Assembly (NCBI GenBank): GCA_002104905.1
Contig: MCFE01000692.1
Coordinates: 1-44,552, forward strand
Length of the DNA stretch: 44,552 bases
Direction: 5' to 3'
Source: Basidiobolus meristosporus CBS 931.73
Lineage: Eukaryota; Basidiobolomycota; Basidiobolomycetes; Basidiobolales; Basidiobolaceae
Shown here piece by piece: positions 1 to 44,552 of the stretch; the stretch's first letter is position 1; each line of letters opens with the position of its first letter. A program made the position numbers and the translations under genes. The notes under the pieces are model-generated. The model did no database searches. It saw only the letters and a program-made list of their open reading frames with translations, and was not told the origin of the DNA.

Positions 1-1963
1 ATGGAGAGGCCCATCAGGAGCTACCGCTGGAGCATCGAACTCCCCCCCCCCCAATATGGGGATAGACATGCATGCGTATGGCAGGCGAATCAGCTTGGGC
101 ATGAATATGAACAGACTGGATGGATTTCAGGGCTTACGCCTCCATGGTGATGCAATTATTAAGGATATATGCTGTAAACGGGATACTAGGATCCTGCTTG
201 TCATATGGATAGGATGGGCCAACTGGCATTGGCCAATCCACTGCACTCAGTGGGTTGCTACTAAGTGATGTGGCACATACCGAAGGAGATGTCGCACCAA
301 TATATGAATTGTGTATGATATCTCCCACTGGCCCTATAACGACGAGGTCGTTCACTAGGGAGACAGCGGTGTCACCACCCCGAAACCCCGTAGACCGCCT
401 ACCTATTGCTAGCAAGTGAACCCACGAAAACCGGATTTCTCTGCACCTGTGTTTCTCACTGGCCTCCCAACGGTCCACCCAATATTACTGAACGGTTGGC
501 TGAGATCAATGCTGCTCCAATGGCTGAGCAGCTCGTTCGCGGTTGCCGTGGTGCTATTACAATCCCTTGGATGTGGTACGGAGCGGGCATCAGATGACTG
601 ACTCATCAGCAATTTAGCAGTTTATGGTATAGCAGTTGTCTAAACCTCAGCGTTGACAAATTAAATGTCAGATAAGGTTTTTGTTAACAAACAATTTTAG
701 GTTTGGTCGAATCGCTCAGCAGTGATGCCGATGTATCCCCCCCCCAAAGCCCTATCTACGATCCGTGGTCGCCACCAAACACTACAGCTCGACCCCTCCG
801 CCGTATTGCCGAGGGAGATCGTGTGAGTGTGAGTGCCGGTCAGCAATGACGTCACCCACCTCCTTCGTGGTATGGCATGGACAGCTGGTAGCAATGGAGT
901 CCAGGCCCAGGCGGCGGACTCGGCCACATCCACCCAAGCCAGACCCTGCAGCAAGGTCTGAATCCATATAGCCATCAAAGGAATGGCATCGCCAATTTAC
1001 AATCCACTGGCGAAAATCCCAATTCGTGCGCTCAATCCGCTCCAAACCTAAGATTGCTTCATACCTCAGTCATCTCCTCGCCAGTCAGCCCTTGATTCGC
1101 CCACGCCGCATACAACATGGGGATGGAATTCATTAAACTAATCGAACGTCATACATGGGATGGAAGATTCTTAATTGGACTGGAACGTTCTTTCGAAATG
1201 TCGCTCCATATCGAGCGGGTCAGTCGACTGCTGAGCGCATGTTTTCAGTGCCATCTGTCAGAGACAATTAACCTTGGGTGCCCAGAGCCACGTCAAACAT
1301 CGTTCCATAACTGGACACAGGGGCCAGGATGATCACTCTGCCGGCATTGCATCCTTGGAGCAAGATGATTGGCCGCGGGCACAATGGCCCAGGTAACTTG
1401 GAGTTGGGTGGATTATGGTCGGGCTGGCTCAAGGTCGCAAGGGCAATAAATCGCTATATCGGTGGATGGCTCAAATCTACATGCATATGTCCAAATAAGG
1501 GCACTCCGGCTTTGTAGCATTAGCCATGTAGCTTAATGTACCCACAAGGTTGGCCATTCTCCTAATCCAAGCTGTGCTCAGGATATTTTCCCCGAAATGG
1601 CGGCTAAACGAAATTGCTGAGCTTACCAAATGGATTGTCCACTGCGTGAACTCAGCACCATTTCGCTCATGTACCTCGTCCACCAATCATTTCCGGTCCT
1701 GATGAATCGCTACTGTTATGATCTTGTTTGTTAAGGACCGATTGTTGGTATATATTCTCGTACGTCGGCACCATTTATTGGACTTTCGTTTTCCAGCTCA
1801 CTTTCTTATCTCCCAGTGTTAACGTCTTTGGCCTCAGTTCACACTTCTTTACCTCTCAGTGCATCAAAGAACCGACCATCCTTTAGGATAACATAGCCAG
1901 CACCACTTACTGGTGTTTACCTTTATCAACCAACTACCCTTCCCTGGAACCAAGTAACTTCCC
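1..1963. other. Non-coding left flank, no gene recognised
   Basis: I see no credible protein-coding gene here. Short open frames exist on both strands, but none has a recognisable domain, splice pattern or sustained length. The segment holds homopolymer C runs (near 43-53 and 737-745). From about 1740 to 1963 it is pyrimidine-rich and fits the promoter and 5' leader of the downstream HSF-type gene. Two heat-shock-element-like sites are listed separately. Confidence 0.5.
1163..1197. promoter_or_regulatory. Heat-shock-element-like pair upstream of the HSF gene
   Basis: GAAGATTC (1163-1170) and GAACGTTC (1183-1190) both match the GAAnnTTC core bound by heat shock factors. The second is followed at once by TTCGAA (1192-1197). 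They lie about 770 bp upstream of the HSF-type ATG. The core is known for the family; autoregulation is inference. Confidence 0.35.
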
Positions 1964-3328
1964 ATGAACCAGCAACTCACTGTACAAACTCAGGAGAGTT
2001 TACAGATCCCTCAAAGTGGAAATATTGAGGTTGGCACACCTCAGATCCCTTTGTCCCCTACCTCTAGTGAAAGCCCTTCTGATAAATCCTCCCCCTCGCC
2101 CAACGTTCGCATCTTGAACAATAACTTCGTCCACAAACTCCACGGGTAACCATACGTTTGTACCGACCTTTGTTTCTGACTTCACTCTAACCACCTCTCC
2201 CCTCGTCGCTTATTTCAAAGAATGGTCATCGACAAGCAGTATCAACATTTGATCTCCTGGAACTACTCCGGTACCTCCTTTATCGTGTGCAATATCACCG
2301 AGTTCTCCAAAGATGTGCTCCCGAAGCACTTCAAGCACAACAACTTCTCCAGCTTTGTCCGGCAACTTAATATGTGAGTGACCCCTCTTTGGGAAGTTCC
2401 CTTAGGTTCACCGACGCTAACTGTGCACCATTTACAAAGGTACGGCTTCCACAAGGTGAACAAGTCCCCTCGAGGTCACAGAACCCTCGCCGAGAATCAG
2501 ATATGGGAGTTCTCCCATGCGAAATTCCTTCGGGATCGTCCGGACCTCCTAGATGATATCAAAAGAAAGGCTCTAGAATCGGAGAACCTTAGGAGGGAGA
2601 CCGGGGACCTGCACGCACATATCACCATGATGCAAGTAACCCAATCGGATATGATGCAGCGTATCGCTCACCTCCAGGCTACCTTGTCGGAGGTCGTTCA
2701 AGAGCTCACCGAGACCAGAAGACGACAAGAGGTACAGCAACAGATGATCAAGAATATGATGGATCACCTGCAGCAGAATTCAGCCCTACCTCGTAAGTAT
2801 CCCTTCCCTCAGCCCTCTGACATCCAGCTGACCTCATGTGTTATAGCGGCCTTCCCAACAGACATAAGTCACTCGGCCAGCCCCGACATTAAAAACGAAG
2901 GTGACAGGCCACCCATTTACATCACTAGTCCAGAGGATTCGAACAACCTCGTGCACGACATGCAGCTTAACGTCCCGTCGAATGGACCGATCCAAAGCCA
3001 GGGGAATTGTCTACAGCCGCCTGGCAACATCTCCACCTCCCAGGCCTTTCAACAAAACAACTTCAACCGTAACGGCCTGCAGATCCAGATAGGCTCAAAC
3101 TACATGAACCATTCGAACGCTGCCAACATGATACCCACACAGATGGCGCCAGATAGCTTCCACCAGTACAACCAACCCATGAATCACCCCTTGCCCCCGT
3201 CCCCTCACTCACCACTGGGGATGATCTCGGATGATGAGTTGAACAGCCCAATTTATGGCACCAACCCGCATGGTGGCTTCCGAAACCTCGAATACGGGGC
3301 CGATGGCCAGCCGCTATTCAATATGTAA
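1964..3328 (+). CDS. HSF-type DNA-binding transcription factor, four exons
   Basis: Nuclear regulator of the heat shock factor family. Exons by splice consensus and frame: 1964-2145, 2221-2373, 2440-2792, 2847-3328, giving 389 aa. Residues about 55-150 form the winged-helix HSF domain: FVHKL at its start, then LPKHFKHNNFSSFVRQLNM and YGFHKV, which become continuous only after the third exon is joined at AT|G. Residues about 155-225 are a heptad-rich, Gln/Met/Leu-rich coiled coil (HR-A/B-like trimerisation). The C-terminal part is Pro/Ser/Asn-rich, as in activation regions. The start ATG (CCCATGAACCAG) is the first in frame. Introns are 75, 66 and 54 nt. The third intron is a multiple of three with no stop, so its retention would add 18 codons. 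In the canonical FVHKLYNMV motif, YN is replaced by HG. Whether this is the Hsf1 orthologue or an Sfl1/Skn7-like paralogue is undecided. Confidence 0.88.
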
Positions 3329-6012
3329 AGCAATATAGAAACAGTTCTCTTGTTTATCCTTCACATCCGTATCCCCGCTACGCCCTTCAACCAATTCGCC
3401 GCCCGCGGTCCAGGAAGCAGGAAATATGATCACCCTTAGTTGAAGTGTAGTGTAGTGTAGTGTAGCATTAGTAATCCTACACATCAATGTATTTTCTAGT
3501 TCAGTAAGGTTGGGTGGGGTCGGTGGGAGCATCATGATCGCCTTGCGCACATCCATCGCCACCACATCACATCACACCGGCGCGCCAATTCAGGCAGTCG
3601 CAAGGCTGATGGATTTTGGGGGGCGAGGGGGATTTTTGGAAATTCCGTAACCACTCACTTGACAAATTTGTAATATATTGGATCTAATTAGTACCAACCA
3701 CCTTTATTTGTCATCCATTTTCTTTCTGGATCTGACCCACGGCGGAAGGCAGGTTGTGCGTTGGCCAATCAGGGCGGGGGAGGCGAGAGGTGTTGAGCAT
3801 GGATCAGTTTAGTGGAGACCTGCCATAGTTGGGGTCATACGAGTTCCCTAAGGGTCATAGCAGTGGTTGTGGTTGCGGCCGTGAGTAGCTGGGAAAGGGA
3901 TGTGACATGGTTTCAATGCTCGGGGATACGCTGGACTTTTCCCTTGCCATTGACAGCCACCGGAGCATCTCTCATTTCCGATGGCTGATCAGGAAACCCT
4001 TTGGCACATCGTTCAGGGATGATCTCACAGTTGCCAGATCGCTGCGTGAGCACCGCTGGGCATCCAATGAAGTGGCGCTCCCGAGATATTTGCACGGTTA
4101 TCACTGTAGATACCGTCGTCTCTGATCTAAGCTCGAGATGGATCTGGCTCAGATCTCATCACACAACCAACCATGGCACGGGAAGTGCCTGTTTGAAGTC
4201 CAGGCTCCTTATGGGCATAGCCTCGGGGGAGATGTTTCCCATCTGGATGGTCCTGTCCTGCGACACCATGCGGCCGAGATGGAAGTCACAGCAGGTGTGG
4301 CAGGTGAAGTGGTGAGGAATAGCAGGTCTTGAATACATGTCACAGTCTCTTTCAAATGGTACATGACGTTGAGCGTTTCTCACCCCCCTTCTCCGCTGCT
4401 CAGCCTACCCTGTTGCTCTCGCCGTGCGCTTCCACTCCTACCTGCTCGCGAGGATTCGTCCAAAACCACTCCCATCCATCAAGAATTGCTTCCAAATGCA
4501 GCCAGATTTCTCTTGGCTCATTTATCCCAAAATTGATTCATTTGGGCCTGATCTGTGAGGAACCGATGATTCGCCCATTTGGTCGGACGAATTCCCATCT
4601 CGCGAGATGGTTGGATTATCTGTTCGAGGCGATGGTCCGTCACCCTGACGTCATTGGCAAAAGGGGCCATATGGATATCCACACTTGCCCTCTACATTTC
4701 TGCGTACAACGCAGCCACGGGACCCACCATTGGTCGGTGAGAAAGCATCAGGAAAGATTGGTGAGATCGTCTTGCCAGTTTGGTTGGAGTATGGCGATGG
4801 GATTGTGCGGCATGCCGAGAGATCTAGGTAACTCCAGCCAGGAAACCCATTTCGATCTAGTGGGGGAGGGGCTAGGGAAATTCGGTCAATGGAAACGGCA
4901 ATGACAGGTGGTTCGTCGGATCCCTAACCCCGTAATTCCATTCACGACGGTTCCCTCGGCGTCGGTCCGTTGTATTTTCACATGAACCGGGAAAATGGGG
5001 ATGGGAATCTGGCTATACCCGGCAAGGCGGGTACTCCACTTGGTTCGGTATGGCTGTGTATGGTATGGAGCAGATGGGGTTTTTGGTGTTTAGTGTTCTT
5101 CCGGATGCGTCCCCTGGGTCGACTTCGTTCCCCTACCGAAGCCCAGTATACACCCCGCCGCATACTATCCACAATCACCATGAAGGTTACTCATACGGCC
5201 GCAATATCCTACGTTGAGTCGAACGGTGTGCCATATGCGAGCACGTTGAAGCCGCATATAATCTATGTGGTAGCTTGTCCTGTTTGGAGATCCTGTCAAC
5301 TAGTATCGAGTAAAATATCCTCTCCACCGTACGATGGATTATGGGCCCTATAAGGCATTTGAGCGACTCATCATGAGGGACCATTTGTTTGTGAGAGCCA
5401 AAGACATGATGGTTATAATGGTCTGCGGATGGGTGGTGGTTGTTTCAGCAGTTTCAAGGTATCCGTTTTGATCAATCAGCATTAAATATTCTCTCGGCTA
5501 TTCTGTTGGGAATAGAATTATTCCCAAAAACTCTGAAAAGAAGGAACCGACCTTAAGGTCGCTCAATATTGCCCAAGCTCCGTGCTCGTCAGCCTAAAAA
5601 TAAATAATCTACAATCCTACATGAAAGCCGGGCAAAACCATGGATGCTACGTTTTCACCCCATCAGCCAGCTGGCGAAGCATCCATTTCCAAATACTCCA
5701 TATCACTTCCCAGTTCGTTTGCAACTTGCCCTTACAATGACTTCCCACTGTTAAAAATACTCAGTTTTCACCTAAACCACTCATAAAGCGCAAGATTCTA
5801 CTTGGCTCATTGCTTAGGTTATGAATTATTTACTTCCGAGTTGGTTTGTAAGATATTGGCTAATATTTAGAATTAGTGAAGGCCTGGAAGTTATCAGTAA
5901 TCTCACACTGGTCCATAAGCCTCCAAATTTTGCACACTGCTTTTTGGGACCTTCTTGAAAAATTTTATCATTAGCTTTACAAGGCTCCCCAAAATGTATA
6001 TATACTTTATTT
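3329..6012. other. Intergenic region, no gene recognised
   Basis: About 2.7 kb without a supportable gene. It holds a short GTGTA microsatellite (about 3445-3465), a G-rich stretch near 3616-3630 and a TGACGTCA palindrome near 4646. A 191-codon open frame (4329-4904, plus) has no recognisable domain and I do not call it. The last few hundred bases become AT-rich toward the copia insertion. Confidence 0.45.
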
Positions 6013-6349
6013 TGTTGTCAGAGTCTTGGAGAAATTGGAAGTGATTGGGAGAACAAGTAGATTGTGCGGTTTTCACTTAATAAATTATTGAATGTAAAAG
6101 GAATATAATCTTTATACTTTTACATGGTCTTGGTATTACAAACATGTAGAATAGGTTAAAGAAGGTCCCAAGAACATGTGTGCAAAGTTTTGGGCTGTTT
6201 GGACAACTTATCTAATCTTCATGTTCTGGGTAAATATTTTAAGTAAATTCCAACAGCAAATTTGGTCAGTATTCCCTAGGATTTGAAGGTAATGATCCAA
6301 GTGATCAAGTTAAGTGAATATTTAGGTGGAATTACAAATTTTTATAGCA
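6013..6349 (-). repeat. Copia 3' LTR (left copy)
   Basis: Begins TGTTGTCAGAG and ends TTTTTATAGCA on the plus strand. It aligns along its length with 9229-9577 but with scattered substitutions, and it lacks a short segment present in the other LTR. The terminal inverted bases are eroded compared with the right LTR. Confidence 0.88.
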
Positions 6350-6358
6350 CTCCCACTC
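6350..6358 (-). other. Polypurine tract of copia element
   Basis: Minus strand GAGTGGGAG lies directly against the 3' LTR, the position where plus-strand DNA synthesis is primed in LTR retrotransposons. Confidence 0.6.
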
Positions 6359-6594
6359 AGCTAAATGCTCATACTGACTAGTCCTAATTTTGACCAAAGG
6401 TATTCAAACTTCTCTCTAGCTAATGGCTTGGTAAATATGCCTGCAATCATTTCATCTGAAGGACAGTAAACTAAGCTAGCTAAGTTATTCTCTATAGCCT
6501 GATGTATTGAATGATGTCTAATATGTATGTGCTTAGTTCTAGCATGAGAAGTTGGATTTCTACCTAATTGTATACATCCTTGATTATCTTGAAA

Positions 6595-8590
6595 TCAAGT
6601 AATAGGTGTTTTTTGACATAGGCCTAAATCTGCAAAAAGCTTTCTTAACCACATTGCTTCTTTTGTAGGCTCACAGGCTGCCATATACTCTGCCTCTGTA
6701 ATGGAAAGTGCAATGGTTAGTTGCTTTCTTGAATTCCACAATATTGCTCCTTTACAGTAAAGAAAGGTGTATCCTGTAGTAGATCTTCTGACTTCCAAAT
6801 TTTGTCCTCAATGAGCATCAGAGTATCCCACAAGATCCTGCTCTAAATCCTTATAAGTGTATCTTAAGCAGATATCAGCAGTTTTTTTTAGGTATCTAAA
6901 AATCCACTTAACTGCTGCAATATGATCAGATCCATATTTCTGATTATGCTGGCTGATAACTCCCACTGAATATGAGATATCTGGATGCATTTCCAGCACT
7001 AAGCCCACTTGATTTGGTTGAGTTTTGACCAAGTTAAGGTTTGTCTCCATTGGGGTAGCTGCCAGTTAAAAGTCTTCCATTTGGTACTTCTTTAGTATAT
7101 CTTGAATATACTTGGATTGGCTTAGGGTGATAGTCTGGGTACTTTTGTCTATGGAGAACTTTATCCTAAAGTAGTAACTGTGTTCTCCTAGATTGGACAT
7201 CTTGAGCTCTTTAGACAAGCTGGATTTAGTCTCTTCCAATGTATTGAGGTTATTGGTGGCTATAATAAGATCATCCACATATCAAGCTAGTTGAACTGGA
7301 TTTGCTCTATCTGGTTTATAGTATATTCCATAGTCAGCATTACTCCTTTTGAAACTCAAAGATTCCAAATAAGAATCTATCATGCAATTCCAGGCTCTTG
7401 GTGATTGTTTGAGAACATGTAGAGACTTTTTAAGCATGCAGACCAAATGGTGGTTATCTTGGTCAACAAACCCATCAGGCTGGTCCATGTACATGTCCTC
7501 ATCAAGTTTTCTATTCAAAAAAGCAGTTTTTGCATCTGTTTGATGTATAAAAAACTTATATTTGGCTGCAATAGCCAATATTAATCTAATGGAACTAAGC
7601 TTGGCCACTGGTGCAAAGGTCTCAGCATAGTCAGGTCCTTCTGTCTGAGAGTATCCTTTGGCAGCAAGTCTTGCTTTGTATCTTTCATTTGAACTATCAG
7701 CCTTGTATCTTGTCCTGAAGACTCATCTGCATTCAATGGATTTTGGTTGATTGGTAATTTGACTAAGTCCCAAGTTTGATTTTCCATTAGGGCCTGACAT
7801 TACTCAGTCATTGCAGATCTCCAAAACTTCATCTGAGGGCTATTTAGGGCCCCCTTTACAGTCTGGGGCTCATCAATATGGACTGAATAGGCATAAGCTA
7901 AGTTTGTACCCTCATTAATATAGTAATTTGGGCTATTTCTGGTCTGGTTGGATCTCTGGGCATTTGATATCAGAATGATTACATACGGGATATTCCTGGG
8001 CACTGATTCAGGCTGAACCATGGTTGTAGAGTCCTCTGGAGTGACAATGTTTTCATTGTTTTGCTCTGATTTAATCCTGACTATTGGCAGACTTGGCTTC
8101 TCTGCTTTTGTATTGTAGAGTCTGTATGCTTTACTTTCATTGCAGTAGCCCAAGAATATGCATTTTACACTTTTTGGCTCAAATTTTGACTGATTTCCAG
8201 GCAGTTTCTTGGCATATGCTGTACACCCAACTATTCTTAGATCTTCTGCACTTGGTCTGTATCCATACCATGCTTCAACTGGAGTAGAATCACAAAGTAC
8301 TCTGTTATAACTCCTATTCTTAAGGTATACAGCTGTGGCAACAGATTCTGCCCAAAAATCATAGGATAATTTTTGATCATGAATCATAGATATTGCCATA
8401 TTGATAATTGATCTGTTTGCACATTGTGCTACTCCATTTTGCTGTGGGGAGTATGATACAGTTGTCTCTTGCTTTATCCCATGAGTTTTGCAGAAGTGGA
8501 TGAAGAGTTTTGAAGTATATTCTCCACCATTGTCTGAGCGTATTCTCTTTTTGGGTATCTTCTTTGTTGGTTATCATGGCTTATTAAAGC
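6595..8590 (-). pseudogene. Broken copia pol: integrase C-terminus, RT, RNase H
   Basis: Minus-strand fragments in order: integrase-derived pieces at about 8377-8577 (frameshifted) and 7800-8399 (FLGY-type region of the integrase C-terminus), then reverse transcriptase at about 7066-7787 (KTAFLN, and YVDDLI just beyond 7282), then RNase H at about 6595-7050 (STTGY, ITEAEY). Stops interrupt it. One TGA falls directly before YVDD near 7281. Another replaces the Trp expected after SDAH near 6808, and a TAA lies in the linker near 7800 where the second copy (37465-38094) still reads through. Not functional. Confidence 0.9.
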
Positions 8591-9197
8591 ATTTTCTTCT
8601 TCCTTCTTATTAGCATTTGATTTTCTTAATTCTTCATCCAGGAGCCTTCCATATACTTAATCTAAGGTCAAATCCTCAGTTCTGTACTCTAGGGCTGATA
8701 CAAGGCCCTGAAACTTGTCTGTCAGGCTAATCAGGATGGTAACTATCAAATCCTCATCAGTAGTTGGTACACCTACAGATTCTATCACATTCACCAGCAG
8801 GGTAATTCTGTTATTTAGATTTTTCATTTCTTCTCCTGGCTGCATCTTTGTAGTAAAGAATTTTTGTCTCAGATACATTTTCTTAGCAGCTGAACATGAC
8901 TGGTAGGTGTCTTCTAATGCCTTCCAGGCATTCTTTGCCACTTTTGCTCTTGGGCATTGAATTAGCAATTTGTCTTTAACATTGAGGCAAATGCAGTTGA
9001 AGGCACTTTGTTCTTTCTTCTGGTACTTTAAGGCTTGCTCTCCCACATTTTTAGGAGGGCATTCTTCTCCCATGACAATATCCCAAAGGCCTCATTCTTG
9101 TAGCAGCATCTTCATCTTTACCTTCTGCACTTGGTAGTTAGATCCATCCAACCTTTTCAGCAGAGGGAGAAATTCCAGTAATAGCAGTAGTAGACAT
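8590..9197 (-). pseudogene. Broken copia gag (UBN2-type)
   Basis: The likely original ATG is at 9197. The first part reads MSTTAITG, shifts frame near KLDGSNY, and has a TGA where Trp is expected shortly before DIVMGEE. From about 9073 to 8640 the frame is clean and shows the gag pattern AWKALEDTY and KMYLRQKFFTTKM. It then runs without zinc knuckle or protease into integrase sequence near 8590, an internal deletion. Confidence 0.85.
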
Positions 9198-9215
9198 TGC
9201 AGAGAGTGACAGCTT

Positions 9216-9228
9216 GGGGCTCATAACC
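9216..9228 (-). other. Copia primer-binding site matching the initiator tRNA-Met anticodon arm
   Basis: Directly inside the 5' LTR the plus strand reads GGGGCTCATAACC, the anticodon stem-loop of eukaryotic initiator tRNA-Met with its CAT anticodon. The minus-strand RNA therefore pairs with an internal stretch of the tRNA rather than its CCA end, as in Drosophila copia and yeast Ty5, which use a half-tRNA primer. Match seen directly; tRNA usage inferred. Confidence 0.7.
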
Positions 9229-9577
9229 TGTTGTAACAGTCTTGGAGATATTGGAAGTGATTGGGAGAACAAGTAGATTGTATGATTGTCACTTAATAAT
9301 TTATTGAATGTAAAAGTAGTATTTATACTTTTACCTGGTCATGGCATTACAAGCACGTAGAGTTGGTTAAGGAAGGTCCCAAGTGCATGTGTGCAAAGTT
9401 TGGGGCTGTTTGGATAACTTATCTAATTTTCATGTTCTGGGTATCTGGTATTTTGGTGAAAATATTCCCTGTAAATCCTGACAAGGAATTTGGTCAGTAT
9501 TCCCTAGGATTGGAAGGTAATGATCTAAGTGACTAAGCTAGGTGAATATTTAGGTCAAATTACAAATTTTTACAACA
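9229..9577 (-). repeat. Copia 5' LTR (right copy)
   Basis: A 349-bp LTR bounded by the perfect inverted termini TGTTGTAA and TTACAACA, followed by the TATTT target duplication. It is the upstream LTR for the minus-strand element and lies directly against the primer site. Confidence 0.9.
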
Positions 9578-11070
9578 TATTTGAGCTCAATAAAACACCA
9601 GGTGAATATCATGTAATTCTTCTGGTCCTCCAAATCACTTTCAGTACTCCCTTGAATCTTGCAACATTCACAACCTAACCCTGGTCAACATTTCCAATCT
9701 GTTTTTTGCAGGCACTTCACCCCACTTACAATCATGCAGCATTCATAATACATATCAATGACTATGCTTCTGATTGTTGTAAATTATGTACTTTCATCTA
9801 AAGATATACATTGGCATAGTCTCTTGAATCCTAGCTTATAAGCTTTACAGTTTCCAGCTGTACTTCTTTGCCATGACTTGCTTTGAATATTTACACCAAA
9901 ATGTCAGGTACTCAGACAAAATTCTTCAAGTTGATGCATGCTCACTGTACCTTCCTTGTGGCAGTATAAGTACTAGTGCATTCAATTGATCATGAAGTGG
10001 AACCATAAAATCTATGTATTGCCCTAATCACCTTTGATACCTTCCAAGCTCTGATAATAGTGTGCACCCACATATTACCTGTATTGAAGCACTAAAATAC
10101 TGGTCCTGATCTTAATTGTGAAAGCAGGTGGGTTAATTCAAGTGGGATCTTTCCTCATTCTTATATAACACTCTGATGATGTTCATCAAAGATCTCACAC
10201 TGGGAAAAGTCATTGTCAGTGCATACCACATGTTGATACTTCTATTCACCAACCTTCTAAATGTACTTCGATTACCAGCTCAGAGGTGGATCCTGGTGCC
10301 TTGCTGGCGATGACTGATCCAATACAGGTATGGGGCAGATTAGATGAGCTCAACAATCATTTAGCTTGCCCTCAGCAATCCCATCCCTATCCGCGTCCCA
10401 CGACTTGATAATCGGCAGATGACAGATGTAGCCATGTACATCCAAGGTTGGATAAAACGGTCCCAATGGTGGCTGAAATCATCGCCGACCACATGACCCC
10501 AAGGATTGTGGATAAGCTTCCGAGAATGTTGGCAGGTCTGCCCCGGCAGTGGCAGTGCGAGTGTGTAATGAAGGTATTGATGCTTTCGGTTTGCGCCTGT
10601 GGCTAGGAAATAAATGCCCTCATGACCCGCGTACATGACAAATCCTAGCTTCTCGTAGCTAGGGTCAATCGGGTGACTTAATTTTATCAACATGATAAAA
10701 CGAGACAGGATTTTTGGGAGTCGCGATTATCTTTCCCGCTTATAACTGTCGCGTGGGGGGGGTGACCATAGTAACAACTCCTACGAAATGCCGGGCTACT
10801 CGACAATCAGTCATAGTGAGGGATGGCCATGCCAGTTGGAATAGGTGATTTATATAAATTCAGTAGAATGGCAATTTAAACTGCATGTGCTGTGTATGAC
10901 TATTGATAAGGCAGAGGCTATTTCTTCTGAGTGGCATGGGCGCATTTGATCGGAAACGGAGAAAAGGCAAGTCTATACAAATATTTGAAGCAGTGGAGCA
11001 GGGGATCTAGACACAAGAGAGGCATTCGGGACTTTGAAGATATCAAACAAATTCCGGGTCCCAGGTCCGA
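9578..11070. other. Intergenic region, no gene recognised
   Basis: No supportable gene. A 110-codon minus frame (10361-10693, ATG start) has no family I recognise. A hairpin CCTAGCT/AGCTAGG (10644-10663) lies inside it. The right end is the 3' flank of fibrillarin. Confidence 0.4.
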
Positions 11071-12132
11071 TCAAGCTTTTTTGGGTGTAGGTCTATAGAC
11101 ACCGACGACCAAAGCGTGGTCCCTCTCGTAAGGTTCAAGGGTGAGTTGCTCTTGGGGCTTGATCCGTTCCTGCTGCAACTTTTTGACCTCAGAGGCAAAC
11201 ACCTTCACGGCCTCGACCGTCGAGTCGATGCAGTTGGCCTTGATGGAGATGACAATGTGGCCACCGGCCTTCAAGAAATGATGAGCGTTTAGTGAAATGA
11301 TACGCGCTTGGTCGGGCTGGGCAACGTCGGCAAACACAACATCTACCAAGTCGATCAACATGCGGTATTTATGGGGATGACGAGCATCCTCAATAATAGG
11401 GATGACGTTGGTGCGCTTCTTGGCCATGTTAATCAAGTCACGGCCAGAACGATGCGAGAATTCCACAGCATATACCACACCCTGAGGGCCGACGATATCA
11501 GCGACGTGTGAAACGGTGGTGCCACTGGAGCCGCCAAGATAAAGGACTCTGGACCCGGGGGTGATATGAATGTTGTCAACGCCACCCAAGATACCAGCGG
11601 CCAGCTTGGAGCGGAAAGGATTCCATACGCGGTACTCGACTTTAGTGCCATCGGGCCCTTCCACTGAGACTCGTTTTTCCCCGTACACCGATTCTCCAGG
11701 AGTGAGATTCTTGGTTACCAGAAGATCTTCCTTGCCGCGAGCGATGAAGACCCCTTCATGTCTGTGCGGCTCAACTACCACTTTGGAGCCACCTTTGGCG
11801 CCTGCATTACCGCCACGGCCTCCGCGTCCACCTGAGCGTTGTACAGTATTGAGTTTCAATCTCGCCTAGTATGAATGGTACGCAAACCTGTATTTACCAC
11901 GGGCACCACCACGGGCACCACCTCGACCTCCACCACGTCCGCCGCCAAAGCCACCACGGGCACCGCCTCGACCTCCACCGAAACCGCCACGTCCGCCGCC
12001 GCGACCACCCCCACGACCGCCTCGGAAACCACCACGACCTCCACCACGATTATCTATTGAATCGAAGAAAGCATTAAGCAAGCGGTCCGCCTCGAAGACA
12101 GGAAACCCCGGCGGGAACTAACCAAAAGCCAT
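11071..12132 (-). CDS. NOP1: Fibrillarin, box C/D snoRNP 2'-O-methyltransferase
   Basis: Nucleolar enzyme that 2'-O-methylates pre-rRNA guided by box C/D snoRNAs. Exons on the minus strand: 12123-12132 (10 nt, ATGGCTTTTG), 11898-12053, 11071-11831, giving 308 aa, normal for the family. Joining restores [13 protein letters not shown] and an uninterrupted Gly/Arg-rich (GAR) domain, residues about 5-70. The methyltransferase domain follows, with the SAM-binding motif [15 protein letters not shown] near residue 140, [18 protein letters not shown], and [12 protein letters not shown]. Introns are 69 and 66 nt. The tiny first exon is supported by the frame and by the MAF start typical of fungal fibrillarins. 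The GAR exon gives long spurious frames on the opposite strand. No unusual residues seen; ordinary vertical inheritance is likely. Confidence 0.95.
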
Positions 12133-13402
12133 CTTCAGCTGGGAAACAAACAACCAGGAGTTATGTAAAAGCAAGGGAAACCAGACTATCACCAGAGCAA
12201 ACCTTTCAAGGAATGGGATAGAGGATAGGAACAGTTGGGAAGGAGAACGTGACCATGGTACATGCAAATAATGCCATGCAAGCGAGGTGACTCGATGAAA
12301 AAAACTAGTCCTAAGAAAAAAAATCGGATCGAAATGATTCGTTTGTGGCGGATGTTTGGGATCTGTTTTCACCAGGTGGTGTTCCATTCCACAAAAATCC
12401 AGTCATGGATGACTTCTTTTCTGCCCTCATTGCTGATTTCGTCGATGCTCTGATTTGCCTGAAGGGTGCTAGGGCCGCCAGACAGGAACAGTCAGTATTT
12501 GCCACACCTTGGGAGCGGGGCCGTAGGTGTCTGGGCTATCGCGCGGTTCACTGAAGCGATAGAGGAGTAGAACTGGTCAATGTGGGTAGCAGAAAGGCTT
12601 GTGACCAGCAAGTCCAGAAAGGGTGGCACCGCCAACTTCGACCCTATATGACGGATAGGACAGCATGCCGATCAATAAAAACCAAGAGTGGATGAGACTG
12701 TAGACGAACAGCACTGAGCCCCCAATCCATGAGGTCGTATGGTGGAGAGAGACCAGGGTGGATGGATCATGTCTAGCACGGCAAATCCAGGATTCAAGTG
12801 TCGCGTCTCGAGTTGATGGCAGCACAAGTGCTCATCGTCCTTGTGCTTCTAGATCATCTGGAATCTTTTTCGCTACGAATACCTACTGACACGGGACATC
12901 TCGAGTTCCACAAACCAAGCCTATACTACTGTGGAGTAAATCAAGATCCGGCTTTGATATGGAGCGCTTTCATATTATGAGTCAAGTCTATCACAAGACG
13001 TAGATACTCGAATCTGATCGTTATGCCAGTCGAAGTGGTTCACAAGGCACGTGTACCGTGCTTGGAATCGAACGTGCGCTTGCCACGGTTAATCCCACCA
13101 CCATAGCGTATCAAGCGCACCCAGTATATTGGTTTCGAATGGGAACAGTACATAGCAGGCTATCATGGATAAAGCATATAACAATTTTCAACAAGTTGGG
13201 CAATTCCGGGTATTTGTTGAATCATCTAATACAATATCAGCGTTGGATGGGCCACATAAAAGGAAATGGCCGGTTCGGGGCACGTGATGGAAGATTCCAG
13301 CTCGAAAAAAACCTGACAGCAGCGGTATACTTGAGCAGAGGAAGAGCAGCAACCAGTTTATAATGAATGCGCTCGGCGTCCCTGCCTTACCCACTCGTCA
13401 AA
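12133..13402. other. Intergenic region between fibrillarin and APRT
   Basis: Shared upstream region of two divergent genes; no further gene recognised. A 9-bp perfect inverted repeat, GTGCGCTTG (13074-13082) and CAAGCGCAC (13112-13120), is present. CACGTG E-boxes occur near 13048 and at 13281-13286. Confidence 0.45.
13281..13286. promoter_or_regulatory. E-box CACGTG upstream of APRT
   Basis: CACGTG in the context GGCACGTGAT about 120 bp upstream of the APRT start. A second copy lies near 13048. This is the core recognised by fungal bHLH factors (Cbf1/Pho4 type). Use at this gene is inference. Confidence 0.3.
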
Positions 13403-14002
13403 ATGTTCCAAGATATCGAAAGAGTTAAGAGTTTGATTCGCGTAATCCCTGACTTCCCCCAAAAGGGAATCCAATTCCAGGACATTTTCCCAGTGTTCCA
13501 GGATCCTTTGGCCGTTGAAGCTATCATCTCCCATTTTGTTCAACACATCTTGGCCACACACTCCAAGAAAGTAGACGTAGTAGTTGGTATGCTAGCCCCC
13601 TCCGTCAGGTCTCTCGGCCAGTCCAAGCTAATCATCCAACCTCTTTGAATAGGTCTTGATGCTCGTGGCTTCCTCTTCGGTCCCTTGATCGCCCTTCGCC
13701 TCGGTGCCAGCTTTGTCCCAGTTCGTAAGGCCGGCAAATTGCCAGGGGAAAACATCAAGGCTATCTATGAGAAAGAATACGGAACTGATGAGTTCGAGAT
13801 GTCCGTTGGTGCCATTAAGCCTGAAAGCAACGTTATTGTCGTAGATGACCTGGTCGCCACCGGCGGAAGTGCATTCGCCGCCGGTGAATTGGTAAAGAAG
13901 AGCGGAGGAAACATCCTCGAATACCTTTTCATGATTGAGCTTGTCGATTTGAACGGTGTCAAGACTTTGCCTGCCCCGTCCTACGCCTTGATCAAGGTTT
14001 GA
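13403..14002 (+). CDS. APT1: Adenine phosphoribosyltransferase
   Basis: Cytosolic purine-salvage enzyme: adenine + PRPP gives AMP + PPi. Exons 13403-13586 and 13653-14002 with a 66-nt intron (GTATGC...AATAG), giving 177 aa, the usual APRT length. The start MFQDIERVKSLIRVIPDFPQ aligns with the family N-terminus. An in-frame ATG at 13367 would add 12 residues and is less likely. Family motifs: LDARGFLFG (from residue 63), VRKAGKLPG (about 85-93), and the PRPP loop VVDDLVATGG with acidic residues Asp126-Asp127. The splice falls inside Gly62 of VVGLDARG, a strongly conserved stretch, which confirms the intron. AATAAA at 14100 is a plausible poly(A) signal. Convergent with the ABC transporter gene. 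Confidence 0.95.
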
Positions 14003-14952
14003 TGTTTCCTGGCTGTAGGTCGAGTTGACCAAAGCAACTGACAACTGCTGATCAGCATAATAGAAGTCATTGATTGTTTCCGTGTAAGTAGTAATTCGCA
14101 ATAAATATCCTGGCTGCAGTTCGTTGCCTTGTCATAGTTGGCGCATTCCAATACGTCTTGCAAGTGGCGCAGAATGAGTGGATTTGTAATACGTATTGAT
14201 GTTCATGATCACTTTAAGTTTGGTGGCTTAGCGGAATTTCGGGTGTTGCTTCTTTTTCCACAAAGATTCTATTGAAACCGTGACAAATGATTCTATTCAG
14301 GCTACACTTCTCCCCATTCTAATTGGTAGACTAGCCACCTCCAACATGGTTCGGTAGAATTGGCATTATGCTGTGGTGCTTCATATGTGTATAGTAGTGG
14401 CTTGTTGATCCTTGCTAATTCCTGCTGCCACATGTTCTATAATATCCCACAAAACTAAACAACCTGCTAAGTATATCATCAAGACTAGGCCTGTACTCGA
14501 CAGGATATATTGGCTCTGCGCACTACGGGGATCTACATTAGGCTGCGAATTATCAACAATAAAGATCAATACTAGCAGCGTATCGTTGGCTACAGATGTT
14601 GACCCAATCAGCATAAGGATAGATGGGTTCAAGCATATCTTGCCTCCCTACTGAAACCCAAATTACTTTAAGGCCATGAAGGGGTCTTTACAAGGCGCAA
14701 ACAGGCTGGCGAGGGTAAGAACCGGAACCCAGGTCATGGAGCTTGTAGTGTTGAAGTTGGAGAAAGATGCAACATGCACTCTTCATTGATGTGCCCATGT
14801 ACGTAGGCAACTGAGCACCTACTGTTCTAGTGAATGATTTATTACTTCAGAGGTCATCACCGCTAATTATAAATACACTGAAACTTCAGTATTCCGAATA
14901 CGATAGTTTAAATTTCATCAAAAATATTGCCAAGTGGCGCATGGTGGCTGGG
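14003..14952. other. 3' intergenic region between convergent genes
   Basis: Lies between the 3' ends of APRT and the ABC transporter. It contains poly(A)-signal-like AATAAA on the plus strand (14100-14105) and on the minus strand (14838-14843). No gene recognised. Confidence 0.5.
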
Positions 14953-17900
14953 TTACTCGCCGAGGTTTTGGTGTTGAACCATGGTGAAGTATTTCTTCTT
15001 CATAGCCATCAGCTCCTGATGACTCCCTTCCTCGAGGATTCTCCCTCCTTCAAAGACGAAGATTCGATCGGCGTTCTGTATGGTGGAAAGTCTGTGTGCC
15101 ACAGCAATGGTAGTTCGTCCAGATGCAGCCTGCAACAGTAGGTTTAATGACAGAAACTTGAGGCAGTATTTGATGGATTCCGCTTACCTTGTTCAGAGCA
15201 CTCTGCACCAACTTCTCACTATGTGAATCGAGAGCCGACGTGGCCTCATCTAGCAAAAGAATCTGCGAGCTGTTGGTCAATTAGTCCTTCAAGCAATCAT
15301 ATGACCCAACCTACCTTGGGATCCCGGATTAATGCCCGGGCAATTGCTATGCGTTGCCTCTGGCCTCCACTAAATTGGGAGCCCTTGGTTCCACACTCGG
15401 TATCATAGCCATTTGGCAAAGACATGACATAGTCGTGAATGTTGGCTTGTTTGCAAACCCTTTCGACATCCTCTTGCGCAATATCGTCACGATCAGTGCC
15501 AAGCAAAACATTGAAGCGAATGCTACCCTGGTACAATACTGGCTCTTGACTAACAAGAGCGATTCGGCTTCGATGTGCACGGATATCGTGGGTGCGAATA
15601 TCCTCGTCATCAACGACCACTTGTCCACTGAGGGGGTCGTAAAATCTGGTTCGAGAGAACGCCCTGGTGAATCCATAGCCCGCATTGCTTCCCAAAAATT
15701 TCGCTTACCTTTCGATTAATGAGATGACCGTACTCTTCCCACACCCACTCTCACCCACGAAGGCGCAAAACTGGCCTGGTTTTATCTATTTGTCGTGTCG
15801 TTAGTTAGTACCAGCCTTGAAATCACGCAATACTCGGAAACGAACCGTTATGCTAAGCCCCTGGAGGACTGGGGTCTCTGGGCGTGACGGGTACCGGAAA
15901 TGAACATCCTTCAAAGTGATTGCGCCCTTGGTCTCGATGCCCTTGGTTTGGATGACTGCCGTTGGCTGGCTGTCGATCTGGGGCTTTTGGTCAAGAAGCT
16001 GGAACACATTTCCAGCCGCGATCTTGGCCTTGGTTAGATCGGGTGCCAGAGAGAACATCTGGCCAGATGCTTGCGCACTGAACAGAAGGGCTGGAAGCAC
16101 GATGAAAAACTCCGTCGAGGTATATTCCCCCCTGCTAATCAACTGAGAGCCCCACCTTTTGAATTAGAAAGTGCGTTGAGAAGTCGTCCTTGACAAATAG
16201 CATTCGGTCAGCACATACCAATACGCCAGAGAATAGATAAGATAGGATATGCTGTAGCCAAGCGCAAGCCAGAAGTTACCCGTCATGATCGACCGCAGGC
16301 TGTCGCGATACGGCCCTTCCAAGCTTTCGTGGTACAGCCGGCAAACATCACTCTCGCGGGTAAGAGCCACAACAGTCTGGATCGCGCCAATTGCCTCACT
16401 GGCCAACGCTGCAGACTTCACGTATGCGGTTTGATGGCGTTGCTAAAGGGGCAATTTATGAGCTTGAACGACCTCAGATCCAGCCAGACAATCCCCGAAA
16501 CTTACATGGAACAGGGCCACAATCCGAACACGTAGGAACCCGGAAGCCAACATCACGGGCACAGCGGCCAGCACAACAATGGCAATCTTCCATGCTACCA
16601 CGTGGGCAAGCGTGATCCCGGCAATCAAATTCGTAATGATCGAAAAGACGGTGCCTATAACGACACCAGTAAGACCGCCCATGTAATTCGCATCGGTGTT
16701 GATCATGGAGATCAAGGTCCCCGTGGAGTGCGCCTCGTCGTCAAACCATGCCATATCCTGGCTTACAATCGATCTGCGTGTGTAGGGGTCAGCAATCGAT
16801 CGGCTGGGAGATCAGATTCATATGGAGTGTACCTGAATGACATGCTGCGGATTCTCCATAGTAGTCGTTCCGAAACCCAGCCGAAGGCGCTTCCGTTGAT
16901 GGAATAAGCAAAGAGCACGACCACGGCAATCATGAAAAACCCTAGATCCGTATGAAATGAGTACTGAGTTCAAGAAACCTCGATGGTCGTGCACTCACAG
17001 AAGCTGTAGAAATCCACGTCGTGACGCAGCTGTGTTGGGTTTTCGGTTTGGCTGAGCGCCTTGATCATCTGCGCAAAGAGCACTGCCTCCACAGAATAGA
17101 CCCCACCGATGATGATCGACGCTAAGTCATGGTATGATTAGTAACGGGCCTTGGAATAATGCCGTTCTCCTCGCTTACTTATAACCCCAGCAAGAACAAA
17201 TAGTGCTTCCGGTCGGCTAGTAGCCATCATGCGCTTGATAATAGTGGATGTACCGAACTGTCGCGGGGTCTCTGTCTCTTTGACTGGAGTCAATGAAACT
17301 GATTCATCCGCCATATAAGACTTCTCCGAGGTAACTCCTGATTTGTGGTCGACGATAAACTCTCCTTTTTCTCGTGGATACTGCGTTGCTGCTTTTTCGG
17401 TGAGGACAAGCTCCTCATCAGTGGTATCAGAATCCAAAGCTTCATAGGAGAATCGTTGTGTTTCTACCAATTGGTAGTAGGCAGATTGGCGAGCAATAAG
17501 CTCGTCATGTGACCCTTGTTCTATCACTTTACCTTCAGCCCTGTGAACGTTCAGAATAAACAGTTGAGTACGAGTTCTTCACTGATGGTTGAGTAGCTCA
17601 AGGCAATACTCACATAACCACAATATTGTCGGCCTTTCTTATTGTCGTCAGCCGATGGGCGATGATGATGGTGGTTCGATCCTTGGTTGCATGCTCCAGA
17701 GCATCTTGGATGAGGCGTTCACTTTGTGTATCTAGTGCGGATGTAGCCTTGGTCTACGTCAGATCGATCGATTCGACACCAACGTGGCGGGATGTCCTTA
17801 CCTCATCTAACAGCAAAACCGTTGGATCGGCAACCATAGCTCTTGCCAGTGCTATTCGCTGCTTTTGCCCACCAGATAGCAATAGGCCCCCCTCACCCAC

Positions 17901-19788
17901 AATGGTATTATAGCCCATTGGTAGCTTGGATATAAAGGTATGAGCATTTGCCTGGCGGGCGGCCACTACACAGAGCTCCTCGATTTTGTCCCGCGATTCC
18001 TGATTCCGCTTACTATGTAACAATCCATGGGCAATATTGTCCATGATCGAGGTATTGAAAAGAACAGGAGTTTGCATAACCAAGCTCATTTGGCAACGAA
18101 GCCAATGGATATTCAAGTCCTTGATGTTGATACCATCAAGATAAATGTCACCTTCGGTTGGGTCGTAGAAACGCTCTAGGAGACTCACTTTGGGGGTTTT
18201 AACGAACCGTTAGTCTTGCCATATATATCAACCATACAGATACAAGGGTTACCGATTGTCGATTTCCCAGATCCAGAAACACCCACTATGGCCGTGGTCT
18301 TTCCACAGGGTACATCCAAGTCGATTCCTTTAAGCACTTTGATATCAGGACGACTAGGATAACAAAAAGAGACTTGACGAAACTCTATGGTCCCTTGGCA
18401 TTCGGTAGGTTTTACTCCTTCACTAGACGAGCTATCGATTGGCGAAACGCGATCGATAGTCTGAAATAGCTTCTGCCCAGCCCCCGAGGCCAACGAGAAA
18501 GTCTGCAGAAAGGGGGAAAACTGGCCAATAACGAAGGAACCTAAAATAGCAGAAGTATAAGCACAAGTGGCCAATGGCGTAATAAGCAGACTTCCCACAT
18601 ACTATCTAAAACCAGAAAAATCACTGTATAAACGGTGCCTGCGCCTTCCAGTGAACTGGATACAATGAGTCTAGACCCTTCCCAAAACGCCAAGGCATTA
18701 GCGGAATAGGCAACGAAGAATATCCCACCAAGCATAAGCGCGCCTGCGATGGCCTTGAGAAGGCCTTGTCGCTGAGCTAATGTTAAATAGTGATCGTAAA
18801 GCGCCGATAGCCGATCTTGCGAATTGAATGCCTGTGCAACACGGACATTGGCAAACACCTCCTCCGCTAACGTGCTGGCCTTCGAATGCTGGTCTGAAAC
18901 ACGAGCGGTGTATTTTGAGATAACAAACGAGCCGCCCACCATGACAACAATGAAAACAGGTACAACGGAAAACATGATTCCGGTCAGAGTGGCGTTCTTC
19001 ACGAAGCCTACAGTGAAGGCAGCCAGAAAGTAGGAGATCGATTGAATGAAGATCCCCACCTTCTCTGATGTGCCGTTCTGTATGGTTTGGGTGTCACTGG
19101 TGATACGACTGGATACCTACGACGAAGGGGTCACGTTATTCATCTTGGAAGAATTGCCATTGATTGGTCTGACAACTACCTCGCCTGCACCAAGTTTGTT
19201 GAAGTACGCGATGTTTTGTCGCAATACTGCTCGGAGATAGTTTTCACGGAGTTTCCGTGTCAGCCGCTCCCCTATCAGACTCCAGCATACAGTGTATGTG
19301 TATGTCAACAAAAAGTAGCCAATTGCGACATAAATAAGCTTCAACACCTTGTCGTTGACAGCCTCCTTGAAGATACTGGCTTGGTATGCAGAGAGGGGAG
19401 AGGACGTTTCGGAAAACTGCCTTGAGAAATCATTGATCAGGTCTCCGAACAATATACCAATAAGCGGAAGTGGAACACCAGCACCTAGAGCACATACGAC
19501 TCCAACTATGAGGAGGAGTTTGTCGAACGCTGTCGAGTATCTGTAGAGGCTAAAGTATCCGGCTCTTCTCGAGGGACTTCCTGTGGCGAGAGTATCTTCA
19601 TTCTGCTCCTCTACAAATCGACGCTGTTGCTCCCCCAGAATAGAGATAGGTTCTATGATTACTTTATCTAACTGTTTTGACTGCTCCGGGTTTCGGGCAT
19701 TTGGCTCGTTAAGGGATATCCCGAGTTCGTCATTATTCTTGCACGACTTTTCAGCTTCCGACATTCCATCTCCGGACTGAGTATGCAT
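14953..19788 (-). CDS. Full-size ABCB (MDR/Ste6-type) ABC transporter, 15 exons
   Basis: ATP-driven membrane exporter with the layout (TMD-NBD)x2, 1328 aa. Exons on the minus strand: 19180-19788, 18603-19116, 18253-18540, 17802-18187, 17614-17747, 17179-17540, 16999-17121, 16833-16941, 16506-16773, 16219-16442, 15846-16155, 15709-15785, 15315-15645, 15188-15262, 14953-15129. All 14 junctions keep frame; introns are 52-73 nt. Motifs: Walker A1 GVSGSGKST (about 461-469), signature LSGGQ (574-578), Walker B with [11 protein letters not shown] (split by intron 4 after DE); Walker A2 GESGCGKST (about 1120-1128), signature FSGGQ (1226-1230), Walker [13 protein letters not shown]. Both catalytic sites look intact. 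The start is the ATG at 19788; the frame extends to a GTG at 19803. Two ATCWGATAA sites lie about 240-270 bp upstream and a hydroxamate-forming enzyme is divergent to it, so a siderophore-related role is inferred. Drug or pheromone export remains possible. Confidence 0.93.
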
Positions 19789-20028
19789 CGGTGTGGTTGG
19801 CACGCACAGCTAACCTACAAATCTGCAAGGTACTTTTTTTAAGGTTACCACTATAATTGATCTAGACCATGATTCGATCTGATATTTTTTTGGCATTGCA
19901 GGGTGTGTGGAGATTATTACAAGGGTAGTGTATGATGTTTGATGTTGGGGGGATGGGGAGTGGTGATTTTATCTGATTCAGTACTCCAAGTAGTGTACCA
20001 CAACTCTAAATATAATTCGCAGATCATG

Positions 20029-20058
20029 ATCTGATAAATTGAGAAAGTAATCAGATAA
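20029..20058. promoter_or_regulatory. Paired iron-GATA sites upstream of the ABC transporter
   Basis: ATCTGATAA (20029-20037) and ATCAGATAA (20050-20058) are 21 bp apart start to start. Both match ATCWGATAA, the consensus of the iron-responsive GATA repressors Urbs1/SRE/SreA/Fep1. Paired GATA sites are known to matter for these two-zinc-finger factors. Binding here is inferred. Confidence 0.7.
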
Positions 20059-21509
20059 CCTGATGTACATTGGTTCGGGAATTTACCACCATATTAAGAA
20101 GTCTGTTGGAATGTTTATTTCAGTTTTATATTAGGTGGATTTTTTTGGGATATAACGCCTGAGGCGCCATTTCGAATCAAGGTCATGTAATTTGTGCTGG
20201 ATGGAACAAATAGTAATCAGCAAAATAAAGGATTTCCCCGAAAGGATGCGTGCGGTTAAACACTCCTATATATAGGCAGGTTTGATATTGTTTTAGATCA
20301 AACTTCGTTGGAGTAAATCGTTGGAAAGCATATTCACTGACTAAGCAAAGCTTCTGATCCCTAGCAAATGCAGTTACAGCTTACTTGGCCATAAGCCGGT
20401 GGATATGTAACAAGGCTATCGTAAACTAGATTAATACCTGCTCTCGTTGAGCCCCATTATCATTTTGCGGACCTTACACCTTTGAAGCACATTTCGATGC
20501 TCCAACTTCTTTCAGCTAAAGCAGTAACCAGAATAATGAAACAGGGCAAAGGGATCACCGATCACTGCCCTATCCAGACCTCACCAAATACAACAATGCA
20601 TTAAGAATTGATACCTGATGATCACTATAATGCTTATTAAAGATAATCAAACGTCGGACATATACCTGTATGTCTCGCAATCCGGGAAATACTCTACTAC
20701 GAACGGTGTTTAGCTTGACACGAATAGATATTCTAGGGTCCAGGGTGCTATATACTACAGGGCTATGTGCAGTTGGTCTATTCATGTAGCCCGTATTTAC
20801 ATTGGATATGAGAAGGGTTTGTAAATGGATGGGATGTTAATTTTCTACACAAGCTCTCACAGTCAAATAAACCCTGGCATGGTTTAGTTAATAACTCCTA
20901 TCTGTACACATTAAAAATGGTTAGAATCTCATCTCTGTACTACCCCTCTCGGTCTCCTAAGGAGGGAGGAAAATTTTTCAGCTTAAGCTCATTTGATAAG
21001 GAAGTATTGCACCGCCAATTTTTTAGAGTTGGATCACACAATTGGGAATCTCTACAACACATCGAGGAGATTCTGTTAACGAGAGACGAACTAGCTAGTG
21101 AGCCCTCCTCAATAATACAGCTGTAGAAGGATCTGCAGTGGTATCTTTACAAGCATGGCCACGAAAGAGAGAATACCGATTCCTTAACCATATGCTAATG
21201 AGGTAACCAATAGGACACCGTGTACCCTGACCCTTCACAGAAATGAAGATCTCGGATAAACCCAGAAGAAAATAGGCATGAGTTTCTCCCATGTAGAAGG
21301 CAAGTTTTGGCTGCTGAGTGAAGGCATCATCAAGTGTATTGTTAAAATAGAATGCATATCTCTTCTAAAAAGCGACCAAAGCCATTACGACATTTCCATT
21401 CAATGCCTAGCGCCTGGATCGCCTTGGTTGGTAGAGTACCATCTTGGTGAGCTCTGATTGGGTAATTATGCATAGCGATATATTAGCTCTGAAGGCTCAT
21501 AGGAACTCA

Positions 21510-21518
21510 TTATCAGAT
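21510..21518 (-). promoter_or_regulatory. Iron-GATA site, distal promoter of the hydroxylase fusion
   Basis: TTATCAGAT on the plus strand is ATCTGATAA on the minus strand. It lies 342 bp upstream of the fusion-gene ATG. A near match, ATCTGATAG, follows at 21602. Confidence 0.6.
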
Positions 21519-21780
21519 TTGCTACGAACAATGTTAATTCATGATCGTGAAAACAATTTCATATAGATTCATTTATGGGAAACTTAGAATGGGGCTAGAG
21601 AATCTGATAGCCACCACACTATTCAAATTAGGGTGCACGGCATTTTAGGAAATCGTTTTCAAGCTGCTACCACCTAGCTGCATGTCACCATTATCTACTC
21701 GGCCTTGGAGTAACCTATCCGGAAATAGCACTTCATTGGTACGCTGTCGGCATGATCCGCTGCCCCCAAAAGTTCCAAGA

Positions 21781-21788
21781 TATAAAAA
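21781..21788 (+). promoter_or_regulatory. TATA box of the hydroxylase fusion gene
   Basis: TATAAAAA about 72 bp upstream of the ATG at 21860, in a spacing similar to the TATA-like boxes of the deaminase and UNC93-like genes in this window. Confidence 0.5.
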
Positions 21789-21838
21789 CTTCGTCCTCCT
21801 TGAACAGCGATATTCATTCCTACTATTTCTTCTAACGG

Positions 21839-21847
21839 ATCTGATAA
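21839..21847 (+). promoter_or_regulatory. Iron-GATA site next to the start codon of the hydroxylase fusion
   Basis: ATCTGATAA ends 12 bp before the ATG, downstream of the TATA box and inside the probable 5' leader. This position would suit repression of transcription when iron is replete; that is inference from the SreA/Urbs1/Fep1 family. Confidence 0.65.
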
Positions 21848-21859
21848 CCTTATTCAGCA

Positions 21860-24130
21860 ATGGCAGCAGGACACGAAAGCGAGTACACTAACGAGTACGA
21901 TATCTTGTCAGTAGGCTTTGGACCAGCGGGGCTCTCCATCGCTATTGCGCTTACCGAGGCTGAAGGAGCTTCGCGAAATGGCAAACTCTCCCAGGAACAT
22001 CTACGGGTTTGCTTTATTGAGAAGCAGGATTCCTTTGTTTGGCACGAGGGAATGCTTCTGGAAGATTCCAAGATGCAAATCAGTTTCCTCAAAGACCTGG
22101 CCTCGATGCGTGACCCTAGGAGTTACTTCACCTTCCTTAATTATCTTCATCAGAAGCAGAGACTACTCTCATTTTCGAACTTGGGCTCCTTCTACCCCTA
22201 CCGCTCCGAGTATAATGACTATATGGCATGGGCTGCTTCCCATTTTGCCGATGTCTGTCATTTCGGAGAGCAAGTTGTTTCCATTGAGCCCGTCGTTACT
22301 GAGCGAACTCAGGTGGTAGAACGCTTGAAGGTTACATCAAAAAGGCTGACTGACGGAGCTAGTATTGTGCGAATCACCAAGAACGTGATTGTAGCAGTTG
22401 GAGGACAGCCTCACATCCCTGAGCTGATTGCTGAATATAATGCAAAGGACCTCCAGAACTACAATCGGATTATCCACTCCTCCCAGTATGCATATCGTGT
22501 ATCCAAGTCGCTCCCAGATAATGATTGTGCTTATTCCATTGCTGTGGTTGGAGGTGGCCAAAGTGGAGCCGAGATATTCTATGATTTGACCTCTCGTTAT
22601 CCCAATTCACGCGTGTCCCTTGTTCTACGCGATACGGCCTTACGCCCATCAGATGATAGCCCCTTCGTGAACGAAATATTCGATCCCTCATTCACTGACA
22701 CCTTCTATAACATGTCCCCTGAAAAGCGCCAGGCCACGTTGAAGCGCGAAAAAGCCACCAACTACTCAGTAGTTCGTCTCGAGCTGATTGAAAGGATATA
22801 CGGACTTTTGTACAAGCAGAAGCTTCCTGGACACTCGGAGCAACATAAGATCCTCTGCTCTCGCAAGGTTCTTTCGGTCATTCCTTCGGAGGACAGTGTT
22901 ACTTTGAAGCTGGTAAGCACCGATGAAACCGGACCAAAGGAGAACATTGGCGTTGAAACCGAGCATAAGTTTGATGCGGTCTTCTTTGCAACTGGCTACG
23001 AAAGACACCTCCACAAAGAGATTCTCGGCCCCATGTCCCCTTACTTATGCACTGATGAGAATTCCCAAATGTTGCTTCAAAGAGATTACCGACTTCAAAC
23101 CAACTCCAATTGTCGTGCTGGTATTTACCTCCAAGGGTGTTGTGAAAGTACCCATGGACTTAGCGACTCCCTTCTTTCTGTGCTCCCCATCAGAGGTGCT
23201 GAGGTCGTACAGTCTATGATCGACAATGACCCCAGCCTTCGCAGCGTAGTCTCCGCCGGATCTGCCCTGGAAAAGGAGTTATCATCCGCCTTCCAAAAGA
23301 GTGGAACCGATCGCAAGGCTGAGAAAACTACCGAGGAAAACGCACAGAATTCCACTCTTCCATCCCCACCATCCACAAGACCACTCACACCTACTGGTGA
23401 TGAGCTTTGGGAATGGGTTGAGGATGTCGACTCGGACAACGCTAGCTTCGGGTGGTTGCGCTACTCTGGCCCTTCTATGGATTTCAACAAACATATTGAT
23501 GGTCATCCTCCTCGCGTAGCCAGACCTCCAGCAGGCCAATTGCTATACCGCCGCTATATTCCCGCACTTGGGCAAAGCTTATCTCTCAGAGTGGCTAGCC
23601 TAGAGCAGGATATTGACCATTTCCACCGTTGGATGAATGACCCTCGAGTTTCTAAGTTTTGGGGTGAAGATGGCCCAATTGAGCATCAAACGAAGTATCT
23701 TTCCGGTTTGCTGGAGGATAGCCATGCCATGCCGGTGATTGGGCTCTTTGATGATGAATGCTTTGCATACTTCGAGATCTATTGGTCTAAGGAAGATAGA
23801 CTTGGTAAATACTACGAAGCTGAGAACTTCGACCGTGGAATTCACATGCTGGTTGGTGAGCAGAAGTTCCGTGGTCCCCATCGTGTGGAAGCATGGATCC
23901 CATCCTTGGCCCACTACATTCTCTTGGACGACGCACGCACTCAAAGAGTAGTTTCGGAGCCAAGAGCAGACAACGATAAAATGATTGGATATCTTCAGAA
24001 GTACGGCTTCGAGAGACACAATGATATTCAGCTACCACACAAGCGTGCCGCGTTGATGATTTTGCCTCGTGAGCATTTTGCCGAGACCAAAATCGGATCC
24101 AAACTATTCCGCTCAGCCGAGTCAAACTAG
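21860..24130 (+). CDS. L-ornithine/lysine N-hydroxylase fused to IucB/SidF-type acyltransferase
   Basis: Single-exon 756-aa protein with two enzymes of hydroxamate siderophore synthesis. Residues about 10-480 are a SidA/IucD-type flavin monooxygenase: FAD motif GFGPAG (19-24), substrate/FAD-side pattern MQISFLKDLASMRDPRS, NADPH motif GGGQSG (231-236), and NYSVVRLELIERIY. It should N-hydroxylate ornithine or lysine using FAD, NADPH and O2. After a Ser/Pro/Thr-rich linker (about 490-560), residues about 565-756 resemble the GNAT-like acyltransferases IucB, SidF and SidL (HRWMNDPRVSKFWGE, EPRADN, LPHKRAALM), which acylate the hydroxylamine. Fungi normally encode these separately; here one chain would make the hydroxamate. 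There is no intron in 2271 bp, although the neighbouring ABC gene has 14, so bacterial origin or retroposition is possible. AATAAA at 24235. No NRPS or NIS synthetase lies in the window, so the final siderophore is unknown. Ornithine versus lysine and the acyl donor cannot be told. Confidence 0.92.
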   Translation: MAAGHESEYTNEYDILSVGFGPAGLSIAIALTEAEGASRNGKLSQEHLRVCFIEKQDSFVWHEGMLLEDSKMQISFLKDLASMRDPRSYFTFLNYLHQKQRLLSFSNLGSFYPYRSEYNDYMAWAASHFADVCHFGEQVVSIEPVVTERTQVVERLKVTSKRLTDGASIVRITKNVIVAVGGQPHIPELIAEYNAKDLQNYNRIIHSSQYAYRVSKSLPDNDCAYSIAVVGGGQSGAEIFYDLTSRYPNSRVSLVLRDTALRPSDDSPFVNEIFDPSFTDTFYNMSPEKRQATLKREKATNYSVVRLELIERIYGLLYKQKLPGHSEQHKILCSRKVLSVIPSEDSVTLKLVSTDETGPKENIGVETEHKFDAVFFATGYERHLHKEILGPMSPYLCTDENSQMLLQRDYRLQTNSNCRAGIYLQGCCESTHGLSDSLLSVLPIRGAEVVQSMIDNDPSLRSVVSAGSALEKELSSAFQKSGTDRKAEKTTEENAQNSTLPSPPSTRPLTPTGDELWEWVEDVDSDNASFGWLRYSGPSMDFNKHIDGHPPRVARPPAGQLLYRRYIPALGQSLSLRVASLEQDIDHFHRWMNDPRVSKFWGEDGPIEHQTKYLSGLLEDSHAMPVIGLFDDECFAYFEIYWSKEDRLGKYYEAENFDRGIHMLVGEQKFRGPHRVEAWIPSLAHYILLDDARTQRVVSEPRADNDKMIGYLQKYGFERHNDIQLPHKRAALMILPREHFAETKIGSKLFRSAESN

Positions 24131-25043
24131 CTCGCCGAAGACTGAAGCATAGCCATGACCCATGCACTATACAACCTAGCACTCGTTTTCATAGAGTATT
24201 CAGTGATCATAATTATTGACAAATCCTATATTCAAATAAAGCCTAACCGATGTATATTTTACACCTGCTGCCCTTGAACATGAATTTCATCTCAGCTGTG
24301 GTACGCGATGCAGCCAAACAAATGCTTCCGTGTCTTCAATGATGGCGCGCTGCATACCTGGCATTCCACTACGATGTTTCGCTGATGCAGCCGTGGTCTG
24401 CGTTGTTGTTCCTGTGTGATCTAGAGTAATACAACCACTGCAATCATTATCTAAATCCCGCCACTCAAAATCAGATAAGTCCAATCATTTGATCTGATAT
24501 TCGGGTGTGAAACATTACACTAGATACAGCAGTGAGACGGATCTCAACACCAAAGATCTATTCGCTCCTACATGCACAAATATAGACTATACTTCCTGTT
24601 GTGCCTCAGATATATAGTGCTTGTAGAATCTGATTACTCCAGCTGGTTGAATAGGACAGCACGTTGGGCCAAGCTAGAGTTAGCCGTGTTGATGCAGAAT
24701 CTGACTCACGGGATTGTTGATAATTTTAATTCCATATATCCAAGTGTTGCTCAGATTAGCAAGTCCCCAGCAGGACCATCTCCGTATATAGGCTACAAAT
24801 AAAACCCCAAACAACGTCGGTATTGGAAGAGAGCAAGTCCATTTGTGCTGGGATTCTTGGCAGCATGCAGACCCGAGGTTGAACAAGGACTGGTATGGAA
24901 AGTAACGCACACGTCTGTATGGTACAGTCACCGTTTTATTATTGAATACCCATTCAGTGTTGAATAATACATGCATATACTAGCGCAAACAAACATCGAT
25001 CCCACGAAACAATCCAACGCTATGTAGTTCTATAGGCCCCTTT
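24131..25043. other. Intergenic region between convergent iron-cluster genes
   Basis: Lies between the 3' ends of the fusion gene and the FSP1-like gene. Poly(A)-like AATAAA occurs at 24235 (plus) and 24935 (minus). It also has an exact ATCAGATAA at 24470 and a near match at 24492, unexpected between two 3' ends. A small iron-regulated transcript could be present, but I cannot define one. Confidence 0.4.
24470..24478 (+). promoter_or_regulatory. Isolated iron-GATA site in 3' intergenic DNA
   Basis: ATCAGATAA exact match, followed 14 bp later by ATCTGATAT. It lies 340 bp downstream of the fusion gene and no start codon of a recognised gene is nearby. Confidence 0.45.
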
Positions 25044-26373
25044 TCAATGTGCTGAATGGGACAGTTCGTAGCCGAAAAACCGCCAGAACTTTGCAACGCC
25101 AACGTCCTTTTTGAATATGCTAGTAATGAAGTCACCAACGACAATGAAGCCAATCTGTGCAACGCCTCCGGTACGCCCAACGCTAAACGAGATCATTTGC
25201 ATTGGGGCCCGGAATCTGCTCAGTTTCTGCATTGGCTTACCGACTTGCTGAAGAATGAGCTTGAATATATTATCTGCAGCAATTGTTCCTTGTCTATATG
25301 CAATCCCAGCCAACTTTTCACTCCACATGTTACAGACATCTCCAGCTGCAAAGATATGGGCGAGCTCGGAAGACTCCAGTTGCATAGTAGGTAGAACTTT
25401 GATGAGCCGGCTCTTCTCCTCGAGCACGCCTCCGTACTTGCCGTCCAAGTTTTTCAGGAACGAGGAATTGGGATCGGCGCCGAAGCAAAGGAACTAAATA
25501 CAAAAGAGATGGTTAGAAACAATATATGTCCCAGCATTGATAAAGCCAACAAACCTGAATATCAGTTTCAAATACCCTCCCACTAGTTGAGGTCCAGGCC
25601 CTTCTGGTGTAATGTGTCTTGGTCAAGTCCTCTTGTGAGAATATGAGGCGTTCATTAAATACCACCTCTACTCCACGTTTAGTCAAGCTCTTGTGTGCTT
25701 GAGATCTGCATCTATCCGAAACGTTTCCAGGTAGAAGTTTATCACGGCTGTGAATAAGGGTAACCTTTTTCTCCGGAAAATCATCTGCGATCTCGCCGGC
25801 AAGTTCAATTCCATTGCATCCTCCACCAACAATTAAGACATCCTTCGCTCCCTTAATTGCCTCGATTGTTTCTTCTGCAATTCGAATGCCGGTCTTCTTG
25901 TTTAATGATTGGGTATCAATGGGTGTTGGGTACGACAACCCGGAAGAGACCATCAGATAGTCAAATGCTACGGTTTCTCCAGATTCAAGGATCACCTCGT
26001 TTTTACGAACATCTTTGACAGAGGCGTTGACGACTTTGTGCTTCTTATCCTTGAAGAGCCTGTCGCGGGGGATCCACAGTTTCCTGGCAAATCCATTCTC
26101 GACCATCGCCCGGAACGCACCAATGATGAAATAGAACTCTTCTTTCTCATCGATCATCGTGATCTCCACGTTGTAGCTGCCGCATTTTTTCTCGAGCAAT
26201 TTGGCAGCACCAATTCCACCAAACGATGCACCTATGATAACGATTTTGATGGGTGCCTTCAATGCCATCAGTTCCGCGATTTTTTTGCTCGACGCTATCC
26301 AGTAATAGCTCACAACAAGTCCAACACCTGTGGCAATAGAAGCGATTATAGAGTTCATGGTTTGATGATCCAT
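25044..26373 (-). CDS. FSP1/AMID-like FAD-dependent NAD(P)H oxidoreductase
   Basis: Exons on the minus strand 25555-26373 and 25044-25493 with a 61-nt intron (GTTTG...TTTAG), giving 422 aa. Splicing restores DIQFLCFGADPNSSFL, the conserved second FAD-contact segment of the family. N-terminal residues about 7-27 are a hydrophobic anchor, followed by the FAD Rossmann motif IIGASFGG (about 46-53). The NAD(P)H motif VLIVGGGCNGIELAGE lies mid-protein and AAGDVCNM near the end is the third FAD contact. The family (AIF-like, FSP1, AMID) moves electrons from NAD(P)H to quinones. The gene has three exact ATCWGATAA sites upstream, so iron regulation is likely. A role in reducing ferric siderophore or protecting membranes during iron stress is conjecture. 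AATAAA at 24935 on the minus strand. Confidence 0.9.
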
Positions 26374-28256
26374 TCCATTCCTTGATTTTAAAGCTAATTT
26401 ATGGCATCTGATCGGGAAAATGGCTATGTATTATCCCATGAAGTGCTGCATGGACATGCACAAGGTTGTAATCAGGTGTTACATGAAAAGGATCTGATAA
26501 ATGTGTACAGAAAATATACAGCTATTTGATATAAGAAGATGCACTAATGGTTTGACTCAATATAAGATTTATTATGACTCCTTTTATATAGGTTTTTTTC
26601 GTTATCAGATCTATGATGGTTATGACAAATATTACTTTCGTTATCAGATCAGAAATCTCATAAGATTAATTGATTGGCATAGTCGACTGGATAGAGCATT
26701 AGCTAAAATGGCTTCATCACGAAAATCACCAAATATTAGCAGCAGTAATTTCCAAGCTGTTCCACATTTATCATCTCAAATATTCGACAGGGTTATTTTA
26801 AGGAGATACCTGCGGAATCAGCGTGGTGTGTGTTGTCATCCAGAAGTGTCTACTAACCGATAATCACTGTGGTATCAAAAATGCTAGTATTTAAAATATC
26901 TATCGAGTGTGCATCTTTGAGTGTATGCAGATTGTGTAGCCTTTAGCAACTTTGAGAATTATTCATCTTCCCATTTTTCAGCAATTATAATTATTAGCTT
27001 AGACAATTGAAGCCCAACTCCAATTTAAATCATAGCCAGATGACTAAGCAGTGGATCTTGATTCGTTTACAGGTCACTGCAACTACACTCATGTATCTAG
27101 GTCTTGAGAAGTTAGCCCAGCTTTTTGGCACCGACCTCAAGCCACTCCTATTATTACCTTTACGATATTCCGAAAGTAAAAAAATACGCCTCCAAATGAA
27201 AATCACTTTGAATTCCAAAAGAATAGTAAGAAATACAAGCAAAAAATTCAGTGAAAGATTCAAGATTCAAGCTTTCACCACACCAAGTATGATTTGCACC
27301 AATTGGTATATCAGAAACCGATTTACTCTTTTTAGGATGAGGAATACCTGAAAAGCAAAATATCCAATGTGCTGGCAACCCCAGAGCTAGATACACAACC
27401 CCTAAAACCCTTCTGGCATATTCTTGCCATGAAATCCTAAACTCTCTGTGATATACCACAATTGATAAACCATAACTACGCTACGTTTGCACTTGTGGAT
27501 TAGAATCATATTGCTACAAAGACACAATGCTAGCTAGGCCTCTAAAATAGATATTACATTTGATAAGGTTATGCATTGGATTGATTTTGTAAGCTCCTTT
27601 TATCAAATCTTCACAACGGGTAAGCTAACCCTAGCGTGCAGCTTTCTATAGCATTTTGCTATACATTCCAATAACAAATTGATCCTAAGATACAAGAACT
27701 CGCATTTGCCCAAAAAATCCAGCGAAAACACACAATTACTAATCGTTGCCGTATTCCTTCTAGGTCCTTATTCAACATCCGAAATGTACCTCTACTTTGG
27801 TTAAATACTCCAAATTGAAACTTAACTGCATGCATTCATATGTGGTGCAGAGCCAACAAATCGCAAATTTGATCCTCTGAAATCAACCCTAAATCACCGA
27901 AAATCAAGATCACTAACAATTCACCAAAACAAGAGTGGTGGTCAGTACCCGAATGCTGTTCAAACGCTATGAACCATTTGGTAACTGGGAAATCACTCCG
28001 TCTAGCCGTATTTGGGGATTACGTGGATTGCCAACAGTAGCACAATCCACGTCAATGAGAAGCTATCCAAGAAAGTGGCATAAGTAATTTCGCTGAGACG
28101 TGCCTACCCACCGTTGTATACTGCGTCCTGGTCCAGCAAGAGCCTGAACATATATCTCAGAAAAAGGTAGAGTTGATGGAAATAAAACAAACTGTTGATT
28201 CATTGATGCCAGGTAATGAGGAACATTTAACGCATTGCGTACAATACGATATAAGG
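26374..28256. other. AT-rich intergenic region, no gene recognised
   Basis: Beyond the promoter of the FSP1-like gene (to about 26650) I see nothing supportable. Short frames at 26501-26863 and 27007-27459 are in AT-rich sequence without recognisable motifs. Confidence 0.45.
26492..26649. promoter_or_regulatory. Triple iron-GATA sites upstream of the FSP1-like gene
   Basis: ATCTGATAA at 26492-26500, and its reverse complement TTATCAGAT at 26602-26610 and 26641-26649. They lie about 120-275 bp upstream of the start codon. A TATATAAAAG box on the minus strand (26582-26591) sits among them. This is the densest group of the motif in the window. Confidence 0.72.
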
Positions 28257-29624
28257 TTAGAGACGGTGGATAGATTTTCCATCAACAAATACTTCGATGA
28301 TGTTGCGATCGTCGCCATTGTTAATGAATTTCTCGAAGGTGGTCTTGATATCATCATGATCGAATAGGTCAATGGGGGATCCATGGGAAAGTGGATCAAT
28401 GATCAGAGCATCGAACTGCTTCCCTACCACGAAGTTCCCGATCGAGCTCTTCATACCGAGCACATCTGCACCGCCAAGGGTAGCGAGATAGAACATCTCG
28501 GCCAGCTTGAGGTACTTGTCGTTGGGATGCTCGAAGCTACGGGCGATGGCAGAGAAGTAGCCATTGCGGATGTTGTTAAGGATGGAGGGGCTGTACCCGC
28601 CAGACACATCCGTACCAAGACCAAGCTTTTGACCCTCACTCAGCATCTGACGAATCTTTGCGATGCCGCTTCGCAGACTGAGGTTGGAGTTGGGGCAGTG
28701 AGAGATGCCTGCGTCTCTTTGCTTCAACAGCTGACGCTCAGCATCACTTGGGTACACCACGTGGGCCATGATGGTTCGGTTCGTCAACAGGCCATGGGAG
28801 TCGTACACTGAGGTGTAGTCAGGCTGATCAGGGTGGAGCTGCTTGACCCAGGCAATCTCGTCGAGGTTCTCGTCAAGATGCGACTGGATCGGGACATTGT
28901 ACTTTGTCGCGAGTGCACTCAGTCCTCTCATCAACTCACTCGTGCATGAAGGCACAAAGCGAGGGGTGACAATAGGGGCGACCCGTGAGTTCTTCTTTCC
29001 CTGGACATATTGGATGAAGGCCTCGGTGTCTTTCAGACTCTGAGCGGTGGTCTCGATCAGGTAGTCAGGGGAGTTGCGGTCCATGTTGACCTTTCCTACG
29101 AAGGCTCGCTGTCCCCTGGAGGCCACAATGTCGGCAAGCGCCTTCGAGGCCTCCAGGTGGATGGTGGCGTAGTAGCTTGCGGCCGTGGTGCCGCTTCGGA
29201 TCACTCTGTCGATAACCTTGCTGTACGCGCTCCTGGCATAGTTGGTGTTGTTGAATCGAGACTCGCGGGGGAAGGTGAAGGTGTTGAGCCAGTCCAGCAG
29301 CTGTAAATCCATCCCGGAGCCGGTGAATACATATTGTGGAGCATGGATGTGCGTGTCGATTAGTCCAGGCATGAGAAACTTCTGGTTACCTAATGGGAAG
29401 AGACTGACACCGTACTTGCGGGCAATTTGTTGTGCCTGACTCGCACTGGCATTGGTCTCCACCTGGATGATCTTTCCCGACCTATCCACAGCAATGACCC
29501 CATTGGTAGCATGCTCCAACGAGGTGACATTGACAGAATGGACAAAGTTGCCGTAGAACACAGTCTGGGCAGAAATCGACCCAATCAAGGTGGCAGATAT
29601 AATGGCAAGAGAGGTAAGATACAT
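28257..29624 (-). CDS. Guanine deaminase-like amidohydrolase with signal peptide, copy A
   Basis: Converts guanine to xanthine + NH3 if it acts like its family. 455 aa, no intron, complete. Zinc-site pattern of the amidohydrolase superfamily: HIH (92-94), SHLDEN with His249 and Glu252, His288 in IMAHVVY, and Asp339 in GLGTDVSGGYSPS. Family signatures DWLNTFTFP and HCPNSNLSLRSG are present. Unusual: residues 1-19 look like a cleavable secretion signal ending SISA before Gln20, and several N-glycosylation sequons follow (NVT 32, NAS 58, NNT 125, NRT 282). The classical enzyme is cytosolic. TTTATATA (29665-29672) read as TATATAAA on the minus strand is a likely TATA box. Nearly identical to copy B in inverted orientation. 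Confidence 0.9.
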   Translation of the reverse strand: MYLTSLAIISATLIGSISAQTVFYGNFVHSVNVTSLEHATNGVIAVDRSGKIIQVETNASASQAQQIARKYGVSLFPLGNQKFLMPGLIDTHIHAPQYVFTGSGMDLQLLDWLNTFTFPRESRFNNTNYARSAYSKVIDRVIRSGTTAASYYATIHLEASKALADIVASRGQRAFVGKVNMDRNSPDYLIETTAQSLKDTEAFIQYVQGKKNSRVAPIVTPRFVPSCTSELMRGLSALATKYNVPIQSHLDENLDEIAWVKQLHPDQPDYTSVYDSHGLLTNRTIMAHVVYPSDAERQLLKQRDAGISHCPNSNLSLRSGIAKIRQMLSEGQKLGLGTDVSGGYSPSILNNIRNGYFSAIARSFEHPNDKYLKLAEMFYLATLGGADVLGMKSSIGNFVVGKQFDALIIDPLSHGSPIDLFDHDDIKTTFEKFINNGDDRNIIEVFVDGKSIHRL

Positions 29625-30598
29625 AGCTAGATGTTGTTAATACCTCTACAGCGAGTTAAGCTTGTTTATATACTTCTATGGAGCACGAGATAGTTATAAT
29701 CTTCTCAAATGTGTAAGGATAGGCTTCACACATTTGATATTTTCAGTGTTCCCACATGGTAATGTAGATTTCCGTTTGAGGGTACATTTGGGCTACATGC
29801 TCTTAGTTTTCACATAGAGTTGGCTTCTGCATAAAAAGTGACGCTATGAACGAATAATATCCGTGAGGGGTTTTGGTAACACGGGAAATCATTGGTAACC
29901 GGACATCTACTTGGCTGAATTTCACTATCGTTTTCAAATCCTATAGAAAACAATACAATAGCGTGATGCGATTATCCAAATTCTCCAAGTATTTCAAGCC
30001 ATTAATAAGTTAAAAACACAATTAGAACCAATGAGGAACAATATCTCGAGATTGTTCAATGGTCTATTGGGAGTCATATAATCTTAACCTGGGAATCCCT
30101 TCTAAAATGATGTAATTGCACATTTGCGAACTCTACACCACACCTCACCACACGGAGGTTTTCGATTTGGAATCAAAGACAACTCTACTGCTGATAGCAT
30201 TAACTCATTCTAATTCAAGCTTGGACCGATGATTAACGAGCGATGTTGTACCGAATCTATGGTAGGTTTACGAAATTTGTGGCAGCGAATGCTCATCAAA
30301 GTGAATAAACTTATCTACTACAGAAAAATGGACCAATAACAGGAATATTTTCAAATCACCTCCCAAAAACACATTTTGATCAGATGAGCATATAAGTACC
30401 TTCCGTTCACAAGTAGTAGCATGGAATATTCCAAGAACTTGAGTGGATCCTGTAGTTATATCGGCAATCATTAATATGGGGACTAATGCGGTAAGATTTT
30501 CCCAAAGATTATAACGCCTGACCTCAAACGGTATAATATAAATACTTTGCATCTGCCATAGGCACTCAAGTATCAACCTAAGAATTGTTCCACTAACA
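29625..30598. promoter_or_regulatory. Shared divergent promoter region of the two deaminase genes
   Basis: A 974-bp spacer between the divergent copies. The two halves are not mirror images: identity between the gene copies stops at the start codons. TATA-like boxes are at 29665-29672 (minus) for copy A and 30537-30544 (TATAAATA, plus) for copy B. A 121-codon minus frame overlapping copy B's start is not a gene. No ATCWGATAA site. Confidence 0.6.
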
Positions 30599-31966
30599 AT
30601 GTACCTTACGTCTCTTGCCATTATATCTGCCACCTTGATTGGGTCGATTTCTGCCCAGACTGTGTTCTACGGCAACTTTGTCCATTCTGTCAATGTCACC
30701 TCGTTGGAGCATGCTACCAATGGGGTCATTGCTGTGGATAGGTCGGGAAAGATCATCCAGGTGGAGACCAATGCCAGTGCGAGTCAGGCACAACAAATTG
30801 CCCGCAAGTACGGTGTCAGTCTCTTCCCATTAGGTAACCAGAAGTTTCTCATGCCTGGACTAATCGACACGCACATCCATGCTCCACAATATGTATTCAC
30901 CGGCTCCGGGATGGATTTACAGCTGCTGGACTGGCTCAACACCTTCACCTTCCCCCGCGAGTCTCGATTCAACAACACCAACTATGCCAGGAGCGCGTAC
31001 AGCAAGGTTATCGACAGAGTGATCCGAAGCGGCACCACGGCCGCAAGCTACTACGCCACCATCCACCTGGAGGCCTCGAAGGCGCTTGCCGACATTGTGG
31101 CCTCCAGGGGACAGCGAGCCTTCGTAGGAAAGGTCAACATGGACCGCAACTCCCCTGACTACCTGATCGAGACCACCGCTCAGAGTCTGAAAGACACCGA
31201 GGCCTTCATCCAATATGTCCAGGGAAAGAAGAACTCACGGGTCGCCCCTATTGTCACCCCTCGCTTTGTGCCTTCATGCACGAGTGAGTTGATGAGAGGA
31301 CTGAGTGCACTCGCGACAAAGTACAATGTCCCGATCCAGTCGCATCTTGACGAGAACCTCGACGAGATTGCCTGGGTCAAGCAGCTCCACCCTGATCAGC
31401 CTGACTACACCTCAGTGTACGACTCCCATGGCCTGTTGACGAACCGAACCATCATGGCCCACGTGGTGTACCCAAGTGATGCTGAGCGTCAGCTGTTGAA
31501 GCAAAGAGGCGCAGGCATCTCTCACTGCCCCAACTCCAACCTCAGTCTGCGAAGCGGCATCGCAAAGATTCGTCAGATGCTGAGTGAGGGTCAAAAGCTT
31601 GGTCTTGGTACGGATGTGTCTGGCGGGTACAGCCCCTCCATCCTTAACAACATCCGCAATGGCTACTTCTCTGCCATCGCCCGTAGCTTCGAGCATCCCG
31701 ACGACAAGTACCTCAAGCTGGCCGAGATGTTCTATCTCGCTACCCTTGGCGGTGCAGATGTGCTCGGTATGAAGAGCTCGATCGGGAACTTCGTGGTAGG
31801 GAAGCAGTTCGATGCTCTGATCATTGATCCACTTTCCCATGGATCCCCCATTGACCTATTCGATCATGATGATATCAAGACCACCTTCGAGAAATTCATT
31901 AACAATGGCGACGATCGCAACATCATCGAAGTATTCGTTGATGGAAGGTCCATTCACCGGATCTAA
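30599..31966 (+). CDS. Guanine deaminase-like amidohydrolase with signal peptide, copy B
   Basis: 455 aa, no intron. Same length and same metal-site residues (His92, His94, His249, Glu252, His288, Asp339) and signal peptide as copy A. Protein differences seen: Asp304 to Gly, Asn368 to Asp, and Lys to Arg and Leu to Ile in the last eight residues. All listed metal ligands are kept, so both should be active. The promoter differs fully from copy A, so the pair may be expressed under different conditions. TATAAATA lies 55 bp upstream of the ATG. Confidence 0.9.
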   Translation: MYLTSLAIISATLIGSISAQTVFYGNFVHSVNVTSLEHATNGVIAVDRSGKIIQVETNASASQAQQIARKYGVSLFPLGNQKFLMPGLIDTHIHAPQYVFTGSGMDLQLLDWLNTFTFPRESRFNNTNYARSAYSKVIDRVIRSGTTAASYYATIHLEASKALADIVASRGQRAFVGKVNMDRNSPDYLIETTAQSLKDTEAFIQYVQGKKNSRVAPIVTPRFVPSCTSELMRGLSALATKYNVPIQSHLDENLDEIAWVKQLHPDQPDYTSVYDSHGLLTNRTIMAHVVYPSDAERQLLKQRGAGISHCPNSNLSLRSGIAKIRQMLSEGQKLGLGTDVSGGYSPSILNNIRNGYFSAIARSFEHPDDKYLKLAEMFYLATLGGADVLGMKSSIGNFVVGKQFDALIIDPLSHGSPIDLFDHDDIKTTFEKFINNGDDRNIIEVFVDGRSIHRI

Positions 31967-34900
31967 ATTGCAAAGCAGTATGTTCTCGTTCCAATAGCAC
32001 GCATGGAGTTTTAGGATAGTGTCTAATATTGTAGTCGGAACAAAACAGATACTGAGGTGTTTATTCTTTACCATATTCTATTCATATCTACTGTTGTTCA
32101 TTTCTACTCGACTTTGTGAGTCACATTGGCGCACACGAAGATATAAAAGCATGTTCCTCCAAAATTTCTGCAGCTTGCTATATGTTTTCACTATCAGTGT
32201 TAATGTGTGCGTACCCACCATGTGCATTGATTTCGAAGGCGTTTTACTCGACTACCAAACGAATCATAAGTGTTCCATCTTTTTCACAAAATTAGAACAT
32301 CATTTATCAGGCACGTACATATACATATAAGATTTTCAGTTGCAACCGATATTTTGCCACTTTGAAGTAGACAAAATCATTAAAGCTAGTCCACTCCTTA
32401 CGGCAACTCTGTCTCAGTAGCTATATCTCAATCAAATTTATTGTCTGGAGCAAGAGGAGATGGTAACTTCAAGGCAGTTTGTAATATAATGGATATATTG
32501 CTAAGACCAGTTATACACTAGCTTATGCGTTGGTGTGATTATATTGCCGATTAGGGCAAGCTTGTATGTTGGGGCATTGTGTTGGTGGCTTACAGTCATA
32601 TTGTCAAGACCCACCTTCAACTGCTTGACAAGTTCTCAATGCTTCCCACACTCCTAAAGACGGGGATTAACTTGCATGTCTAATGGATGGGGATGGTTGC
32701 AACAACTTATGTTAAGCTTGCAATCACTCCCGATTAGCTTACCTGCATAGCAAGAGGCTCAAGAAAAGTAGGCTTCCTGATCTGCTGAGCCTTTTGTTAT
32801 AGATAGGGGTTATCTGAGGATTAGGAAAAGAAGATACCCTAGGGGACCTACCCTAACCATAATAGATGGATCCTCGGAACTTTCCACTCCGATCGGAGAT
32901 CCGGTGAAGTATTGACTTTCGGCTTCCTGTATAATGGAATGTTGATCACTTTCACAACTGTCGGAGTTCATACAGAGTAATGTTATCCATTTGCACCACT
33001 ATGTAAACCAAATGCTATTTTAAAAGGAAAAATTTCTACCGAGAATCAACCTTCCCGCAATCCCTATGGTGTATTTATTAACAACACCAACAAGCATTGG
33101 TTCATTCCAGTCAGCAATCAGTTGGTTTTACTTAACTACACATGGGTATACAGACCTGGGGTACATCATCACGGATGGGTATAAAAGCATCACATTGGTG
33201 CAGTGGATACTCAACGCCCATAACCTATTCTACCTGAGACTGTAGACTCTACTTCTAAGACGAGAATCGTTTATTAGATCGAGTAGGTCTTCAATAGTGG
33301 TTCTGCAACGAGTTTCAATGCTCAAGCACCATGGCTCCCTAGCCCTGCTGTGTATTTCGTCATTATAGTAGAGGCACTTTGAAGTGATTAATAAATACTT
33401 CAAATCCAATCCATCATGTTTCACTGTAATATTGGCAGCGTGATATTTATCTTGGCGCATTTACCAATCCTTACCAAGTAAATTTTTGGATCATTTTAGC
33501 TTTGAGCCTGATTATTGGAAAATTTATTCTTCAGAATGTGGGGAAATTGGGGATGTCGTCTATAACGTTATTAACAGAAGACAATGAATTTGCGGCTCAT
33601 TTCTCGCATCATATGGTTAGATTAAGCTTGTCAGGTGCCGGAGACCGTAGTCTGCGATGGTTCGACTTCTCTGGTACTCATATCACCCATAGTAACCTGA
33701 ATTCCAACCAGTTTAACACTATAGCTTTCAAGTATGGATTTCACCAACCATTTCCTCATATGCCAAGGATGTAGTTGATGCTATGGACCTTTTGTTGGGT
33801 TTTAATGTCCAAGAGAAATCCCTGATTAGCAAGCAATCCAGCCTTGGTTTGCAATTTTTGGACGTTACTCCATCGTAATCGTATGTTCTTGGACTGCAAC
33901 CAACTTAGTGATATAAACATTCCAACCTGCAACGTCGCAGAGTAATTTGTTGATTTGGTATGCTTACAGCCTAAAATACTATAAAATGATTGACACTCTT
34001 TCTAGGTGGATGTTAATACGAAGTTCCCTGCCGCAGGCGATCCCATTTCTCACCTACAACGATAATCCATTAAAACCCGGAATCAATCAATTAATGGAAG
34101 AGCGTGTTTTCTCAACTACACACGCCATTGCTAACGATTAATTCAACCATATCGTAAAACGCAGTTTAGAAATGTAGATTTAATGGTCACGTGATTTGAC
34201 TCAAATGGCATGTAATGTCTTACTATTTATAAAGGCAGGAGGCCATAAACAAAAATTTAACAGTAGAGACACCCCGAAGGATGTTCGCGTCAAAGACCCT
34301 GAGGCGCTGTGCAATGCCCAAGTTCTAAACCGAACGGTCCGCCTACCTGATCACAAACTGCTCCTACCAAGTAAGTATGGGTCGCTAATGAAATCAAGTT
34401 GATATTATATATGATGTATATAAGTTATGGGATGAAATTCCATCATGAGATCTAATTTTGGTGTATTGAGCAGTGGCTAACCAACATCAAATGGCCCGTG
34501 CAGTTTGAATACATTTTCAGAGTAGAGAATTCCCGAACCCCAAGTTGTCCTAAAGGCCACAAACCTTGCACACATCTATCCATGGGTTTGCACAACATGT
34601 TTCCATAGTTACGCGATATTCATTTTTAATCAAAGAGTCATCAAGTGAAGGTGATACACTTTCTGATAACCTTAAATCCATTCGAAGTCTTCACTCAGAT
34701 ACATATCGATGTCAGACGACTGTCAAGATTATTTGTACTTCCAGGCTACCTGAAGGCCCCGACACTTTGCTTCCATCTCTCTGTGATATTCTAGAGCATG
34801 ATCAGAACGCCAATCGTAGAGTAACCTTGATACCAATATTTTTAACCCCCTTTGCTGATCATGGGTAATACACAGAAGATTACCGTCTTTCTGATAAGTA

Positions 34901-35720
34901 GTTGGTCATTAGACTTTGCCGTTTGTCTATTGGTGAAGCGGCAATTGTCCTTTCTGTTGGCTGATCTGATCTCGATCCGTATGCTGGCTACTCTATCATT
35001 CATCACCGACACTTCTCATTACTAACCTCTGATGATCGTATCGACAACGTCGAAAGTCACAACTGTGTAGTCGGTTTTTCATAGAATGATCAAATACTCG
35101 ATTCTACATATGTTCCTAGCGTGATCAGAATAAATAATCAGTAATATATTATCATTCCCTATCACTCGATCATCTATCTTTCTTTACGCCAATTTCGAAG
35201 CAAATATTGCCGTAGACGTAGTTGTACTGGTATTTATTGAACACTGCCCTTCATAAGCACTATTGGATATCGACACATACTGCTTTGATGTATGCGAAAG
35301 TGATTACAGGAATCGTCTGTGGAAGTACATATTAACTGGTGTTCTGTCTTATTTGCCCGCTTCCACTATTTATGGAATATAGTAGTTCTCATGCTTATCG
35401 GATGTGAAGAAACGATACCGTTATGGTCAAGCACAACTACAGGTAGCTCACATGAGTCTGATTAGAGTCATACCAGTATAGAGTATGGATTCCTGATGTT
35501 AGCAAGTAGGTCCCTAGCCTCCAACCTGATCAAGTGAACCCGTTGGGTAGTATGGTGTAGCACAAGCATATCTAATGGATATACCTTCCATAACGGTAGA
35601 CTCAGCTCTGTACCAAAATGGTTATATTTGCGTTGTACCACCAGCATGTTGTGTGCAATTCCTCATATAAATAAGCCTGCCTGTAATCCAAGATTGACCA
35701 TCTCACAATCTCTATATACA
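31967..35720. other. AT-rich region, no gene recognised
   Basis: About 3.7 kb between copy B and the UNC93-like gene. Frames of 60-103 codons exist (such as 32019-32330, 33502-33774, 34566-34868), but none has family motifs or a convincing exon structure. Near matches to the iron-GATA core (TTCTGATAA near 34662 and 34890) lack the first base. A TCACGTGA site lies near 34188. Confidence 0.4.
35666..35673 (+). promoter_or_regulatory. TATA box of the UNC93-like gene
   Basis: TATAAATA 55 bp before the ATG at 35721, the same sequence and distance as at deaminase copy B. Because it lies downstream of the earlier possible start codons, it supports 35721 as the true start. Confidence 0.5.
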
Positions 35721-37022
35721 ATGAGGCTTAATTCTCCAATGATGCAGGTCATATTAGTTGGCTTTGCATGTTTCTGCTGCCCGGGTATGTACAATGTAAT
35801 CAACAGTCTAGGTGCCGGAGGACAGATGGACGACAACACCACTAAGAATGGTAATGTTGCTCTTTACGCTTGCTTCTCTGTATTTGGTGTGTTCGGTGGG
35901 GCCATTCACAATGTCCTCGGTGGGCGTTGGACTATGGTTAGCGGCGGTCTCACGTACGCACTGTACTCTGGTTCCCTTGTATATTATAGCAACACCAAAG
36001 AGCCCACCTTCGTCATTATTGCTAGTGCAATTCTAGGTATTGGTGCTGGTATGTTCTGGACTGCCCAAGGTACAATTATGATGTCCTATCCATCCGAGAA
36101 TCAGAAAGGCCGCGCAGTCGGAATCTTCTGGATTATTTTCAACATGGGCGCCGTACTCGGTTCTTTCATTCCCTTCGGCCTCAACTTCCATTCCTCAGCA
36201 GGACAAGTGAGCACCGCTACCTACTATGTATTGATGGCACTTATGGTTATTGGTGCTCTGCTTGGCTTGGGCCTCATTCCCCCCGAGAGGGTAGTACGCG
36301 AGGATGGTTCCCGTGTGCAAGTCTCCAAATTTGAAAACGTCGGTGGTGAGATCATTGAGATCCTGAAACTATTCAAGAACAAGAACATGCTCTTGCTCCT
36401 CCCCTTGTGCGTCACTTCCAACTGGTTCTACTCTTATCAGTTCGGTGCTGTAAATGGTGTTCTTTTTAATGTTCGTACCCGCTCATTCAACAGTGCCTTC
36501 TACTGGGGTGCTCAAATGATTGGCGCCTATGGGGTGGGTCTGTTGCTCGATAATCCCAAGCTTCAGCGTCGCACTCGTGCCTTATACGGACTTGCTCTGG
36601 TAACCGTACTAACAATGATCATATGGGGCGGTGGTCTTGGTCTTCAAGTACAATATACTCGGGAAGATCATCCTAAAGACATCGATTTCATCAACGGCCC
36701 AGGATGGGGCGGCAAGTTTGCCTTATATCTGTTCTACGGTTTTCTGGATGCCGTTCTACAAACTTATGCTTATTGGTTAATGGGTGCTCTCTCTAATGAC
36801 AGTCACGTCCTTGCTCGTTATGCTGGATACTACAAAGGACTCCAATCTGCTGGCGCGGCTATTGCCTGGGATATTGATGCTAAGAATACTCCTTTCTTGA
36901 CTCAGCTGATCATCAACTGGGTACTGTGCACAGCCTCCCTTCCTTTTGCTTACATTGTAGCCAGAGGTGTCAAGGATACCTCAGAGGAGGATGGTGAGAA
37001 GGTCGAGATGGAAAAGTCTTAA
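35721..37022 (+). CDS. UNC93-like major facilitator superfamily transporter
   Basis: Intronless gene, 433 aa from the ATG at 35721 (MRLNSPMMQVIL). The frame is open further upstream to 35628, but that part is not hydrophobic and contains the TATA box. About 11-12 hydrophobic segments span the protein, with the early pattern GFACFCCPGMYNVINSLG and ALYACFSVFGVFGGAIHN typical of the fungal UNC93-like (DUF895) family. A central cytoplasmic loop (about residues 195-230) separates two six-helix halves, and the tail is acidic. Substrate unknown for most fungal members; plasma membrane or vacuole possible. AATAAA at 37073. No exact iron-GATA site is upstream, so I do not include it in the iron module. 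Confidence 0.88.
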   Translation: MRLNSPMMQVILVGFACFCCPGMYNVINSLGAGGQMDDNTTKNGNVALYACFSVFGVFGGAIHNVLGGRWTMVSGGLTYALYSGSLVYYSNTKEPTFVIIASAILGIGAGMFWTAQGTIMMSYPSENQKGRAVGIFWIIFNMGAVLGSFIPFGLNFHSSAGQVSTATYYVLMALMVIGALLGLGLIPPERVVREDGSRVQVSKFENVGGEIIEILKLFKNKNMLLLLPLCVTSNWFYSYQFGAVNGVLFNVRTRSFNSAFYWGAQMIGAYGVGLLLDNPKLQRRTRALYGLALVTVLTMIIWGGGLGLQVQYTREDHPKDIDFINGPGWGGKFALYLFYGFLDAVLQTYAYWLMGALSNDSHVLARYAGYYKGLQSAGAAIAWDIDAKNTPFLTQLIINWVLCTASLPFAYIVARGVKDTSEEDGEKVEMEKS

Positions 37023-37464
37023 CCAAATATGTTACCGCATGAATGTCATGCCCATTTTATTTAATGCAATTTAATAAACCAAAGTTATTTAGTAGTTATG
37101 AGTATTCAACTCAAGTACAAGCACCTTTCTTTTTCAAGTATAGTGTAGAGGGAATCTAGTGAATGCCGTGGTTTGGAATAGCTACATTGCATGTGTAATA
37201 AAGGTCACATGTCCATATTACCCCGGAGAAACAAAACGGAAAACCTGTTCATCACATTTGCATTCAGAAATTCGGGTGGTCAGTCAACTCCTATTGTTGC
37301 GATTGGAATGATTCACCTACTGAACCTGAAGTAGAAAGACGAGATATCATTTAGCATTAGGATCGCTTGGTTTGAGAAGGGAGTGCTGCGAAGTATTTCA
37401 CGTGAGCAATGCAAAAATACGTACTGAGGAGAGTAAACAGTGGAATAACAATTCGAAATTCTGG
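37023..37464. other. 3' flank of the UNC93-like gene
   Basis: Non-coding, with a poly(A)-like AATAAA at 37073-37078. It ends where copia similarity starts abruptly near 37465. Confidence 0.5.
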
Positions 37465-38094
37465 ATTTGCTCTATCTGGCTTATGGTATATATCATAGTC
37501 AGCATTGCTCCTTTTGAAACTCAAAGATTCCAAATCAGAATCTAACATGCAATTCCAGGCTATTGGTGATTGTTTGAGTATAAATAAAGACTTTTTAAGC
37601 TTGCAGACCAGATGGAGGTTATCTTGAGCAACAAAACCATCCGGCTGGTCCATACACATGTCCTCATCAAGTTCTCCATTCAAAAATGCAGTTTTTACAT
37701 CCATTTGATGTATAAAAAACTTATGTTTGGCTGCAATAGCCAATATTAATCTAATGGAATTAAACTTGGCTGCTGGTGCAAAGATCTCAGTATAGTCAAG
37801 TCCTTTTGTTTGAGAGTATCCTTTGGCCACAAGTCTTGCTTTGTATTCTTCAATTGAACCATCTGCATCCAATTGATTTCTGGTTGATTGGTAATTTGAC
37901 TAAGTCCCAAGTTTGATTTTCCATCAAGGCCTGATATTCCTCAGTCATTGCAGATCTCCAAAATTTCAACTGATGGCTATTTAGGGCCTATTTTACAGTC
38001 TGGGGTTCATCAATATGAACTGAATAGGCATAGGCTAAGTTTGTACCCTCATTGATATAGTAATTTGGGCTATTTCTTGTCTAATTGGATCACC
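37465..38094 (-). pseudogene. Truncated copia pol fragment at the subtelomere boundary
   Basis: Matches the element at 7290-7960: reverse transcriptase N-terminal part with KTAFLNGELDEDM and the integrase-RT linker (AMTEEYQALM, MENQTWDL). It is less decayed here, reading through sites that are stops in the first copy, but still broken near 37870. Both ends are abrupt. The left meets unrelated sequence, the right is cut after GGATCACC by TTAGGG. Confidence 0.88.
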
Positions 38095-39243
38095 TTAGGG
38101 GGGAGACAGTTGCCAACAGGTGAAATCTTTATTTCAGTTGAAACAAAGAAGCCAGCACTACTGTTGTAGCTTTGATACAAGAGTGTGTAGCTGCGGGGAA
38201 TTTGTAGGTAAGTTAATAAGAAGTGATGATAGTTCTTCAGTGCTCAAGACACTGTTCAGTGGGAAGGGGGGTAGCAAGAGAGGTAAGAATGACTTGTGAA
38301 CAACATTAATGAGGGGAATGTGATAAGGATTGATATTCATCATAAAGGGAGTGTGCTGCTGCAGATATTGCTGCCAAAGGTCTGTCAAGTATTTCAGGTA
38401 GGCCAGCTTGGGTTTTTCTAACTGCAGAATATAGTGTGCAAACTTCTTAACTTCAGGATCTCCAAGTATAGTTCTCCAGCAGGAGCCAGGTGTAGTGTGA
38501 TGTGTTCTCTTCCAGGCCTTAATCAGTGGGTTGTTGCAGTGGTGAAGTCTGAGATATAATCTGGTTCTAAGGTAGAGAAGTCTGATCTTATAGGGCATAA
38601 ACCCAAAAGCACCAAGAATAGCATGTCTGTAGGGGCATTCAGGCAAATGAGGCACCAAGGAGGTAATGCACCATACTGCAAACTTGTCAAGATTAGTGCA
38701 GTCTCTAGAAGTAAGAGAGAGAAGTGGTAAGCCAGACTCCAGGACAGGGAAGACAAACTGCTTGAGTAGAAGGAGGCAGCTGGGAGCTGAAGTTGTTGGA
38801 GGAGTAACAGCCAGTAGCTTGTGGAGTGCCTGTCTTGCCAGGATAATTCTCTTCTTCAGGTGTGCTCCAGAGTCTAGTCCAGTAGGAAGGAAAGGAAAGC
38901 CAAGATATGTAGCAGAAACCTGAGCAGGTAGAGTGGAGTTCTCCAAGTTGATGGGAGAGCCCAAAGGTACTGTCTTTGCAATGGAAAGCTGGAGATTATT
39001 CTTCTGCAGATACTGGTGGATGGTCTGGGAGTCTTGTTGCACATTGGAGGAGGATATTCTGATGTCATCAGCAAAGAGAGTAACCAGGCAGTCAGCTGAG
39101 AGTCTTGGGAAATCATTCAGGAAGATGGCAAACAGTATAGGACCAAGCACAGAGCCTTGAATCACTCCATTAGGAGCTGAGAACACAGCTGATTGCTCAC
39201 TTGGGTGAAGAATCCTTGCTTGTGGATCTAGAAACAGAGACCT
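38095..39243 (-). mobile_element. 5'-truncated telomeric LINE, proximal copy
   Basis: TTAGGGGGG (38095-38103) is followed by the LINE 3' tail and the C-terminal part of ORF2 on the minus strand. The open frame 38158-39186 covers the distal half of reverse transcriptase, including the FADD catalytic motif, plus the C-terminal domain. It is very similar to 40669-41810 of the distal copy. The element is truncated at 39243 after AGAGACCT and is followed directly by TTAGG TTAGGGG. Its 3' hairpin has a mutation (TTGCC instead of TCACC). Not autonomous. Confidence 0.9.
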
Positions 39244-39255
39244 TTAGGTTAGGGG
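39244..39255 (+). repeat. Short telomeric junction
   Basis: TTAGGTTAGGGG between the truncated LINE 5' end and the tail of the first SINE; one and a half degenerate telomere units. Confidence 0.75.
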
Positions 39256-39749
39256 AGGAAAGTCACCAAGTGGTGAAATCTTTATTTACTTATGACAAGT
39301 ATACAAAGAAGCCAAGTTAATCTGAAGTAATTCCTAGAAAGCTAGGTCTGAGAGATATCTACCGGGTAAGCCAGGCCTGAGAGTTGAGAAGCTGAGTGGT
39401 ACTATATTTCCTAGTTAGCTAGGTCTGAGAGAGGTTTCCTGGAAAGCCAGGCCTGAGAAGTGAGAATCTGAGTATATCTGAGGTGAGTTGTACTGATTTG
39501 CGGTAGCATGTTTGTGGCCAGAATGGCCAGTAGACTGGGGGAACTGAGGGGTATTTCTGGGCGATCACTGGCCAAATTTACTAGGCAAATCTGACCAATT
39601 AGCATTTCAAGGATTTCAGCCAATCAGAGCCTTTACTTTGCCCGATGGTTAATCAAGCCATCTCCCAATGAGCACACGTCAATTTATTGATCAAATTTTG
39701 CTGGATCCAGGATTTGAACCCACAACCATGGGTATGGGAGGGTTAGGGG
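39256..39749 (-). mobile_element. tRNA-derived SINE, copy 1
   Basis: Minus-strand element, 3' tail at the left and tRNA-like head at the right. It contains the body hairpin repeats (the second is degenerate), the conserved stretch GGATCCAGGATTTGAACC (reverse complement of the B box) near 39700, and ends within the head at an internal GGTTAGGG, where the next unit begins. The A box is lost. Confidence 0.82.
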
Positions 39750-39781
39750 AGGGAAAGTCACCAAGGTAGGTGAAATCTTTA
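39750..39781 (-). mobile_element. Tail-only retroelement fragment
   Basis: Only the terminal 32 bp of the shared LINE/SINE tail are present (GTCACC...GGTGAAATCTTTA), flanked by TTAGGGG on one side and a run of TTAGGG on the other. It looks like a reverse transcription event that stopped almost at once. Confidence 0.7.
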
Positions 39782-39824
39782 TAGGGTTAGGGTTAGGGTT
39801 AGGGTTAGGGTTAGGGGGGGGGGG
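39782..39824 (+). repeat. Interstitial telomeric repeats
   Basis: Five to six TTAGGG units ending in a run of 11 G before the next SINE tail. Confidence 0.9.
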
Positions 39825-40117
39825 AGGAAAGTCACCAAGTGGTGAAATCTTTATTTACTTATGACAAGTATCTAAAGAAGCCAAGTTAATCTGAAGTAAT
39901 TCCTAGAAAGCTAGGTCTGAGAGATATCTTCCTGGTAAGCCAGGTCTGAGAGTTGAGAAGCTGATTGGTACTATATTTCCTAGTTAGCTAGGTCTGAGAG
40001 AGGTTTCCTGGAAAGCCAGGCCTGAGAAGTGAGAATCTGAATATATCTGAGCTAAGTTATACTGGTTTGCGGTAGCTGAATTGTGGGCGGAATGGCCAGT
40101 AGACTAGGGGAACTGAG
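39825..40117 (-). mobile_element. 5'-truncated SINE, copy 2
   Basis: Same tail and four body hairpins as copy 3, but truncated at GAACTGAG (40117), where copy 3 continues for over 500 bp in total. The truncated end joins GGTTAGGGTTAGGG directly. Confidence 0.85.
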
Positions 40118-40134
40118 GGTTAGGGTTAGGGGGG
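40118..40134 (+). repeat. Interstitial telomeric junction
   Basis: Two TTAGGG units with an expanded G run between SINE copies 2 and 3. Confidence 0.85.
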
Positions 40135-40651
40135 AGGAAAGTCACCAAGTGGTGAAATCTTTATTTACTTATGACAAGTATCTAAAGAAGCCAAGTTAAT
40201 CTGAAGTTATTCCTAGAAAGCTAGGTCTGAGAGATATCTTCCTGGTAAGCCAGGTCTGAGAGTTGAGAAGCTGAGTGGTACTATATTTCCTAGTTAGCTA
40301 GGTCTGAGAGAGGTTTCCTGGAAAGCCAGGCCTGAGAAGTGAGAATCTGAATATATCTGAGCTAAGGTATACTGGTTTGCAGTAGCTGAATTGTGGCCGG
40401 AATGGCCAGTAGACTGGGGGAACTGAGATGAATTTCTGGGCAATCACTGGCCAAATTTACTAGGCAAATCTGACCAATTAGCATTTCAAGGATTTCAGCC
40501 AATCAGAGCCTCTACTTTGCCCGATGGTTGATCAAGCCATCTCCCAATGAGCACACATCAATTTATTGATCAAATTTTGCTGGATCCAGGATTTGAACCC
40601 ACAACCATGGCTATGGAAGGGTTAGGGATAACCACAAGGCTAAGTGTTCTT
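40135..40651 (-). mobile_element. tRNA-derived SINE, full-length copy 3
   Basis: About 517 bp on the minus strand. The head (right end) shows an RNA polymerase III A box, TAGCCTTGTGGTTA (consensus TRGCNNAGYNGG), and a B box, GGTTCAAATCC (consensus GGTTCGANTCC), followed by an acceptor-stem-like TGGATCCAGCA. The middle holds four tandem hairpins (40212-40330). The tail has AAATAAAGATTTCACC, the hairpin at 40142-40155, and a C run that continues into CCCTAA. The tail resembles the LINE tail, so the LINE reverse transcriptase probably mobilises it. No coding capacity. Confidence 0.85.
40212..40330 (-). repeat. Four tandem covarying hairpins in the SINE body
   Basis: Hairpins at 40212-40225, 40241-40254, 40289-40302 and 40317-40330. 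The stems alternate CCTAG/CTAGG and CCTGG/CCAGG around four-base loops, each followed by TCTGAGAG or CCTGAGAA. The A-T to G-C swap on both stem sides is a compensatory change, so pairing rather than sequence appears conserved. Confidence 0.8.
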
Positions 40652-40668
40652 GGTTAGGGTTAGGGGGG
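40652..40668 (+). repeat. Interstitial telomeric junction
   Basis: GGTTAGGGTTAGGGGGG between the head of SINE copy 3 and the 3' end of the distal LINE. Confidence 0.88.
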
Positions 40669-40722
40669 AGACAGTCACCAACAGGTGAAATCTTTATTTC
40701 AGTTGAAACAAAGAAGCCAGCG

Positions 40723-43491
40723 CTACTGTTGTAGCTTTGATACAAGAGTGTATAGCTGAGGGGAATTTGTAGGTAAGTTAATAAGAAGTGATGATAGTTC
40801 TTCAGTGCTCAAGACACTGTTCAGTGGGAAGGGGGGTAGCAAGAGAGGTAAGAATGACTTGTGAACAACATTAATGAGGGGAATGTGATAAGGATTGATA
40901 TTCATCATAAAGGGAGTGTGCTGCTGCAGATATTGCTGCCAAAGGTCTGTCAAGTACTTCAGGTAGGCCAGCTTGGGTTTTTCTGACTGCAGAATATAGT
41001 GAGCAAACTTCTTGACTTCAGGATCTCCAAGTATAGTTCTCCAGCAGGAGTCAGGTGTTGTGTGGTGTGTTCTCTTCCAGGCCTTAATCAGTGGGTTGTT
41101 GCAGTTGTGAAGTCTGAGGTATAATCTGGTTCTAAGGTAGAGAAGTCTGATTTTATAGGGCATAAACCCAAAAGCACCAAGAATAGCATGTCTGTAGGGG
41201 CATTCAGGCAAATGAGGCACCAAGGAGGTAATGCACCATACTGCAAACTTGTCAAGCTTAGTGCAGTCTCTAGAAGTAAGAGAGAGAAGTGGTAAGCCAA
41301 ATTCCAGGACAGGGAGGACAAACTGCTTGAGTAGAAGGAGGCAGCTGGGAGCTGAAGTTGTAGGAGGAGTAACAGCCAGTAGCTTGTGGAGTGCCTGTCT
41401 TGCCAGGATAATTCTCTTCTTCAGGTGTGCTCCAGAGTCTAGTCCAGTAGGAAGGAAAGGAAAGCCAAGATATGTAGCAGAAACCTGAGCAGGTAGAGTG
41501 GAGTTCTCCAAGTTGATGGGAGAGCCCAAAGGTACTGTCTTTGCAATGGAAAGCTGGAGATTATTCTTCTGCAGATACTGGTGGATGGTCTGGGAGTCTT
41601 GTTGCACATTGGAGGAGGATATTCTGATGTCATCAGCAAAGAGAGTAACCAGGCAGTCAGCTGAGAGTCTTGGGAAATTATTCAGGAAGATGGCAAACAG
41701 TATAGGACCAAGCACAGAGCCTTGAACCACTCCATTAGGAACTGAGAAAACAGCTGATTGCTCACTTGGGTGCAGAATTCTTGCTTGTGGATCCAGAAAC
41801 AGAGACCTGACAAGGAGGGTGAGAGAGGTACTGGAGAAGCATTGCAACTTGGACCAAAGCAGATTTCTGTCAACTGAATCAAAGGCCTTAGTAATATCAA
41901 ACAGAACAGAGGGATACTTGCACTGGAGAGAGTGATCTTGGCTAAGTATGACTGCATATTCCAAGGAGAGGCCAGGAACAAAGCCAAACTGTGCAGGATG
42001 AAACTTGAGAGAGTCAGAGTAGAGCTCCTGAGCAAGCAGAAGCTCAAACACCTTTCTGCAGGTGGGCAGCAGAGATATTGGCCTGTAGGAGCTAGGATCC
42101 AGGTGCTTTCCTTTACCCTTGTACAGTGGCAGAACATTTGCAAAGGACCATTCCTCAGGAGTAGAAAGCTGGGCTGAGCATTGCTGAAACAGTGGAAGCA
42201 GAAGTGCCGACATGGCCTTGGTACTAGTCTTCAGAAGCTCATAGGAGATTGTGTCCACACCTGGAGCAGTAGAGTTGGGAAGCCTCTTGAGCACATTATG
42301 GATTCTCCTTTGATCAAGTGCAAGTGGGATGGGCAGAGTCTTGAAGTCAGGATGAAAGCCAGGAGTTGAGTACTGCTTTGTAGAGAAGAAGATGTTAGCC
42401 AGCTGTTCTGTTGAAGGTAACTTCCTGGAAGAGGGCCTCATTGCCCTGTAGAGTCTTGATACTGTTCTTGTTATAGAGTTGGAAGATTGCAGAGGCAAGG
42501 AACTCATAATATGATCCCAGAGCTGAGTATGCAGAGTGTGGTGAATTGCCTTGGAGTGGTGTATTGCTGTCAGGAGGAGTTTCTCTGTTTTTGGGTTAGG
42601 GAAGCTCAGGTAGCTTTGTTGCAGGGCTGAAACAATGGATTCCCATTTTCTTGAGGTACCAGCAGTAGTCTTGCATGGCAGTGAGAGGGAGGCAGACACC
42701 AGAATAAGATGCTTCACAAAGAGCCAGGCAAAGTTGAGATCATCTGGCTGAGAAAGTAGCAAACTGGCAAGCTTCAAGTAGTTCCCAAAGTCTTTCTTCT
42801 GATTCTTGGTAGCTTTGTGGGTGAGCACAGTAAGTTTTGGCAGCTTCTTCTTCACAACTGGTTGCATAGAAAGGGACCAGGCTGGGTGGTCAGAGGCTCT
42901 CAAGGATCCTAGCTCAGCTCCAGAGAATTGCTTAACTTCATTCACAAAGTAGAGGGCAGCAGCAGAAGGGCAGATCCAGTCAACACATCTTTTCTCAGAT
43001 TGAGCACCTAGTGCTAGCAGGTGGCTTTCTCTCAGGAAGTTCAGTAGGAATGTAGACCTTGGCTTCATTCTTGCAGTCAGAGTAGTCTTGTTCTCAGGAT
43101 GGGGAATGTTGAGATCTCCAAGCAAGATAACAGGTGTTGATATAGATTGTTGGTATTGCTGAACCTTTTGGCATATAACTTGCACTTCCTGAAGGGCTAG
43201 ACTTGGAGGCAGATAGCAGAGCACCAGACTGATAGTTGGCAACTGGAGAGCAGCACAGTAAGGGGAGTAAAGAGGAACACAGAGCTGAGGAGTATTGATG
43301 GTAGAAGAGATGAAGCAGATAGAGGAGGTATTCTTTGTTCTAGGAGTAGAAAAGCAATATAGATTAGTCAAAAGTATAGAGGGTAGCTGGACATCAATCA
43401 AACACAGGAGGGAAAATCTTGAAAGAAGTCTCTCTAGAGTTGGTCTTGATGGCTGTATGCTGTTGCAGTTAAGCAACAGAACTTCAGGTAG
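40723..43491 (-). CDS. LINE ORF2: APE-type endonuclease and reverse transcriptase
   Basis: Residues counted from the TTG at 43476. Endonuclease about 1-200: LNCNSI at the start, GDLN (120-123), VDWICPS, SDHP (195-198). Reverse transcriptase about 395-680: YRPISLLPTCRKVFE, FDITKAFDSVDR, NGVVQGSVLGPILF, and catalytic FADD (613-616). The C-terminal about 240 residues are a typical LINE thumb/connector; I see no RNase H and no zinc knuckle. There is no ATG until residue 137, inside the endonuclease. The frame is continuous with ORF1 through one TGA, and the endonuclease start (EVLLLNCNSI) begins right after it, so translation by readthrough is likely. The usual LQE catalytic Glu region reads CLIDVQLP, so Glu may be replaced by Asp. 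Confidence 0.93.
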   Translation of the reverse strand, partial: LPEVLLLNCNSIQPSRPTLERLLSRFSLLCLIDVQLPSILLTNLYCFSTPRTKNTSSICFISSTINTPQLCVPLYSPYCAALQLPTISLVLCYLPPSLALQEVQVICQKVQQYQQSISTPVILLGDLNIPHPENKTTLTARMKPRSTFLLNFLRESHLLALGAQSEKRCVDWICPSAAALYFVNEVKQFSGAELGSLRASDHPAWSLSMQPVVKKKLPKLTVLTHKATKNQKKDFGNYLKLASLLLSQPDDLNFAWLFVKHLILVSASLSLPCKTTAGTSRKWESIVSALQQSYLSFPNPKTEKLLLTAIHHSKAIHHTLHTQLWDHIMSSLPLQSSNSITRTVSRLYRAMRPSSRKLPSTEQLANIFFSTKQYSTPGFHPDFKTLPIPLALDQRRIHNVLKRLPNSTAPGVDTISYELLKTSTKAMSALLLPLFQQCSAQLSTPEEWSFANVLPLYKGKGKHLDPSSYRPISLLPTCRKVFELLLAQELYSDSLKFHPAQFGFVPGLSLEYAVILSQDHSLQCKYPSVLFDITKAFDSVDRNLLWSKLQCFSSTSLTLLVRSLFLDPQARILHPSEQSAVFSVPNGVVQGSVLGPILFAIFLNNFPRLSADCLVTLFADDIRISSSNVQQDSQTIHQYLQKNNLQLSIAKTVPLGSPINLENSTLPAQVSATYLGFPFLPTGLDSGAHLKKRIILARQALHKLLAVTPPTTSAPSCLLLLKQFVLPVLEFGLPLLSLTSRDCTKLDKFAVWCITSLVPHLPECPYRHAILGAFGFMPYKIRLLYLRTRLYLRLHNCNNPLIKAWKRTHHTTPDSCWRTILGDPEVKKFAHYILQSEKPKLAYLKYLTDLWQQYLQQHTPFMMNINPYHIPLINVVHKSFLPLLLPPFPLNSVLSTEELSSLLINLPTNSPQLYTLVSKLQQ

Positions 43492-44357
43492 TCAGGCAGA
43501 GGTTGTAGCTTCTTCAGAGGCAGCATTAACAATGTGACCTGCAGAGTCCCAGAGCTCTTCAAATGGTGCATCACTTAAGTCAGCAAGGAGGGAAATGGCA
43601 TGATTCTTGAGGAAGTATGCCACATCATAGGAGGGGGCTTGTCTCTTGATGGCAGCAAAGAAAGACAGAATGGCAACATGGGCTGGAGGCTTGTTGAACA
43701 GTAGAGAGTCAGAGGATTCAGATTCTTCAGGCACTATCTTGAAGTCAGTTTTCAGCCAGTTAAGGTTCTTCTCCACAAAGGCAACAAATGGGTCAGCAAT
43801 GTTTTGGTCTAGGATAACCTCCAGAATCTTCCCTTTTCTCCAGGCCAGGTTGACAATTCTTGAGAGCTGAATATTGCATGCCTTGAGTGCTTTCCTGATG
43901 TTGGAAATGGGGGTCCAAGGAACTTGCTTCAAGTACACCACAGTCCAGGTAGAAGCTGGTGGTAGGTTTGCTGGGGGCTTGTAAGTCCTTCTGTGTTGCA
44001 ATGGAGCTGCAGTAGTCAGATTGGAGTCCACATTCTCAGTAGAAGGTTTTCTTGATGTGTCTTGCTGAATAGTACTGGAGCTGGATGTGCTGATAATTCT
44101 TGCTAGAACCTTGCCTGCATAAGTCTGAGGTATAGCTGAGGTGACTGTAGAGGTGGTGGCAGCTGGTGCAGGTGGAGAGGCAGAGACTGAAGCAGGAACT
44201 GAGGTCACCTGGGAGAAGGCAGTAGAAGCAGATTTTCTGGGAGGAACAGAGTTCACTATCCAGTTGTTCTGTAAAACACTGGAGTAGCTTTTCTGTGGAA
44301 CAGGATCTTGCTCTTGAACAGGAACAGAAGCAGGAGGCTGGGGCTGAGCAGTAGTGG
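43492..44357 (-). CDS. LINE ORF1, 5'-truncated by the telomere
   Basis: Gag-like RNA-binding protein fragment, at least 254 aa. The N-terminal part is Ser/Thr/Pro/Ala-rich and low in complexity. A fold resembling a small RRM-like domain follows (WTVVYLKQVPW to KILEVILDQ), as in other LINE ORF1 proteins. It ends at TGA (43492-43494). No ATG start is present: the frame passes upstream through SYSSVLQNNW and PQPPAS and stays open into the telomere repeat as Leu-Thr codons. The native start is therefore missing. No CCHC knuckle seen. Confidence 0.85.
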
Positions 44358-44552
44358 TAAGGGTTAGGGTTAGGGTTAGGGTTAGGGTTAGGGTTAGGGT
44401 TAGGGTTAGGGTTAGGGTTAGGGTTAGGGTTAGGGTTAGGGTTAGGGTTAGGGTTAGGGTTAGGGTTAGGGTTAGGGTTAGGGTTAGGGTTAGGGTTAGG
44501 GTTAGGGTTAGGGTTAGGGTTAGGGTTAGGGTTAGGGTTAGGTTAGGTTAGG
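44358..44552 (+). repeat. Terminal telomere array (TTAGGG)n
   Basis: About 31 TTAGGG units reading toward the right end, so this is the chromosome end with the G-rich strand as the 3' strand. The last bases change to TTAGG units, either variant repeats or a sequencing or assembly edge effect. Confidence 0.97.

Follow-up and report, generated by a model that had tools for sequence, protein, structure and literature searches.

Chains of LINE and SINE units stand at contig ends throughout the assembly of Basidiobolus meristosporus CBS 931.73 (89.0 Mb, 1311 contigs), and our analysis confirms them as real and genome-wide. Their polarity, terminal location, 5' truncation and join structure can be read directly from the contigs, as can the loss of the distal flank at one break and a telomerase domain. 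We propose, with a probability of roughly 60%, that LINE and SINE RNA is reverse-transcribed from the 3' ends of chromosomes wherever these are free, be it naturally or through breakage, and that telomerase re-caps the product.

The window (the whole 44,552-nt stretch that was analysed) ends in such a chain. Reading and aligning its last 8 kb gave, from the inside outward, a LINE, a SINE, a tail fragment, two SINEs and a LINE, followed by (TTAGGG)n up to position 44552 (Table 1). As the preliminary description had it, these are six units in one orientation with their 3' ends facing the centromere; all lie on the minus strand, beneath a (TTAGGG)n cap. It had also placed every truncation at the 5', distal side, which holds for the units that are cut; since the SINE of unit 5 is full length, not all units are truncated. 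Unit 1 joins the copia fragment beneath it through a single TTAG, unit 3 belongs to a tail family other than those of the window's LINE-A and SINE, and the 5' truncation of unit 6 is evident from a copy on contig C3 with at least 715 additional 5' bases. We found no near-identical second copy of the window end, the best other match being 89%. A gene adjoining the chain encodes an UNC-93/MFS protein that matches a protein of B. meristosporus CBS 931.73 (phylum Basidiobolomycota) with 98% identity across 93% of its length.

Table 1 Features of the terminal chain and its elements in the window (coordinates in nt)
Feature	Position	Strand	Basis and remarks
Ty1/copia reverse transcriptase fragment	37357..37872	-	RVT_2, E = 2.6e-41; host sequence beneath unit 1
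Unit 1, LINE-A, 5'-truncated	38095..39243	-	LINE q2552-3700, 97.7%; RVT_1 in ORF 38158-39186
Unit 2, SINE, nearly full length	39252..39748	-	SINE q6-502, 94.6%
Unit 3, 3' tail of ~37 b, B/C-type family	~39746..39782	-	Alignment
Interior (TTAGGG)n tract with G-run, separating units 3 and 4	39783..39820	+	Repeat search (39782-39816), reading
Unit 4, SINE, 5'-truncated	39821..40117	-	SINE q206-502, 98.0%
Unit 5, SINE, full length	40131..~40660	-	Reference copy; 5' end compared with other copies
B-box-like sequence, SINE head	40589..40599	-	By eye
A-box-like sequence, SINE head	40632..40642	-	By eye
Unit 6, LINE-A, ~3.7 kb, 5'-truncated	~40660..44359	-	Alignment
3' hairpin of LINE and SINE tails	40675..40688	-	57-nt LINE end, -12.4 kcal/mol, z -3.95
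LINE-A ORF2, 917 aa, APE-like endonuclease and reverse transcriptase	40723..43476	-	RVT_1, 3.1e-25; Exo_endo_phos_2, 3.1e-4
LINE-A ORF1, partial, 254-aa open frame	43492..44256	-	ORF list
Terminal (TTAGGG)n tract	44360..44552	+	Repeat search

A complete LINE-A measures at least 4.4 kb. Its Exo_endo_phos_2 match lies below the Pfam cut-off (21 vs 27.4 bits), the GDLN and SDH motifs of the endonuclease are conserved in the alignment, and a Pfam search of ORF1 returned no match. Five close relatives are database proteins located on contigs shorter than 6 kb. A second LINE lineage, family E, is 28% identical to LINE-A over a 389-column stretch with the reverse transcriptase, matches both RVT_1 and Exo_endo_phos above cut-off, and has a 3' end unlike that of LINE-A. 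We assign both lineages to the APE type by RVT_1 and the N-terminal APE-like domain; their Pfam searches gave nothing beyond the APE-like and reverse transcriptase domains (the CRE clade carries a REL endonuclease). The family E endonuclease reads LAETWF at its motif, and GDLN/GDIN and SDH are conserved in both lineages. At the ET/SE motif site, all three LINE-A-group rows that cover it (the window, P0001 and P0003) have Asp and 11 other alignment rows have Glu, P0005 falling short of the site; the glutamate of this motif is catalytic in the endonuclease. Tail types other than these number at least three (B, C and D).

The SINE, about 530 b long, has its 3' tail and hairpin in common with LINE-A and appears to use the LINE machinery: the LINE reverse transcriptase presumably recognises the hairpin, and the SINE would be mobilised by the LINE. 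The hairpin stem is almost invariant among units, with the reservation that the unit motif itself required this hairpin; we therefore make no claim of covariation. In the SINE head we noted by eye an A-box-like and a B-box-like sequence; ARAGORN (0 hits) and Rfam (none) gave no tRNA match in the SINE.

To place these elements in the genome, we searched all contigs for the 16-base tail shared by LINE-A and SINE and for the two ends of LINE-A. Distances to contig ends rest for most contigs on lengths interpolated from the length-rank numbering, into which the known lengths fit monotonically; the interpolation gave small negative distances at 3 of 100 LINE-A 5' region places. The match lists run from low contig numbers and are not random samples. 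The tail occurs 1555 times forward and 150 times in reverse, its reversed control 0 times. The LINE-A 5' region matched 110 times forward and once in reverse (100 of these 111 matches listed); all 73 listed matches on contigs longer than 60 kb have the end that they face at most 25 kb away, and for 71 of them the distance is at most 10 kb, where a uniform spread would leave about 8%. Among listed matches on contigs of this size, the LINE-A 3' end (599 forward, 43 reverse; 100 of 642 listed) is no farther than 25 kb from the faced end in 38/38 cases and no farther than 10 kb in 32/38, and the shared tail (100 of 1705 listed) in 36/36 and 30/36, respectively. No listed LINE-A 3' end or shared tail on these contigs lies less than 25 kb from the wrong end, and across the three lists (100 matches each) we saw neither internal copies nor mixed orientation at one end on contigs longer than 60 kb. 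Scored in this way, the listed copies on such contigs are terminal and outward-facing, as the preliminary description would have it, and its own refutation test did not go against it; because they face the nearer end and the reversed control is empty, the chain is not a product of chance. On contigs shorter than 60 kb position is weakly informative, and some copies lie more than 10 kb from the faced end.

The reverse-strand copies on C27, C80 and C543, when read, proved to sit on contigs that face the other way. Contig C291 carries arrays near both ends, each facing outward; telomeres are absent from the assembled contig, and as an exception a truncated LINE has about 1.3 kb of gene-like sequence, not telomeric, on its distal side. 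Family E occurs at 27 places in total, and all 20 on contigs longer than 40 kb are within 15 kb of the faced end, with 3' ends repeatedly about 1.0 kb from the ends of several contigs. Truncation of LINE-A is common, as the exact 3' end matches 642 times and the 5' region 111 times (a rough ratio, the patterns being unequal in length). Two LINE fragments, C27:5910-6168 and C1:324565-324714 (75%), are without a 3' end of their own.

We also approached the telomeres without reference to the LINEs, using a pattern for the start of a terminal tract that matched 108 times forward and 3 times in reverse; 100 of these 111 matches were listed, and they fall on 96 contigs. The base preceding the tract start was C in 54, T in 40 and A in 6 of the listed matches, the three letters that the pattern allows. 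The first 30 listed formed our sample: 29 forward on 28 contigs, of which C95 has an interior tract only, and one in reverse, on C35. A forward terminal tract is present on 27 contigs, and reading placed a unit of the LINE/SINE families directly beneath the telomere in 20, a copia-like sequence in 3 and other sequence in 4, one of the latter tRNA-like by eye. The sampled loci contain 27 tail matches forward and 0 in reverse, two of them counted twice where loci L084 and L085 overlap. Cut points of the outermost units vary widely, and the telomere repeats start there. On C926 the reverse tract proved to be a telomere that opens the contig, and a family B unit faces it; on C35 and C595, reverse telomere tracts lie away from the contig edge. 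Terminal tracts span 143-297 b (median 208 b, about 35 repeats; 28 of 30 loci). Contig C880 encodes a TERT RNA-binding domain in two pieces above cut-off, one of which has a TAG inside it, possibly an intron.

The joins between host and element offer the closest view of how units were added. We examined 67 units on 25 contigs, collected with a unit motif that required the hairpin and misses, for example, unit 1 of the window. Counting TTAG repeats from host to element, 9 joins have none, 36 have one, 15 have two and 7 have three to seven; at least one repeat is thus present at 58/67, and at most two at 60/67, compared with about 35 in terminal tracts and an expectation of about 8% for insertion at random sites in a tract. 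In three of the zero-repeat joins, sequence resembling TTAGGG or TAGGG occurs a few bases farther upstream, and a fourth is cut off where its locus ends. The elements differ in the length of the G-run at their 3' end (LINE-A: mode 6, range 5-10, n = 27; SINE: range 3-11, n = 20), as if the primer slid on a C-run. As raw counts, the host end shares 1-4 nt with the telomeric phase at 21 of the 42 unit joins that could be placed (of 67) and at 12 of the 21 placed telomere joins (of 36); the other placed unit joins comprise 4 without any shared base, 10 with additional bases that are unmatched, and 7 ambiguous cases. Of 66 joins sampled, 65 are distinct.

One end carries a LINE on a broken gene. 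At C1:341877 an ABC-transporter-like gene (by eye) stops at TTCAGG, and GTTA, a G-run and LINE-A follow. The distal side of the break on C1 is made up of LINE and one LINE fragment, with about 40 b of a different sequence amid TTAGGG repeats and then the telomere. Among the pieces examined, contigs C1241 (97%) and C476 (94%) pass intact through the position of the break and are 95% alike beyond it; the gene on C1 does not resume. By comparison, LTR-like inserts (TGTTG...CAACA) of 696, 350 and 698 b split LINE-A on C27, C62 and C355, each with a 5-b duplication and with LINE-A resuming on the far side, so that internal insertion is visible when present.

Under the mechanism that we favour, a chromosome end would become exposed when a telomere is short or when the chromosome breaks, whether within a gene, within a copia element or within a unit added earlier. 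Its G-rich 3' end would carry one or two TTAGGG repeats and pair with the run of C in which the RNA ends at its 3' side; telomerase may have synthesised the first TTAGGG, or the CCCUAA end of the RNA may have provided it. The LINE reverse transcriptase would recognise the 3' hairpin common to LINE and SINE tails and then copy the RNA outward until it stops, an early stop leaving the unit 5'-truncated at the tip. Telomerase would re-cap the end, or further LINE or SINE RNA may be added before it does. The preliminary description's proposal that the G-strand 3' end primes and telomerase caps is supported in part, by a TERT domain and by junctions that resemble additions to free ends; priming from an end without a nick, as opposed to priming at a nick, and the order in which telomerase and the LINE act, we infer. 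Several observations run counter to end priming: both LINE lineages retain an endonuclease domain for which it would have no need, and 7/27 sampled telomeres rest on other sequence; the gene-like sequence distal to a LINE on C291, the two LINE fragments without their 3' ends and the placed unit joins with additional or ambiguous bases are further exceptions. A broader and distinctly tentative extension is that several APE-type LINE lineages and a SINE form a second, endonuclease-independent way of healing and lengthening ends in a telomerase-positive fungus, in which any exposed 3' end, broken genes included, might receive one or two TTAGGG and then LINE or SINE cDNA, the tip becoming an ordered record of repair.

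The main rival is nick-primed insertion, in which the APE endonuclease cuts the G-strand within (TTAGGG)n, a unit inserts, the end erodes, telomerase heals it and the next unit inserts. We consider it rather unlikely, but live. The APE-like domains with their GDLN/GDIN and SDH motifs fit this scheme, as does the TTAG repeat at most joins, and the available portion of PMC5537684 describes SART/TRAS as APE-type elements that insert in this way. The same model has been proposed for FoTeR (excerpts of PMC12857005) and is suspected for MoTeR (excerpts of PMC7367193), where a new truncated MoTeR1 was observed one TTAGGG unit from the telomere boundary. Against it stand the brevity of the junction tracts relative to the terminal ones and the change from Glu to Asp in the endonuclease motif of the three LINE-A-group proteins that cover the site. 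The first of these points is softened by MoTeR arrays, in which the spacing between units ranges from half a repeat to over 20 and interior tracts break when they exceed 3 repeats (excerpts of PMC7367193), so that insertion followed by breakage could also yield short junction tracts.

Alternatively, true retrotransposition events may have been few, with break-induced replication and other recombination in the subtelomeres having spread and reshuffled the arrays. MoTeR arrays are documented to spread in this way (excerpts of PMC7367193), subtelomeric gene copies recur at several contig ends, and the recurrent distance of about 1.0 kb for family E 3' ends would suit it. Shared joins should then be common, whereas nearly all sampled joins are distinct and truncation points are widely spread, which makes this reading improbable. 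Least credible of all is an assembly artefact, or a mere gathering of scattered ordinary LINEs near ends. The contigs are short and telomere tracts lie almost entirely on the plus strand (8002 vs 103), but polarity relative to the end is kept on the reverse contigs C27, C80, C543 and C926 and at both ends of C291, and scattered LINEs would place only about 8% of copies within 10 kb of the faced end.

If priming from free ends is correct, telomerase and retrotransposition onto ends, usually seen apart, would be joined in one genome, with a SINE taking part, and hundreds of end events would be readable in it. Whether LINE reverse transcriptases use chromosome ends as primers alongside telomerase would become testable, a question that bears on the relation between telomerase and retrotransposons. 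Our data also suggest that fungal telomeres have been colonised by non-LTR elements outside the CRE clade. The preliminary description considered telomeres of APE-type LINEs and SINEs new in a fungus. This agrees with the open-licence literature (bioRxiv preprints excluded), where titles and beginnings of abstracts yielded no APE-type LINE or SINE at fungal telomeres, and with open-licence titles and abstracts on Basidiobolus telomeres, which held nothing on LINE/SINE chains; the claim needs narrowing, as telomeric non-LTR elements of the same polarity and with 5' truncation are known in fungi (MoTeR, FoTeR and Cnl1, all CRE). The available parts of PMC12857005, PMC7367193, PMC8381367, PMC4700185 and PMC5537684 do not describe a SINE adding to telomeres. 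A mixed telomeric community of APE-type LINEs and a SINE would be a new form of such elements.

Among known systems, HeT-A/TART/TAHRE of Drosophila likewise form chains at chromosome ends with the 3' side proximal, but Drosophila is the telomerase exception, whereas Basidiobolus has a TERT domain and (TTAGGG)n. Zepp of Chlorella, GilT/GilM of Giardia and Athena of bdelloid rotifers are further chromosome-end retroelements, of lineages other than the Basidiobolus LINEs. The available excerpts present Athena as endonuclease-deficient Penelope-like elements at telomeres, and those on GilT/GilM, Zepp and Athena make no mention of a SINE partner. GilT/GilM resemble our arrays in running in the same direction at the ends, with some 5' truncations (excerpts of PMC5537684). 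SART/TRAS of Bombyx and Tribolium are, like the Basidiobolus LINEs, APE-type and telomeric in hosts that keep their repeats (excerpts of PMC4700185 and PMC5537684); unlike what we propose, they insert inside telomere repeats via a specific endonuclease, and the copies reported from Bombyx telomeres are all full-length (excerpts of PMC4700185), whereas truncation is common here. FoTeR of Fusarium oxysporum and Cnl1 are also fungal telomere-associated non-LTR elements, but of the CRE clade with a REL endonuclease, and FoTeR 3' ends are typically followed by 3.0-7.0 telomere repeats as against mostly 1-2 in Basidiobolus (excerpts of PMC12857005). MoTeR1 and MoTeR2 of Magnaporthe oryzae share most with our chains according to the available excerpts of PMC7367193: they lie head to tail with the 5' side distal and TTAGGG between units, their 5' truncations are healed by telomere addition with seed nucleotides, and they pair an autonomous with a non-autonomous member. 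They differ in their REL endonuclease, CRE type and telomere-like terminal run, where the Basidiobolus LINEs are APE-type and of several families; moreover, MoTeR2 shares both terminal sequences with MoTeR1, and the same excerpts are silent on any SINE identity, whereas the Basidiobolus partner has a tRNA-SINE-like head by eye. In behaviour the closest precedent is MoTeR; among elements with an APE endonuclease it is SART/TRAS, and in the mechanism that we infer it is HeT-A/TART.

Telomere repeats lie almost exclusively on the + strand of the contigs (8002 matches vs 103 in the whole assembly), and the contigs therefore seem to have been oriented by the assembler or submitter. At the ends of contigs C249 (locus L079), C114 (L072), C285 (L081) and C352 (L087), the telomere repeats join the underlying sequence directly, without LINE/SINE units, an arrangement that suggests plain telomerase healing; on C249, the sequence directly beneath them appears by eye to be tRNA-like. 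At the start of C291 (L104), ~1.3 kb of gene-like, non-telomeric sequence (positions 1-1328) lies distal to a 5'-truncated LINE. Telomere repeats are absent between the two, and this start may represent a rearranged or internalised chromosome end. The reverse tracts of C35 and C595 are possible interior telomere relics (see table).

Features on other contigs and in the window
Feature	Position	Strand	Remark
(TTAGGG)5 tract	C35:17741-17771	reverse	not at contig edge; among tract-start matches listed
(TTAGGG)5 tract	C595:4444-4474	reverse	not at contig edge; among tract-start matches listed
UNC-93/MFS gene	window 35628-37022		member of large family
Family E 3' end and short unit	C23:18927-19970		3' end recurs at similar distances on seven other contigs

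Family E, the second LINE lineage, shows recurrent 3' ends ~1.0 kb from the ends of C23, C45, C293, C351, C427, C880, C968 and C1017. The C23 unit is short (~0.8 kb), its 5' part consisting of tandem repeats that contain TTAGGG pieces; it is perhaps a non-autonomous E element, or else a chromosome end common to several contigs. The UNC-93/MFS gene has 43 matches in the assembly, several of them near contig ends, and C600 carries a tandem cluster of this family.

Copies of LINE-A, the LINE family of the window, are interrupted by LTR-like inserts of 696 b on C27 (L039), 350 b on C62 (L068) and 698 b on C355 (L090), each flanked by 5-b duplications; window positions 9229-9577 resemble the C62 insert (89%). 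On C354 (L089), a unit of family B, a further 3'-tail type, carries a ~101-b tandem repeat close to its 5' end. This repeat recalls the variable tandem repeats recorded for FoTeR, the telomere-associated non-LTR element of Fusarium oxysporum.
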